The position numbers were made by a program, and so were the translations under genes. A stretch of 64,000 bases of DNA, taken from the NCBI RefSeq assembly GCF_000152905.1, contig NZ_CH672416.1:392398-456397 (forward strand), in the 5' to 3' direction. The notes below the pieces were generated by a model. The model made no database searches. It worked only from the letters and a program-made list of their open reading frames with translations, and was not told the DNA's origin. Numbering within the stretch: position 1 is the stretch's first letter; every line of letters starts with the position of its first letter. The stretch is from Nitrobacter sp. Nb-311A (GTDB lineage: Bacteria > Pseudomonadota > Alphaproteobacteria > Rhizobiales > Xanthobacteraceae). Positions 1 through 64,000 of the stretch are shown piece by piece.

Positions 1-2
1 CC

Positions 3-2057
3 ATGAAGCTTACGCTTGCTAACAAATACCGGCCTCAACGATTTGAGGATATTTGGGGCCAGGCCACGTCTGTGAAACTTCTTTCCAGGTTGGCCCAGCT
101 ACGTCATGGTAGACCGTTGCTGCTCAGTGGCGCCTATGGGTCCGGGAAAACTTCGCTAGTTCGACTCTTTGCCAAGGCCCTCAATTGTGAAGCTCCGAAC
201 GAGCACGGGTCTCCCTGTCACGAGTGTCGTTTCTGCCTAGGCCAAGAACACAGCTGTTTGGTTGAATACGATGTGCCTGCTCTCGGCGGTGAGAAGGACG
301 TAGTTAGAGGGTGGGTTGAAGCGCACCACCGCGAAGTTCGAGACGGTTGGCGCATTCTATTCTTTGATGAAGCACACGCCTTGACACCGGCGGCAATGAC
401 TAGCCTCCTCAAAGAGGTCGAGGACTCCAAGCGTGGAATTGCGTTCGCCTTTGCGACAACCGATCCGTGGCAGCTAACAGCGGCATTGCGGTCTCGGTTG
501 CTGGAGATTGAAGTTCGCCCGCTTGACGTGGCTGATGCGGTCGAGTTCCTGGAGTCCATCGCCCGACGCGAAGGTATCGCTTACGACAGAGAGGGACTGA
601 TCTTACTCGCCTCAGTTAAACAGGGGCATGTCCGCGATTTACTCGGTGGACTTGAGCATGTTGCGGGCGCTTTTGGCCACGTGAGCGCCGAAAATGTAAA
701 ATCGATCTTTTGCGTCCACCATCTTGAACTGCTGGTCGAGTATTTCCAGGCACTTGCCGCCGGAGATTCTGAAGGTCAGATGTCGGCCATGCGGAAATGG
801 CATGATCCAATTTCCGCAAAGGTCCAAGGCGTGCGAGCGCTTCTCACATCGATCTTCTACAATGAGATCCTGGGACAGAAGGTACTGATCGACGCTTTTG
901 TGGATTCGCTAATCAGCGAGCGGTTCGGAATTGTATCGGGCTTCTGCGAGCGTCTTAATGTTGACAGCCCGCGGAAACTTGAGCGCTTCTGGGAGAAGAT
1001 GCTGAGTTTTTGGGCTGGTCGTCAGTCAATGGATGAAACGGGTCTGACCCTGTGTCTCTCGCTGTTTGAAAATCTGGTAAACCGAGGTCTCACAGATGGT
1101 GTCGGACTGATATCGACTGCTGTCCCAATTGTCGAACGGCCGTCGGCGCAACAAGCAGTGTGGATTCCACATGTCGCCACCGAACTTATCAGCGAACGCT
1201 TTTCAGAAGACGGCGGCAGGACCGATCAATATCTGAGCCGCGCTGACGTCCGCGAAATCGTAAACCGCGCCTCATTCTTTATACAGCATCATGGACGGAT
1301 GATGAATGCAGCGTTCACCGTTTTTCCCGGTTGGCGGGCCAAGTCGTCTGAACGCACCGCAATTGAAGCCATCAGGCAATTTCGAGAAAAATTGGATTGT
1401 CTCTGCTCGGATGCTGGAGAGCCGCATGCAAGCATGACAGTCTATGAACGTGACTTGGATGGCGTTTTCGGCCGTATAGTCGCTCATGTTCCACAGATTG
1501 TTGATCCCAATTTCGCGACTGTTCTGGCGGACTGGTGCAACGGTTTCAACGAAGACAACAGCGAAGGGCCGTTTGTTGAGTGGGATCAAAAATGCGACCC
1601 CAAGAATTCGACATCCCTGACATTTCATTGGGATCGCGTATTGGCGCTTTGCGGTTCGTTCTATGACGATGGGGTGTCCCATGGTGCGTGCTCGCTGCTC
1701 GATCATCTACAAATCCCTCGTAAGATCAGACGACCATCGGGACCGATACGCAGCCCGTTGCTTGAGTTTTCGGGTGCTCTGACAGCGGAATCGATCGAGA
1801 AATCCTGCATGAACAACATGCTGCCCCTGTCCGCATTCGACGCGCAGGCGTGGCCATGGATTCGGCGAGGTTGGGAGCAGAAGGAATTCGTCGACCGGCA
1901 AGGGGAGGTTAACAGGCGGCGCGATGAGATAGCGAAAATTCAGCGACTTTGGAGCGGTGATCACAGCCGGCAACTCGCGGAAGTGGAGAAGCTCATAAAG
2001 AATTGGTCTCTCGCTGAGAATCGCAATCGCAGTTGGCGCGGCTGGTGGCTTGCTTAG
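3..2057 (+). CDS. DnaX-like AAA+ clamp-loader ATPase, accessory copy
   Basis: A 684-residue protein whose first 230 residues match the gamma/tau (DnaX) ATPase of DNA polymerase III. It has an opening KYRPQRFEDIWGQ, a Walker A at residues 43-50 (GAYGSGKT), four zinc-knuckle cysteines at 62, 72, 75 and 78, a DEAH Walker B at 122-125 and a sensor-1 ATTD at 151-154. The SRC arginine-finger motif reads SRL at 164-166, keeping the arginine. Residues beyond about 400 match nothing I recognise and lack the usual tau tail. The ATG at base 3 lines up with the usual DnaX N-terminus, so the gene is probably complete although it begins at the window edge. It is followed after 12 bp by a second clamp-loader-like gene. 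Housekeeping dnaX normally sits elsewhere, so this is inferred to be an accessory paralogue. Confidence 0.75.
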   Translation: MKLTLANKYRPQRFEDIWGQATSVKLLSRLAQLRHGRPLLLSGAYGSGKTSLVRLFAKALNCEAPNEHGSPCHECRFCLGQEHSCLVEYDVPALGGEKDVVRGWVEAHHREVRDGWRILFFDEAHALTPAAMTSLLKEVEDSKRGIAFAFATTDPWQLTAALRSRLLEIEVRPLDVADAVEFLESIARREGIAYDREGLILLASVKQGHVRDLLGGLEHVAGAFGHVSAENVKSIFCVHHLELLVEYFQALAAGDSEGQMSAMRKWHDPISAKVQGVRALLTSIFYNEILGQKVLIDAFVDSLISERFGIVSGFCERLNVDSPRKLERFWEKMLSFWAGRQSMDETGLTLCLSLFENLVNRGLTDGVGLISTAVPIVERPSAQQAVWIPHVATELISERFSEDGGRTDQYLSRADVREIVNRASFFIQHHGRMMNAAFTVFPGWRAKSSERTAIEAIRQFREKLDCLCSDAGEPHASMTVYERDLDGVFGRIVAHVPQIVDPNFATVLADWCNGFNEDNSEGPFVEWDQKCDPKNSTSLTFHWDRVLALCGSFYDDGVSHGACSLLDHLQIPRKIRRPSGPIRSPLLEFSGALTAESIEKSCMNNMLPLSAFDAQAWPWIRRGWEQKEFVDRQGEVNRRRDEIAKIQRLWSGDHSRQLAEVEKLIKNWSLAENRNRSWRGWWLA

Positions 2058-2069
2058 AGGTCGCGAAAC

Positions 2070-4415
2070 TTGCTGGACGTGGATTTTCTTTCAAAGCCGC
2101 CGCCCGCCTGCCTCAGTCGCACGGTGGTCTATCGTTACCGAACGGGGATGCTACGTTCGGCCATGATTGAAGCACTTTCACAGATTTCGGGGCGCGGTGG
2201 AAATCTGATCTTTGACTGTTCCTTCGGCGACTTGTTCTCCTTGAGTGTCGGCGGCGGTCTATTTCAAGGAATAGGCATCTGTGACTGGCCAAAAGAGGGG
2301 CTTAACGCTACCGCTGAACGGATTACCGCGACATTGGAAGCAATTAGCCATCAGGACGGGCAGCCGGTGATCCTTTTCGTTTCCAGCGAGAGCACACTTC
2401 CGAGGCATCGGCTGTGGTCAAAGGTGGAGGAAGTAAGCTTACTGATTCACGAGCCCGTCGTTTGCTCCCCTGCTCTGCTGCCAATATTGAAGTATCTCGA
2501 GTCGCGAAGCGCTCTTGTTCCGCAAAGAAATCTCGTAAGACAGCGTGAATTCTTGAACTATTTTGAAGATATCATTGTTCACGATCGGATGAATTTACAT
2601 GAGCTAAGGCTGGCATTCGATCGCGCTGTCTTGCTGTTCGTTGATCCCGATACCGGCCTGTTCTCTGGTGAAGTTGCCAACGAAAAACAGCATCGCAGCC
2701 GCAGCATCGTCATGCGGCCATTGCGCTCAATGGTCGAGCGGCGGGATCCCCTCCAGCTTCCCGAATTTCTCCGCGGGCTAGCGGTTCGTTTCCCGTGCGG
2801 ACGGCGAGGAGATGAACTGGCCGATGACCTAGCTCGTTACACAGTTACTCTTTTGAAGTTAGATCCCGCGAGGCAGAGGTGCGTATCGGGCACAGATCAG
2901 CTTGAAGATCGTAAATGTAGGGTGTTGGTTTGGGTCTGCGTTTTCTTAGTATTTACTAATCGGTTCTCCGAAATCGACGCCCAGCAGCCCATTTCCGGAT
3001 CCCATGTTGATCAAACGCTGATCTTGGTGGACGAACTGGGACGCGCGTTTTTAGATCGAACCACCCCGATCACGGCAGACGATCCGCTAGTTGGACTCTG
3101 GGCACAGCTGCGGAGCTCGATATCGTTCGTACGCGCCAGCAGCGAGGAGAGCGAAACGAGCTTCAGCAAAGTTGTGCGCGATCTTGCTTCCCTTTTAGGT
3201 GAATCGACGGTGGCGGAAAGGCAGTGGATTGCACGTCTGCGTGATCTTCTGACGAGCGATGCGGACAACCTTACGAGCAACAATCGGCAAGCCGTTGAAT
3301 CGGGCTCGGTACGTCTAGGCTCAAGATTTCAGCCGCAGTCGTTTGTCGACATAATCGGCCATCAAGTTGCGGTCGCAGGACTGCAGCAACGCATCAGATC
3401 GGATCGGCATGGTGCGCCGCTGGTTCTTTGCGGGCCTAAGGGCGTTGGTAAGAGAACGCTTGGCCGGATTTATGCAAAAAGGCTGCTATGCGAGAGCGGC
3501 ACAAACGTGGATGCGTCGCCGTGTGGAAGTTGCCCTACCTGCAAAGAATTTGAAACTCGAAGCCCCCTTGAGTTCGTCGAATTCGACGCTGGCGCATCGT
3601 CGGCGGCGCAATATGTGCGGGAGGAACTGCTACCTAACCTGCGGTTCGAAACATCCATAGGGCGCCGCGTGGTAATGATCACTAATCCAGATAGCAATCC
3701 ACAGCTGGTCGAAGTCTGCCTCAAGACGCTCGAAAAATCCTCAGCAGTAAACAGCTTCATTTTCACCGTTACCCATGTAAGGGGGCTTAGCGGCGCCGGG
3801 CAATCCCGCGCCGAGATGTATCGCCTCTTCGCACTTACTCCGCTCGAGAGCAGGCGACTCGCAGAGCGATTCTTAGGGTCAGCCGCATATCCACACGACA
3901 GCCAAGTGCTTGATGTGATATTGGCCGAATCTGGCGGATTGCCTGGTCGGCTGCGGGAGTTGTGTGACTGCATCCAGAGCACGCAGTCGAAAACTCTCGA
4001 CGAAGTGCGAAAGGCATTAGGACTAGATTGGGCAAAAGCAGCAATTGGTTTTTGGCGCTCACTCCTGACGCCACATGAGTTGAACGAAAAGGAGCTTAAT
4101 CCTCCGGCGGGGGTGCCTCCCAGCGGAATGGCACGTCGTGTTAGCTCGGTTCTGAACGAGATCTACTATGTCGGTTCAGGCGGAGAGACGCGACATCCAG
4201 CCCTGATGCACTTGAAAGATAACCCAATCTCGGACCTTGTGTCCCAAATCACCGCCCGATCAGCCGAGCGGGGAATGTCGTTTCACCAGTTATGGGCCAC
4301 GCTGGCTGACATTTGGCTATGCGACGATCACGGAGACGCGGCGGGATTTCGGGGCGCTAGCCTTAGGTCGCACGCTATCCTTCGATCTGAGATCCTAGGC
4401 GTTAATTTGGGGTAA
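2070..4415 (+). CDS. HolB/DnaX-like protein with long, possibly HolA-like N-terminal region
   Basis: A 781-residue protein. Residues about 415-640 resemble clamp-loader subunits: RFQPQSFVDIIGHQ, a P-loop-like GPKGVGKRT at 455-463 (the residue after Lys is Arg, as in many HolB proteins), four cysteines at 474, 485, 488 and 491, and an LKTLEKSS segment equivalent to LKTLEEPP. Walker B acidic residues and the SRC motif are absent, so it is probably not an active ATPase and best fits delta-prime. The first 380 residues are unfamiliar; the stretch at about 55-140 is loosely reminiscent of delta (HolA), which is speculative. I chose the TTG at 2070 because an AGAGG ribosome site at 2056-2060 overlaps the stop of the preceding gene. 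The two genes are almost certainly one operon and probably one complex. Confidence 0.7.
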   Translation: MLDVDFLSKPPPACLSRTVVYRYRTGMLRSAMIEALSQISGRGGNLIFDCSFGDLFSLSVGGGLFQGIGICDWPKEGLNATAERITATLEAISHQDGQPVILFVSSESTLPRHRLWSKVEEVSLLIHEPVVCSPALLPILKYLESRSALVPQRNLVRQREFLNYFEDIIVHDRMNLHELRLAFDRAVLLFVDPDTGLFSGEVANEKQHRSRSIVMRPLRSMVERRDPLQLPEFLRGLAVRFPCGRRGDELADDLARYTVTLLKLDPARQRCVSGTDQLEDRKCRVLVWVCVFLVFTNRFSEIDAQQPISGSHVDQTLILVDELGRAFLDRTTPITADDPLVGLWAQLRSSISFVRASSEESETSFSKVVRDLASLLGESTVAERQWIARLRDLLTSDADNLTSNNRQAVESGSVRLGSRFQPQSFVDIIGHQVAVAGLQQRIRSDRHGAPLVLCGPKGVGKRTLGRIYAKRLLCESGTNVDASPCGSCPTCKEFETRSPLEFVEFDAGASSAAQYVREELLPNLRFETSIGRRVVMITNPDSNPQLVEVCLKTLEKSSAVNSFIFTVTHVRGLSGAGQSRAEMYRLFALTPLESRRLAERFLGSAAYPHDSQVLDVILAESGGLPGRLRELCDCIQSTQSKTLDEVRKALGLDWAKAAIGFWRSLLTPHELNEKELNPPAGVPPSGMARRVSSVLNEIYYVGSGGETRHPALMHLKDNPISDLVSQITARSAERGMSFHQLWATLADIWLCDDHGDAAGFRGASLRSHAILRSEILGVNLG

Positions 4416-4516
4416 GAATCTCATGCGGGTTCGCAATGTTCGCGCCAAACTAACGGCAGTTCCAAGCGCTGATACGTTTGACCGTTGACGCGAATGGTCG
4501 TGACTCGGTTAACGAT

Positions 4517-4897
4517 CTACGTGCTGTTATCTGTCTCTATCGCTTCACTGAGGTCGAAACCTCGGGGTTTCTCCTCCTCGGTCCAGACGATGTCGTCGAG
4601 ACCCGCCAGCGTACGAAGCCTTTTGGAAGCATCGTCGAACGATGAAGGCCGAGACGGCTCGCTAAGGGGATTTTGCCAACGTGCGATTGAATTATCGGCC
4701 GTTCGCTGTTCGAACCTCGTGATGATCGTGAACAACCAGCTTGCTTGGCTTTCGCTGATGAAAGCTCTCGCCTGATAGAGTTCGATTTTACGAAGTGTGT
4801 TTTGCAGAAAGGACACCTCTTTAAGACTCAGGCTTCCGTCGCATAAGGCGCCAGTGATACGTCGCCCCAGTCTTTTAAAGTCGTCTCCGACGATCAT
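4517..4897 (-). CDS. hypothetical protein, 126 aa
   Basis: I do not recognise this protein. It reads as a soluble, mainly helical polypeptide: residues about 8-65 could form a helical bundle with a repeated Leu/Ile/Phe pattern, followed by a polar tail. The start ATG has no clear ribosome site. It is convergent with the two clamp-loader-like genes. The competing plus-strand frame over the same bases is basic and serine-rich and looks like a shadow. No signal peptide or membrane segment is visible. Confidence that this is a real gene is moderate. Confidence 0.45.
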   Translation of the reverse strand: MIVGDDFKRLGRRITGALCDGSLSLKEVSFLQNTLRKIELYQARAFISESQASWLFTIITRFEQRTADNSIARWQNPLSEPSRPSSFDDASKRLRTLAGLDDIVWTEEEKPRGFDLSEAIETDNST

Positions 4898-5734
4898 GCT
4901 TGGTGCTCACGAATTGGTTGATAGGATTGCGATATGGAAACTTGAAGGCTCCGTCGCTGACGCTCGGATGACCGTAAGCGACTTGGGAAATCAATCGACG
5001 GATACACGGATTGCCGATCTGAGGTCCGCATCGCTGTGGCATTCTCGAAAATTGGTGTACGTCTGAGGGATGTTTTCTGGGGCCCGAAGGGCACAGCTTC
5101 GCCTGCGAGGCGAAGCTGCTGAGTTAAAGGCAATGCTCGAAAACCGGAGCCACGCCGTCGGTCAGTCTTTTGGATAAGCGCACCCTGTTACGGGGAGGCC
5201 GGGGTCAGTCGGTCGGCCTTTACGCGCCGCTTCATCTGGCGGGGCTATTGCGCGACACATCCATCAATCGCGCAACCACTGTGGGTCGGGAGTCACCGGA
5301 GCCCACTCCTGCTTTCAGTCACTAAACTGTCAGCTTTTATCGATGCCTTTCGATCTCGTCCGCGGGGTCTCCAACAGCTTGGCTAGCTCGGAGGGCGGAG
5401 CCCGTTGGGGGCTGGCTATGTGCGGGCCGCTATGCGGCGCTCGTAGTTGCTCAAGAACAATGTGAAATCTATCCGGTGATCGAGATCAAAGCGATTGAGG
5501 CCGCTCGCCGCTCCTAAGTACTCATAGATCTCCACGTCAGCGCCACATCCCTGCGGTTGCGCCGGCACACCCATCTTGGCGGAGACTCATCCGTTCCAGG
5601 AAATTTGATTTCGCCTTGGAAACAAATCTTGCAAATCCATCGATGGTTGACTAGCCCACGACAACAATCGCTGCAGCCGCCCATGGCTTTCAAACGGTCC
5701 AGCGAAACACTAGAAAGAATCCAGAGGACGTTCG
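4898..5734. other. intergenic stretch without a convincing gene
   Basis: Open frames here on both strands are short, basic and overlapping, and none resembles a protein I know. The visible structure is the perfect hairpin at 5094-5118 and weaker inverted repeats around 5280-5310. The last 20 bases carry the ribosome site of the downstream helicase gene. The region separates two accessory modules and probably carries the promoter of the helicase. Confidence 0.5.
5094..5118. other. perfect 11-bp inverted repeat (hairpin)
   Basis: CAGCTTCGCCT, a 3-base loop gcg, then AGGCGAAGCTG: eleven uninterrupted base pairs. There is no U-tract on either side, so it is not a textbook intrinsic terminator. 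It could be a protein-binding site, a processing hairpin or a remnant of a mobile element. Confidence 0.6.
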
Positions 5735-8218
5735 ATGGCCTTGAACTACAAGAAGCTGCAATCTGGCATTTCCGGGCAGAAGCAGACCGATCCGCGCAAG
5801 ATCTTCACGACACTGAAGCGTGACACCAGCAAATTCAAGCGACCGTCGGATGAGCAAGCCGACGTGCTTGATCTCTGGTACGCGAAGAAAGATCGTGCCG
5901 ACAACACACTCAAGATGAATACGGGCTCAGGCAAGACGGTGGTTGGCCTGCTCTGCCTACAGAGTAGCCTGAACGAAGGTGTTGGGCCGGCCGTCTACGT
6001 GGCTCCCGACAAGTATCTCGTGAAACAGGTCGTCGCCGAGGCTGCGTCGCTGGGCGTCACGGTTACAGAGAATGAGAACGATCCAGGTTTCATCGCCGGC
6101 ACCGCGATCCTCGTCATCAACATTAAGAAGCTGGTGAACGGCAGATCGGTCTTCGGCGTCGGGCGCGACGGCACCAAGATCTCGATCGGAAGTCTTGTGA
6201 TCGACGACGCGCACGCTTGTCTGGCCACCGTAGCCGAGCAGTTCCGGATTCGTCTCTCTTCGACGCACAAGGCCTACGGACCGCTTCTGAAGCTGTTCAA
6301 GCCGGATCTCGCGAGCCAATCGGCGTCCGGTTATCTAGACATCGAGGCGCAGGACCCGAGAACCGTTATGGCGGTGCCTTACTGGGCTTGGAAAGACAAG
6401 CAGGACGAGGTGCTACGCATCCTCCATCCTCATCGAGAGGACGAATTCCTGGGGTGGCCGTGGCGGCTCGTCGAGGACGTGCTGTCGTTGAGTCAATGCG
6501 CGTTCGGCGGAGGCCATGTGGAAATCGCGCCACGGTTCATTCCGATCGACAACGTTCCAGCGTTCACGGGAGCGAAACGGCGCATCTATATGACGGCAAC
6601 TCTGGCCGACGACGGCATCCTGGTCAGCCACTTCCAAGCAGACCCGAAGGAGGTCGCGGACCCCATCCGACCGAAAGGCGGTGGCGACATCGGGGATCGC
6701 ATGATCCTCGCTCCGCAGGAAATCAATCCGGAGATCACCACCGACGAGATCAAGGCGTTGCTTTCGCACGTGGCCCAGAGCTTGAACGTGGCCGTGATCG
6801 TCCCGTCGAAGAAGAGGGCCGAATTCTGGAGCGACGTCGCCCACCAGACCCTGACCGCCGACAACATGGAGGCAGGCACTGATCGGTTACGCGCGGGTCA
6901 CGTTGGATTGACGGTGTTCGTGGCGAAATACGACGGCGTGGATCTGCCCGGGCCGGCGTGCGAGGTGCTGGTGATCGACGGACTACCGGAAGTCTACGGC
7001 CTGCTGGAGCGCATTGAGCAGGAGGCTCTCAATGGTACGCGCCGACAGTTACTGCGGCAGGTTCAGCGCATTGAGCAGGGCATGGGACGCGGTGTCCGTT
7101 CGAGCCAGGATCATTGTGTGGTCATACTCATGGGCTCGAGACTGACGTCGCGACTTCACGGGGCGGACGCGCGCGCGATGTTCTCGCCGGCTACCCGCGC
7201 TCAGTTGGAATTGGGGCGCGACATCACGTCCCAGTTGAAAGGCGAGCCTCTAGCGGAGATCGCCAAGGTTATGGAGGACTGTCTGAACGGTCGTGATGAA
7301 TGGCTCGAATTGAGCCGGTCGGCCGTGGTGAATGCTGACGCGGGCAACGCGAGCCACATCGAAGAATCTGTCGTGGCACTCCGGAACGCTTTTGATGCCG
7401 CGCGTTTGGGACGCCACGACGCTGCGGAAAAGGAAGTGCAGGTGGTCATCGACAAGACGAAGGAACGGCCGGCTCGGGGTTACCTTCTCCAGCAGCGCGC
7501 GGAGTTCCTGCATCATTTGGACCCCGTGAAGGCGCAGGAGACGCAACTCGCTGCGGTACAGGCCAACGCGGCGCTGTTGAGGCCGATCAAGGGCGTAAGC
7601 TACCGGAAACTCGAAGTCCCGAGGGACGGACAGGCCGCGACAGCGGTCGGCTTCATGAAGCAGTTCCTTGAGAAGAACGAGCTTATTCTTTGGGTCAACG
7701 CACTGACCGAATCGCTCGCGTGGGGCGAGGAGAACAGCGGCACGTTCGAGAGCGCGATGCGGGATCTCGGCCTGTTCCTCGGCTACGGCTCGCAACAGCC
7801 GGAAAAAGAATCAGGTCGAGGCCCTGACAACCTGTGGGCGGTCGGGGCGCTCAAGTATTTCGTCATCGAGTGTAAGAGCGGAGCGACCCAGGCACAGGCG
7901 ATCAACAAGCATGACTGCAATCAATTGAACGGCTCAATGACCTGGTTCTCGGCGCAATACGACCAGACCTGTTCGGCGACGCCGATCATGGTGCACCCAA
8001 AGACGAAACCTGAGTTCGCGGCGACGCTCTACGCCGGTTCGCGAATTATCGATGGGGATCGCCTGGTTAGACTGATTAAGGCGCTGAACGACTACGCGGT
8101 CGCTGTCGGCCAAAACAACGGGTTCGCGGAGCCTCGGGTGGTTGCTGCCCAATTGGAGCACTTTGGGCTAACGCCTGCGGAACTGGTCGCGCGATATACA
8201 GTGAAGCCGAGCAAGTGA
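5735..8218 (+). CDS. SF2 helicase with C-terminal PD-(D/E)XK nuclease, Hna-like defence candidate
   Basis: An 827-residue protein. Helicase motifs in order: Walker A NTGSGKT at 62-68, Walker B IDDAH at 156-160 (a DEAH variant), motif III MTAT at 286-289, a DGVDLPG segment at 400-406 and motif VI QGMGRGVR at 448-455. The C-terminal region carries a nuclease signature: Pro-Asp at 697-698, Glu-Cys-Lys at 712-714 and Gln730 in a following helix, the order expected of PD-(D/E)XK enzymes. A helicase fused to this nuclease resembles Hna, a phage-resistance protein described in Sinorhizobium; that assignment is from memory of the architecture, not a search. The ATG at 5735 has an AGAGGA ribosome site seven bases upstream. 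It stands alone between two other accessory modules, consistent with a single-gene defence system. Confidence 0.75.
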   Translation: MALNYKKLQSGISGQKQTDPRKIFTTLKRDTSKFKRPSDEQADVLDLWYAKKDRADNTLKMNTGSGKTVVGLLCLQSSLNEGVGPAVYVAPDKYLVKQVVAEAASLGVTVTENENDPGFIAGTAILVINIKKLVNGRSVFGVGRDGTKISIGSLVIDDAHACLATVAEQFRIRLSSTHKAYGPLLKLFKPDLASQSASGYLDIEAQDPRTVMAVPYWAWKDKQDEVLRILHPHREDEFLGWPWRLVEDVLSLSQCAFGGGHVEIAPRFIPIDNVPAFTGAKRRIYMTATLADDGILVSHFQADPKEVADPIRPKGGGDIGDRMILAPQEINPEITTDEIKALLSHVAQSLNVAVIVPSKKRAEFWSDVAHQTLTADNMEAGTDRLRAGHVGLTVFVAKYDGVDLPGPACEVLVIDGLPEVYGLLERIEQEALNGTRRQLLRQVQRIEQGMGRGVRSSQDHCVVILMGSRLTSRLHGADARAMFSPATRAQLELGRDITSQLKGEPLAEIAKVMEDCLNGRDEWLELSRSAVVNADAGNASHIEESVVALRNAFDAARLGRHDAAEKEVQVVIDKTKERPARGYLLQQRAEFLHHLDPVKAQETQLAAVQANAALLRPIKGVSYRKLEVPRDGQAATAVGFMKQFLEKNELILWVNALTESLAWGEENSGTFESAMRDLGLFLGYGSQQPEKESGRGPDNLWAVGALKYFVIECKSGATQAQAINKHDCNQLNGSMTWFSAQYDQTCSATPIMVHPKTKPEFAATLYAGSRIIDGDRLVRLIKALNDYAVAVGQNNGFAEPRVVAAQLEHFGLTPAELVARYTVKPSK

Positions 8219-8435
8219 AGCGGCGTCGGTTAGCCCGCGCAGCGCAGAACACTAAATCTCGGCTCGTCCTGCCGCCGCTCGCTGGCCGAGTGGCAGGAGC
8301 CGATTCTGCTTTCCGGAGATTCGCGCTTGATGGGTAGATCTGGGGAGCAAATCCACGGAAGGCGAAGCGCCGCCCAACTAACTGCACCTGGAATTTTCTT
8401 GCCCACCAAACAGGGACGGCGTTACGAATGCTCTG

Positions 8436-8597
8436 ATGTTCGATGACGAGCGTTTTGACAAATACTCCTTCGAGGCTGTTCCACTAAATCGCGACATTTA
8501 CTTGATGGATGAAAAATGGATGCCCGAGTACGAGCGGTACGTGCTCGCAGTATTCGCAGGCAAAGGGGGCTGGGCTGCAATCGCCCGGGTTGATTAG
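8436..8597 (+). CDS. small hypothetical protein, 53 aa
   Basis: A 53-codon frame beginning MFDDERFDKY and ending with TAG two bases before the ATG of the next gene. The protein is acidic at its start, rich in Tyr, Trp and Met in the middle, and ends in a Gly/Ala-rich segment; it has no signal peptide. An in-frame stop at 8379-8381 limits any longer version. The close spacing to two further genes suggests a translationally linked operon with the AbiU2-like gene. Its size would suit an antitoxin or regulator, but this is inference only. Confidence 0.5.
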   Translation: MFDDERFDKYSFEAVPLNRDIYLMDEKWMPEYERYVLAVFAGKGGWAAIARVD

Positions 8598-8599
8598 CT

Positions 8600-9427
8600 A
8601 TGCCGCTGCCCGCCGAATACACAGCACCAACGGCATTGAGGTCTCTTGGTCCGAATGTCTACAGCCGATTCCACCAGGTGACGGCGTGGCTTCAGCACGA
8701 GGCATTCGTGACTTGCGTCGGTTCCTGGCAGTGTGATGAAACGCCGCACATTTTTGTCAAAGGCGATTGGCTGACCCACCTCCACGTGCGCAGCTACAAC
8801 GTTTTTGCTCTCATTGACGCCGTGGGCGTCAAAGCAGCGCTTGTGGAGAACAAGTTAACCCGCGAGGGTTTGTTGAGGCTGCGGGAGCGCTTGGACGAAC
8901 TTGCGGGAAAATGGCCGCAAGTGTCGTTCGTTTCGTTTGCCGACAGCGTTCTTCTCAAAAGCAATTGGACGGTCGGGCACTACGAAAGCACCGTCAAATA
9001 CACTTTTGAACCGGAATTGCTGCTGTATCTCTACGTTGAAGTTCAGGCGGCATACCGAGACATTCTCGGCTTGAACGCCTATGGCGTTTTCACGCAGGGA
9101 AGCAATGAATACCACGATGACGGCGTGACGCATGTTTCCAAGAGTGGCAATCACATCTCGCTAAATAGCTTGGGTTTGCCGATTGCCCAGCTCATGGCAA
9201 TCGACGACGCCGCGCGTGCGGCGACTAGGTCCGGCGTTCACACCCCCGCCGACTTATATATGGACAAACAGTTTTATCGCTCCCTGCAGCTTGCTTATGC
9301 ATACCAGAAGATGAGAAGCCACGTCACAACTACGTTTCGCCGATGTCAGGCGAACTCGCCGAATATTTCTACGCTGACAGCGATGTCATATTGGACAACA
9401 TCAAAGCGCAAGAGGGGGAAGCCATGA
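8600..9427 (+). CDS. hypothetical protein of the HEPN operon, 275 aa
   Basis: I do not recognise the family. The protein is soluble and rich in aromatic residues. A segment around residues 73-96 runs from an Asp (FALIDAVG) to VENK, which has the spacing of a PD-(D/E)XK active site, but this is weak evidence. The stop TGA overlaps the next gene's ATG in an ATGA arrangement, which supports this frame to its end. However, the last 35 residues are unusually Ser/Thr/Lys-rich, while the +1-shifted frame over the same bases (9301-9423) reads like a natural acidic protein segment and runs straight into the next gene. A frameshift is therefore possible. Confidence 0.6.
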   Translation: MPLPAEYTAPTALRSLGPNVYSRFHQVTAWLQHEAFVTCVGSWQCDETPHIFVKGDWLTHLHVRSYNVFALIDAVGVKAALVENKLTREGLLRLRERLDELAGKWPQVSFVSFADSVLLKSNWTVGHYESTVKYTFEPELLLYLYVEVQAAYRDILGLNAYGVFTQGSNEYHDDGVTHVSKSGNHISLNSLGLPIAQLMAIDDAARAATRSGVHTPADLYMDKQFYRSLQLAYAYQKMRSHVTTTFRRCQANSPNISTLTAMSYWTTSKRKRGKP

Positions 9428-10110
9428 GCTATCAGACGGCCGCCCAAGCGAAAGAAAAATACACCGCTAAAATGGGCGACAAACTTGGGCCGCAGTTTCA
9501 CGAACTGCGCCAAGAGGTCATTTATCTGAACCGCAAGTGGATGGAGTATATTACCCTGTTCGGCACTAAGCCGACGCGCGTTCAGCTTATGAATGCAACC
9601 GCGCCGGTGTTTTTCCGGACCGTGCAGGATGTCTTTTACGACGATATGCTTTTGCACATAGCCCGGCTTACCGACCCGTCACAGATGGGGAAATTCTCAA
9701 ACCTGACCTTTCAAAATCTTTCCGACCTTATCAACGATGAAAAGCTAAAGGCAAAGGTCGACCCGCTGCTTAAGTCTGCGCTTGAGCAGTCGGAGTTCTG
9801 CCGCGATTGGCGAAACAAGCTGGTGGCCCATCGAGACTTAGACGTAGCCATCAACGGTACCGCCGACCAGATAAACGGCGGCACCCGAGAGCAAGTGAAT
9901 AAAATCATTGCAACACTGTCAGAAATCCTCAACGCCATTGAGCTTCACTTAACGGAGGGCAGTACGCATTACACTTTCGACGGTCACACCGGCGGAGCAA
10001 AGGACTTGCTGTTCTTCCTTGATGACGGAAAAAGACGCCACGACGAACGGCGCGCGCGCATTGTATCGAACAAGGCGACGCCTGACGACCTTGCAGCCCG
10101 TGATGTGTGA
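9424..10110 (+). CDS. AbiU2-like HEPN-domain protein
   Basis: A 228-residue protein resembling the HEPN_AbiU2 family, abortive-infection-type proteins whose HEPN domains are usually RNases. The body has the family pattern: a start with KLGPQFHELR, then FGTKPTRVQLMN, then APVFFRTVQDVFYDDMLLH, then IARLTDPS. The HEPN catalytic motif appears as WRNKLVAHRD, i.e. R-x5-H. I placed the start at 9424, not at the earlier ATG 9343, because it overlaps the stop of the upstream gene (ATGA), has a purine-rich GAGGGGGAA ribosome site, and gives the usual family length. Coupled translation with the 275-residue gene suggests a stoichiometric partner, perhaps a toxin-antitoxin-like pair. Confidence 0.75.
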   Translation: MSYQTAAQAKEKYTAKMGDKLGPQFHELRQEVIYLNRKWMEYITLFGTKPTRVQLMNATAPVFFRTVQDVFYDDMLLHIARLTDPSQMGKFSNLTFQNLSDLINDEKLKAKVDPLLKSALEQSEFCRDWRNKLVAHRDLDVAINGTADQINGGTREQVNKIIATLSEILNAIELHLTEGSTHYTFDGHTGGAKDLLFFLDDGKRRHDERRARIVSNKATPDDLAARDV

Positions 10111-10727
10111 GGAACGCGCTTGCTTGACGGCGGTTGCCGAGGACATAGAGCGAGACGTTCGAGACCACGTTCGGCACCCTGCAGCGAACCCTAGATCTGG
10201 GCCGAACGCTCTCCGAGGGGGCGAGCGTGGGCATGGGCGCGGCGGCGCGGGGGCTCGATACGGTGGAAACGTCATTACGGCAGTTGCCTGAGAGGCGGCC
10301 GCAAGCTGGCGCCAACGCCCGTGCCGTAGAATGGAGAGCCCTGCCCTCCGGAAAGTGGATGGGTAGGCGAGTGGATGGCAGGTAAAGAGGAGTAGACGGT
10401 TCAGATGGAGGGGAAACTGCCTTCTAAACTGAAATAGCGCCGGGCCAGCAGATGACCTCGCACAGTCGAAAGCGATATTTTGCAACGGCAGAAGCGAAGG
10501 CGGCTCGACTTCGGGACACAAGACTGGTACACACGAGCCGCTCGGGCGAGCGATAAGTCTCTGATTCTATTGATTTTGTTGAAGCTGCGCGGCAATCCCT
10601 CCCTCTCCGCCATTTCGCGGCTCCCCAAGCGAAGGAATCAGAACGGAGCGGCAGGGAGCGCGCCACGTCGCAGCGACATCCTCGGGTTTTAGATGGCGCG
10701 GCGGCGGAGTTAGAGACGGCGAGCTCT
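10111..10727. other. stretch without a convincing gene; possible coding remnant at 10149-10385
   Basis: No complete gene is evident. A plus-strand open frame from 10149 to the TAA at 10383-10385 reads like the end of an Ala/Arg-rich helical protein (containing TLDLGRTLSEG and LDTVETSLRQLPERR) but follows a stop and has no good start, so it may be a decayed gene. From 10386 to 10727 I see nothing I can support. Confidence 0.4.
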
Positions 10728-10988
10728 TTAAGGAAAAAGCCAGTTGCGAAGCTTGAGGGGCAATATGCCATATAGACTTTGCGCCTCAATCTTCCTCATC
10801 TCCCCGGGATTTTTGCGAACTCGCCAGATACGGATGTAAATTGCCAAAGAAGCAAAGGCAATGAGTCCCCAGACAAGAGGACCCCATATATGGCTGACCA
10901 CCCCTTCTCCTCGGTCCAGAGCAAACAATACGTCGAAGCAAAAGAGGAAGAACACAAAGAGCAGGCCCGCTTTTGGAGAGACCTCTAG

Positions 10989-12264
10989 CAGGCTGTTGAA
11001 GAAGTGTCCCGTCTGGCTTTCGGGATGGCTTAATCGCCGTTGTGATGAGATTTGGATTGAGCTGTCGAGCAGTTTGGCGTGGCCGTGGGACGGGGGGTCA
11101 TGCTGGCACCGCCATGAGCTTCGGCAGTCGCACCAGATTGTAAGCGGCGGCTGCGAAGGTGAAGGCCCATTCGACGCGGTCGCGGCCGCGGAAGCGGGTC
11201 TTGTCCTGGCGGGCGACCGTCTTGATCCAGCCGAAGGCTTCCTCAATGCGCTTGCGGATACGCTGGCTGACGGCATAGCCGCTGTGCCGCGTCGTGCGTC
11301 CGTCGATCGCCGAGCTTCGGCCTCTCGTGTTCTGCGCCACGTGCGGCGTCACCTTCATCGCGCGCAACTCATTGACGAAGTCCTCCGTGTCATAGGCCTT
11401 ATCAGCGCCAAGTGTGATGGCCAGGGGCCGGTCGGCGCGAGGTTCGATCATGTGCAACGCCGCCACCCGCTCGGCATGTCCGTCGGCCAGCGTCAGGCAG
11501 GCGTCGACCAACAGGCCGTGGCGGTTCTCCATCAGCCCATGACCCATGAAGCATAGCTTCGCCTCCTTGCCCTTGCCCTTCTTGTAGAGCCTTGCGTCCG
11601 GATCGGTGGTCGAGGCATGCGTGTCGTTAGTCCGCTTCTGGCCGTGGAAGTCGGCTTCGGCATTGCGCCCGACGCCGCCGGCCGGCGGCTCGCCAGAGCC
11701 GTCCTTCGGTTTGACGCTCTTCATCGAAGCCCAGGCCTCGATCAGCGTGCCGTCGACCGAGAAGTGATCTGTCGACAGCAGCTTCTTCACCTTGGGCTGG
11801 GCCAGCACCGCACTCAGGAATTTGGCCGCGATGTCGCCCTCAAGCAGCCGCTCGCGATTCTTCGAGAACACCGAATGGTCCCAGGCTGGATCGTCGACGC
11901 CGATGCCCACGAACCAGCGGAACAGAAGGTCGTATTCCAGCCGCTCCATAAGCAACCGCTCCGAGCGGATCGAGTAGAACGCCTGCAAGAGCATCGCCCT
12001 GAGCAACTTCTCGGGTGGGATCGACGGCCGCCCGAGTGGCGAGTACAGCGCCGCGAACTCCCGCTCCAAAGCGACAAGCCCTTCGTTCACCGTGACCCGG
12101 ATGGCGCGAAGCGGGTGGTCGCGTCGAACCCGCGCCTCCAGATCAACGTAGCTGAACAGCTCGCCAGTCAGATTGTCACCACCGCGCACTCATCATCTCC
12201 AAATCGCTTCGGAGCAATAAATCATGCTCACAGCTCGGCCGCGACTGGCTTTTTCAACAGCCTG
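10989..12264 (-). mobile_element. IS5-family insertion sequence, complete
   Basis: About 1,276 bp. Terminal inverted repeats begin CAGGCTGTTGAA on the left (from 10989) and read CAGGCTGTTGAA inward from 12264 on the right; 15 of the first 16 positions match. A 4-bp direct repeat CTAG flanks it at 10985-10988 and 12265-12268, the YTAR-type target duplication expected of the IS5 subgroup. It carries one transposase gene on the minus strand. Intact ends and an uninterrupted transposase suggest a recent or still functional insertion. Confidence 0.9.
11098..12189 (-). CDS. IS5-family transposase
   Basis: A 363-residue DDE transposase. The N-terminal domain has LGRPSIPPEKLLRAMLLQ and LEYDLLFRWFVG, typical of IS5. 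Candidate catalytic acids are Asp in FSVDGTLIEAWAS, Asp in LGADKAYDTEDF and Glu in RIEEAFGWIKT. The start is GTG at 12189, preceded at seven bases by GGAG; the ATGs just upstream are in another frame. It spans nearly the whole element and shows no frameshift, so the element is probably autonomous. Confidence 0.93.
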   Translation of the reverse strand: MRGGDNLTGELFSYVDLEARVRRDHPLRAIRVTVNEGLVALEREFAALYSPLGRPSIPPEKLLRAMLLQAFYSIRSERLLMERLEYDLLFRWFVGIGVDDPAWDHSVFSKNRERLLEGDIAAKFLSAVLAQPKVKKLLSTDHFSVDGTLIEAWASMKSVKPKDGSGEPPAGGVGRNAEADFHGQKRTNDTHASTTDPDARLYKKGKGKEAKLCFMGHGLMENRHGLLVDACLTLADGHAERVAALHMIEPRADRPLAITLGADKAYDTEDFVNELRAMKVTPHVAQNTRGRSSAIDGRTTRHSGYAVSQRIRKRIEEAFGWIKTVARQDKTRFRGRDRVEWAFTFAAAAYNLVRLPKLMAVPA

Positions 12265-12280
12265 CTAGGCGACCTTTCAT

Positions 12281-12673
12281 TCCCAAGCCTCCTGCAAACA
12301 TGGCGGCGTCAAGATAGGCGGCGTCAAGATATGTATTATCGAGCTTATTATTGACAAATTTGCGGAGGCTCTCGCCCGTCCCGGATCGCGAGGACCGTCC
12401 CGCTGATGGCTGCATCGCTGACCGCATGCTCAGCATCGCCCCTCATCCGCGCAAGGAAGGCGCCTGTCCTGGTCTTGCCAGGGCTTCATCGCCAGCGCGT
12501 CTCGTTCCTGAATGGATTTCCGCCCTTCGACCGAATCAGGATCACAAGTTCGTAAGACCCCATCAAAAACGTCTTGTTATCGCGTTTCGAGCGGCTTCCT
12601 GACATTTCCCCAGGTGGACAATCGCTGCCCATCCCCCTACACCGCGACCGACGCTGCGCAGCCAACGTGAGGG
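12281..12673. other. intergenic stretch at island/core junction, with a 15-bp tandem repeat
   Basis: It contains two perfect tandem copies of GGCGGCGTCAAGATA at 12302-12331, just upstream (on the minus strand) of the ribosome site of the interrupted membrane gene. The remainder up to the ctaG fusion gene has only short overlapping frames that resemble nothing. I place the change from accessory to core gene content here. Confidence 0.5.
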
Positions 12674-13606
12674 ATGGAGATGATGCCGCGCAATCGGAAG
12701 CATCTGAACGTTCTCCTGCCTGTCGTTGTCGTGCTTGGCATCATGCTCGGACTGGTCGCCTACGCGCCGACGCTGTATCGTGTATTCTGCGGCGCGACCG
12801 GGTACGGAGGAACGACGCAGCGGGCATATGCGGATCCGGCCGTCACCTCCAACAAGACCGTCACCGTTGCGTTCGACACCAACGTCGCGTCGGATCTTCC
12901 GTGGCGCTTCGAGCCCGAACAGCGTTCCGTGACGGTTCGTCTCGGCGAACAGAAAATGGTTTTCTTCACGGCCGAGAATCTGAGTAACGAGTCGATCGTC
13001 AGCCATGCCACGTATAATGTCACTCCGGACACCAGCGGACCTTATTTCAATAAAATTCAGTGCTTTTGTTTCAACGAGGAGCGTCTCGATCCACATCAGA
13101 AGATCGAGATGCCGGTTGTCTTTTTCGTCGATCCAGCCTTTGCCGAGGATCCCGACAACCGCGCTGTCGACACGATCACGCTCAGTTACACGCTCCTGCG
13201 GTCGGTGAATCCGTCGCAGAGCAAGAACCTGTCGCGCTTCCTTCCCAATGCGCCGCCTGATCCCATGCACGGCAAGCAGCTTTTCAGCGAGCGATGTACG
13301 GCATGTCACGCGCTGGATACCAACAAGGCAGGCCCTCTGCTGGGCGACGTGGTCGGCCGCAAGGCAGGCACTGTTCCCGGCTATCACTATTCGCCGGCGT
13401 TGAAGAACGCCGGTCTGGTCTGGTCGCAAGACAATCTGGACCGCTGGCTTGCCGATCCGAAGAAATTCGTGCCCGGCACCCGCATGCCGGTGCGCGTGCT
13501 GGATGCACCCTCTCGCCACGATCTCTTCGCCTATCTGCAGGCAGTGAGCGAGGAGCGCAAAAACCAGCTTAGGTCAAGCCCTCCTCCATCGGACGGAGAA
13601 TTTTGA
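12674..13606 (+). CDS. ctaG: Cox11/CtaG copper chaperone fused to a class I cytochrome c domain
   Basis: A 310-residue protein. Residues about 10-30 form one membrane anchor. Residues 60-180 match CtaG/Cox11, which delivers copper to the CuB site of cytochrome c oxidase subunit I on the periplasmic side; the copper-binding CFCF is at 130-133. The C-terminal part (about 196-295) is a mono-haem cytochrome c with CTACH at 208-212 and a likely Met ligand at 271 (GTRMP). Cox11 alone is usually about 190-200 residues, so this is a true fusion in one frame with no internal stop. It stands apart from any visible cytochrome oxidase operon. Start could be 12674 or the in-frame ATG at 12680; neither has a decisive ribosome site. 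Confidence 0.88.
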   Translation: MEMMPRNRKHLNVLLPVVVVLGIMLGLVAYAPTLYRVFCGATGYGGTTQRAYADPAVTSNKTVTVAFDTNVASDLPWRFEPEQRSVTVRLGEQKMVFFTAENLSNESIVSHATYNVTPDTSGPYFNKIQCFCFNEERLDPHQKIEMPVVFFVDPAFAEDPDNRAVDTITLSYTLLRSVNPSQSKNLSRFLPNAPPDPMHGKQLFSERCTACHALDTNKAGPLLGDVVGRKAGTVPGYHYSPALKNAGLVWSQDNLDRWLADPKKFVPGTRMPVRVLDAPSRHDLFAYLQAVSEERKNQLRSSPPPSDGEF

Positions 13607-13670
13607 GAGGACCATAAACGCAGAGGCCAGCGGACAGCACAGCTGGCCCGAGACAAATCGCCGACGTCTG

Positions 13671-13806
13671 CTAGAGCATGATCCCGACCCGAAGGGCCGC
13701 GCCAGTGCAAAGTGGAAACCGGTTTTTCGGAGAAGATCATGCTCAAGCAAAAAGATAAGCGACGAGTCTAATTCAAAGCGGTGGAAACAGACTCTAATAG
13801 AGACTC
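13671..13806 (-). repeat. dispersed repeat, family B (minus orientation)
   Basis: Read on the minus strand it contains AGAGTCTGTTTC, GACTCGTCGCTTAT, TTGAGCATGATCTT and ACCGGTTTCC, ending near GATCATGCTCTAG. The same series of blocks occurs in plus orientation at about 41901-41997. Matching blocks separated by variable spacers mark it as a degenerate dispersed repeat. The GATCATGCTC ends are partly palindromic. Confidence 0.7.
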
Positions 13807-13951
13807 CGGCCGGGGCGCTTGCCTATTGTAGAATCGATGGTGTGGCAGGCGCAGAATGGAACCTCCCGATAATGCAAATTCGATCGATTATTCGAACTTC
13901 CACTTCGCCGCTTTTCATCCGCGTGACTGGCGAAAAAATCGCACCTGAAAA

Positions 13952-14028
13952 TGGCGTCCCGGAAGGGAGTCGAACCCCTGACCCCAGGTTTAGGAAACCT
14001 GTGCTCTATCCAGCTGAGCTACCGGGAC
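13952..14028 (-). tRNA. tRNA-Arg (anticodon CCU)
   Basis: Read on the minus strand: a 7-bp acceptor stem GTCCCGG/CCGGGAC, D-loop AGCTCAGCTGGATAGAGC, anticodon stem CAGGT/ACCTG with a 7-base loop TTCCTAA giving anticodon CCU (reads AGG), a T-arm containing GGTTCGA, then discriminator G and encoded CCA. Its 3' end points toward the accessory region at lower coordinates. Confidence 0.95.
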
Positions 14029-14047
14029 TGAACGCCGAGTCGTGGCA

Positions 14048-14077
14048 CTTATCCGGCACATGAGCGTCTCGGGCAAG
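14048..14077 (-). promoter_or_regulatory. candidate promoter of tRNA-Arg
   Basis: On the minus strand CTTGCC (14077-14072), an 18-bp spacer and GATAAG (14053-14048), placing transcription start about ten bases before the tRNA 5' end. CTTG-type -35 boxes and -10 boxes lacking the last T are common in alphaproteobacteria. Seen by eye only. Confidence 0.4.
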
Positions 14078-14400
14078 CCCCAAGCATCCGATCCGAATCA
14101 AATTGCCGATTCAAGAGGCCGATGCCGACGCGCGGTCCATTCCAGCCCGGACCGAAGCTCTCGCCGGCAGGCGATCCGGCAAGACCACAGAATTACAGGG
14201 CGGGACTTGTTGTCATAACGGGGCGGCGACCGTTGCAGACGCCGGGCGCTCTTTGTTTTGAAAGTGCCTTCACCCGCAACCCGCAGCCACTCTCGCTTGC
14301 GGAATGGAGCGACAGCCTCTCCGCCCGCCAAAAGCGCCTTGTGAGTCTCATACGGCAACGTTATCTTTTGCGCGGGCTGGTTCGCAATCAGGAGACGGTC
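14078..14400. other. intergenic region upstream of the YidB-like gene
   Basis: No gene is recognisable. Open frames that run through here are extensions of the YidB-like frame or antisense shadows. The last 12 bases contain the AGGAG ribosome site of that gene. Confidence 0.5.
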
Positions 14401-14982
14401 ATGGGTTTGCTCGACGTCCTCAACGGAATGCAGAACGGCCCGCGCGGCCCAAGCAAACCCAGCGCGGAAGGCGAAAGCGGCGGCCTGTCGCCACTGACAT
14501 TGGCGATCCTCGCTGTGCTGGGATACAAGGCGCTGAAACATTTCACCGGGAGCCGGCCTGAACCTGGCACGACCACACCCCCTCCCCCCGCGCCCGAACG
14601 TACGGTCAACGCCGGCCTGCCCGGCGGCGGCACAGGCGACCTCGGCGACCTGCTGAAAGGCGGGCTTGGCGGGCTGCTTGCGGGCGGTGCAGCCGGAAGC
14701 ATTCTGAGCGGCGGGCTCAGCGACCTGCTGAACCAGCTTCAGAAGAAGGGCCATGGCGAGACAGCTAATTCCTGGGTCGGCCCGGGACCGAACAAGCAGA
14801 TCGCGCCGCGCGATCTCGCCGACGCGCTGGGCGCCGACCAGATCAACGCCCTGACAGCGCAGACCGGCCTGTCCCGGGACGAATTGCTCGCCGAATTGAG
14901 TCAGCACCTGCCCGAGGTCGTTCACCATCTGACCCCCGAGGGGCGCCTGCCGACGGAGAATGAGCTATCGCGACTGCTTTAG
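14401..14982 (+). CDS. YidB-like DUF937 family protein
   Basis: A 193-residue protein. The N-terminus (MGLLDVLNGM) and the C-terminal domain (about residues 120-193, with VGPGPNKQIAPRDLADALG, then TGLSRDELLAELS and LTPEGRLP) match the YidB/DUF937 family, whose function is not well defined. Between them lie a short hydrophobic segment (LTLAILAVLGYKAL), a Pro/Thr-rich linker and a Gly/Leu-rich low-complexity stretch. The ATG at 14401 is preceded by AGGAG at seven bases; longer in-frame starts upstream lack this. It is followed by a small stress-type membrane protein gene in the same direction. Confidence 0.8.
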   Translation: MGLLDVLNGMQNGPRGPSKPSAEGESGGLSPLTLAILAVLGYKALKHFTGSRPEPGTTTPPPPAPERTVNAGLPGGGTGDLGDLLKGGLGGLLAGGAAGSILSGGLSDLLNQLQKKGHGETANSWVGPGPNKQIAPRDLADALGADQINALTAQTGLSRDELLAELSQHLPEVVHHLTPEGRLPTENELSRLL

Positions 14983-15070
14983 GATCGCTGACCCCTGCGG
15001 GAGTCGTCCCTGGGCCGACTGATCTCGCGGAGAGTTCACCATCACGATCACGCTGAGGAGGGCTTCCGTC

Positions 15071-15343
15071 ATGAGCGGTATTCTCTGGATCATTCTGGTC
15101 GGCTTCGTCGCAGGGGTTATCGCAAAATTCCTGTCCCCCGGCCCGAACAACCCGAGCGGATTCATTCTCACCACGGCGCTCGGCGTCGCCGGTGCATTCC
15201 TCGCCACTTTCATCGGGCAGTCGATCGGTCATTACAGTCCCGATCAGGGTGCAGGCTTCATCACCTCGACCATCGGCGCGGTGGTGGTGCTGTTCATCTG
15301 GAACAGGCTGGTCGCCCGCGGCGTGATTTCCGGTCCGAGATAG
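15071..15343 (+). CDS. GlsB/YeaQ/YmgE family small membrane protein
   Basis: A 90-residue protein with three hydrophobic segments (about residues 3-20, 33-50 and 63-81) and the family's Gly-rich pattern (SGILWIILVGFVAGVIAKFL, then TTALGVAGAFLATFIG, then TSTIGAVVVLFIW). The family, also called transglycosylase-associated, is linked to envelope and general stress responses, but its molecular role is unclear. A strong GAGGAGG ribosome site lies about nine bases before the ATG. Confidence 0.88.
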   Translation: MSGILWIILVGFVAGVIAKFLSPGPNNPSGFILTTALGVAGAFLATFIGQSIGHYSPDQGAGFITSTIGAVVVLFIWNRLVARGVISGPR

Positions 15344-15428
15344 CAATCCCGTTCTCGGGCGAAGTCTTGAGGGGCGGCGCGATCAAAGGGACGCGTGCCG
15401 AAACGGCGCAGGCACGAGACTGCCGGTG

Positions 15429-16211
15429 ATGACGGCCCGATATCTCCGCATGCGCCATATTTTATTCGGGGCGCTGTTTTGCGGGTTTTCGTTTGCCAAG
15501 GCCGCGCCAGCGCTCGCCGACGGTTGCCAATTGGTCATTCAGGGTGAAGGCGTCGTGAGCGCTGTTATTGACCAGCGGACGCTCCGCCTCGAAGATGGCC
15601 GCGACATCAGGCTCGCAGGGGTCGAAGTGGTCGCCGGAGAACCGGCCAATCGTCGGCCGGCGCTCGCGGCGCTGATCGGCCGCCGCGTGACCCTGCGCGG
15701 GGAGCGCGACGATCCGGATCGCTATGGCCGGCAAACCGCCTTCATATATCTCGGAACGTCCACGAGTTCGGTCCAGAGCGATCTTCTGGCACGCGGCGAA
15801 GCGCTTGTGTCTGCCGAGGTCTCCGACAAGTCGTGCGCAGCGGAACTCGCAGCCGCCGAAGCGGCGGCGCGTCAGACCCGACGTGGAACTTGGGCGGAAT
15901 CGTCCGTCGTCAAAAGCGCCGAACGTCCGGACGATATTTTGGCGCGTATTGGGCAGTTCGCCATCGTGGAAGGCTATGTCCGGTCTGTCAGGGCTGTCGG
16001 CGGCACCATATATCTGAACTTCGGCCCCCGCTGGACACGAGACTTTGCTGCGACTATTTCAAGACGCATAATGCCATCTTTCGAGGCGGCAGGTATAGCG
16101 CCGATGTCTTTCGAACAACGGCGGATCCGTGTCCGTGGCTGGATCGAACGGCGCGGAGGACCGCGGGTCGAGGTGCTCCGGGTTGGGCAGATCGAAGTGG
16201 CCCATGACTAG
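15429..16211 (+). CDS. secreted thermonuclease-like (SNase-fold) protein
   Basis: A 260-residue protein. It has an N-terminal signal peptide (about residues 8-30, ending APALADG) and an SNase/TNase-like domain at about 40-150: the DGRDIRLAGVEV strand equals the family's RLxGID segment, followed by LRGERDDPDRYGRQTAFIYL and LLARGEALV. A second beta-rich region follows (about 170-258). The classical catalytic Arg-Glu-Arg set is not clearly complete, so nuclease activity is uncertain. I use ATG 15429; a GTG at 15426 is an equally placed alternative. Confidence 0.75.
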   Translation: MTARYLRMRHILFGALFCGFSFAKAAPALADGCQLVIQGEGVVSAVIDQRTLRLEDGRDIRLAGVEVVAGEPANRRPALAALIGRRVTLRGERDDPDRYGRQTAFIYLGTSTSSVQSDLLARGEALVSAEVSDKSCAAELAAAEAAARQTRRGTWAESSVVKSAERPDDILARIGQFAIVEGYVRSVRAVGGTIYLNFGPRWTRDFAATISRRIMPSFEAAGIAPMSFEQRRIRVRGWIERRGGPRVEVLRVGQIEVAHD

Positions 16212-16366
16212 AAGCGGCCCGGTTTCTGCGGAAGCCAACGTCTAAAGGTAGGCTACGCTGGCGTAGTAAGATTCAGCGGTTGAATGTCAGCATTTGCAGT
16301 CAGGCTTGCTGAACAAGTTGCGACTGCTGAAATCGAATCTTCCATCCGAGGGAGAATGTTGCGACC

Positions 16367-17857
16367 ATGACGGCGAGCCCAATATGGCGCAGGACAGGAG
16401 TGAGCCGCCTTTTGGCTGCGCCTGTCGTGCTGCTCTGCGCGGCGCTTGCCCTCAGCGGATGCGGCGGCATGACCCGGTTCCAGACCGCCACCCCCCCATC
16501 CGCCAAACCGGTGAAGCCCGCGCGGGCGGCTGCCCATACACCGGCATCCGACCGCGAGCACGAGCGCATTCTCGCCTCTTATGGCGGCGCCTATGATGAT
16601 CCCAAACTTGAAGCGCTGATCAACAGAACGGTCGAGCGGCTGGTGGCGGTGTCCGAGCGGCCCGACCTCACCTACAAGGTCACGATCCTCAATTCAGGCG
16701 CAGTAAACGCTTTCGCGTTGCCGACCGGTCAGCTCTATGTGACCCGCGGTCTGGTTGCGCTGGCGAACGATACCTCGGAATTGTCCTCGGTGCTGTCGCA
16801 CGAGATGGCGCATGTTCTGGCCAAGCACGCGACCATCCGCGAAGACCAGGCGCGGCAGGCCGCCCTCGTCAGCCACGTCGTCACCGAAATGGGAACCGAC
16901 CCGGATTTGACGGCGCTGGCGCTCGCCAAATCCAAACTGACGCTGGCAGGCTTTTCGCGCGCCCAGGAATTCGAGGCTGACGGCATCGGCGTCGGGATTT
17001 CCGCGCGAGCCCATTTTGACCCTTATGGCGCAGCGCGCTTCCTGGCCGCGATGGAGCGCAATGCCGCGCTCAAGGCCGGCAAGCCCTCGCTGGATCCGCG
17101 CTCGCAGGACTTCCTGTCGTCGCATCCGGCAACGCCCGAGCGCGTCCAGAACGCGCAGGCCAACGCGCGGCAATATAGCGCTCCCGCACAAGGCGAACGA
17201 GACCGCGAGACCTATCTCGACGCGATCGACAACATCGTCTACGGCGAGGATCCCAGCGAAGGGTTCGTTCGAGGCCGGCGCTTCCTGCATCCAAAGCTCG
17301 GTTTTACGTTTCAGGCGCCAGAAGGTTTCGCGCTCGACAATACGGCTCAGGCGGTGATCGGCGTTCGGGAGGGCGGCAGTCAGGCCATGCGCTTCGACGT
17401 GGTCCGGGTGCCTGCGGAACAGAAGCTTACCGAGTACCTTAACTCAGGCTGGATGGAAAACGTCGACAAGGCGTCGACGGAAGAACTGACCATCAACGGC
17501 TTCCCCGCGGCATCGGCGGTCGCCAGCGGGGAGCAATGGCAGTTTCGGGTCTATGCCTTGCGCTTCGGCAGCGACGTCTATCGCTTCATTTTCGCCACCC
17601 GTCGCAAGACAACCGAAAGCGAACGCAATGCGCGCGAAACGGTCGCCTCCTTCCGCCGCTTGACGCTGGACGAGATTCAGGCCGCGCGACCGCTGCGGAT
17701 CAAGGTGATCACCGTACAACCGGGCGACACCGTGGAATCGCTGTCTCGCCGCATGGCGGGTGTCGATCATCCCGCCGAGCGTTTTCGCGTGCTCAACGGC
17801 CTCGATCCGCGCGCCCAAGTGAAGGTACGCTCTCGAGTCAAGATCGTGGTGGACTGA
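16367..17857 (+). CDS. M48 family metalloprotease lipoprotein with C-terminal LysM-like domain
   Basis: A 496-residue protein. It has a lipoprotein signal with lipobox ALSGC (Cys32), so it is probably anchored in the periplasm. The M48 protease domain has HEMAH at 145-149 (zinc ligands and catalytic Glu) and EFEADGIGV with the third ligand Glu203. DPRSQDFLSSHPATPER matches the family's SSHP motif. The C-terminal 55 residues (VQPGDTVESLSRRM and onward) look like LysM, a peptidoglycan-binding module. The family is BepA/YfgC-like, implicated in outer-membrane protein quality control. It stands alone. Confidence 0.88.
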   Translation: MTASPIWRRTGVSRLLAAPVVLLCAALALSGCGGMTRFQTATPPSAKPVKPARAAAHTPASDREHERILASYGGAYDDPKLEALINRTVERLVAVSERPDLTYKVTILNSGAVNAFALPTGQLYVTRGLVALANDTSELSSVLSHEMAHVLAKHATIREDQARQAALVSHVVTEMGTDPDLTALALAKSKLTLAGFSRAQEFEADGIGVGISARAHFDPYGAARFLAAMERNAALKAGKPSLDPRSQDFLSSHPATPERVQNAQANARQYSAPAQGERDRETYLDAIDNIVYGEDPSEGFVRGRRFLHPKLGFTFQAPEGFALDNTAQAVIGVREGGSQAMRFDVVRVPAEQKLTEYLNSGWMENVDKASTEELTINGFPAASAVASGEQWQFRVYALRFGSDVYRFIFATRRKTTESERNARETVASFRRLTLDEIQAARPLRIKVITVQPGDTVESLSRRMAGVDHPAERFRVLNGLDPRAQVKVRSRVKIVVD

Positions 17858-18067
17858 CGCGAACCGTCTTCCAGGCCAGTTCGTTCAGCAATCCTCCTTG
17901 GGAGGACCGGGTGCGTAAGCTCAAAGCAGACGGATATCGCGATGTGGGACGCTATGCCATATAGGACTGATTATGCTGATACGGCAATCCCGAGCGGGCA
18001 TGATGCAAAAGCCGGCCTCTCAGCCGAGCTTCTGTTTGTCTATTTGTCGTGATTCGCAGAAATCCAG

Positions 18068-18898
18068 TTAAGCAGCTTCGTCGGCAACCGCGGCATCACT
18101 GCCATCGGCTTCCATGTCGCCGTCGGCCTCGGCGTCCAACTCCGCCTTGGCGCCGCGGCGGGGACTCTTGGCCAGTTGTCCCTCGATTTCCTTGATCGCT
18201 TCGGTCTCCGTGACATGCTGAACGACCGCAATCTCGCGCGACAGGCGATCGAGGGCGGCTTCGTAGAGCTGACGTTCGCTATAGGACTGCTCGGGCTGAG
18301 ATTCTGACCGATAGAGATCGCGGACCACTTCGGCGATGGCAACGATGTCTCCCGAATTGATCTTCGCTTCATACTCCTGCGCCCGCCGCGACCACATGGT
18401 GCGCTTGATGCGCGCGCGGCCCTTCAAGGTTTCGAGCGCCCGCTTGACCAGATCAGGCTCGGACAGCTTACGCATACCGACATTGGCAATCTTAGCCGTC
18501 GGGACTCGCAAGGTCATCTTGTCCTTGATGAAATTGATGACGAACAGTTCGAGCTTGGCTCCGGCAATCTCCTGTTCCTCGATCGCCAAAATCTGGCCGA
18601 CACCATGCGCAGGATAGACTACGAACTCGTTGGTCTTGAACCCTTGGCGCTGGGTCAGAACCTTCTTCGGCTCCTCGACACGGAGTGCACCAGCCTTGGC
18701 GACAGGCTTCGCTGCGGGCTTGCTGGCCACCGCTGTTTTCGTCGCAGATTTTGTAGCCGGCTTGACAGAAGTCCTTGCCCCCTTAGGCGCGGACGCGGTC
18801 TTCGAAGCGACCGTTTTCGAACCGGATTTCGAAGCAGAGGTTTTTGAAGCAGCCGCTTTTGCGGCCTTCGCGGGCATTCTGGAGGTCTTGCTTGGCAT
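18068..18898 (-). CDS. carD: CarD/CdnL family RNA polymerase-binding regulator
   Basis: A 276-residue protein. The conserved CarD region starts at about residue 95 (FKTNEFVVYPAHGVGQI), with the Tudor-like RNAP-interacting domain followed by a helical DNA-binding domain (KRTMWSRRAQEYEAKINSGD). It binds the beta subunit and stabilises open promoter complexes. A Lys/Ala/Ser-rich N-terminal extension of about 90 residues and an acidic tail flank it. I chose ATG 18898 with AAGAGG upstream; a GTG at 19051 would add 51 basic residues but has a poor ribosome site. It is last in a co-directional group helicase, S4 protein, fdxA, carD. Confidence 0.88.
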   Translation of the reverse strand: MPSKTSRMPAKAAKAAASKTSASKSGSKTVASKTASAPKGARTSVKPATKSATKTAVASKPAAKPVAKAGALRVEEPKKVLTQRQGFKTNEFVVYPAHGVGQILAIEEQEIAGAKLELFVINFIKDKMTLRVPTAKIANVGMRKLSEPDLVKRALETLKGRARIKRTMWSRRAQEYEAKINSGDIVAIAEVVRDLYRSESQPEQSYSERQLYEAALDRLSREIAVVQHVTETEAIKEIEGQLAKSPRRGAKAELDAEADGDMEADGSDAAVADEAA

Positions 18899-19298
18899 TT
18901 CGCCTCTTTTATTTCTTGAGGATTTTCCGGCCGAGCCCTTGGCAGCCGTCGTTCGGGTAATCGAGGCAACAGTCCGGCCACGGACCTTCGTTGCACCGCG
19001 GCGAGCGGTAGACGCTCTCGAGCTAGTTTTCTTGCGTGTTTTCTGTGACACAGCCTGCGCGTGGGATACCCACGCCTTCCTGGATGTTCACGCCGGAGCC
19101 CTTCCGGACCCATAAGCAGGTAAAGGACAGAATCGAACTCAGAACGCGCCTACTCTAGCACATTTTCCGCAAAAATCAATGATTTATGCTCGCCAGCCCC
19201 GCGCGCTGGCGGATTCCGGCGCTTCCGGTCGGAAAAAGGTAAATACCGACCGTGAAAGGCCTCAGGAACTTAGGCACCCAGAACGGTGCGGGAAACGA

Positions 19299-19637
19299 TC
19301 AGTCCCCTGTGCCGGGATTTGGAGAAAAATATTTCTCGAATTTGCCCTCCTGCCCCTCGAATTCCTTGGCGTCGGGCGGGGCTTCCTTCTTCTGCGTGAT
19401 GTTGGGCCAGCTTTTGGCGTATTCGGCATTAACTTCAAGCCACTTTTCAAGTCCCGGCTCGCTGTCAGGCTTGATGGCCTCGGCCGGGCATTCCGGCTCG
19501 CAAACACCGCAATCGATGCACTCATCCGGATGAATGACGAGCATGTTCTCGCCCTCGTAAAAGCAATCGACGGGGCAAACTTCAACGCAATCGGTATATT
19601 TGCATTTGATGCAGGCATCGTTGACGACGTAAGTCAT
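19299..19637 (-). CDS. fdxA: FdxA 7Fe ferredoxin
   Basis: A 112-residue ferredoxin with two clusters: [14 protein letters not shown] near residues 9-21 and [12 protein letters not shown] at about 40-51. The first motif is modified as in 7Fe (3Fe-4S plus 4Fe-4S) ferredoxins of the FdxA type. A C-terminal extension of about 55 residues ([15 protein letters not shown]) is typical of the alphaproteobacterial form. It is a cytoplasmic electron carrier. It lies between carD and the S4 protein gene in the same direction. Confidence 0.95.
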
Positions 19638-19786
19638 CCAAGGCTCCGGCAGACTCGGTTTTGCAGGCTGGGGTAGCGCAGGAATAGCACTGCCGCAAGC
19701 TGAGGAACCACCCGGTGCGCGTAAAGGTGATCCGTAACCCGCAACGGCACACGATCGAATCGCCGGAGCTCGATTGAATCACGATC

Positions 19787-19918
19787 TGGAGCCTTTCCGC
19801 TCCTGATTGAATCAGAACGAGCTTCCAAGATTTGGATTTGACGCGCTTTTTTCACGCGAACCGATGTCCTCCTCGGGTCAGACCCGAGGACATGCTTCGC
19901 TTGAAAACGCTCTAGCTA
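19787..19918. repeat. dispersed intergenic repeat, family A
   Basis: Contains the blocks TTTGACGCG, TTTTTTCACGCGAACC and GCTTGAAAACGCTCTA, shared with about ten other intergenic sites in this window. The copy overlaps the last bases of the S4-domain gene and fills the gap before fdxA. Confidence 0.7.
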
Positions 19919-20202
19919 TCAGCTCCGCCGGAAACATCCGACACGTCGTCATAGAGGGTTCGTGCTGCGGTCGCACCGCCTCGCCGTTCGGCGAATCCCG
20001 TGACCTTAAGGATACGAACGCCACGGTCCAGCCTGATCGTGAGAACATCAGCAATCTTGAGCGAATGACCGGGGGATGTCTCGCGCGTCCCGTTGACACG
20101 AACATGGCCCGCCTCGACCAGCGCAGCAGCCTGGGTACGGGCTTTGACCACACGCGCATGCCACAACCACTTATCGAGACGCTGGCGCTCCAAGATACCC
20201 AA
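19912..20202 (-). CDS. S4-domain RNA-binding protein (Hsp15-like)
   Basis: A 96-residue protein formed almost entirely by an S4 domain: RQRLDKWLWHARVVKAR, then AAALVEAGHVRVNG, then SLKIADVLTIRL. Small S4 proteins of this kind resemble Hsp15 (HslR), which binds stalled 50S subunits carrying nascent chains. It follows the Suv3-like helicase gene by about 80 bp and precedes fdxA. The link between an RNA helicase and an S4 protein suggests RNA-related work for the pair; this is inference. Confidence 0.85.
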   Translation of the reverse strand: MGILERQRLDKWLWHARVVKARTQAAALVEAGHVRVNGTRETSPGHSLKIADVLTIRLDRGVRILKVTGFAERRGGATAARTLYDDVSDVSGGADS

Positions 20203-20283
20203 CAGTCGCTCAAATCGCGAAACTACACTGCCATAGCGTTTCCGAACGGAGTGGATACCGGATTGTTCTCAAGGACCAGCCGT

Positions 20284-23200
20284 TCAATCCTTACGTCCGG
20301 CCAACTGGTCCTTGAGGGCAGCCAACTTGGCAAAGGGCGAGTTCGGGTCTATCGATTGCTCGCGCTCGCGCGGCGCGCTGCTGGCGTAGGGACGATGCGA
20401 AGGTCCGGTATCGGAACGTCCTTCCCGACGGCCCTTGTGGGAACCCTCAACCCGACCCTTGTCCTGATCCCTGTCCCGACCCTTACCCTTGAAGCGCTCA
20501 CGCGGACGTCCCTTGCCTTCGCGCGACTCGCTCTCTTTCCCCGCAAGTATGCTGTCGGCCGAGGCACCGGCCGACTGCCGACGCCGGTTCCGTCCAGTTC
20601 TTTCGCGCCCTTGCGCTCCCTCTGAAACCTCTCCGTCCACGGTTGCCGCCTGCGGACCATCCTGCCGCGGCTGTTGCCGACGGTGCCGATGGCCATCGTG
20701 GCGCGGACGCCGATCGGCTGGACGCCCGCCCGGCCGCCAGACCTCGATTGTTGCGGGCTCGGCATCCGCCGCGACATTATCCGCGGCAACCGCGGCGGTC
20801 CCGGCCGATGCGTCGCTTGCCGGTGCGCTTGCGGCTTCGCCAGCCACTAAGCCGCCCTGCGCGGCGGCGGGCTCGGGTTCAGGAACGTCGGTAGCGGGCT
20901 GGACCGCGACGTCGGGCGAAACCGCGACCGGCGTCTCCTCGATCGGGCTCGCGACTTCGGTCGCCATAACGACAACTTCCGGCGCCCCCTCATCCGGGTT
21001 CGCATTCACCGTTAGCACCGGCTCGGCGCCCGATCCGGCATCGGACGTCTCCACCTTATCCGGGACCGGCCCCTCGGGCGTGGCGGCCGCGGCAGCCGAT
21101 TCGCCCGACACGTTCTCCGCCGCCTCGGAGGACGCCGCCTCCGCGTCGCCGTCGGCGGCCGGATCAGCCTCCGTAACAGGCGGGGGCGTAACAGGTGGCG
21201 GCACCGGACATCGCTCCATGCGATAGCCGAGGGCACGCAGGATGGAGGCGAAATCCTCGCCGGCAGTGCCTGCGAGCGATGTCATGGCCTGCGTCACGAC
21301 AAACCCGCGGCCATCGAATGCTCCAGCGGGCTTTTCGCCGAGCGCGCCTTTCCGCCAGGACAGCGCCGGACGGATCAGGTCGGCAAGCCTTTCGAGGATA
21401 TCGACGCGGACGGCGCGTTCGCCGCACTGCCGATAGCCGAGGGCGCGGTAAGCGCCGCGATCGAGCAGCTTGTCGGCCGGGAAAGAGGTGCGTCCACTAC
21501 TTGCGAGATGCTGCGCGCTGGACAGCGCCGAAAAGTCGACATTGTCCTGCTTCAGCGCCCACAACAGCGAGGCCAGCGACCGCGCAGCCGGCTTCAGGAG
21601 CAGGGGGAAATAGATGTGGTAAGCGCCGAACCGCACCCCGTATTTGCGCAAGGACGCACGCGACGGCTGATCGAGATCCTTCAATTCCGCAGCGACCTTT
21701 TGCCGCTCCAGCACGCCAAGCGCCTCGATCAGCTGGAAGGCAATGCCGCGTGCGATACCGGTGATGTCCTCGGCTTTAGACAACTCGAACAGCGGTCCGA
21801 GGAGCTTCTCAATATGGGTTTTCAGCCATAGATCGAGCCTGGCTTGCACCGCCTCGCGCGGCGCTCCGGTCAGCCGCTCGTCGGAAATGATCCGCAACCG
21901 CGGATGCAGCGCGTCGTCTGCAGCCACCAGTCGCGCCACCGCGTCGCCCGTCCAGCGGATGGTGCCATCCGAGGTCAGCACGAACTGGTCATCCGGCGTC
22001 CCCGCCAATTTCTCCGCGCGCGCCTCGATTTCGCCGGCCAGCGCCTTTTGCGCGATAGCCTGCAATGCCTTGGCTTCGGAACCCGCCTCCGTCGCGTCCG
22101 GCGCGAACGTAAATCCGTCGAGACGGCCAATCACATGGCCCTCAACGATCACCTCACCCGTCTTGCCGATTTCCGTATCCAACATCGTGTTTTCCCGCAG
22201 GCGGCGCATCAATACACTGGTCCGGCGGTCAACGAAACGCTCCGTGAGCCTTTGGTGCAGCGCGTCGGACAATTTATTTTCGACCTCTCGCGAAATTCCC
22301 TGCCAGTGCTCGGGATCAGTCAGCCAATCAGGCCGATTTGCCACGAAAGTCCAGGTCCGTATCTGCGCGATCCGCCCCGACAGGATATCGATATCTCCGT
22401 CGGCACGATCGGCCTGCGCGACCTGGGCCGCGAACCAGTCGTCAGGAATCCTGCCCTTGCGCATCAGAAAGCCGAACAGCGTCGTCACCAGCTCGGCATG
22501 AGCCGCCGGCGCGATCTTGCGATAATCCGGAATCTGGCAGGTGTCCCACAGTCGCTCCACGGCAGCCGCGCTTTGCGCTATGGCGCGGACCTCGACGTCG
22601 CGCGCCGCATGATCGAGCACCCGCAGATCCTCGGCGATCGGCGCGCGGGTCAGCGCCTCGTGCGAGGGCGTCAACGCCAGCGAGACCTGCAAGGCGCCGA
22701 GCGAGGAAAAGTCGAGATCGGAATTGCGCCACTGCAGCGTTCTGACCGCCTCGAACGTGTGGTTCTGCAACGCATCCACCAGTTCGGGCTCGAACGGTGA
22801 ACACCGTCCTGTGGTGCCGAAGGTCCCGTTGCGGGTGGCGCGGCCAGCGCGGCCGGCGATCTGGGCGAATTCCGCCGGGTTCAGCCTGCGAAACTGGTAG
22901 CCGTCGTATTTGCGGTCCGAGGCGAAGGCAACATGATCGACGTCAAGATTGAGGCCCATACCGACCGCATCGGTGGCGACGAGATAATCGACGTCACCGG
23001 ATTGGAACATCGCAACCTGTGCATTGCGGGTCCGCGGGCTAAGCGATCCCAGCACCACGGCTGCCCCGCCGTGTTGACGTCGGATCAGTTCGGCAATGGC
23101 ATAAACCTCGTCTGCCGAGAAGGCGACGATCGCGGTGCGGCGAGGCTGCCGGGTGATCTTGCGGTCGCCGGCGAATTCAAGCTGGGATAGCCGCGGACGC

Positions 23201-23670
23201 GTGACGATGCTCGCGCCCGGCAAAAGCCGCTCGACGATCGGACGCATGGTGGCGGCGCCGAGCAGCAGCGTCTCGTCGCGGCCACGCCGGCGCAGAATGC
23301 GATCGGTGAAAACATGGCCCCGTTCAAGATCGGCAGCGATCTGGATCTCATCGATGGCGAGGAACGACACGTCGAGATCTCGCGGCATCGCTTCGACCGT
23401 TGAAACCCAGAAGCGCGGGCGCGCCGGCTTGATCTTTTCCTCGCCGGTGACCAGAGCGACGGACTCCACCCCGGCCCGGTCGACAATCTTGTTGTAGATT
23501 TCGCGGGCGAGCAGCCGCAGCGGCAGGCCGATAATGCCGGAGGAATGCGCCAGCATCCGCTCGATGGCCAGGTGGGTCTTGCCGGTGTTGGTCGGACCTA
23601 GCACCGCCGTTACGCCCGCACCGGGCGCGCGGTCATTGCCAGGCAAAAATATCGAAGATGAAAAGGCCAT
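20284..23670 (-). CDS. Suv3/MgpS-like DExH-box helicase with long disordered tail
   Basis: A 1,128-residue protein from ATG 23670 (a GTG at 23757 is possible but would add 29 residues without clear homology). Walker A GPTNTGKT at 25-32, a DEIQ box typical of Suv3, motif III AATMRP, and motif VI QIAGRAGRA. Suv3-type helicases unwind RNA and in mitochondria join the degradosome. After about residue 850 the sequence becomes Ala/Glu/Pro-rich and acidic, then strongly basic (Arg/Gly/Lys), like an RNA-binding tail, ending with a short conserved-looking segment PFAKLAALKDQL. It is first in the co-directional cluster with the S4 protein, fdxA and carD. Confidence 0.88.
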   Translation of the reverse strand: MAFSSSIFLPGNDRAPGAGVTAVLGPTNTGKTHLAIERMLAHSSGIIGLPLRLLAREIYNKIVDRAGVESVALVTGEEKIKPARPRFWVSTVEAMPRDLDVSFLAIDEIQIAADLERGHVFTDRILRRRGRDETLLLGAATMRPIVERLLPGASIVTRPRLSQLEFAGDRKITRQPRRTAIVAFSADEVYAIAELIRRQHGGAAVVLGSLSPRTRNAQVAMFQSGDVDYLVATDAVGMGLNLDVDHVAFASDRKYDGYQFRRLNPAEFAQIAGRAGRATRNGTFGTTGRCSPFEPELVDALQNHTFEAVRTLQWRNSDLDFSSLGALQVSLALTPSHEALTRAPIAEDLRVLDHAARDVEVRAIAQSAAAVERLWDTCQIPDYRKIAPAAHAELVTTLFGFLMRKGRIPDDWFAAQVAQADRADGDIDILSGRIAQIRTWTFVANRPDWLTDPEHWQGISREVENKLSDALHQRLTERFVDRRTSVLMRRLRENTMLDTEIGKTGEVIVEGHVIGRLDGFTFAPDATEAGSEAKALQAIAQKALAGEIEARAEKLAGTPDDQFVLTSDGTIRWTGDAVARLVAADDALHPRLRIISDERLTGAPREAVQARLDLWLKTHIEKLLGPLFELSKAEDITGIARGIAFQLIEALGVLERQKVAAELKDLDQPSRASLRKYGVRFGAYHIYFPLLLKPAARSLASLLWALKQDNVDFSALSSAQHLASSGRTSFPADKLLDRGAYRALGYRQCGERAVRVDILERLADLIRPALSWRKGALGEKPAGAFDGRGFVVTQAMTSLAGTAGEDFASILRALGYRMERCPVPPPVTPPPVTEADPAADGDAEAASSEAAENVSGESAAAAATPEGPVPDKVETSDAGSGAEPVLTVNANPDEGAPEVVVMATEVASPIEETPVAVSPDVAVQPATDVPEPEPAAAQGGLVAGEAASAPASDASAGTAAVAADNVAADAEPATIEVWRPGGRPADRRPRHDGHRHRRQQPRQDGPQAATVDGEVSEGAQGRERTGRNRRRQSAGASADSILAGKESESREGKGRPRERFKGKGRDRDQDKGRVEGSHKGRREGRSDTGPSHRPYASSAPREREQSIDPNSPFAKLAALKDQLAGRKD

Positions 23671-24048
23671 ACTTTCGGGGGCTTTCGCGGCGCTGGTCGA
23701 GGGCGAGGCAAATGTCGTGGGCGCTTGCTTGGAACACGAACGTTCCAACCGGACCACGGGTTCGGATATGTTTCACTATGCGACGCAGGTTGGGTCGCAG
23801 CTTAAGCTTTGGAACGAGTCCAGAACGAATCGCGCCCGAATCGCTGACTCTTGATTTATCTGGCTTCGTTCACCGCAACATCTCGTGTGGAATAGACATC
23901 TTGGAACTAGATCAAGTTCTGCGCGGCTTAACAAGATCACCAATTTCTCCTTGTTTATGAATTCATGGACGCATGAATTCAGCAGCGGGAGTCAACAGGA
24001 TTTCTTGAAAGCAAAACGGGTCCGTCCGTCTCGGCGAGGTCCCGGAAA
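23671..24048. other. helicase upstream region with a near-perfect palindrome
   Basis: No gene is visible. At 23958-23981 there is an inverted repeat: TGAATTCATG, a 4-base centre gacg, CATGAATTCA. It lies between the stop of the DUF3108 gene and the start of the helicase gene, both on the minus strand, so it could be an operator for the helicase cluster or a hairpin after the DUF3108 gene. It has no U-tract. Confidence 0.5.
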
Positions 24049-24906
24049 CTACCGGGTTTTAGCCGCCGTCTGCGGCGGCATGGCCGTCGTGTTGAACTCG
24101 GTCGCCTCCATCTTTCCCGTGCCGAGCGGCGTCGGAATCGTCAGACGATAGGGTACCAACACCCGCGTTCCGGCGATGGGAGCGAGCCAAATCTCCATGT
24201 TACGCTGGGCGGCGAGATATTTGATCGCAAAACGGTCCGGGACATAGCCGGCGATCGGCGAAAAATAGATCGCACAGACCACGACTGGACCTTGATAGCC
24301 TTTTTCCGATTTCACCGTATCCATGCGCTTGAAGCTGAGGCGCAGGTCATAGCGCATGCGGCCGTCGAAGATTCCGGTCGAGGCGTGACAGGCGTCCGGG
24401 CCGAGGGGATCGGCGGTACCGGGCACCCGCAGCAGCGTTGCGCTCATTGGGTCGAACACGCCGCGCTTGTGAACATCGGAGACTGGAATACGCCTGGTGT
24501 CGACCGGCGGGGTCGGCTCGATGACGAAATCCTTTACATTGCCGCCGGCCAGCGACATGCGAATGGTCTCGGATTTCTTTGAGGACGAGATGGTCGCCGT
24601 ATAGCTCGATGGAATCAACGCTCCGTTGACGATGCGTCCCTGCGAGGAGCCGGTTCCGGTGCCATGGGCGAGCGCCTTAAGAAGTCCGGTGGCGCCCCCG
24701 CTTGCCGCGGCCGAGTATTGATCATCGAGAATATCGACTGCCCAGGCGCCGGTGCCGACAACAATCCCGGCCAGGGTGACGTCATAGTGAGCCTCGAGCT
24801 TGCCCTGCGCCGCCGCCGGACCCGTCATCGTCGACATCGCCGCAAAAAACGCAAACGATGCGCCGGTCAGAACCTGAACCGAACAAAGTTTCCATCGGCG
24901 CAACAT
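24049..24906 (-). CDS. DUF3108 family exported protein
   Basis: A 285-residue protein. A signal peptide covers about residues 5-34 (ending GPAAAQG). The mature part matches DUF3108: LEAHYDVTLAGIVVGTGAW, then GTGTGSSQGRIVNGALIPSSY, then FDPMSATLLRVP, then RMRYDLRLSFKRMD and VVVCAIYFSPIAGY. The family is predicted periplasmic with unknown function. The frame opens at a TTG (24981); I use the internal ATG 24906 because it places the signal peptide at the start. It is divergent from rpmB. Confidence 0.8.
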   Translation of the reverse strand: MLRRWKLCSVQVLTGASFAFFAAMSTMTGPAAAQGKLEAHYDVTLAGIVVGTGAWAVDILDDQYSAAASGGATGLLKALAHGTGTGSSQGRIVNGALIPSSYTATISSSKKSETIRMSLAGGNVKDFVIEPTPPVDTRRIPVSDVHKRGVFDPMSATLLRVPGTADPLGPDACHASTGIFDGRMRYDLRLSFKRMDTVKSEKGYQGPVVVCAIYFSPIAGYVPDRFAIKYLAAQRNMEIWLAPIAGTRVLVPYRLTIPTPLGTGKMEATEFNTTAMPPQTAAKTR

Positions 24907-25301
24907 CGCGCGGCATAAGCTCACAACGGGTGATCCTGCATGTCTCCGTCTGGCCTCGCATATTCTCGTTTCGACAGGCAAGGCTCCCCAAGGCCCGCTG
25001 ACTGCCGTTTATCGTTTATTATGACCGTCGAATGCTCATCCGAATAGAAACCACTGCGAGATCAGCCCGGCAGGTCCGCGCGCGCGAGTAAAGCAGGACC
25101 GGTTCGGGGGCTCACCGCTTCGGACCCTGACAAATCCCGGCCTCCTGACCCGCAACGCCCGCGGTCGATGGCATGAGTCGATACGGATTACGCCCTTTAT
25201 ATGATGCACAGCATGATGTACGGGCTCCGCTCGCCGAACCAACCGAAAATGAGGCAGGTTGGCGTTCGTTTGCCCGAACAAGCCCAGTTCAGTCCTGACG
25301 C
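24907..25301. other. divergent intergenic region upstream of rpmB
   Basis: No gene is supported. Minus-strand frames from 25036 to 25596 are antisense shadows. The region must hold the promoter of the DUF3108 gene, which I could not pinpoint, and leads into the clear rpmB promoter. Confidence 0.45.
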
Positions 25302-25330
25302 TTGACGCCTTGCCGCTGTCCACCTATACG
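25302..25330 (+). promoter_or_regulatory. sigma-70 type promoter of rpmB
   Basis: TTGACG at 25302-25307, a 17-bp spacer, TATACG at 25325-25330, about 80 bp before the rpmB ATG. Both hexamers are one base from consensus at optimal spacing. The -10 lacks the final T, a feature common in alphaproteobacteria that use CarD. Confidence 0.7.
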
Positions 25331-25413
25331 TCCGCCGTTCCTGAAATGGACGCGATTTCGAACCCCGAGCCTGCCCTGAGGGCCGCCGCCGGGGACGACA
25401 GAGGATTTTCGCC

Positions 25414-25707
25414 ATGTCCCGGCGCTGCGAACTGACGGCCAAGGCTCCCCTGGTGGGCCACAGGGTCAGCCACTCCAACATAAAGACCAAGCGGCGTTTT
25501 CTGCCGAATCTGGTGAACGTGACTTTCGTGTCGGACACTCTGGCGAGTTCGGTCCGGTTCCGGGTGTCGACCCATGCCCTGAGGAGCGTGGATCACCGCG
25601 GAGGCTTCGATGCCTTCCTCTTGAAGGCGAAAGACTCGGAGCTTTCACCAAAGGCGGTGGAGATCAAGCGCCAGATCCAAAAGAAGCAGGCCGCCAAGGC
25701 CGGCTAA
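25414..25707 (+). CDS. rpmB: 50S ribosomal protein L28
   Basis: A 97-residue basic protein. [20 protein letters not shown] and [13 protein letters not shown] are the L28 hallmark segments; the C-terminal [19 protein letters not shown] extension is the alphaproteobacterial form. It is a component of the large ribosomal subunit. It is monocistronic with its own promoter about 80 bp upstream. Confidence 0.97.
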
Positions 25708-25824
25708 CGTATTCCGCAAAAATAGATAACCGGTTTTGCGACCAGAATATGCGCAAGCTATTGATTGAGAGCTTGCGGCTGACCGGATTTACTCGGCGGC
25801 GATACTCTGAGGATGCGCCTTATC

Positions 25825-25952
25825 CGCTTCTGATTGAACCAGAAGCGCGGCTTCATGATTTTGATTTGACGATTTTGATTTGACGCGTTTTCTTCACGCG
25901 GATGTCACCCTTGGGTCAAGCCCGAGGACATGCATTGCTCGAAACGCCCATG
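25825..25952. repeat. dispersed intergenic repeat, family A
   Basis: Begins CCGCTTCTGATTGAACCAGAAGCG, itself a palindrome of the GCTTCTGAT/ATCAGAAGC type, then TTTGACGCGTTTTCTTCACGCG and ends near GCTCGAAACGC. It has the same order of blocks as the copies near 19.8, 35.5, 37.9 and 42.1 kb. It sits between the convergent rpmB and phytase-like genes. Confidence 0.7.
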
Positions 25953-25994
25953 GTCCCGATCGTTCGCTCCGGGGGCGCGAGCGTTCCCACAGCT

Positions 25995-27062
25995 TCAATT
26001 CTCGACCAGCGCGAACTGCATCAGCAGCGTACGTTGGAACAACGAAAAGTTGTCGTCGGATACGAGCGTCAGGACGATTTCGCCATTGTCGTTCACGAAC
26101 GCGCTGAGGCCCTCGAAATTGTCGATCTCCTGCCCGAGGTCAGCCTCGAAAATCGAGGGGCCATCCACCAGCGCGTCGGGCATGATCGCATTGATCTCGA
26201 TACGACGGATGCGAACGCCGATGCCGCCCGTCAGCGAGAATTTGCGTTCGAGGATCAACAGGTCACCCGAGGGCAGCAAACAGGCATCGCTGATATCGAA
26301 ATTGTCGGTTCGGCGGATGGCGAACCGGCCGGGCGAGGGTCCGCCGATCAGGAACGCGATGATATTGCGTTCCATATCGAGTCCCCGTTCGGAGATCGCG
26401 ATCAGCGTACCGCCGAGCGGTCTGTCGCGTGGAACAAAGACCATCGCCTCGATGCCCCTGTTGAACGGCAGCCTGCGGATCGCCGCCGGCGCGTCGATCT
26501 CTTCGCCCCGCGCGCGAGTGTCTCCGTTGGCAAAATCAAACCGCATGATCCGGTTGACCCGCTCGATACCGACATAGACCAATGATCCATCGCGCGCGAT
26601 CGATTCAGTATCGAACCAGCCGCGCTCGGCGATCGGCCTGCCATCGTCACCCAGCATCGGCGCGGCCTCGACGTCCGCGAGCCCAGCCATCTCACCGGAC
26701 GTCCCATAAACGATGCGACCGGTGAACCAGGCGCCCTTATCGCTCGCGGAAATAAACTGCCGCCCTTTCGAATCCAACAGAAAGCTCGACAGTCCTCCAA
26801 AGCCGCGAAACGAGGAGGTCAGGATCAGCCCGCTGCGAAAAGCGAGCGATCCGAAGCGGGTGCGCGCGTGATCGCGCAGATCGAAGGCGGCGACAGGACG
26901 GGCATTCACAATGATCGACACCGGCGCTGGCGGTGTGAGTTCGTCGGGTGGCGGCTGCCTCGGCAAGCTTGCGAGCTGCGCGCGGACCGCCGAGTGACGG
27001 GTCAACAGCAGACCGGATGCGGTCAGGAGAAACAGGCTGCGGCGATCGATCAACGGTGCCAT
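25995..27062 (-). CDS. exported esterase-like protein of the phytase-like family (PF13449 type)
   Basis: A 355-residue protein. The N-terminus IDRRSLFLLTASGLLL with a following basic/Ala-Gln end looks like a twin-arginine signal peptide. The body is a predicted beta-propeller: FRGFGGLSSFLLDSKGRQFISASDKG, GWFDTESIARDGSLVYVGIERVNRI, NRGIEAMVF and DNFEGLSAF are the repeating family signatures. Activity is annotated in the family as esterase-like but is poorly tested. Start ATG 27062 is chosen because it gives the signal peptide; the frame extends upstream to a weaker start. It lies 87 bp after cobT. Confidence 0.82.
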   Translation of the reverse strand: MAPLIDRRSLFLLTASGLLLTRHSAVRAQLASLPRQPPPDELTPPAPVSIIVNARPVAAFDLRDHARTRFGSLAFRSGLILTSSFRGFGGLSSFLLDSKGRQFISASDKGAWFTGRIVYGTSGEMAGLADVEAAPMLGDDGRPIAERGWFDTESIARDGSLVYVGIERVNRIMRFDFANGDTRARGEEIDAPAAIRRLPFNRGIEAMVFVPRDRPLGGTLIAISERGLDMERNIIAFLIGGPSPGRFAIRRTDNFDISDACLLPSGDLLILERKFSLTGGIGVRIRRIEINAIMPDALVDGPSIFEADLGQEIDNFEGLSAFVNDNGEIVLTLVSDDNFSLFQRTLLMQFALVEN

Positions 27063-27149
27063 TCGCGAAGAGGACCAAATCTGTCTGTCATGCGCCCCAT
27101 ACGCCGGGCGGCATTCCCGCCCGGAATGCAACCAAGGCCGGCTTACCGA

Positions 27150-29057
27150 CTACGAATGCAACTTGCGGGGCCACCGGGCCAGGCGAGGCGGCGGATCGTG
27201 GGTCTCGCTGAACAGTTCGGCGAGCTGCTCGGTCATGACACCGCCGAGTTCTTCGGCGTCCACGATGGTCACCGCGCGGCGATAATAGCGCGTCACGTCG
27301 TGACCGATGCCGATGGCGATCAGTTCGACCGGCGATCGGGTTTCGATTTCCTCGATCACCCATCGCAGGTGGCGCTCGAGATAATTTCCCGGATTGACCG
27401 ACAGGGTGGAATCGTCGACCGGAGCACCGTCCGAGATCATCATCAAAATTTTGCGCTGTTCGGAGCGGCCCAACAGCCGCTTATGGGCCCAATCCAGCGC
27501 CTCGCCGTCGATGTTCTCCTTGAGCAGGCCTTCGCGCATCATCAAGCCCAGGTTTTTCCGTGATCGCCGCCAGGGGGCGTCGGCGGCCTTGTAGATGATA
27601 TGGCGAAGATCGTTGAGCCGCCCCGGCATCACCGGCTTGCCGGCGGCGAGCCACGCCTCGCGCGACTGACCGCCCTTCCAGGCCCGCGTCGTGAAGCCGA
27701 GAATTTCCACTTTGACGCCGCAACGTTCCAGCGTGCGCGCCAGAATGTCGGCGCAGGTCGCGGCCACGGTGATCGGCCGGCCCCGCATCGAACCCGAATT
27801 GTCGAGCAGCAGCGTCACCACGGTATCACGGAAGGTCGCCTCCTTCTCGTGCTTGAACGAGAGCGGCTGATATGGATCGATCACCACGCGCGACAGCCGC
27901 GCCGGATCGAGAATACCTTCCTCCAGGTCAAACTCCCAGGCGCGATTCTGTTGTGCCATCAAGCGCCGCTGCAGGCGATTGGCGAGCCGCGCCACGATGC
28001 CCTGCAAATGCGCAAGCTGTTTGTCGAGATAGCTGCGCAGCCGCTCGAGTTCGTCATGATCGCAGAGGTCTTCGGCAGCGATCACCTCGTCGAATTTCGG
28101 CGCGAATGCATGATATTCCGGACCGCGCGGCTCGTTGGCGCCCCTCGCGTTGGGCCGCGTCGCCTCGCCAGGCGTCTCATCCTCGGCAAGGTCGCCGTCG
28201 TCGAACGTGTCGCTCACCGAAGCCTGCGCGCTTTCCATGGCGCCGTCCGGCATGTCGTCCGTCGTGTCCTGCGCCTGATCCGCGCTCATCTCCTGGGCGG
28301 CCTCGCTATCGGGCGAGCCTTCCGCGCCGGACTGATCGTTCTCGCCCTCGCGATTGTCGTCCTGGTTCTCTTCCTTCTCTGTCTCGGCATTGATGTCGTC
28401 ACCGAGATCGAGTTCCGACAACAGGTCGTGTACGAGGTCGCCGAACTTCGCCTGATCCTCGGTAAAATGACTGAGCTGATCCAGCCGGGCGCCGATCTTG
28501 TCTTCCAGGAACGGCCGCCAAAGATCGACCAACTTGCACGCGGCGGCAGGCGGCGGCAGCCCGGTCAGCCGCTCGCGCACCAGCATTGCCAGCGCATCCG
28601 ATAGCGGCGCGTCGGCGCGGTCGGTGATCTCGTCATACTTGCCGCGATGGAACTGATCGTCGAGCATCGCAGTCAGATTCTTTGCGACGCCTGTCATCCG
28701 GCGTGAGCCGATGGCCTCGACCCGCGCCTGCTCCACCGCGTCGAACACGCCGCGCGCCTGCGGATTGCCGGGCATGAGCTTGCGATGCACTTTCGGGTCA
28801 TGACAGGCTATTTTCAGCGCGATGGAATCGGCATGACCCCGCACGATCGCCGCGTCGCGCTTGCTCATCTTGCGCCCCGGCTCAGGCAGCCGCGCCTTAC
28901 CCGGCGACAGGCCGGGCCGTTCGATGGCAAACGTCACCTCAAGTTCAGGTCGCCGGGCGATGGCGCGCAGGCATGACGTGACCGCTCGCTTGAACGGCTC
29001 GGTCGGCGCTTCCTTAGGAGAGGTGCGGAACTTGTTGCTGGGTGATGCGGTGCTCAT
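27150..29057 (-). CDS. cobT: cobaltochelatase subunit CobT
   Basis: A 635-residue subunit of the aerobic CobNST chelatase, which inserts cobalt into hydrogenobyrinate diamide with ATP hydrolysis. The N-terminal domain is followed by a highly acidic linker (about residues 215-310, rich in Asp/Glu) and a C-terminal von Willebrand A domain with the MIDAS motif [11 protein letters not shown] near residue 420. CobT forms a two-tiered ring with CobS. It lies downstream of cobS with a 155-bp gap that holds a hairpin repeat. cobN is not in this window. Confidence 0.95.
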
Positions 29058-29183
29058 AACCGTCCGGACTGCTTTTCCTTCTTCCCCGTGGAAGGTGGCG
29101 CGGATGAAGTCCGTGCCGGTTGAGGAGGTCCTGCATGACTGGAAGAGGCCCCTCGCCCGCCTCCAGCGCGTGACTGCTTGGCG

Positions 29184-29204
29184 CCCTCTCCGTAAGGGAG
29201 AGGG
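29184..29204. repeat. short hairpin of the CCCTCTCC/GGAGAGGG repeat family (C)
   Basis: CCCTCTCC, a 5-base loop and GGAGAGGG between cobS and cobT. It is a short form of the family-C repeats seen near 46.7, 57.1 and 58.3 kb. It could attenuate readthrough into cobT or stabilise the upstream mRNA. Confidence 0.6.
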
Positions 29205-29212
29205 AAGAAAAA

Positions 29213-30211
29213 TCAGCTCAACGCCACGTTGACCGCAGACTCACTCAGTTCGACGTTGAAACAGCGCTGGTAGAATTCAGCCACCAGCGGCCGCTCGAGT
29301 TCGTCGCATTTGTTGAGGAACGTGACGCGGAAGGCGAAGCCCAGATCGTCGAAAATCTCGGTGTTCTCCGCCCAGGTGATAACGGTGCGCGGGCTCATCA
29401 CCGTGGAGAGATCGCCGTTGGCGAAGGCGTTGCGCGTGAGATCCGCCAGCCTCACCATCTTGCCGACGGTGTCACGGCCTTCCGGCGTGCGATAGTGACG
29501 GGCCTTGGCCAGGACGATCTCGACCTCGTTGTCGTGCGGCAGATAGTTCAGCGTGGTGACAATGTTCCAGCGATCCATCTGCGCCTGATTGATCTGCTGG
29601 GTGCCATGATACAAACCAGAGGTGTCGCCGAGACCGATGGTATTCGCGGTCGCGAACAGGCGGAACGCCGGGTGTGGCTTGATGACCCGGCTCTGGTCGA
29701 GCAGGGTCAGGCGCCCTGAGGATTCCAGCACGCGCTGGATCACGAACATCACATCCGGACGGCCGGCATCGTATTCGTCGAAGCACAACGCGACATTGTT
29801 CTGATAGGCCCACGGCAGGATGCCGTCGCGGAACTCGGTGACCTGCTTGCCGTCCTTGATCACAATCGCATCCTTGCCGACGAGATCGATCCGGCTGATG
29901 TGACTATCGAGATTGACGCGCACGCAAGGCCAGTTCAACCGCGCAGCCACCTGCTCGATATGGGTTGATTTGCCGGTGCCGTGATAGCCGGTCACCATGA
30001 CGCGGCGGTTCTTGGCGAAGCCGGCGAGAATGGCCAGCGTGGTCGCGCGATCGAAGCGGTAGTCGGAATCAACATCCGGGACATGCGGATCGGTCCCTGA
30101 ATAGGCAGGAACCTCGAGATCGCTGTCGATTCCGAACACCTGCCGCACCGACACCTTCATGTCTGGCAGGCCCGCGGAAGTCTCGGTCTTGGTTATGGCG
30201 GCGGTCGTCAT
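29213..30211 (-). CDS. cobS: cobaltochelatase AAA+ subunit CobS
   Basis: A 332-residue MoxR-type AAA+ ATPase. Walker [10 protein letters not shown] near residues 74-82, Walker [10 protein letters not shown] near 142-150, sensor-1 ATANT near 188. CobS with CobT drives cobalt insertion by CobN in cobalamin synthesis. The ATG at 30211 is preceded by GGAGG at four bases; a TTG immediately upstream is less likely. No cobalamin riboswitch is visible in the 5' region. Confidence 0.96.
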
Positions 30212-30791
30212 CAATCCTCCGAGGTTCGGGGCGCGCTCCCGAAACCAGGACTGCGCATGGCTGCGAATGAGAAGCTCGCCCGAAATTTAGCAGAGAGCCG
30301 TAGCCGGCAGAAGCCCGTCGCGCGATCAAAGTTCCATTGGAATATCATCGAGATAAATACCAAATGCAGATTTGGAAGGACTGACCCGCGAATCAGGTCC
30401 CGTCGGCCAAAATTTTGCAGGAACAATTCTTGAACCCAAGATACGATGGAGACGTTTGATCGAACAGGGCGCCAGCCGATCCTGCTCTGGGCTTCCGCGC
30501 ACATCTTGCCCGGCGCGCTCGCCCGGCGCGCTCGCAATATCGGCCCAGCATCATTATAGCGGGCTGCCTCATCATTTCGGCAAACTGATCTGGATTGCTG
30601 CCGTGATCGTCATTGCCGCGATCATCGGCACCGCGACATGGTGGCGCTATCGCGGGCGCGGCTTCAACGTGAACGCCTCTGCGGACAAACCAACCCGGCT
30701 AGGGGCAAGGAAAACGCGGCAAAACAACAACCAGGCCTTCGCTTCTGATTCAATCGGAAGCGAGAATGCTCAAGCCATCATTGGAGCGATC
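30212..30791. other. region between cobS and the PHA-protein gene; membrane segment and family-A repeat
   Basis: No complete gene can be supported. A plus-strand frame encodes a hydrophobic segment at about 30588-30652 (LIWIAAVIVIAAIIGTATWW), but it lacks a good start and runs through a dispersed repeat (about 30696-30775, with GAAAACGCGGCAAAACAA and CTTCTGATTCAATCGGAAG) into the next gene. It may be a short membrane-protein gene altered by repeat insertion. Confidence 0.4.
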
Positions 30792-31115
30792 ATGACCCGA
30801 CCTCTTGTGGTTTCCATTCCCCACCGCCTCGGCAAGGATGAAGCGCTGCGCCGGATGAAAGCGGGGCTTGGCAGTGCCCGAACGCAATACGCCCAATTGA
30901 TTCAGGTCAATGAAGAGCTGTGGAGCGGAGATCGTCTGGTTTTTTCCGTTACCGCTATGAAGCAGCAGGTATCGGGAATCATGGACGTGGCGGAAGACCA
31001 TGTTCGCCTCGAAGTGACGTTGCCATGGCTGCTCAGTCGCCTGGCGCACGGAATTCAGGGCGTTATTCAGAAAAAAGGCACGCTGATGCTTGAGAAGAAA
31101 ACGGATGAGCGCTGA
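30792..31115 (+). CDS. polyhydroxyalkanoic acid system family protein
   Basis: A 107-residue protein. TRPLVVSIPHRLGKDEALRRM and LWSGDRLVFSVTAMKQQVSG match the family described as PHA granule-associated or PHA-system protein. Such proteins have a small alpha/beta fold and are thought to affect polyhydroxyalkanoate storage; direct evidence is sparse. I chose the ATG at 30792 with GGAG upstream because homology begins there, although the frame is open much further upstream. Confidence 0.8.
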   Translation: MTRPLVVSIPHRLGKDEALRRMKAGLGSARTQYAQLIQVNEELWSGDRLVFSVTAMKQQVSGIMDVAEDHVRLEVTLPWLLSRLAHGIQGVIQKKGTLMLEKKTDER

Positions 31116-31159
31116 CAAGTTGCGTCAAAGCTCGATGGCAACCGGCGCGAGGCAACCCA

Positions 31160-31807
31160 TCAGGCGCCGCGCACGACCGTCTTCAGATAATTATACGCCT
31201 TGATGATCTCGATCAGGCGATCTTCCGTCGAGCGATCACCGCCGTTGGCATCGGGATGATGCTGTTTCACCAGCATCTTGTATTTCGCCTTTACGGTTTC
31301 GAGCGTAGCGTCGGCGCCGAGCCCCAAGACTTGCAACGCCTTGCGCTCCGCATTGAATATCTTGCGCGTCTCTGGTTTGGCTTCAAATCCTGACCCGGAA
31401 CCCGGACGCCACTTTCCGCCGCCATGAAGCTCGCCGAATACGCTGAAGGGATCGGCCACGCCCTCGATATCGATCGCACCACTCCTGCCTTTGCCCTTGG
31501 CCCCGTTGGCGCCCATTTTCCAGGTCGGACGGTGGCCGGTCAGCGCATCCTTTTGATAGCGCGCCACCGCTTCCGCATTCATGCCCTGAAAAAAATTATA
31601 GGACTGGTTGTAAGCGCGGACGTGGTCGAGGCAAAAATGGAAATAACCGCCTTCGTTGCCGCGACCTTTCGGTGCACGGTGCGGTCCCTTGCTCTCACAG
31701 TCCGGCCACTCGCACGCGACCACTTCCTCCCGCGCGCGCGGCTGCTTCGCACCGGCTCTTGGCTTGATGCGGATGTTATCGAAGAATTTCGACGTATCTA
31801 TCGGCAT
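31160..31807 (-). CDS. J-domain (DnaJ-like) protein
   Basis: A 215-residue protein with a C-terminal J domain (about 155-215): LGLGADATLETVKAKYKMLV, the diagnostic HPD in KQHHPDANGGD, and RLIEIIKAYNYLK. The N-terminal part has CEWPDCESKGPHRAPK and FCLDHVRAYNQSYNFF, a Cys/His pattern (C-x4-C, then C-x2-H) suggesting a metal site. J proteins stimulate Hsp70 ATPase. ATG 31807 (MPIDTSKFFDNIRIKPR) is the natural start. Divergent from bolA. Confidence 0.88.
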   Translation of the reverse strand: MPIDTSKFFDNIRIKPRAGAKQPRAREEVVACEWPDCESKGPHRAPKGRGNEGGYFHFCLDHVRAYNQSYNFFQGMNAEAVARYQKDALTGHRPTWKMGANGAKGKGRSGAIDIEGVADPFSVFGELHGGGKWRPGSGSGFEAKPETRKIFNAERKALQVLGLGADATLETVKAKYKMLVKQHHPDANGGDRSTEDRLIEIIKAYNYLKTVVRGA

Positions 31808-31898
31808 GGTCTGTGTTTGACACCGCAATGCTCCAGGCTTCAAGTCTTGACATCGCATTTATTCCGTTCGGCATCCGCGCCATTGACGGAAACGAGCG

Positions 31899-32195
31899 AT
31901 GAGCGTTAAGTCGCTCGCCATGAGCGTCAAGGATAACATCTCGCAGAAACTCAGCGAAGCTTTCGCGCCGGAAAGCCTCGATGTCGCCGACGAGTCATAT
32001 CTTCATGAGGGTCACGCCGGCCATCGGCCGGGCGGCGAGACGCATTTCCGTATTCATATTGTATCGCAGGCTTTCGAAGGAAAGAGCCGGGTCGAGCGTC
32101 ATCGCATGATAAATACGCTGCTTGCCACGGAACTGGCCGGACCCGTTCACGCGCTGGCGATTCGGGCGACGGCACCGGGCGAACAGGAGCGCTGA
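31899..32195 (+). CDS. bolA: BolA family protein
   Basis: A 98-residue protein (91 from the alternative ATG 31920, which begins another MSVK). The BolA fold is marked by ESYLHEGHAGHRPGGETHFRIH, IVSQAFEGKSRVERHRMI and the C-terminal VHALAIRATAPGE. BolA proteins pair with monothiol glutaredoxins through conserved histidines to handle Fe-S clusters, and some regulate transcription. The first ATG has a weak GGA upstream; the second has none. Divergent from the J-domain gene. Confidence 0.9.
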   Translation: MSVKSLAMSVKDNISQKLSEAFAPESLDVADESYLHEGHAGHRPGGETHFRIHIVSQAFEGKSRVERHRMINTLLATELAGPVHALAIRATAPGEQER

Positions 32196-32436
32196 ATGTT
32201 GGCCATGCCGGACGGCAAGGTCCGTCCTGGTAATCGCGTCAACCGCACGCCAGCGGTCCGCCGGTAAAAGCCGCTTCCAAGCAGCGTGTCGCGCCCGCGC
32301 CGCCCAAAATTCACGGCTGGTTTTTATCGGAAATTAACCCGCTTTTCAGTAAACCGGAGAAGGCTACCTTCGCGTTACGGCAAAACGCGAAGGCAGCAGG
32401 ACGTAACGCATCCGATTCGACTCGCTGGAATTATCC

Positions 32437-33570
32437 ATGGCCGAAGCAGCCTCGACAGCGCTCATCGCGGAACTGGAAAGTGCGGTGAAGGGCGGCTCAT
32501 CCGAGCGGCGGCTCCAGATGCTTCGCCAGGTCACCGACCTGTTCCTGTCCGATGCCGACCGGCTCAATGAAAACCAGATCGGCGTCTTCGATGATGTTCT
32601 CGTCCGGCTGATGGAGCAGATGGAGGCGCGCGCGCTGGCGCAACTCAGTACCCACCTTTCGGGGTCAAGTCTCGCGCCGAAGGAGACCGTCCGGCAACTT
32701 GCGTATCATCAGGATGCGTCGGTCGCGGTACCGGTTTTGACAAAATCAGCCAGACTGTCTGACGGCGACCTGATTGAAATCGCGAGTCTGCGCGGACCTC
32801 AGCACCTGCTCGCCATATCGCATCGCGATACCCTGAGCGAAGGAGTGACCGACGTACTGCTCAAACGCGGCGACTCGCGGGTCTCTCATACGCTGGCGAA
32901 GAATGCGGGCGCGCGTTTCTCCGAACTCGGCTACGCGGTGCTGGTTGAAAGCTCCCAAAAGGATGATACGCTCGCCGAGAAGCTCGGGCTGCGGCTGGAC
33001 ATCCCGCTCAAGGTGCTCCGCGAGCTTCTGTCGCGAGCCAGCGCGGCGGTGCGAGAGCGTCTGCTCAAGGCCGCGCCCCCTGAAATGCGGGCGAGGATAC
33101 AGGCCGCGATTCAATCAGTGGTCGAGCAGATCGCCTCCCCCGGCCTGGCGCCGGTCAACTACGCCGAATCGGAGTCGATGGTCCTTGCCCTGAACCGGGC
33201 CGGAAAACTCGGCGATCAAACCATCAACCGGTTTGCGATACAAAACGAGTATACCCACATTATTGCCGCGCTCTCGCTTTTGAACTCGGTGAAAATCGAA
33301 GCGATCGAGCCGCTGATCACCAACCCCCGCCCCGATGGATTGATCGTCGCCTGCAAGGCCGCACGGCTGAACTGGTCAACGACCAATATGATTCTCCGCA
33401 ATCGCCCGCATTGCCGTCCTCTGACCAGACAGGAATTCGAGAGCGGTCGCGAAGTGTTCGATGCGCTTTCTCTGTCATCAGCGCAACGCACCATCCGGTT
33501 CTGGTCCGCACGCGGCTCGGCGAAAAAGGCCGATGCACCAGACACGGCGGTCGCCGTTTCGGATATCTGA
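32437..33570 (+). CDS. DUF2336 family protein
   Basis: A 377-residue helical protein with HEAT-like repeats: LLAISHRDTLSEGVTDVLLKRG, RVSHTLAKNAGARFSELGYAVLV and SKKDD-type turns are characteristic of DUF2336, an alphaproteobacterial family of unknown function. No signal peptide or membrane segment. It is four bases upstream of a PilZ gene, so the two are co-transcribed and may act together in c-di-GMP signalling (inference). Confidence 0.85.
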   Translation: MAEAASTALIAELESAVKGGSSERRLQMLRQVTDLFLSDADRLNENQIGVFDDVLVRLMEQMEARALAQLSTHLSGSSLAPKETVRQLAYHQDASVAVPVLTKSARLSDGDLIEIASLRGPQHLLAISHRDTLSEGVTDVLLKRGDSRVSHTLAKNAGARFSELGYAVLVESSQKDDTLAEKLGLRLDIPLKVLRELLSRASAAVRERLLKAAPPEMRARIQAAIQSVVEQIASPGLAPVNYAESESMVLALNRAGKLGDQTINRFAIQNEYTHIIAALSLLNSVKIEAIEPLITNPRPDGLIVACKAARLNWSTTNMILRNRPHCRPLTRQEFESGREVFDALSLSSAQRTIRFWSARGSAKKADAPDTAVAVSDI

Positions 33571-33573
33571 GCC

Positions 33574-33897
33574 ATGAGCTGGGACAGTCGAAAAGCGGAT
33601 CGGGTGGCATTCGCCACAGGCTACGCCGTCCTGATGATGGGAATCGATGGAACGTGGCAACGGCCATGCACCATGCTGGACATCTCCAACAACGGCGCGC
33701 GCCTTCAGGTGAAGGACTCGATCGAAGGACTCAACCTCAAGGAATTCTTCCTGCTGTTATCATCGACCGGCCTCGCCTTTCGTCGCTGTGAACTCGTCCG
33801 CGTCAATGGCGACGAGATTGGCGTCAAATTCGTTGAGGACAAGGTACCGGGCAATTTCAAGAAGAAAGGCCGGGCGCCTGCCAAATCCGATTCGTGA
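33574..33897 (+). CDS. PilZ-domain protein
   Basis: A 107-residue single PilZ domain. The two c-di-GMP-binding signatures are both present: RKADR (RxxxR) at residues 6-10 and DISNNG (D/N-x-S-x-x-G) at about 36-41. It is therefore a likely c-di-GMP receptor. The C-terminus is Lys-rich. It follows DUF2336 with a 3-base gap. Confidence 0.88.
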   Translation: MSWDSRKADRVAFATGYAVLMMGIDGTWQRPCTMLDISNNGARLQVKDSIEGLNLKEFFLLLSSTGLAFRRCELVRVNGDEIGVKFVEDKVPGNFKKKGRAPAKSDS

Positions 33898-34023
33898 CGA
33901 GATCCGCGCGGCGATCCACGCTCGTTCTCCCCCATTGATTCTGTTAATAGCGGGAAAGCTCCATGCGCCCGCCTTGTTCTGATTTCATCAGAACCTTCGC
34001 GAATCGCGAGCCACTCACAACTG

Positions 34024-35376
34024 TCAGGACATCGTTCCTGTCCGTTTCGGCCTGCTCTCGATTGCCTCCCCGCCACGCGGCACCGGCTGGATGCGCAGCG
34101 CCGTGATGCGGTTGCGTTCGCGCCGCAAAACCCTGAAGCGAAAGCCGTAAAAGGTAAAATTCTGGCCACGTTCCGGGATCGAGCGCGCCTCGTGAATCAC
34201 GAGGCCTGCGATGGTGGTCGCCTCCTCGTCCGGAAGATGCCAGTCCATGGCGCGATTGAGATCCCGGATCGGCACCGAACCATCCACCACCACCGAACCG
34301 TCGGCTTGTTGCCGAACGCCGGCTACGACCACGTCGTGCTCGTCGGATATATCACCCACGATCTCCTCGAGAACGTCTTCCAGCGTCACCATGCCCTCGA
34401 CTTCGCCGTATTCGTCGACCACCAGCGCGAAGTGAGTCTTGCGACGACGAAACGCCTTAAGCTGATCGGACACTGGACGCATTTCCGGCACGAACCAGGG
34501 CGGCAGCGCAATCGCGTTGAAGTTAATGCTGGCCACATCGCCCTCCGAGGCGTGGATCGCCCGCAAGAGATCCTTGGCGTGGAGCACACCGACAATGTTC
34601 TCCGGCTTGTCGCGCCAGAGCGGAATGCGGGTATATTCGCTGGCAAGCACTTCGCGGACCAGCTCCTCGGGAGGCAAGTCGGCATTGATCGTCACCATCG
34701 CGGTGCGGTGAACCATCACGTCTGACACCGCGAGATCGCCGAAGCGGAACACATTCTGAATGTATTCGGCCTCGCCGCTTTCGATTCCGCCGTGCTCGGC
34801 GGACTCACCGATCAGCCCTTCGATCTCCGCGCCGGTCAAGACGTCATGTTGCAGGACTTCCCTGACGCGCAGCGCGCGCAAAATGGCGCGCGAGGCCGCA
34901 TTGAGCAGCCAGTTCAGCGGATAAAACAGGACATAGGAGGCACGGAGCGGATAGGCGATCCACTGCGACACAGGCTCCGGCTGCCGGATCGCCAAGGTCT
35001 TCGGCACCTGCTCGCCGATTACGATGTGCAGCGACGAGAATACAAGAAATCCGGTCAGGAACGCGGTCAAATGCAGCGCCGGTTCCGGCATGCCGAGCGG
35101 CTTCAGTAGAGGAGCGAGCAGCGCCTCCACCGTTGGCTCGCCAACCCAGCCGAGGCCGAGAGACGCCATGGTGATGCCGAGCTGGCAGCAGGCGAGATAG
35201 GCCTCGATATTGCCCATGATGTCGCGCATCAGCCGCGCGCCGAACTGACCGCGCTCCACCATTGCCTTGACTCGATAGCCGCGGCTTTTCACCAGCGCGA
35301 ATTCCGCCGCGACAAAGAATCCGTTCGCCGCGAGCAGCAGCAAGGCGAGCAGTATCTGCAGGAAAGTCGAACTCAT
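34024..35376 (-). CDS. CNNM/CorC-HlyC family membrane protein
   Basis: A 450-residue protein. A DUF21/CNNM transmembrane domain (about residues 1-185, with LLLLAANGFFVAAEFALVKSR and QLGITMASLGLGWVGEP), two CBS domains (about 205-335, with VMVHRTAMVTI and HFALVVDEYGEVEGMVTLED) and a C-terminal CorC_HlyC domain (about 350-435). Called hemolysin-like in databases, but the family is better linked to magnesium or other cation transport, with CBS domains sensing nucleotides. Monocistronic. Confidence 0.9.
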   Translation of the reverse strand: MSSTFLQILLALLLLAANGFFVAAEFALVKSRGYRVKAMVERGQFGARLMRDIMGNIEAYLACCQLGITMASLGLGWVGEPTVEALLAPLLKPLGMPEPALHLTAFLTGFLVFSSLHIVIGEQVPKTLAIRQPEPVSQWIAYPLRASYVLFYPLNWLLNAASRAILRALRVREVLQHDVLTGAEIEGLIGESAEHGGIESGEAEYIQNVFRFGDLAVSDVMVHRTAMVTINADLPPEELVREVLASEYTRIPLWRDKPENIVGVLHAKDLLRAIHASEGDVASINFNAIALPPWFVPEMRPVSDQLKAFRRRKTHFALVVDEYGEVEGMVTLEDVLEEIVGDISDEHDVVVAGVRQQADGSVVVDGSVPIRDLNRAMDWHLPDEEATTIAGLVIHEARSIPERGQNFTFYGFRFRVLRRERNRITALRIQPVPRGGEAIESRPKRTGTMS

Positions 35377-35499
35377 TGCGGTCCCATGGACTTGCCGAAC
35401 CTATCCGATTCTTACCATGCGCATCCCCTCCGGCGGGTATTGCTGCGAACGTCGGAATCAAAGTTGCAGCGAGAACATTGCGACGTCGGATCAAAATAT

Positions 35500-35607
35500 T
35501 AGAGCGCTTTCGAGCGAAGCGGATCCCGCTTCGCGTGAAGAAAACGCGTCAAAACAAGAAACGAGAGCCTCACTTCTGATGTCAATCAGAAGTGAGCATG
35601 CTCTAGA
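35500..35607. repeat. dispersed intergenic repeat, family A
   Basis: Reads AGAGCGCTTTCGAGCGAAG, CGGATCCCGCTTCGCGTGAAG, AAAACGCGTCAAAACAAG and ends with an ACTTCTGAT/ATCAGAAGT palindrome and CATGCTCTAGA. This is the most complete plus-orientation copy. Its end overlaps the stop of aroB. Confidence 0.75.
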
Positions 35608-36754
35608 CCGGCGCGTCGGCGAGCTTGCGGGCAAGAAAATCCCGAACCATCGAGGGCTCGACATCCGACGATACGACCGCCTGACCGATCGCCTTCAGCA
35701 GAATGAAGGTCAACCGGCCGCGCTTCACCTTCTTGTCCTGCGCCATCAGCGTCATAAGCGCGTCCGCATCCGCCAGACCTTCCTGCTTGAACCCGGCGAT
35801 GTCCTGCAAGCGCGTCGGCAGACCCGCCGCCGCCAGGTGCCGCTGGATGCGGGACACATCGGCAGCCGCGATCATTCCGAGTTGCGCCGAGAGTTCGGCG
35901 GCCAGGACCATGCCGATCGAGACACCCTCGCCGTGATAAAGGCGCTCGCAAAATCCGGTCGCGGCTTCCAGCGCGTGGCCGAAAGTATGGCCGAGATTGA
36001 GCAGCGCACGCTCGCCCGTCTCACGCTCATCGCGGGAGACAATGCCAGCCTTGGCGCGGCAGCTGCCGGCAACCGCCTGCTCCCGCGCAGCGCCCCCCCT
36101 GACGATATCCGCATGGCTGGCTTCCAGCCACGCGAAGAACGCTTCATCACCGAGCAGGCCGTATTTGGCGACTTCGGCATAGCCCGCGCGGAACTGGCGC
36201 GGCGACAACGTATCGAGCACGGCAGTGTCCGCGACCACCAGGATCGGCTGGTGAAAGGCGCCGACGAGGTTCTTTCCCTGCGGCGAGTTGATGCCTGTCT
36301 TGCCGCCCACGGATGAATCCACCTGCGCCAACAGTGAGGTCGGCACCTGCACGAAATCGACGCCACGGCGTACGATCGCGGCGGCGAAACCCGCGAGATC
36401 TCCGACCACGCCTCCGCCAAGCGCGACGATAAGATCGTTGCGCTCGATCCTGGCATGGATCAGTTCCTCGCAGACAAATTCGATTCCTTCATAACTCTTT
36501 GAAATCTCCCCTTCGTCGACGATGATCCGCGACGTCGCGAGACCGGCGCCGATAAGCGACGCCTCGGTTCGCTGAAGCCAATGGGTGGCGACATATTCGT
36601 CGGTGACGATGGCGACGCGCGCGCCGGGACGCAACGTGGCGATTCGCTCGCCCAGCGACGGCAGGATGCCCCGGCCGATGACAATGTCGTAGGAACGCTC
36701 ACCGAGCGCGACATCAACCGTGATCGGATCGGGGCTTTTCAATGAAGTGGTCAT
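35603..36754 (-). CDS. aroB: 3-dehydroquinate synthase
   Basis: A 383-residue enzyme for the second step of the shikimate pathway, converting DAHP to 3-dehydroquinate with NAD+ and a divalent metal. NAD-binding GGGVVGDLAGFAA near 113-125, PTSLLAQVDSSVGGKTGIN near 137-155, and metal ligands in EVAKYGLL (Glu), NLGHTFGHALE (His) and YHGEGVSIGM (His). It follows aroK by 62 bp and is probably co-transcribed with it. Confidence 0.96.
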   Translation of the reverse strand: MTTSLKSPDPITVDVALGERSYDIVIGRGILPSLGERIATLRPGARVAIVTDEYVATHWLQRTEASLIGAGLATSRIIVDEGEISKSYEGIEFVCEELIHARIERNDLIVALGGGVVGDLAGFAAAIVRRGVDFVQVPTSLLAQVDSSVGGKTGINSPQGKNLVGAFHQPILVVADTAVLDTLSPRQFRAGYAEVAKYGLLGDEAFFAWLEASHADIVRGGAAREQAVAGSCRAKAGIVSRDERETGERALLNLGHTFGHALEAATGFCERLYHGEGVSIGMVLAAELSAQLGMIAAADVSRIQRHLAAAGLPTRLQDIAGFKQEGLADADALMTLMAQDKKVKRGRLTFILLKAIGQAVVSSDVEPSMVRDFLARKLADAPV

Positions 36755-36816
36755 TGCGTGGTGTTCAATCCCCCATCAGGGTTTTTACATCGTGTTGCGT
36801 GTTTCAAAGCAGTCAT

Positions 36817-37407
36817 TTAGCCGCTGCAAAGCCTGCGATGAAGCCGGCCGACGCATTCATTGACGATCCATTCGTACGGCACGTCGCGCGAGGCGACGGT
36901 GATATCCGCCTGTTGGTAGATGGGCTCGCGCTCGGCGATAAGACGCTCGATTGTCGCGGCGGGATCGGCCGTTTTCAGCAAGGGTCTGTCGGCGCGGCGC
37001 CGGACCCGGCGCAGGATCACCTCGGCGTCCGCCTTGAGCCAGATCGAGACCGCCCGCTCGCAGAGGCGTATCCGGGTTTCATCGCGCAGCATGGCGCCGC
37101 CACCGGTCGCGAGCACGATCGGGCCGCCATTCAACAGCCGCGCGATCACGCGCGCTTCGCCATCCCGGAAGTGGGGTTCGCCATGAGTTTCGAAAATTTC
37201 GGGAATCGACATCCCGGCCGCCAGTTCGATCTCGGCGTCGGCATCGACGAATCGCATCCCAAGACGCGCCGCGAGACGTCGCCCGATGGTGGACTTGCCG
37301 GCTCCCATCATGCCGACGAGCGCCAACGACCGGCCGGCGAGCGCCGTGACAATGGCTGTCTCGGGAGATGCGCCGATGTTGGTCGGTGAAATGGTTTCGG
37401 ACGCCAA
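36817..37407 (-). CDS. aroK: shikimate kinase
   Basis: A 196-residue enzyme phosphorylating shikimate at C3. Walker A GMMGAGKST at about 32-40, FVDADAEIELAAGMSIPEIF (shikimate-binding Asp), GDGEARVI-type segment and FLATGGGAML-like LATGGGAML. I place the start at TTG 37407 (LASETIS) because homology begins shortly after it; the open frame extends to GTG 37575, but the extra 56 residues are Arg-rich and unlike the family. Start remains uncertain. It is upstream of aroB. Confidence 0.9.
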   Translation of the reverse strand: MASETISPTNIGASPETAIVTALAGRSLALVGMMGAGKSTIGRRLAARLGMRFVDADAEIELAAGMSIPEIFETHGEPHFRDGEARVIARLLNGGPIVLATGGGAMLRDETRIRLCERAVSIWLKADAEVILRRVRRRADRPLLKTADPAATIERLIAEREPIYQQADITVASRDVPYEWIVNECVGRLHRRLCSG

Positions 37408-37690
37408 AGGACACCTGCCGGAACGCGGTTGCAGTCTGAAGCGGTTTTGACATTCGGCCCTTCGCCGGCGGCGAATGTCGAATCCAAAGCTTTTGACGAT
37501 CCTTCTTGATCCAGACATCCAGTCAAGGGCGTTCGCTGAACGGGATGCGGTGTCAGGTTGGGACCGCCTCGTCACGATCAGCTATACTACTGTCGTCAAG
37601 GGCGTTGCCAGAGACTCTTGCGCTCCGCCTGCGAACATGTTGGTACTTGTTGCGCTCGCCTGAAGGTTAATATCGTGCTCGGGACTGCAA

Positions 37691-37837
37691 ATGCCCAGCC
37701 TGTTCCGCTTTCTGACAATCGTCGCGGTGCTCGGCGCGATCGGTTACGGCATTATTTTCGGGCTGGCGAATTTCGTCGAACCGACGCCGCGGGAAATGAC
37801 GGTGACCGTCCACCCGGATAAATTTCTCAAGAAATAG
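37691..37837 (+). CDS. small single-span membrane protein, 48 aa
   Basis: MPSLFRFLTIVAVLGAIGYG followed by FGLANFVEPTPREMTVTVHPDKFLKK. One membrane helix at about residues 6-24 and a polar C-terminus. Small proteins of this type occur beside xerD/aroK in related genomes and are sometimes misnamed histidine kinase; the function is unknown. It lies between divergent aroK and co-directional xerD. Confidence 0.7.
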   Translation: MPSLFRFLTIVAVLGAIGYGIIFGLANFVEPTPREMTVTVHPDKFLKK

Positions 37838-37841
37838 CTGC

Positions 37842-37945
37842 TAGAGCTATTCCGGCTTTGACGGAATCCAAGCCGGGCTCCAGCTTTTTGTTTTGACGCG
37901 TTTTCTTGACGCGAACAGGTCATTCACTTCGCTCGAAAACGCTAT
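37842..37945. repeat. dispersed intergenic repeat, family A
   Basis: GAGCTATTCCGGCTTTGACGGAAT, then TTTGACGCGTTTTCTTGACGCGAAC and CGCTCGAAAACGCTATA. It lies between the small membrane protein and xerD and supplies the spurious 5' extension of the xerD frame. Confidence 0.7.
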
Positions 37946-37955
37946 AGGCGGCGGC

Positions 37956-38915
37956 ATGACATCCGACAAAGTCTCCGACACGAAGCTGGCCGCCTTGTTT
38001 CTCGACATGCTGGCGGCCGAACAAGGCGCCGGCGAGAACACGCTCGACGCCTACCGCCGGGATCTCGAGGATTTATCCGCGTTCCTCGCCCGCGCGCGGC
38101 GGAGTTTCGTCATCGCTGACACCCAGACGCTACGAGACTACCTCAATGACCTCGACCTCAGGGGTTTCAAGTCATCGAGCGTCGCGCGGCGTCTGTCAGC
38201 GATGCGTCATCTGTTTCGTTTCCTGCTGAGCGAACGCGTCAGGAGCGACGATCCCGCGGCCATCCTTTCAGGGCCAAAACGCGGACGCAGCCTGCCGAAA
38301 ATCCTGTCGATAGCCGATGTCGACCGCCTGCTCGCGCGCGCAAAGGCGGATGCCGAATCTCCCGACATCTCACCTGCCCGGCGATTACGCGCGGCGCGGC
38401 TGTATTGCCTGCTGGAAGTGCTCTATGCCACCGGCCTGCGTGTCTCCGAACTGGTCTCCCTGCCGCTGTCGGCGGCGCGGCGCGACGCCCGCATGATCGT
38501 GGTGCGCGGCAAGGGCGGCAAGGAGCGGCTAGTGCCGCTCAACGATGCGTCGCGGCAGGCGATGGCAAACTATCTCGTCGCGATCGACGATCAGCGCGGC
38601 GCGGGCAAAACTGCGGCGACACGACCGAAATGGCTGTTTCCGTCGTTCGGCGATAGCGGCCACCTGACGCGCCAGCACTTTGCGCGTGAGCTGAAGGAAC
38701 TCGCGGCGGCGGCCGGTCTCGCGCCCCGGCTGGTCTCGCCGCACGTGCTGCGCCATGCCTTCGCAAGCCATCTGCTGCATAACGGCGCGGACCTGCGGAT
38801 CGTGCAGACATTGCTCGGCCATACCGACATCTCGACCACGCAAATCTATACCCACGTCGTAGAAGAGCGCCTGAAAAGCCTGGTGCGCGACCTGCACCCG
38901 TTAGCGGAAGCCTGA
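37956..38915 (+). CDS. xerD: site-specific tyrosine recombinase XerD
   Basis: A 319-residue recombinase that resolves chromosome dimers at dif together with XerC. The N-terminal SAM-like core-binding domain ([13 protein letters not shown]) is followed by the catalytic domain with Arg in ATGLRVSEL, Lys in RGKGGKERL, HxxR in [12 protein letters not shown], the LGH triad residue and nucleophile Tyr in TQIYTHV. ATG 37956 is used because the upstream 21 codons lie in a dispersed repeat. This is the housekeeping enzyme, not an island integrase. Confidence 0.94.
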
Positions 38916-39083
38916 CCGGCCGCGTAGACGCAGACGCTTTCGAACAGACATCGCAACCCCGGCCCCGACGTCCGCACCCTCGCTTCGCCCTTGACTTAAC
39001 GCCAATCAGCCGCGAAAGAGCGCTCGCGCCCAACCGCGCCGAACCAGCTCTCGGGCGTCCAGTCTCTCCCGCCTCCTAAATAT

Positions 39084-39110
39084 TTGACAAAAATGACTTT
39101 TCTCTATCCG
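39084..39110 (+). promoter_or_regulatory. candidate promoter upstream of accA
   Basis: A perfect TTGACA at 39084-39089, followed at 15 bp by TATCCG (39105-39110). The spacing is short and the -10 weak, so this is tentative. A separate TATACT at 39145-39150 lies only seven bases before the accA ATG. Confidence 0.3.
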
Positions 39111-39156
39111 ATCGATAGATTTCGCCTCCACGCGCCTTCGTCTCTATACTGCTGGA

Positions 39157-40119
<963 letters not shown>

Positions 40120-40425
40120 GCAGGGTGCTTCGTCACGTCTGGCGACACGAATTCATGCCTCTCCGATCACAGGCAAGCGGGAGTTTGCCCCCCGGCGTAT
40201 CATGGCCGTTCCGGAACATGGCTTTTCGGGAAGTCGCCGGATCGCCCTAATTCAGCCTCGCGGGGAATATTTAATCTCCATTCACCATCGAAGCCAGTGT
40301 TCGCCTCGTTCGGTTCCGCTCGGCTTGCGGTCACGCAGGCTTAAGGATAATATTTTATTCAATGGCTTGGGGCAGGATGCCATGAATGGGGGTGCAGGCT
40401 TGCCTGTCTCTTGCGGAGCTTTGCT
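40120..40425. other. intergenic region upstream of the L,D-transpeptidase gene
   Basis: No gene is supported and I see no strong hairpin. Only the GGAG ribosome site at the end can be assigned. Confidence 0.4.
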
Positions 40426-41901
40426 GTGATCAGTCGCTCGACCGCTCGCGCGATCATGACCTTGGCCGCGCTGACGGGCGGAACGCTTCTGGCCGGCTGC
40501 AACACCGACGACGCCTCGCTCGCGAGCAACGCCAAGGCCAACCGGCCGGTTCCCCCCAAGCTCGTCGCTGCCATGACCGCGAAGGACATGGAACTGCAAT
40601 CGCCGATCCTGATCCGCCTCTTCAAGCAGGAGGCCGAGCTCGAAGTCTGGAAGCAGGACCGATCGGGCAAGTTCGCACTGCTCAAGATCTACCCGATTTG
40701 CCGCTGGTCCGGCGATCTTGGCCCCAAGACGCGTGAGGGAGACCGTCAGGCTCCGGAAGGATTCTACAGTATCACGCCCGCGCAGATGAACCCACGCTCC
40801 TCCTATTATCTCTCGTTCAACACCGGCTACCCCAACGAGTTCGACAAGTCATTGGGACGCACCGGTTCGCAATTGATGGTGCATGGCGACTGCTCCTCGC
40901 GCGGATGCTACGCCATGACCGACGAGCAGATTGCCGAAATCTACGCCGTCGGCCGGGAGTCATTCTTCGGCGGTCAGCGCGCCTTCCAGCTTCAAGCCTA
41001 TCCGTTCCGCATGACGGCTGCGAACCTTGCGAAGCACCGCAACAATCCGAACATGCCGTTCTGGAAGATGATCAAGGAAGGCAACGATCATTTCGAAGTG
41101 ACGCGTCAAGAGCCGAAGGTCGCATTCTGCGAGCATAAGTACGTGTTCGATCCGGCGCCTCCGCCCGGCTCAACCCGGCCGCTTGAGTTCAACGCCTCGG
41201 CGAGATGTCCGGCCTATGCGGTGCCTGACGACATCGCAAGCGCCGTACGCGAGAAGCAGCAGCGCGACAACGCCGAAATCGCCAACCTGATCTCGAAAGG
41301 ATCGCCGGTCGCCAAGCTCAACACCGGAATCGACGGCGGTATGAACCGAGTGTTCGCCGCCAAGCTGCCGCAAGGTCAGACGGGGCTTTCAGATCCCGTG
41401 GAACCCGGCCTGAGGGCCGCGGCGTTTTCGCCGGCACCCGGCACGATTCCGCCGACGGTCAACCCGCCGCGCAATTCAGCGGCAGCGACGGTTACGACCT
41501 CATACGAACCGGAGACCGACGTGACAAGGCCGTCGTCATCTCTGCTCGCCCCTTCCAAGCCGAACAACATCTTCACCAACCTCGCCCGCAAGATTGGTTT
41601 CGGAGACGCCGACACGACTGCCACAACCAAAGGCTCTGTTTCGGCTTCGGCCAAAGAATCTGCTCCGGCCAGACCGAAGGCCGCAACTCCGGCGCGAAGC
41701 GCTCGGTCGCGCCCGACCGTGGCGAAACACGCAACGCCTAAACCGGCAGAGAAGACGGCCCGAAAGGCGGCCAAGCCCGAACACGTCGCGACCGCGCGTC
41801 CGCAATCCAGATCAGCGGAGACGGTGGCCACACCGACTCCGAGCACCGCGCCGGTGGCGTCAACGGGCTCGTTCGACAGCCGCTTCTCGGCGTTCCGCTA
41901 G
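40426..41901 (+). CDS. L,D-transpeptidase family lipoprotein with repetitive C-terminus
   Basis: A 491-residue protein. The N-terminus ends in lipobox LLAGC, so it is probably a lipoprotein. The YafK-like L,D-transpeptidase domain covers about residues 45-250 with the catalytic segment VHGDCSSRGCYAMT (His, Ser and nucleophile Cys). Such enzymes cross-link or trim peptidoglycan. Residues from about 370 are Ala/Thr/Lys/Pro-rich and low-complexity, possibly spanning the cell wall. I chose GTG 40426 with GGAG upstream; the frame opens at TTG 40411. Confidence 0.88.
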   Translation: MISRSTARAIMTLAALTGGTLLAGCNTDDASLASNAKANRPVPPKLVAAMTAKDMELQSPILIRLFKQEAELEVWKQDRSGKFALLKIYPICRWSGDLGPKTREGDRQAPEGFYSITPAQMNPRSSYYLSFNTGYPNEFDKSLGRTGSQLMVHGDCSSRGCYAMTDEQIAEIYAVGRESFFGGQRAFQLQAYPFRMTAANLAKHRNNPNMPFWKMIKEGNDHFEVTRQEPKVAFCEHKYVFDPAPPPGSTRPLEFNASARCPAYAVPDDIASAVREKQQRDNAEIANLISKGSPVAKLNTGIDGGMNRVFAAKLPQGQTGLSDPVEPGLRAAAFSPAPGTIPPTVNPPRNSAAATVTTSYEPETDVTRPSSSLLAPSKPNNIFTNLARKIGFGDADTTATTKGSVSASAKESAPARPKAATPARSARSRPTVAKHATPKPAEKTARKAAKPEHVATARPQSRSAETVATPTPSTAPVASTGSFDSRFSAFR

Positions 41902-42250
41902 AGTCTGTTTCAACTGCGTTGAACCGACTCGTCGCTTATATTTTTGTTTGAGCATGATCTTTTCCCGAAAACCGGTTTCCGGTTTTCGGGATCATGTCAG
42001 ACCGGCGTTTTTCCCGGCCATACGACGCGGTCTTAGAGCGTTTTCGAGCGAAGTGGACACCGGTTCGCGTGAAGAAAACGCGACAAAACAAAATCATAGA
42101 GCTCGTTTCTGATTCTATCAGAAGCGGCTAGGAGACTGTCGACCTCTGACAGAAATCAGAAGCATGCCTTCATGATTTTAATCTGAAGCGTTGTCTTCAC
42201 CCGAACCCGTATCCATCCTGGGTCAAGCCGGAGGCGCGAAAACGCTCTGG
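41901..42250. repeat. cluster of dispersed repeats, families B and A, between the L,D-transpeptidase and secA
   Basis: Family B occupies about 41901-41997 (AGAGTCTGTTTC to a palindrome CCGAAAACCGGTTTCCGGTTTTCGG-type and GATCATG). A family A copy follows at about 42034-42130 (TTTTCGAGCGAAG, GTTCGCGTGAAGAAAACGCG, TTCTGATTCTATCAGAAG), and a partial inverted copy at 42135-42250. Stacked repeats between convergent genes could act as terminators. Confidence 0.7.
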
Positions 42251-42289
42251 GGCTCGCTCGCCACGAATGATAGGCCACGTCAGGGAGCC

Positions 42290-45148
<2,859 letters not shown>

Positions 45149-45692
45149 CCCAAATTCCTGTCTTCGCGGTTTGCCGTTGCAGCCATGTGGTCGTCTCCTG
45201 GAGCTCCGCTTCTGATGGTTCAGAAGCGGCAACGAGTTTGCTTCACGCGAACCGGAAATCCCGTTCGAAAAAGCTCGAGGGTCCGAACCCGAATGAGTTC
45301 GAACCACCGAAGTCCGCCTGGGTCTGCGGCGCCTTCGGACTTCGCAACCACCGCAGGAGCCGCCTATCAACTCAACTCATCGTGACGCATCAGGGCCGAA
45401 AGTCCCGAAAGCCGAGCGTCCGCATAGTGGGTTGAGATTCGGTGACCCGGGGTTCAATCGCAAAAGCACAGTCAGAACCCGCCTTTGCTGTCGACCGTCC
45501 GGCAGAAATATGGCCGGCCCCGGGGGTTGTCAACGGTGGCCGGAACACCGGTTCGAAGCGTCTGCGACTGAAACGGCGGCGTCCGCCTGTCCGGAGTTCA
45601 TGATTTTGACAGAGTTTTCGCATTGCCAAGACCCCACGATTGAGCGAGTGTCCGCCGCCCCACATCCTCCTCCTGGAGATCAAGGACTTCTC
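45149..45692. other. divergent region between secA and the parvulin gene, with a family-A repeat
   Basis: A family A copy at about 45206-45285 (GCTTCTGATGGTTCAGAAGC, then GCTTCACGCGAACCGG and CGTTCGAAAAAGCTCGAG). Elsewhere only shadows of extended frames. A TTGACA at 45606-45611 faces the parvulin gene but has no convincing -10. Confidence 0.5.
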
Positions 45693-46610
45693 ATGACCAT
45701 CCTATTGCCCGCAACGAAACACAGTCTGCGCGTTCGCCTGGCTTCGTCCGCTCTCGGCGGCTGCCTGGCCGCTGTCCTGTTCGTCGGCACCCCGGTCCAC
45801 GCAGCCGATGCGGATCCCGTGCTGGCAAAAGTTAACGGCACCGAGATCCACCAGAGCGACGTTAATCTTGCCGAGCAGGAATTGGGTCCGAGCCTCGCGC
45901 AGATGGATCCGGCGGCCAAGCAGGAGAACATACTGTCTTTCCTTATTGACATGAAGATCATCACCAAGGCCGCCGAAGAAAAGAAAATTGAAAACAGCGA
46001 GGAGTTCAAAAAACGGCTCGCCTTCGCCCGCGATCGTTTGTTGATGGACAGGCTGCTGGCGTCCCAGGGCAAAGCGGCGATCACCGACGACGCCATGAAG
46101 ACCGTCTACGCGGATGCCTCCAAGCAGATCACCAGCGAACAGGAGGTTCATGCCCGCCACATCCTGGTGCCGACAGAGGACGAGGCCAAGAAGATCGAGG
46201 GCGAATTGAAGAAAGGCGCGGACTTCGCCGAACTTGCCAAGAAAGAATCCAAGGATCCCGGGGCCTCCGACGGCGGCGACCTCGGCTTCTTCACCAAGGA
46301 GCAGATGGTACCGGAATTTTCAAAGGTCGCCTTTGCGCTGGAGCCCGGCAAGATTTCCGACCCGGTCAAAACCCAGTTCGGCTGGCACATCATCAAGGTC
46401 GAGGAAAAACGCGCCCGCAAAGCCCCCGACTTCGATCAGGTCAAGCCGCAAATCGAGCAGTTTGTGACACGAAAGGCGCAGGCAGAATACGTCGCCAAGC
46501 TACGCGAGACCGCCAAGATCGAGCGCATGAACAAGCCGGCCGCTCCGGCAGGCGGAGACAAGGCCGGCTCCGCCAAACCCGCAGACGGTAAAACGCCGGC
46601 GAAGAAGTAA
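45693..46610 (+). CDS. periplasmic parvulin-type peptidyl-prolyl isomerase
   Basis: A 305-residue protein. A signal peptide covers residues about 10-33 (ending VHAADA). A SurA/PrsA-like N-terminal chaperone domain precedes one parvulin domain (about 150-240) with [47 protein letters not shown] and [10 protein letters not shown]. It helps fold exported proteins. The C-terminus is Lys/Ala/Pro-rich. An AGGA-rich leader precedes ATG 45693. It faces away from secA and ends at a strong terminator. Confidence 0.92.
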
Positions 46611-46636
46611 AATTGACGAGCTAATATTGAGGATCG

Positions 46637-46670
46637 ATGGGCGGGATGAGACAATCATCCCGCCCATTTT
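46637..46670 (+). terminator. intrinsic terminator of the parvulin gene
   Basis: A perfect 13-bp stem ATGGGCGGGATGA / TCATCCCGCCCAT with loop gacaa, immediately followed by TTTT counting the stem's final T, beginning 27 bases after the stop codon. Fits a rho-independent terminator. Confidence 0.8.
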
Positions 46671-46688
46671 ACATCCGGCTCTTTTCTT

Positions 46689-46827
46689 CCCTCTCCCCTT
46701 GTGGGAGAGGGTGGCTGAAATAAGCGAAGCGAATACGCGCCGGGTGAGGGATCATCGCACGGCCAGGCCTACCCCTCACCCGCTTCGCGACGTCGCCGCT
46801 CAACGTCCTCTCCGCAAGGGGAGAGGA
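46689..46827. repeat. dispersed palindromic repeat, family C
   Basis: CCCTCTCCCCTTGTGGGAGAGGG at the left, GGGTGAGGG and CCCCTCACCCG in the middle, CCTCTCCGCAAGGGGAGAGGA at the right. The outer arms are inverted copies, so a large hairpin can form. The element sits directly before argJ and creates its spurious 5' frame extension. Copies occur near 57.1 and 58.3 kb. Confidence 0.75.
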
Positions 46828-46848
46828 CGAAACGCCGAGGCCCGCCGC

Positions 46849-48087
46849 ATGTCCACCATATCCCCCCTCGCCCCGACCGATGTCCCGGACATGCCCGCGA
46901 TCGCAGGCGTCCGCCTCGCGACCGCCGCGGCCGGCATCCGCTACAAGGGCCGCACCGACGTGCTGCTGGCCCTACTGGACAAAGGCACGACGGTGGCCGG
47001 CGTATTCACCAAATCGAAGTGCCCGTCGGCGCCGGTCGAGTGGTGCCGCGCGCGATTGAAAGGCGGCAGCGCGCGGGCCTTGGTGGTGAACTCGGGCAAC
47101 GCCAACGCCTTCACGGGCAAGACCGGCCGCGAGGCCACCAAGCTGACCGCCGACATCGCCGCCAAGGCGGCCGGCTGCAAGGCTAGCGATATCTATCTTG
47201 CCTCGACCGGCGTGATCGGCGAACCGCTTGACGCCACGAAATTCAACGGCGTGCTGGAAACGCTGGGGCGCGACGCCGCACCGGATCGCTGGATGGACGC
47301 CGCGCGCGCCATCATGACCACCGACACATTTCCGAAGGTCGGGACCGCGCGCGTGAAGCTCGGCAAGGCCGCCGTCACCATCAACGGCATCGCCAAGGGC
47401 GCCGGGATGATCGCGCCCGACATGGCGACCATGCTTTCGTTTGTCTTTACCGATGCGCCAATTGCGGCAGCAGCCTTGCAATCGCTGTTGAAGAGCGGCG
47501 TCGAAGACACCTTCAACGCCATTACCATCGACAGCGATACATCCACCTCCGATACGCTTCTGGCGTTCGCGACCGGCGCCGCGAGCGCCCGCGGCGCGCC
47601 CAAAATCAGCCGCGCCAGCGATCCCCGCATGAAAGCATTCGCGAAAGCGTTTCACGGCGTGCTGGCCGATCTCGCCGAACAGGTGGCGCGCGACGGCGAA
47701 GGCGCGCGCAAGCTGGTCGAGGTCATCGTCGAAGGCGCGTCATCGAAGGCATCGGCGCGCAAAATCGCCAAGTCGATCGCCAATTCGCCGCTGGTGAAGA
47801 CCGCGATCGCGGGCGAGGACGCCAACTGGGGCCGTGTGGTGATGGCGGTGGGCAAGGCCGGCGAGCCAGCCGACCGCGACAAGCTGTCGATCTATTTCAA
47901 CAGCATTCGCGTCGCAAAACGCGGCGCGCGGGACCCGTCTTACAACGAGGCGGAAGTCTCGAAGACCATGAAGAACGACAGGATTCAGATCAAGACAACG
48001 CTCGGCCTCGGCAAGGGCCGCGACCGCGTGCTGACCTGCGACCTCACCAAGGAGTATGTTGCGATCAACGGCGATTACCGGTCGTGA
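46849..48087 (+). CDS. argJ: bifunctional ornithine acetyltransferase / N-acetylglutamate synthase
   Basis: A 412-residue enzyme of arginine biosynthesis that moves acetyl from N-acetylornithine to glutamate. The self-cleavage site is in PDMATML (cut between Ala193 and Thr194; Thr is the nucleophile). Other family segments: [29 protein letters not shown] and [13 protein letters not shown] 46849 is the family start. The stop overlaps the GTG start of mutT by four bases, so translation is coupled. Confidence 0.96.
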
Positions 48088-48485
48088 AGCTCACCCTGGT
48101 CGTCGCCTGCGCGCTGATCGACGCCGACAACCGCGTACTGATCGCGCAGCGGCCGGAAGGCAAGCAACTTGCCGGCCTGTGGGAGTTTCCCGGCGGCAAG
48201 TTCGAGCCTGGAGAACGCCCCGAAGAGGCGCTGATCCGTGAACTGCGCGAGGAACTCGGAATCGTCACGCAGGAGGGATGCCTGGCGCCGCTGACCTTCG
48301 CAAGCCACGCTTACGAAAGTTTCCACCTGCTGATGCCACTCTACATCTGCCGGCGCTGGGAAGGCACGGTGACCTCGAAAGAGGGGCAGGCGCTGAAGTG
48401 GGTTCGGGCCAACAAGCTTCGTGACTATCCGATGCCGCCCGCGGACATCCCTCTGATACCGCCGTTGATCGATCTGTTGATGTAG
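48084..48485 (+). CDS. mutT: MutT-type Nudix hydrolase (8-oxo-dGTP diphosphatase)
   Basis: A 133-residue protein with a complete Nudix box, [24 protein letters not shown] split as G-x5-E-x7-REUxEE-x-G-U, at about residues 37-59. MutT-type enzymes clear 8-oxo-dGTP to prevent mutation. The GTG start overlaps the argJ stop (GTGA). The C-terminal [19 protein letters not shown] fits MutT. The following hairpin may end the transcript. Confidence 0.9.
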
Positions 48486-48506
48486 ACAATTTCGCACGGC
48501 AACGCG

Positions 48507-48545
48507 TTGCCGTCATGGCCGGCCTTGTGCCGGGCATGACGGCAA
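48507..48545. terminator. inverted repeat between convergent mutT and methyltransferase genes
   Basis: TTGCCGTCATG at 48507-48517 and CATGACGGCAA at 48535-48545, an 11-bp perfect stem with a GC-rich loop. It sits between two converging genes and can serve both directions. Similar hairpins are common repeats in this bacterial group, so it may also be a dispersed element. Confidence 0.5.
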
Positions 48546-48559
48546 AACCATCCCGCGTC

Positions 48560-49411
48560 TTACTTCTTCTCGATAGCCTTCACCGCGTCCTCAAGCCTCG
48601 CCTTCGCCGATCCCGGCTTCAACGGCTTCTGCTGGCTGTCATGCGGCGCCCATCCCGAGAGCCACACGATATCGAAGGTCGCGCGGATGCGGCCGTCGGC
48701 ATCGGCGAAGCGCTCATGATAGATCTGCGCCATCCGCAACAGGGTTGCGCGGCGTAACGGCCTGCGGCGGCGCTCGGTCAGCACATTCGTCGCGCCCATG
48801 CGGCGCAGATCATGCATCAGGGCGAAAGGGTCATTATAGCGCACCATGACCCGGTCGACGTCCGTCACCGGCAGCGCGAACCCGGCGCGTTGCAGCAGCG
48901 CGCCGACATCGCGAAGGTCGGCAAACGGTGCGACGCGCGGCGAGATGCCCCCTTCAAGCTCCGCCTCGGCCATCGCGAACGCCTGACGCAGCTCGGTCAG
49001 CGTGTCTCCGCCGATCGTGGCCGCCATCAGCAACCCGTCCGGTTTCAGGGCGCGGCGGATCTGCGCCAGCAGGCCCGGAAGATCGTTGACAAACTGGAAG
49101 GCAAGTCCGGAGACGGCGAGATCAAGAGAATCGGGCGACAGCCTCACCGCTTCGCTTTCGTCAACCGGGAGATCGACGCGCGAAAGCTCCCCGACCCGGG
49201 CCGAGAGCGCGCCGCGCACCTGATCGCCGGGCGTGCCGATATCCGCCGCGCACCGAAACTCGCGCAGCACAGCGTGCAGCCTCTCCGCCATATCCTCCGC
49301 AATGCGATCGAGCAGAAACGACACGGCTCCTGCTTCGGCCGCGCGTTTCTGCCGCTCGCGCAGCAAGGCGCGGTCGAACAGAACGGGCGGAGAAGACGGG
49401 TCCGGAGCCAT
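48560..49411 (-). CDS. class I methyltransferase, NDUFAF5/BioC-like
   Basis: A 283-residue protein: FDRALLRERQKRAA at the start, LSPDSLDLAVSGLAFQFVNDLPGLL, RRALKPDGLLMAATIGGDTL and PRVAPFADLRDVGALLQRAGFALPV. This arrangement is characteristic of the NDUFAF5-like group, whose mitochondrial member hydroxylates an arginine of complex I subunit NDUFS7, and is related to BioC. The SAM-binding motif I (AADIGTPGD) is weaker than usual. Function in this bacterium is inferred only. Confidence 0.8.
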   Translation of the reverse strand: MAPDPSSPPVLFDRALLRERQKRAAEAGAVSFLLDRIAEDMAERLHAVLREFRCAADIGTPGDQVRGALSARVGELSRVDLPVDESEAVRLSPDSLDLAVSGLAFQFVNDLPGLLAQIRRALKPDGLLMAATIGGDTLTELRQAFAMAEAELEGGISPRVAPFADLRDVGALLQRAGFALPVTDVDRVMVRYNDPFALMHDLRRMGATNVLTERRRRPLRRATLLRMAQIYHERFADADGRIRATFDIVWLSGWAPHDSQQKPLKPGSAKARLEDAVKAIEKK

Positions 49412-49516
49412 GTGGTTTGGTACGCCGGTCAGCGGTCATCTGGCAATCGCGTCCGAGGCAGGAAAAGCCGCGCTCTCCAGCTTGAGCACGGCAATATCGA
49501 GGATTAGCCTTGCCCT

Positions 49517-50326
49517 ATGGAACCCTCGCCGGAAAACGCGCCGCACCGACCCAACCCGCTGCGCGGCGCATGGCGCGCATGTCGCGACGTCATGTCCCAT
49601 GCGGCACGCACGGCGCTCGACATCGCGCTGCCGACGCTCTGCGTCGCCTGCCGCGAACCGGTCGCGGGCCCCGGCGTCTGTGCGGATTGCTGGACGCAAC
49701 TGTCGTTCATCGAACGTCCTTATTGTCCCCGCCTCGGCACACCCTTTGTTTATGATCCGGGTTCCGAGATGCTGTCCATGGAGGCGATTGCCAACCCCCC
49801 GGCCTATCAGCGCGCCCGCGCCGCCGTGCGCTATGACGACGTCGCCAAGGTGTTGGTCCATGCCCTGAAGTATCAGGACCGCACCGATCTCGCGCCCGCG
49901 ATGGGCCGCTGGATGGCGCGCGCGGGCTCCGAGTTACTCGATGGCGCCGACGTCCTGATCCCGGTACCGCTGCATTGGCGGCGCGGCTGGAGCCGCCGCT
50001 TCAACCAATCGGGGATGCTGGCTCACGTCATTGCCCGGCAATCCGGTGTTCCGGTCGCACCGGACACGCTGCGGCGCATCCGTCCCACCCGCCAACAGGT
50101 CGGATTGTCGCGAAATGACCGCGCACGCAATGTACAGGGCGCGTTCAAGGTGGCGGCGGAACGCAGCAGTCACGTCCAGGGCCGCCGCGTCATCCTGATC
50201 GACGACGTCCTGACCTCGGGCGCCACGGTGGATGCCTGCGCGCGGGTCCTGTTGCGGGCGAAGGCCGCCCAGGTCGACGTGCTGGTCTTCGCGCGGGTTG
50301 TCGACACCATGAAAGCCCCCATATAA
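49517..50326 (+). CDS. comF: ComF family phosphoribosyltransferase-like protein
   Basis: A 269-residue protein. A zinc-finger-like segment near residues 42-63 (CVACREPVAGPGVCADCW) is followed by a PRTase fold: LKYQDRTDLAP, VLIPVPLHWRRGWSRRFNQS, RRIRPTRQQVGLSRNDRARNVQGAF and the PRPP loop VILIDDVLTSGAT. ComF proteins are implicated in DNA uptake in competent bacteria; elsewhere their role is uncertain. Followed at about 55 bp by the nitrilase-family gene. Confidence 0.9.
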   Translation: MEPSPENAPHRPNPLRGAWRACRDVMSHAARTALDIALPTLCVACREPVAGPGVCADCWTQLSFIERPYCPRLGTPFVYDPGSEMLSMEAIANPPAYQRARAAVRYDDVAKVLVHALKYQDRTDLAPAMGRWMARAGSELLDGADVLIPVPLHWRRGWSRRFNQSGMLAHVIARQSGVPVAPDTLRRIRPTRQQVGLSRNDRARNVQGAFKVAAERSSHVQGRRVILIDDVLTSGATVDACARVLLRAKAAQVDVLVFARVVDTMKAPI

Positions 50327-50381
50327 TCGAGCTTCGACCCGCAAGCCTTGTTCGGTTTTTTTGCGGGCGAAAGGCAAGGAC

Positions 50382-51263
50382 ATGAACACCCAGCCCACGT
50401 TCGTCGCCGCAATGATCCAGATGCGGAGCGGTCTCCTTCCCGAGCCGAACTTCGATCAGGGCTCAGAACTGATCCGCGAGGCGGCGGCGCACGGCGCCAA
50501 TTTCGTGCAGACTCCCGAAGTCAGCAACATCATGCAGGCCGATCGCGCCGCACTGTTCGACCATCTTCGCACCGAGGACGACGACCGCTCGCTCAGCGGT
50601 TATCGCGATCTTGCACGCGAACTGAGAATTCATCTCAATATCGGCTCGCTGGCGTTGCGGCTGACGAGTGAGAAGGCAGTCAACCGGTCGTTTCTGATCG
50701 GACCGTCCGGTGACATCCTGGCGCGTTATGACAAGATTCACATGTTCGATATCGATCTCGAAGGCGGCGAAAGCTATCGGGAGTCCGCCAATTATCAGCC
50801 GGGCGAGACGGCCGTGATAACGGACCTGCCATGGGGCAGGCTGGGCATGACGATCTGCTACGACGTCCGTTTTCCGGCGCTGTATCGCGCGCTGGCCGAA
50901 GCCGGCGCGTCGTTCCTCACGGTGCCGGCGGCCTTCACCAGGAAGACCGGCGAGGCGCACTGGCACACCTTGCTGCGCGCTCGCGCGATCGAAAACGGCT
51001 GCTTCGTGTTTGCCGCCGCCCAGGGCGGGATGCACGAAAATCACCGCGAAACGTTCGGCCACTCGCTGATCGTCGATCCGTGGGGCACAGTGTTGGCCGA
51101 AGCGGACGGCACCAAACCCGGCATCGTGCTGGCGACGATCGACCCGGCCAAGGTCGCGACCGCGCGCAAGGCCGTACCCTCATTACAGCATGGGCGTCGC
51201 TTTTCTTTCGCCGATCATAGGCCGGCAAGCGACCGTCTGCATCTTGTGCGAGGCTCGGCATGA
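50382..51263 (+). CDS. nitrilase-superfamily carbon-nitrogen hydrolase
   Basis: A 293-residue protein with the Glu-Lys-Cys triad of the nitrilase superfamily: Glu in FVQTPEVSN, Lys in ARYDKIHMFDIDL and Cys in GMTICYDVRFP. The closest functional group is deaminated-glutathione amidase (Nit1-like), inferred from the KIHLFDVD-type segment. ATG 50382 has AAGGA upstream; the TTG 50361 is less likely. Its stop overlaps the next ATG (ATGA), so it is coupled to the DUF1178 genes. Confidence 0.9.
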   Translation: MNTQPTFVAAMIQMRSGLLPEPNFDQGSELIREAAAHGANFVQTPEVSNIMQADRAALFDHLRTEDDDRSLSGYRDLARELRIHLNIGSLALRLTSEKAVNRSFLIGPSGDILARYDKIHMFDIDLEGGESYRESANYQPGETAVITDLPWGRLGMTICYDVRFPALYRALAEAGASFLTVPAAFTRKTGEAHWHTLLRARAIENGCFVFAAAQGGMHENHRETFGHSLIVDPWGTVLAEADGTKPGIVLATIDPAKVATARKAVPSLQHGRRFSFADHRPASDRLHLVRGSA

Positions 51264-51502
51264 TCCGCTACAACCTGCGCTGCGAACAGGGACATACGTT
51301 CGAGAGCTGGTTCCAAAGCTCCTCGTCCTACGACTCGCAGGTCAAACGCAAGCTCGTCACCTGCGCGATCTGCGGCTCGACGAATGTCGAGAAAGCAATC
51401 ATGGCGCCGCGGATCGCCGGCTCCAAGCGCCGTACGCCGAGGCTCGCAGCCGCTCCCGCATTCACGATCGACGACCCCCCGGAGCGAGGAGGTTCGGCAT
51501 GA
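51260..51502 (+). CDS. truncated DUF1178 zinc-ribbon protein (first copy of a tandem duplication)
   Basis: An 80-residue protein. The first about 57 residues (MIRYNLRCEQGHTFESWFQS to IMAPRIAGSK) duplicate the N-terminus of the next gene, with Cys8, His11 and the CAIC pair as likely zinc ligands. The remaining 23 residues are unrelated and end in GGSA. Its ATG overlaps the hydrolase stop and its stop overlaps the ATG of the full-length copy. Most differences from copy two are synonymous, so it may be a functional short protein rather than debris. Confidence 0.7.
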   Translation: MIRYNLRCEQGHTFESWFQSSSSYDSQVKRKLVTCAICGSTNVEKAIMAPRIAGSKRRTPRLAAAPAFTIDDPPERGGSA

Positions 51503-51942
51503 TCCGCTACAACCTGCGCTGCGAGCGCGGCCATACATTCGAAAGCTGGTTCCAGAGCTCGTCGACCTATGATTCGCAAGTCAAACGCAAGCTCGTGACC
51601 TGCGCGATCTGCGGCTCGACGAATGTCGAGAAAGCAATCATGGCGCCGCGGATCGCCGGCTCCAAAACGCGCGACGAACCTTCATCTGCGGATCCATCCA
51701 CATCAGCAATAATGGCTGAGGAGCGCGAGCTGCGTGCGGAACTCAAACAATTGCATGACCATCTCGTCAAGAACGCCGACAATGTCGGCGCGCAGTTTCC
51801 CAACGAAGCTCGCAAAATGCATTACGGCGACATCGAGCATCGTCCGATCTACGGCGAAGCCTCGATCGAGGAAGCGAGATCGCTGATCGAGGAAGGCGTC
51901 GAGGTCGGATCGCTGCCGGTGTTGCGGGACAACCGGAACTGA
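51499..51942 (+). CDS. DUF1178 family protein (full-length copy)
   Basis: A 147-residue protein. The N-terminal zinc-ribbon (MIRYNLRCERGHTFESWFQS, TCAICGSTNVEKAIMAPRI) is followed by a helical segment (AEERELRAELKQLHDHLVKN) and the conserved C-terminus GAQFPNEARKMHYGDIEHRPIYGEAS. Family function is unknown; it is frequently next to the nitrilase-family gene. GGAGG precedes its ATG at about six bases, and it overlaps the stop of the truncated copy. Confidence 0.88.
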   Translation: MIRYNLRCERGHTFESWFQSSSTYDSQVKRKLVTCAICGSTNVEKAIMAPRIAGSKTRDEPSSADPSTSAIMAEERELRAELKQLHDHLVKNADNVGAQFPNEARKMHYGDIEHRPIYGEASIEEARSLIEEGVEVGSLPVLRDNRN

Positions 51943-51952
51943 AGCGTTCCTG

Positions 51953-52005
51953 ACGATGTGAAGATCGGCTCGCGTGAAGAAAACGCATCAAAACATAAAG
52001 ATAGC
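51953..52005. repeat. partial family-A dispersed repeat
   Basis: CGGCTCGCGTGAAGAAAACGCATCAAAACATAAAGATAG-type sequence, a shortened version of the element, between the convergent DUF1178 gene and ubiG. Confidence 0.6.
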
Positions 52006-52006
52006 C

Positions 52007-52792
52007 TCACCCCACCGCTTCCGCCACCACCATGTAGTTGACGTCCATGTCGGACGACAGGCTCCATTTGTCCGCGAGCGGGTTATAGACCACGCCGGAC
52101 TGCTCGGTGATGCCGAGCCCGTTGCGCTCGAAGTGGCGCGCGAGTTCGTCCGGGGTGACGAACTTGTCCCACTGATGCGTGCCGCGCGGCAGCCAGCGCA
52201 GCACATATTCGGCCGCGACGATGCCCAAGGCAAAGCTCTTCCAGTTACGGTTGAGGGTGGAGGCCACCACCATGCCGCCCGGTTTCAGCATCGCCGCGCA
52301 GCGATCGAGGAACAGCCCGACATTGGCGACGTGCTCCACCACCTCCATCGCGAGGATGATGTCGAAGCGTTCTCGGACGTCCATGTCTTCCACGGTCGTG
52401 CAGCGATAATCGATCGACAGATGGGCTTTCTCGGCGTGGAGCTTCGCCGCGGCGATATTGGACGCCGAGGGATCGACCCCGATCACCTGCGCGCCAAGCC
52501 GCGTGAACGGCTCGCACAAAAGGCCCGCGCCGCAGCCGATGTCGAGCAGCCGCAGGTCCGCCAGACAGTTCAGGCTGCGGGCGCTGCGCTCGAACTTGCG
52601 GCAGGCGGCGTCGCGGATAAACTGAAGCCGCAACGGGTTGATCCTGTGCAGCGGCGCCATCTTCCCGTTGGGATCCCACCATTCCTGCGACAGTTTCGAG
52701 AATTTTTCGATCTCGGCGCGATCGACGGTCGTTCTGGATGCCGCTGAAGACGCGGCTGAAGAATTCGCGGGAGGGTTGACTTGCGTGGTCAT
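52007..52792 (-). CDS. ubiG: ubiquinone biosynthesis O-methyltransferase UbiG
   Basis: A 261-residue SAM-dependent enzyme for both O-methylations in ubiquinone synthesis. Signatures: EIEKFSKLSQEWWDPNGKMAP, HRINPLRLQFIRD, motif I LLDIGCGAGLLCEP, MEVVEHVANVGLFL and GMVVASTLNRNWKSF. ATG 52792 is the family start with an Ala/Ser-rich leader of about 20 residues. Divergent from lysC. Confidence 0.96.
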   Translation of the reverse strand: MTTQVNPPANSSAASSAASRTTVDRAEIEKFSKLSQEWWDPNGKMAPLHRINPLRLQFIRDAACRKFERSARSLNCLADLRLLDIGCGAGLLCEPFTRLGAQVIGVDPSASNIAAAKLHAEKAHLSIDYRCTTVEDMDVRERFDIILAMEVVEHVANVGLFLDRCAAMLKPGGMVVASTLNRNWKSFALGIVAAEYVLRWLPRGTHQWDKFVTPDELARHFERNGLGITEQSGVVYNPLADKWSLSSDMDVNYMVVAEAVG

Positions 52793-53175
52793 TGCCGCGC
52801 GGCTCCTGTGGCGAGATGACGGGTCGTGGAACAGTATCAGTGGTCACGCTCACGAACATCCTCGAAATAGATAAGTAGTCGCGAGAACAGAGGCGCGATC
52901 GCGTCGCAACGCGGATACGGGCATGTGACTCGCATACACCATGGTCGGGACCGGTTGCGGAATCGCTGACATGGCACCCTGATCGCCCTGCTTCGCGCCG
53001 TTTCCCGGATCATTCGGCCGCCCGCAGGGCGACCGAAAGCCGGGTTGCCTGCCCGCATCCGCGCCGTTATGTATACGCGCCTTCTCGCCCGTGCGCCCCG
53101 CTTTTCGTACTTCATCGAGTTGGCCTTGTATCCAGAGAACCTTTTTAAGCGAGCCTTGGGAACGCACCATCCGTC
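52793..53175. other. divergent region between ubiG and lysC
   Basis: No gene is supported; open frames here are basic, cysteine- and arginine-rich shadows. It must hold promoters for both genes. No attenuator or riboswitch pattern that I can recognise precedes lysC. Confidence 0.4.
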
Positions 53176-54429
53176 ATGAGCCGGCTTGTGATGAAATTCG
53201 GCGGCACCTCCGTCGCCAATCTCGACCGCATCCGCAACGTCGCGCGGCATGTCAAACGCGAAGTCGCCGCCGGCCATGACGTCGCGGTGGTGGTGTCGGC
53301 GATGGCGGGCAAAACCAACGAGCTGGTGGCATGGTGCAGGGACGCTTCGTCAATGCACGACGCGCGCGAATACGACGCCGTGGTGGCTTCCGGCGAGCAG
53401 ATCACCTCGGGCCTTTTGGCGATCGCGCTGCAGGCGCTCGGCATCCAGGCGCGCTCATGGCAGGGATGGCAAATCCCGATTCGCACCAGCGACGCCCACG
53501 CCTCGGCCCGCATTCTTGAAATCGACGGCAGCGAACTCGTCAACCGCTTCACGGAACGCAAGGAAGTTGCCGTGATCGCCGGTTTTCAGGGCATCAGCAC
53601 CCAGACCGGCCGGATCACCACGCTGGGCCGCGGCGGCTCCGATACCTCGGCGGTGGCCATCGCCGCCGCCATCGGCGCCGACCGCTGCGACATCTACACC
53701 GATGTCGACGGCGTCTATACCACCGATCCGCGGGTGGTCCCGAAAGCACGCCGGCTCGACAGGATCGCGTTCGAGGACATGCTGGAACTGGCCTCGCAAG
53801 GCGCCAAGGTTCTGCAGGTCCGTTCCGTGGAACTCGGCATGACCCAGAACATGCCTATTTTCGTCCGCTCCAGTTTCGATGCGCCCGAGGAGATCGACCC
53901 CCATGGCACGCCGCCGGGCACGCTGATCTGCGGCGAGGAGGACATCATGGAAAGCCACGTCGTCACCGGCATCGCCTTCTCCAAGGACGAAGCCCAGATC
54001 TCGGTCCGCCAGATCGAGGACAAGCCGGGCGTCGCCGCCTCGATCTTCGTCCCGCTTGCCGACGCCAATATCAACGTCGACATGATCGTCCAGAACGTGT
54101 CCGAAGACGGCAAGACCACCGACCTGACGTTCACGGTGCCTGCCTCCGACTATGCCCGCGCCAGGGAGACCATCACCCGCGCCCGGGACAAGATCGGCTA
54201 TGCGCGCCTCGACAGCGCCACGGACGTCGCCAAGATCTCGGTGATCGGGTCCGGCATGCGCAGCCATGCCGGCGTCGCGGCGCAGGCATTCAAGGCGCTG
54301 TCGGACAAGGGCATCAATATCCGCGCCATCACGACCTCGGAGATCAAGTTCTCGTTGCTGATCGATACCGCCTATACCGAGCTCGCGGTACGGACCCTTC
54401 ATACGCTCTACGGGCTCGATCAGAGCTGA
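53176..54429 (+). CDS. lysC: aspartate kinase
   Basis: A 417-residue enzyme that phosphorylates aspartate at the head of the lysine, methionine and threonine pathways. KFGGTSVANLDRI at the N-terminus binds ATP; TTLGRGGSDTSAVAIAAA and DIYTDVDGVYTTDPR complete the kinase domain (about 1-245). Two ACT domains follow (about 265-330 and 345-410), with ISVIGSGMRSHAGVAAQAF, implying feedback inhibition by amino acids. Single-domain kinase without homoserine dehydrogenase fusion. Confidence 0.97.
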   Translation: MSRLVMKFGGTSVANLDRIRNVARHVKREVAAGHDVAVVVSAMAGKTNELVAWCRDASSMHDAREYDAVVASGEQITSGLLAIALQALGIQARSWQGWQIPIRTSDAHASARILEIDGSELVNRFTERKEVAVIAGFQGISTQTGRITTLGRGGSDTSAVAIAAAIGADRCDIYTDVDGVYTTDPRVVPKARRLDRIAFEDMLELASQGAKVLQVRSVELGMTQNMPIFVRSSFDAPEEIDPHGTPPGTLICGEEDIMESHVVTGIAFSKDEAQISVRQIEDKPGVAASIFVPLADANINVDMIVQNVSEDGKTTDLTFTVPASDYARARETITRARDKIGYARLDSATDVAKISVIGSGMRSHAGVAAQAFKALSDKGINIRAITTSEIKFSLLIDTAYTELAVRTLHTLYGLDQS

Positions 54430-54710
54430 GACGAAGGCTTACGGCAGCCTCGATCGTCCTCCGCTGAGCCCGGCGCAGCACGCCGCCGCGCAGCCCATCG
54501 TTGCGCGAACACCATGGCCGTTTTTCAGACCGAGCGCTCCCCAGTGGCGGGCGTTTTGCTTGGCAAAATGGACGTCGATTGGCTATACGGCGAATGACAT
54601 GGCCGTTGCGGCCGGGGCCACGGCTTCAGACAAATGCGCTGCGCTTCTGACGCGCAATGTCGTTTTTTTAGGCTTATCCAAAGACTGGCTCGCAGGGGGA
54701 GGACCGGGAT

Positions 54711-56975
54711 ATGCGGAGCGCGTCGAGCGGCCCCCGCGTCTTGTTGAGACGGCTCCGCGAGGTCATGGCGGAGCCGGTCAGCGCGCAAGAGCGTCTCGAC
54801 AAGATCGTGGTGCTGATCGCCGCCAATATGGTGGCGGAAGTCTGCTCGACCTATGTGCTGCGCGTCGACAATACGCTGGAACTCTATGCAACCGAAGGAC
54901 TCAATCGCGACGCCGTGCATCGGACCGTGATGACCGCGCACGAGGGCCTCGTCGGCCTGGTCGCGAGCGAAGCGACGCCCCTTAATCTGTCGGACGCGCG
55001 CAGTCACCCGGCATTCTCGTTCCGCCCCGAAACCGGTGAAGAAATCTACAACTCGTTCCTCGGCGTGCCGATCCTGCGCGCGGGCAACACGCTTGGCGTG
55101 CTGGTTGTGCAGAACCGCGCCAGGCGCACCTATGTCGAGGAAGAGGTCGAAGCGCTTCAAACGACGGCGATGGTGCTTGCCGAGATGATCGCTTCCGGCG
55201 AGCTGGCGGCCCTCGCGCAGCCCGGCCTCGAGCCCGCCGCCCGCCACACGATCCACCAGATCGGCGCGATCCTGTCCGACGGCATCGCGCTGGGCCACGT
55301 TGTGCTGCACGAACCGCGCGTCGTCATCACCAACTACATCGCCGACGACGTGCCAAAGGAAATCCGGCGGCTGGATATGGCGCTCTCCAAGCTGCGCGCC
55401 GATCTCGACCACCTGCTGGAGCGCGGTGATGTTGCTGACGGCGAGCATCGCGAGGTGCTTGAGGCCTACCGGATGTTCGCCAACGATCATGGCTGGTCGC
55501 ACAGGCTGCAGGAGGCGGCCGCAACCGGTCTGACGGCCGAAGCTGCTGTCGAGCGTGTGCAATCAGACACCCGCGCGCGGATGTTGCGCTCGACCGATCC
55601 TTATCTGCGCGATCGCCTTCATGACCTCGAGGATCTCGGCCACCGCCTGATGCGACAGCTGGTGGGGCAAGATCACGCGCCGTCCCGCGAGCAGCTTCCG
55701 GACAACGCGATCCTGATCGCGCGGGCCATGGGACCGGCAGCCCTGCTCGACTATGACCGCAAGCGGCTGCGCGGACTTGTGCTGGAGGAAGGCACGGCGA
55801 CCTCGCATGTTGCCATCGTCGCGCGCGCGCTTGGTATCCCGGCCGTCGGCGAAGTGCCGAACGCGGTCGGAATCGCCGATCCCGGCGACGCCATCATCGT
55901 CGACGGCACCTCCGGCTCGATCTACCTGCGGCCGTCGGCGGAAATCGAATCGGCCTATGCGGAGCGCGTGCGCTTTCGCGCCCGGCGGCAAGCGCAGTAC
56001 ATCGCCTTGCGCGATAAACCCTGCGTCACCAAGGACGGCGAGCCGATCGATCTCATGATCAATGCGGGCCTCGTGATCGACCTCCCGCATCTCGATGACA
56101 CCAATTGTTCCGGCATCGGACTGTTCCGGACCGAACTGCAATTCATGATCGGACAGAACCTGCCACGCGCAAGCGAGCAACTTGCACTGTACCGCACGGT
56201 GCTGGACGCCGCCGGCGACAAGCCGGTGACGTTCCGCACCCTCGACATCGGCGGCGACAAGGCGCTTCCCTATATGGAAGCTGCGGCTGAGGAAAATCCT
56301 GCGCTAGGTTGGCGCGCGATCAGGCTCGGACTCGATCGTCCCGGCCTGCTGCGCGGCCAAATTCGCGCTCTGCTGCGCGCCGGAGGCGGCCGCGCATTGC
56401 GGATCATGTTCCCGATGATCTCGGAAGTCGCCGAATTCGATCAGGCAAAAGCCATCGTCGAGCGCGAACTCACCTATCTTCGCCAGCATGGCCACACGCT
56501 GCCGGAACGTGTGGACATCGGCACCATGGTCGAAGTCCCCTCGTTGTTGTACCAGCTCGACGAACTGCTCTCGAAGGTCGATTTCGTCTCCGTGGGATCG
56601 AACGACCTGTTTCAATTCATGTTTGCCGTCGATCGCGGCAACAGCAAGGTATCGAACCGTTTCGATACGCTCTCCGCGCCGATGCTGCGGGCGCTGCGCG
56701 ACATCGTGGTCAAGGCACGGGCGGCGGGCAGGAGCGCTTCGCTGTGCGGGGAAATGGCGTCGCAACCGCTGGGCGCGCTGGCTCTGATCGCGCTCGGCTA
56801 CCGCTCGCTCTCGCTCTCGGCGACCGCACACGGCCCCGTCAAGGCCATGATACTCGATCTCGATGCGCAAAAGGCGGAGGCGACCATCATGCCGTTGCTC
56901 CAGGCGCCTACCGGCAGCATTTCAATCCGCGACAAGCTCAAGGACTTCGCCGACGCCGAGGGGCTGCCGCTGTGA
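54711..56975 (+). CDS. ptsP: phosphoenolpyruvate-protein phosphotransferase PtsP (EI-Ntr)
   Basis: A 754-residue first enzyme of the nitrogen-related phosphotransfer chain (PtsP to NPr to EIIA-Ntr). An N-terminal GAF domain (about 20-165) is followed by the EI domains; the phosphorylated His lies in [13 protein letters not shown] near residue 367, and the PEP-binding part includes [22 protein letters not shown] and [20 protein letters not shown] in this family senses metabolites such as glutamine. GGGGGAGGA precedes the ATG. A family C repeat separates it from prfA. Confidence 0.95.
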
Positions 56976-57018
56976 GCAGATTTTTGAGCCGGCTTCCGCC
57001 TCCCGCACTGCCTGCTCT

Positions 57019-57115
57019 CTTCCCTCCTGTGGGGAGGAAGCGGAAAAAGGAGTGCAGAACGAACCGCAACCCGAGTATATCCCCCACCCTGACGCTCCCC
57101 CGCAAGGGGAGAGGA
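57019..57115. repeat. degenerate family-C repeat between ptsP and prfA
   Basis: CTTCCCTCC / GGGGAGGAAG at the left and CCCCCGCAAGGGGAGAGGA at the right. Right arm resembles those near 46.8 and 58.4 kb; left arm is diverged. Confidence 0.6.
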
Positions 57116-57141
57116 AACAACGAACCGTTGCGCGCCTGACC

Positions 57142-58218
57142 ATGCTGCCCGAAGCCAAACTCGACCTCCTGCTGGCTCGCCACGCCGCGCTCGAAAACGA
57201 GCTGCTGAGCCATGTCAGTGCTGACAGATACGTCCAGATGACGCGCGAGCTGGCCGAGCTCAATCCTGTCGTGGAGGCCGTGAAGGACTGGCGCGCCATC
57301 ACGGCTGAAATCGCGGGGATCGACGCGATGATCGCCGATCCAGCCACGGACGCAGAAATGCGCGCGATGGCGGAGGCCGAGCGTCCGGCGCTGGAGGCGC
57401 GCAACAACGAACTCATGCAGCAGATCCGAATAGCGCTGCTGCCAAAGGACGCCATGGACGAACGCAACGTCATGCTCGAAGTCCGTGCCGGCACGGGCGG
57501 CGATGAAGCGTCGTTGTTCGCGGGCGATCTGTTCCGGATGTACGAGCGCTTCGCAGCCTTGCAGGGATGGAAGGTGGAGGTGATCTCCGCCAGCGAGGGC
57601 ACCATGGGCGGTTACAAGGAAATCGTCGCGGAGGTGCAGGGACGCGGCGCCTACGCCAAAATGAAATTCGAATCCGGCGTGCATCGGGTGCAGCGCGTGC
57701 CAGATACCGAAGCGCAGGGACGCGTCCATACCTCAGCGGCCACCGTGGCAGTGCTGCCGGAAGCCGAAGAGGTCGATGTGGAGATCAAGCCCGATGATCT
57801 GCGCATCGAAACCATGCGCGCCCAGGGAGCAGGCGGCCAGCACGTCAACAAGACGGAATCGGCGATCCGCATCACCCACATCCCGACCGGCATCGTCGTC
57901 AACATGCAGGACAGCCGTTCACAGCACAAGAACCGCGCCTCGGCGATGAATATCCTGCGTTCCCGCATCTATGACGTCGAGCGGCAGCGCATCAATGCCG
58001 CGCGCTCCGCCGACCGCAAGGATCAGGTCGGATCGGGCGACCGTTCCGAACGCATCCGCACCTACAATTTTCCGCAAGGCCGCGTCACCGACCACCGCAT
58101 CAACCTGACGCTTTACAAGCTGCCGCAGGTGATCGCCGGCGACGCGCTGCACGAATTGATCGATGCCTTGACCACAGAGCATCAGGCCGCGCAGCTCGCG
58201 GCCGAAAGTGGCAAGTGA
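57142..58218 (+). CDS. prfA: peptide chain release factor 1
   Basis: A 358-residue RF1 recognising UAA and UAG stop codons. GGQ in the loop [15 protein letters not shown] (near 233-235) triggers peptidyl-tRNA hydrolysis and is the substrate of PrmC. The stop-codon recognition region falls near [24 protein letters not shown] 57142 is the family start; the frame extends upstream through a repeat. prmC follows after a repeat-filled 181-bp gap. Confidence 0.97.
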
Positions 58219-58256
58219 GTGACACTCAAGCCTCATCCCGGTGAACGTCTTTCTTT

Positions 58257-58384
58257 CCCTCTCCCCTTGCGGGAGAGGGTGATCTGAGCGTAGCGAAGAT
58301 CGGGCGAAGGGACATTGTGGGCAGCATCGCCGTGTCCCCTCACCCGGCTGCTTCGCAGCCACCCTCTCCCGCAAGGGGAGAGGG
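58257..58384. repeat. dispersed palindromic repeat, family C
   Basis: CCCTCTCCCCTTGCGGGAGAGGG at the left, a GATCTGAGCGTAGCGAAGATC hairpin inside, CCCCTCACCCGGCTGCTTCGCAGCC and CCCTCTCCCGCAAGGGGAGAGGG at the right. The outer arms are near-perfect inverted copies. Inserted between prfA and prmC. Confidence 0.8.
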
Positions 58385-58399
58385 AAAGGAAACAACCCT

Positions 58400-59296
58400 G
58401 TGGCCGACTCATTCGCCGCACAGACAATAGAGACCATCCGCCGCGCGCTGACGGCGCGCTTCGAAGCCGCGGGGATCGACAGCGCCGCGCTCGAGGCCCG
58501 CATGCTCACCGGCGCGGTGCTGGGTCTCGATCTGACCGGACTGGTCGCGCAAGGCTTGCGGCAACTCGACGAGGATGACGCCGCGCGCCTCGACGCTTTT
58601 GCGCGGCGCCGGCTCGCGGGCGAGCCCCTGGCGCGCATCCTTGGAACGAAGGAATTCTGGGGGCTACCGCTGAAGCTGTCGTCGGACACGCTGGTGCCGC
58701 GAGCCGATACTGAAACCGTGGTCGAGACCGCGCTCGACATCCTCCGCGCTGAAGGCCGGATGCAAGCAGCACTCCGCATCGCGGACCTTGGGACCGGCAG
58801 CGGTGCGATCCTGCTCGCGTTGCTGACCGAACTGCCGGCTGCCACCGGCGTCGGCACCGACCTGAGCGCAGCGGCGCTCGACACTGCCAAAACAAACGCG
58901 CAAGATGTCGGCCTCGCGACGCGCGCTCAGTTCCTGGTCAGCGACTATGGGAATGGCCTGTCGGGGCCATTCGACCTGATCGTCTCGAACCCACCCTACA
59001 TCCGCTCGGCCGACATCGCGACGCTGGCGCCGGAGGTACGCGACCACGATCCCCCTCTCGCACTGGATGGCGGCCGCGACGGGCTCGATGCCTATCGCCG
59101 GATCGCGCCGCAGGCGCTATCGCTGCTGGCGGACGGCGGCCTCCTGGTGCTGGAGATCGGGCAAGGCCAGGACAGCGCCGTGAGCCGGCTGATGGCAGCC
59201 GCGGGACTGACGGTCATGGGGTCAGCAAGGACCGACCTCGCCGGCATCGGCCGCGCGGTCGTGGCCCGCAGGGTTGCCCTTATAAAGCCCGATTGA
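58400..59296 (+). CDS. prmC: release factor glutamine methyltransferase PrmC
   Basis: A 298-residue enzyme that methylates the GGQ glutamine of release factors. Catalytic NPPY in LIVSNPPYIRSADIATL, SAM motif IADLGTGSGAILLALL and substrate-binding FWGLPLKLSSDTLVPRADTE are all present. Start is GTG 58400 with AAAGGA at about nine bases. Downstream of its substrate gene prfA. Confidence 0.95.
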   Translation: MADSFAAQTIETIRRALTARFEAAGIDSAALEARMLTGAVLGLDLTGLVAQGLRQLDEDDAARLDAFARRRLAGEPLARILGTKEFWGLPLKLSSDTLVPRADTETVVETALDILRAEGRMQAALRIADLGTGSGAILLALLTELPAATGVGTDLSAAALDTAKTNAQDVGLATRAQFLVSDYGNGLSGPFDLIVSNPPYIRSADIATLAPEVRDHDPPLALDGGRDGLDAYRRIAPQALSLLADGGLLVLEIGQGQDSAVSRLMAAAGLTVMGSARTDLAGIGRAVVARRVALIKPD

Positions 59297-59732
59297 GTCA
59301 TAAAAAACCACTTGGAATATCCTTTGGGAACGACTACGTTTCATGCATAATCGTCGGTCCCGGGTTGGCCCCGCAGCCTTGCTGCAGATGAGCCGAGAGT
59401 TCTCGAACGAGAACCGGCCCGAGTGAACGGTCCCTAAAGACAGGTCATATCGAGCGCGACGGCCATGAGCTGTGCCGCTTGCGACCGCGAAGCGAACGAA
59501 AGCCTGATACTGCGCTTGAAAATTCACGCAAGAAAAGCTGAGTTTGATGTCTCTGGCTGAATGACCTAGCCATGCTAACGCCATGCGCCTACCGGCGACC
59601 CGGGAACGCGTCTTTATTATGACGATAGCCGGTGCGCGCTTCGCTTAGGTCGCGTCGAGGGCGCGAAATTGTGCCAGAACGACAGGGCAATACCCAACCG
59701 GAAACTTCAAGGCTGATAACTGAAGGCGGGAC
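59297..59732. other. intergenic region between prmC and the DUF4167 gene
   Basis: No gene recognised. There is a small hairpin GTTCTCGAACGAGAAC at about 59398-59413. Nothing matches an RNA family I know. Confidence 0.4.
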
Positions 59733-60434
59733 ATGAGAAACGGTCAGAATAACAACAAGCGGATGCGGAACCGGAATAACAATAATAATAACAATAACAA
59801 CCGGCGCGGCCAAAACCCGATGACACGGGTTTTCGAATCCAACGGTCCCGACATCAAGATCCGCGGCACCGCCTCTCACGTCGCCGAGAAATACGTCCAA
59901 CTCGCCCGCGACGCTCGCTCATCCGGCGATCCCGTGGCGGCAGAAAACTACTATCAACATGCCGAGCATTATTTCCGCCTGATCGCCGCGGCGCAGGAAC
60001 AGTTTCGCCAGAGCCAGCCGCAGCAACAGCCGCGAATCGACGTCGACGCCACAGAGGAAGCGGGGGACGATGACGGCGAAAACTACTCGAATTTTGGCGC
60101 GGAGCCCGGCTTCGTTCCGGTTCAGCAACCGCGCGATCAGCAGCAGCGCGAGGCGCAACCCTACCAGCGCGATCAGCAGCAGCCCCGGGAATACCGTCAG
60201 CCGCAGCCGGCGATACAGCCCGCCGACAATGGCGGTGTCGACCGCCTCCCGTCCTTCATTACGGGATCGCAGCCGCAGGTGAACGGTGGCCGGTTCGAAG
60301 GCAACGGCCATCAGGGCGGAGAGCGCAGCGACCGCTTCCCGCCACGCCGCCGCCGACGTCCGCATGGCCCGCGTCCCGACAGCATGGTGCAGCCGCCGGC
60401 TCCGAGCGAGGACTTCAATCCCGGCAACGAATAG
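59733..60434 (+). CDS. DUF4167 family protein with Asn-rich N-terminus
   Basis: A 233-residue protein. The first 30 residues are an Asn/Arg tract encoded by an AAC/AAT run. The conserved DUF4167 core follows: FESNGPDIKIRGTASHVAEKY, then LARDARSSGDPVAAENYYQHAEHYFRLI. The rest is Gln/Pro/Arg-rich and probably disordered. Alphaproteobacterial family of unknown function, plausibly RNA- or nucleic-acid-binding by composition. Confidence 0.88.
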   Translation: MRNGQNNNKRMRNRNNNNNNNNNRRGQNPMTRVFESNGPDIKIRGTASHVAEKYVQLARDARSSGDPVAAENYYQHAEHYFRLIAAAQEQFRQSQPQQQPRIDVDATEEAGDDDGENYSNFGAEPGFVPVQQPRDQQQREAQPYQRDQQQPREYRQPQPAIQPADNGGVDRLPSFITGSQPQVNGGRFEGNGHQGGERSDRFPPRRRRRPHGPRPDSMVQPPAPSEDFNPGNE

Positions 60435-60493
60435 CGATCCGCCGCTTCACCCCTTCTTCGTGAGCGAAAACATCCGGATCACGATCCGATATA

Positions 60494-61234
60494 TCACTCC
60501 TCGGCGTTACACGAGGACGGCGCAAGCGCCGGCGGCAACACCGGCATCAACCGGCTATGCTCCCGTTTCGCGGCGAGGGGCCGATAAACCTGTTTGGTTG
60601 CCTCAACGAGGTGAACGCCTGCAAATGGCAGCGACAGCGCCGCGCCGATGCGCTCCCACACGGCGGCCGATCGCAGGAACCAGCCGCCATTGATCGGCGG
60701 GACGAACAAAGCCTCACCCCAGGCGGACGGCGTGAACCATGTCTGTCGCAGCAGTTGAGTGATCTGCGAGCGGGAATAAGGCTGACCGTGGCCGAACGGC
60801 GTTGTGTCGGTCCGGGTCCAGATACCGCGACGATTGGGAACCACCACCATCATTCGACCGGACGGCGAAAGAATGCGCCACACCTCGCGGAGCAGGCTTT
60901 GCGGATCGTCCGACACTTCCAGCGCATGAACCAGCAAGATCCGGTCTGCAACCGCATCCTGCAGCGGCAACGAAAATTCGTCGACCAAGGCCGCCAGCGC
61001 CGGCCGCGCCGTCGGCCATTTCAGCACGCCTTGCGCCGCCGGCATCAAGGCGATGCAGCGCTCGCATTCCTCCCGAAACAAACCGAGGTAAGGAGTCGGA
61101 TAGCCGAGGCCGACCACGCACTGCCCCTCCAGGCTCGGCCAGTGTGCATGAATGGCGCGATTGATCAGCCGCCGTGCCACGATGCCGAGACGCTGCGAGT
61201 AGAAGTCACGAAGGTCGATGACGTCGATCGCCAT
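60494..61234 (-). CDS. class I SAM-dependent methyltransferase
   Basis: A 246-residue protein beginning AIDVIDLRDFYSQRLGIVAR. The methyltransferase part covers VVGLGYPTPYLGLFREE (a modified motif I), DRILLVHALEVSDDPQSLL and GRMMVVVPNRRGIWTRTDTTPFGHG. Motif I lacks the typical GxGxG, so the fold is inferred from later motifs. ATG 61234 is preferred to ATG 61243 because related proteins start there. Near gloB but divergent. Confidence 0.78.
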   Translation of the reverse strand: MAIDVIDLRDFYSQRLGIVARRLINRAIHAHWPSLEGQCVVGLGYPTPYLGLFREECERCIALMPAAQGVLKWPTARPALAALVDEFSLPLQDAVADRILLVHALEVSDDPQSLLREVWRILSPSGRMMVVVPNRRGIWTRTDTTPFGHGQPYSRSQITQLLRQTWFTPSAWGEALFVPPINGGWFLRSAAVWERIGAALSLPFAGVHLVEATKQVYRPLAAKREHSRLMPVLPPALAPSSCNAEE

Positions 61235-61562
61235 GTTCCACATCTATCATGTTGCCGGCAGGTAGGGCACCCCCGCTTTGCCTGATTTGTACAATCATAA
61301 ACTGCTGTTAACGGCTTGTTTCACCACGGAATTACCTATGCTATAGCGCTTCCGAGCGAGCATGTCCTCATAGGTCGCCGATGGGACGGCTACGGTTCGT
61401 GCAGGAGTGCGCGTCAAAACAAGGCTCGAACCGGCTTAACTCCATCAAAGCCGGAGTAGTTCTAATCTGACTTCCCGGAGTTCGCGTCATTTCCCGCAAG
61501 TCCGTCCAGCGAACTTCGCAGCCGGGACACTCGCGTCGACCTCTCGGACTCACGGAGACGAC
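61235..61562. other. divergent region between methyltransferase and gloB, with a degenerate family-A repeat
   Basis: About 61341-61460 contains CTATAGCGCTTCCGAGCGAG, GCGCGTCAAAACAAGGC and an AACCGGCTTAACTCCATCAAAGCCGG-type palindrome, a strongly diverged repeat copy. Promoters of both genes must lie here but none stands out. Confidence 0.5.
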
Positions 61563-62330
61563 ATGACCGCCGACATCCGCCTGTTCACCTGTCTCACCGA
61601 TAATTTCGGCGTCCTGATTCACGATCCCGCAGCCAATGCGACCGCCGCGATCGATGCGCCGGAGGCTGAGCCAATCATCCAGGCGCTGGATCGCGAAGGC
61701 TGGGCGTTGACCGATATTCTGGTTACCCATCATCACAGCGATCATGTCGGCGGCGTCGCGGAACTGAAACAGAAATACAATTGCCGGGTGGTCGCACCGC
61801 ATGACAAGGGCGCCGGAATCGCCAACGTCGATCTGCGGGTCGGTCAGGGCGACATCGTCAAGGTCGGAACGCTGCTGGGACGCGTGCTGGAAACGCCCGG
61901 TCATACGCTGGACCACGTCAGTTACGTGTTCGACGATGAGAAGGTAGTATTCGCCGCCGATACCCTGTTCTCGATCGGCTGCGGCCGGGTGTTCGAGGGC
62001 ACCCATCCGATGATGTGGGATTCGCTTTTGAAGCTGCGCGCGCTGCCGGACAGTTTCCGGCTTTACTGCGGCCACGAATATACCGCATCGAACGTGAAAT
62101 TCGCGCTGACCATCGAACCCAACAATCCGGCGCTGAAGGCCCGCGCCGAGGAGGTCGCGCGGCTGCGCGCCGAGGGCAAGCCGACGGTACCGACCCTGAT
62201 GGGCGAGGAGAAAAAAGCCAACGTATTCCTGCGCGCCGACGATCCCGCCGTGGCGGCCGGAGTGCATATGAAGGGAGCCAGCGGAGCTGAGGTTTTCGCC
62301 GAGCTACGCGAACGCAAGAACAAGTCGTGA
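61563..62330 (+). CDS. gloB: hydroxyacylglutathione hydrolase (glyoxalase II)
   Basis: A 255-residue metallo-beta-lactamase-fold enzyme that hydrolyses S-D-lactoylglutathione in methylglyoxal detoxification. Metal motif THHHSDHVGG near 57-66, further ligands in ETPGHTLDHVSYV (His), VVFAADTLFSIGCGRVFEG (Asp) and YCGHEYTASNVKFA (His). The C-terminal glutathione-binding domain ends with FAELRERKNK. Confidence 0.95.
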   Translation: MTADIRLFTCLTDNFGVLIHDPAANATAAIDAPEAEPIIQALDREGWALTDILVTHHHSDHVGGVAELKQKYNCRVVAPHDKGAGIANVDLRVGQGDIVKVGTLLGRVLETPGHTLDHVSYVFDDEKVVFAADTLFSIGCGRVFEGTHPMMWDSLLKLRALPDSFRLYCGHEYTASNVKFALTIEPNNPALKARAEEVARLRAEGKPTVPTLMGEEKKANVFLRADDPAVAAGVHMKGASGAEVFAELRERKNKS

Positions 62331-62435
62331 GTAGAGCATTGTCCGGCGAAGCGGATACCGGTTCGCGTGAAGAAGATACAACCAGACAATCGTTTCCAAG
62401 GCATGGTCCGATTCAACTTGATCGGATCATGCCCT
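62331..62435. repeat. dispersed intergenic repeat, family A
   Basis: TAGAGCATTGTCCGGCGAAG, CGGATACCGGTTCGCGTGAAG and a terminal palindrome GGTCCGATTCAACTTGATCGGATC-type, ending CATGCCCTAG. Between convergent gloB and truA. Confidence 0.65.
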
Positions 62436-63171
62436 AGTAATCGACCCGCACAAGGTACAATCCGTCGGGCGGTGCCACCGGCCCGCAGGCTTCGCGCCGC
62501 CGCGCGGCCAACGCGCTGGACAAATCATCGGCGCTCCAACGGCCATGCCCGACCCACACCAGGGATCCTACCATCGAGCGCACCTGACTGTGCAGGTACG
62601 AACGAGCCAAAGTGATGATGCTGACGTTATCGCCGTTCCTGACAACGTCGAGTTGATCGAGCGTTTTTTCCGGCGACTTCGCCTGACATTCGGTGTCGCG
62701 AAAGGTCGTGAAATCGTGCTTGCCGAGCAGCCGTTGCGCGGCATCGTGCATCGCCTCGGTGTCGAGCGGCCGGGGGACGCGCCAGACGCGGCCCACGTCG
62801 ATTGCGAGATTGGCGCGGCGATTGGCGATACGATAAATGTAATGTCGCCTGCGCGCCGAAAAGCGCGCCTCGAAGCTGTCGGGCACGATCTCGGCTTCGA
62901 GCACGCCGATCGGATGCGGGCGCAGGTGCGCATTAAGCCCGTCACGCAGCCGGTCCGGCGCGAAGTGCTTGGCGATGTCGCAATGCGCCACCTGCGCCAG
63001 CGCATGGACGCCTGCATCGGTGCGGCCCGCGCCATGCACGCGGACGCAGTCACCGCAAATCGCCTTGACCGCCGCCTCCAGTGCGCCCTGCACCGAGGGA
63101 CCATTGTCCTGGTACTGCCAGCCGCAGAACGGACCACCGTCATATTCGATGGTGAGCCTGTAGCGAGGCAT
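62434..63171 (-). CDS. truA: tRNA pseudouridine(38-40) synthase TruA
   Basis: A 245-residue enzyme modifying U38-U40 in the tRNA anticodon stem-loop. Catalytic Asp in [17 protein letters not shown]; other segments [26 protein letters not shown] and FLHSQVRSM-like [17 protein letters not shown] 63171 overlaps the fmt stop by one base (TGATG), so it is translated from the fmt transcript; the frame upstream is antisense-like extension. Confidence 0.96.
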
Positions 63172-64000
63172 CAGACGAGCCGCAGCGGCAACGTCAGCGG
63201 CGTGCCGTTCAGAAAGGCCCTCGCCTTCATCGGCGGCTTTCCGGCGCGCTGCAATTCGAGAACGCGGATCGCACCCTCGCCGCACGCGATCGTCAGGCGA
63301 TCGTCGAGAAGGTCCCCCGGTGATCCCGCGCCATCCGCCACCTCACAACGCAGGATCTTCACGCGCGTGGGCTCGCCGTCGACCGGCATCTCGCACCAGG
63401 CGCCCGGAAACGGCGACAGGCCATGAATGTGGCGCAGCACCTCACATGCGGGCCTGTTCCAGTCGATGCGGGCTTCCGCCTTGTCGATCTTGGCGGCGTA
63501 GGTGACGCCTTGTTCGCTCTGCCTGGTCAGAGGCAACTCGCCGCGCGACAGCGCGTCCATGGCCCGCACCATCAGATCAGCCCCGAGCGGCGCCAGCGCG
63601 TCATGCAGATCGGATGCGGTCATCGCATCGGTGACAGGGAGTCCCGAGGTCAGGGCGACATCGCCGGTATCGAGGCCGGCATCCATCTTCATGACCATGA
63701 CGCCGCTTTCGGCGTCGCCGGTCATGATGGCGCGGTTGATCGGTGCGGCGCCGCGCCAACGCGGCAGCAATGATGCGTGCAGATTGTAGCAACCGTATCT
63801 CGGCGCATCGAGGATCGCCTGCGGCAGGATCATGCCGTAGGCCACAACGACCGCCGCATCGGCGGCGAACGATTGAAACTCAAGCAGCGCCTCCGGCGTC
63901 TTCAGTGTTTTCGGCGTCAGAACCGGAATGCCGAGGCGCTGCGCTTCCCGCGCCACGGGTGTCGGTCGCAGCTTCATGCCGCGGCCCGCGGCTCTCGCCT
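63171..64000 (-). CDS. fmt: methionyl-tRNA formyltransferase, 5' end cut by the window
   Basis: Formylates initiator Met-tRNA. The visible 276 codons carry [38 protein letters not shown], the active-site [19 protein letters not shown] (His and Asn region) and the C-terminal OB-like domain ([25 protein letters not shown]). The reading frame continues off the right edge ([14 protein letters not shown] is internal), so roughly the first 35-40 residues are missing. The ATG inside this segment (63975-63977) is not the start. Downstream truA overlaps by one base. Confidence 0.95.

Follow-up and report, generated by a model that had tools for sequence, protein, structure and literature searches.

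Textbook bacteria have one clamp loader, that of Pol III, whose subunits are DnaX (gamma/tau), HolA (delta) and HolB (delta'). Zinc binding by cysteines of the kind considered below is established for DnaX, and tau tethers DnaB. Phages and satellites rely on VapE-like SF3 helicases for their replication. In the eukaryotic alternative loaders Rad17-RFC, Ctf18-RFC and Elg1/ATAD5-RFC, the small RFC subunits are shared with the main loader and the large one is swapped. A published passage on Rad24-RFC gives the same arrangement, with small RFC subunits common to both loaders and an exchanged large subunit. Plasmids and phages are already known to carry additional clamp-loader genes; in one cyanobacterial conjugative plasmid, of Scytonema (L158, AP018264.1 43428-56315), annotated beta, gamma/tau and delta' genes lie in a single stretch.

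We describe here a module from Nitrobacter sp. Nb-311A, located at the left edge of the 64,000-nucleotide stretch that was analysed (the window), in which a gene for a VapE/SF3-type helicase is followed by two clamp-loader-like genes, A and B. Like the Pol III loader, it has a motor with Walker A, DEAH, cysteines and SR, a stator with a degenerate ATP site and SR, and three-domain subunits with a collar; unlike that loader, its probably delta-like and its delta'-like part lie in one chain (split at locus L104), its motor has an extra C-terminus, and it comes with an SF3-type helicase in a mobile island, with no polymerase or clamp seen. It would resemble Rad17/Rad24-RFC, Ctf18-RFC and Elg1/ATAD5-RFC in being a specialised loader additional to the one used in replication, but it brings its own subunits. 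The first gene of the operon has a VapE domain above cut-off, as in the VapE/P4-family helicases (PF05272, DUF5906), from which it differs in that no primase family was found, that clamp-loader genes share the operon and that the L057 counterpart has a J-domain-like N-terminus (by eye). With the Scytonema plasmid AP018264 it shares clamp-loader genes on mobile DNA, whereas the plasmid has a clamp gene beside the loader genes and no VapE annotated in that stretch. Among the open-access literature matches listed, no description of the A-B pair or the operon was found: the available parts of PMC12153180 treat divergent oceanic HolB/DnaX paralogues and contain no VapE-A-B-type operon, those of PMC11044049 and PMC3331839 describe no A-B pair, and the terms clamp, DnaX, VapE and SF3 are absent from PMC12839542. 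What sets the module apart is that B is a probable fusion, that the partner is of SF3 type, that neither clamp nor polymerase is seen in it, and that it lies in a defence island.

The adjacency of A and B is conserved. Full-length relatives of B are present in 4/397 genomes of the order, own genome included, and a scan of 84,980 species with a profile of the A C-terminal region matched 193 stretches, of which at least 5 loci were confirmed, a lower bound because the search relied on two short patterns (it did not return genome G027). We count seven distinct loci: the window, L059 (G027), L100 (Bradyrhizobium lablabi CCBAU 23086), L101 (a Rhizobiales MAG), L102 (Methylobacterium oryzihabitans, matching the contig of L058 in length and content), L103 (Methylobacterium sp. 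Leaf465, matching that of L057 in the same way) and L104 (Bradyrhizobium sp. RP6). B lies directly after A in all seven, as two genes in L104, and it follows A in 5/5 loci that were found via A alone; chance pairing is rejected by this 7/7 adjacency, and the preliminary description's worry that homologues might never occur together is thereby answered. In L104 (11347-13716) the two adjacent genes that correspond to B are split at the domain boundary. The neighbourhood survey that had been suggested also gave VapE upstream of A in 6/7 loci (L104 is without it) and, in 5/7, an oppositely oriented PDDEXK_13 (PD-(D/E)XK) nuclease gene no more than 5 kb away, the Methylobacterium loci L057/L058 being the exceptions; in L104 the nuclease is directly divergent from A, and in genome G226 it is on another contig. 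PDDEXK_13 is itself rare: it was matched in 10/249 genomes of the order, four of them strongly (E 1.2e-80 or lower), and three of these four carry the module. In the fourth, G202, the nuclease stands beside a different large-gene cluster (L115, G202:C1:7040000-7059999), in which it and a small neighbour precede other large genes (1129 aa, 1065 aa and further ones), possibly another defence system; the small neighbour likewise occurs next to this nuclease at L100, at L104 and in the own island. A profile of the B N-terminal half found only its own match among 385 genomes of the class, and among 398 of the phylum three matches, namely its own, G226 and G217 (weak, 120 positions, E 3.7e-4).

Gene A (3..2057, + strand) is an intact ORF of 684 aa for a gamma/tau-like clamp-loader ATPase, in which roughly residues 1-365 make up clamp-loader domains I-III and the C-terminal region, at about residues 410-684, is family-specific and without recognised family. 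Its Walker A motif GAYGSGKT (129..152, +; residues 43-50) conforms to a GxxGxGKT pattern present in 7/7 A proteins, and the cysteines C62, C72, C75 and C78 (186..236, +), putatively zinc-binding and in DnaX-like order, are invariant across the aligned A proteins. The DEAH (366..377, +; residues 122-125) recurs in 5/7 A proteins, with DEAQ in the other 2/7, and SR is conserved in 7/7. A matches PF13177 in Pfam (E 1.8e-12) and RFC small subunits in a PDB sequence search; against the NCBIfam model dnaX_nterm (TIGR02397), the equivalog of housekeeping DnaX, it scores 164.5 bits, under the curated cut-off of 250. The predicted structure, of middling confidence (pLDDT 71, pTM 0.41), resembles E. coli gamma/tau over domains I-III, collar included. 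By its Walker A, cysteines, DEA[HQ], SR and modelled domains I-III, A is of the clamp-loader motor type. The C-terminal part gave no match in the PDB sequence search (best E 0.76) and no fold among the structural matches listed, which other domains occupied.

Gene B (2070..4415, +), an intact ORF of 781 aa with a TTG start, begins 12 bp after A on the same strand, so that the adjacent DnaX-like gene and larger partner of the preliminary description are verified in their ORFs, spacing and motifs; it probably encodes a delta-delta' fusion. Its C-terminal half (3315..4400, +; residues 416-777) is gamma/delta'-like with a collar domain, and contains a clamp-loader AAA module at about residues 416-660, which matches PF13177 (E 5.9e-9, residues 432-586) and dnaX_nterm (TIGR02397; 91.1 bits, residues 418-664, cut-off 250). 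The Walker A motif is degenerate (GPKGVGKRT, 3432..3458, +; residues 455-463), the Ser/Thr that follows the P-loop Lys (Arg in L104) being substituted in 7/7 B proteins, and none of the seven has a DExx Walker B box (L104 has DDAE). SR is kept in 7/7 and SRC in 5/7; the window B has SRA (3804..3812, +; residues 579-581) at the SRC arginine-finger position. The B model is likewise of middling confidence (pLDDT 74, pTM 0.43), and among the listed structural matches only the C-terminal half is represented. Structure prediction of the single proteins, a check put forward earlier, thus gave gamma/tau-like domains I-III for A and a collar-bearing C-terminal half for B. With its degenerate ATP site, SR(C) and predicted collar, this half is of the stator (delta') type. 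B as a plain HolB was rejected, its C-terminal AAA module scoring best with dnaX models and clustering beside A rather than HolB, a rejection that is tentative because the tree branches are long.

The N-terminal half of B (2070..3197, +; residues 1-376) is delta (HolA)-like in model topology and by a weak profile match. Comparisons with HolA by hhalign gave E 0.0059 and 0.0048, at a probability of 6-7%, and higher scores were obtained in 0/600 and 1/150 block shuffles, the latter for the comparison with 44 HolA sequences. Profile searches, also suggested beforehand, gave matches to dnaX-type models for A and the B C-terminus and, for the B N-terminal half, this weak HolA match. Leu64-Phe65 (2259..2264, +) aligns with the motif through which delta binds beta, in a register taken from the weak HolA alignments; at this position there is L in 7/7 proteins and L-[FY] in 6/7, L102 being without LF. 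In L104 this half is encoded by a gene of its own. NCBIfam has no model that matches residues 1-417 at E <= 1, the half has no Pfam match, and the PDB sequence search returned a single, unrelated chain (E 0.032). Nor was a fold found among the structural matches listed, and since other domains filled those lists we claim no new fold for this half or for the A C-terminus. The N-terminal half probably resembles delta, on suggestive profile and model evidence, and B seems to hold delta-like and delta'-like parts in a single chain.

Beyond the left window edge, where a missing third gene had been anticipated, there is indeed an operon gene, and it encodes a VapE/SF3-type helicase, not HolA. The gene (G000:C11:390898-392403, +) has its 3' end at window positions 1..6, and its last 4 bp lie within A. 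The VapE-like domain PF05272 scores 33.7 bits against a gathering cut-off of 25, and an alignment of four VapE proteins conserves QG[TS]GK, a DD pair, IGTxN and a G-x-RRF stretch, which we take to be SF3-type helicase features. No primase family was found in Pfam up to E 0.01, TIGR01613 (primase_Cterm) scores 16.7 bits against a cut-off of 108.7, and the PDB sequence search gave no match at E 0.01. The helicase at L057:4554-6065 (+) has a J-domain-like N-terminus containing HPD (by eye), and this arrangement of J domain and SF3 helicase recalls large T antigen. An ORF at 4517-4897 (-), which by eye resembled L100:5943-6317 (-), was rejected as a part of the module, tblastn over eight loci giving nothing at E 0.01.

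The preliminary description had taken the pair for an accessory loader distinct from the housekeeping one, a view that another dnaX in the strain would allow; dnaX is found on the same contig (C11:6743), with holB at C38:99322, a holA-type match at C44:244578 and one beta clamp gene. Since the genome has these separately, A-B is an extra set, and A-B as the housekeeping copy is rejected by these genes and by separate tree groups. Over residues 4-333, A and the DnaX of its own genome share about 29% identity. A is absent from 8/8 other genomes of the genus searched, whose matches are dnaX- and holB-type, plus a weak AAA match in G005 (E 8e-4). A check of 5 genomes gave a single beta-clamp gene in each. 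A tree built from 59 AAA rows sets A and B off from DnaX and HolB as two groups of their own (support 91/89 and 100/97), and the two subtrees agree in pairing the window with L100 and L102 with L103 and in placing L104 outermost; the placements of L101 and L059 differ between them. A and B join with support 89/72. The tree gives no more than a hint that B descends from an A-like DnaX, given the long branches, the position of HolB among the DnaX sequences at the end of a very long branch, and the strength of that join.

The module copy sits in an integrative genomic island of about 36.6 kb. The island starts at G000:C11:366381 with tRNA-Ser(CGA) (C11:366381-366470), has an integrase (PF00589) at its left end, and ends in an attR-like 19-bp copy of the tRNA-Ser(CGA) 3' end at window 10594..10612. 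G005 has, about 308 bp beyond its copy of this tRNA, sequence matching window 13948 onward, with the island absent; among 5 relatives examined this is the one empty site, only the left side being matched in the other four. A further 3.3 kb (10613-13948) is also extra relative to G005 and includes a transposase-like ORF at 11098-12189 (by eye). Within the island end, window 8600-10110 is taken up by a pair of ORFs of 275 and 255 aa that overlap each other, the first without a Pfam or PADLOC match (E 0.1 each). The island carries LmuB-like, methylase, DrmA/B/C-like and PDDEXK_13 genes, the VapE-A-B operon and PDC-S28. PADLOC matches to LmuB-like, DrmA/B/C-like and PDC-S28 flank the module, which confirms the setting among defence-type genes described at the outset. 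In a PADLOC search of neighbours at L059, L104, L101 and L057, four type II CBASS parts (effector, cyclase, E1-E2, JAB) were matched directly downstream at L059, and PDC-S21 and a Type II helicase/MzaC at L104; one neighbour protein each of L101 and L057 gave no match. These families (DrmA/B/C, LmuB, PDC-S28, type II CBASS, PDC-S21) describe neighbours only. For the module genes themselves PADLOC gave nothing for B up to E 0.1 or for the VapE protein up to E 0.001, and for A five weak P-loop matches (best 17.4 bits) with no fitting model; as no model fits any of the three, it is the neighbours that carry the defence reading. Alongside the DrmA/B/C-like genes at L005:838-14398 stand a methylase, an LmuB/DUF3732 ATPase and two proteins for which Pfam gives no match; this cluster may be an unusual DISARM variant. 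The own island (L138:13296-14090, -) and the B. lablabi locus (L100:1450-2241, -) share, at 63% identity, a phosphatase that by eye is PP2C-like.

We propose, at a probability of roughly 0.5, that A-B is an accessory clamp loader complete in itself, its delta and delta' parts joined in one chain, which acts on the host beta clamp, and that its purpose is interference with invading DNA, immunity being slightly preferred here to element replication. A would be the motor, as gamma/tau is, and B would provide in one chain the stator (the delta'-like C-terminal half) and the wrench (the delta-like N-terminal half). One B with three A (A3B1) would equal a delta-gamma3-delta' complex in its five modules, and the fused B chain would span the clamp-loader gap between positions A and E. 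Such a loader would most likely act at recessed 3' ends by opening the beta clamp of the host, which is favoured as the ring because no clamp gene is seen in the module and the genomes checked each have a single beta gene. The family-specific C-terminal region of A may tether the VapE-like helicase. Carried as cargo of the integrative island, the loader would mark replication intermediates of the invader, where the linked PD-(D/E)XK nuclease or other island effectors could act. A fuller version, in which a second complete immunity loader uses or removes host beta at invader intermediates and directs helicase and nuclease there, we consider rather doubtful. Against the delta-based account stand the weak HolA match, L102 without LF and the middling model confidence; against a fixed set of partners, the missing VapE in L104 and a nuclease not beside the module in two Methylobacterium loci; and against a defence purpose, that no PADLOC model fits A, B or VapE and that the helicase type is best known from replication.

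We hold a competing account possible, at somewhat less than even odds: VapE would unwind an excised circle of the element, A-B would load host beta for host Pol III, and the defence genes would be cargo. VapE-type helicases replicate phages and satellites, VapE relatives were found in 37 viral loci, the own island has PF00589 at its left end, in L058 some 0.55 kb separate the end of the module from a tRNA-Ser, and the Scytonema plasmid has its annotated loader genes. An integrase, of tyrosine type, lies within about 1.3 kb of the module in 3/7 loci (by eye), about 1 kb downstream of B in L101 and L104 and, as two genes, upstream of VapE in L057, which suits element replication equally well. 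Yet the module shows no polymerase, primase domain or clamp, and at L104 the loader and the nuclease occur with no helicase gene. Viral contigs, moreover, gave 31 candidate stretches with the A C-terminal profile and 38 with the B N-terminal profile, with 0 relatives confirmed in either scan; tblastn of A and B on the 37 VapE-bearing loci reached a best E of 0.1, and plasmids (A, B) and phages (B) offered no place covering 80% of the query, those listed being dnaX-type. The long branches, the A C-terminal region without a PDB sequence match, SRA instead of SRC in the window B and the L102 protein without LF could also fit an AAA+ signalling or sensor machine made from clamp-loader parts that makes no contact with beta; this we find improbable, since a collar is predicted in both models, motor and stator motifs are divided between A and B in 7/7 loci and the LF position is kept in 6/7. 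A redundant paralogue that backs up the housekeeping loader would explain the common fold and motifs, but the low identity to the own DnaX, the separate tree group, a score under the dnaX equivalog cut-off and absence from all eight other genus genomes searched make it very improbable.

The accessory loader we favour is open to testing because the module is a small set with intact motifs and has named relatives in Bradyrhizobium and Methylobacterium. If true, a mobile, self-contained second loader would raise the question of whether bacteria, like eukaryotes, have special-purpose clamp loaders, and whether clamp loading may serve as a weapon or a tool in conflicts among hosts, phages and mobile elements.
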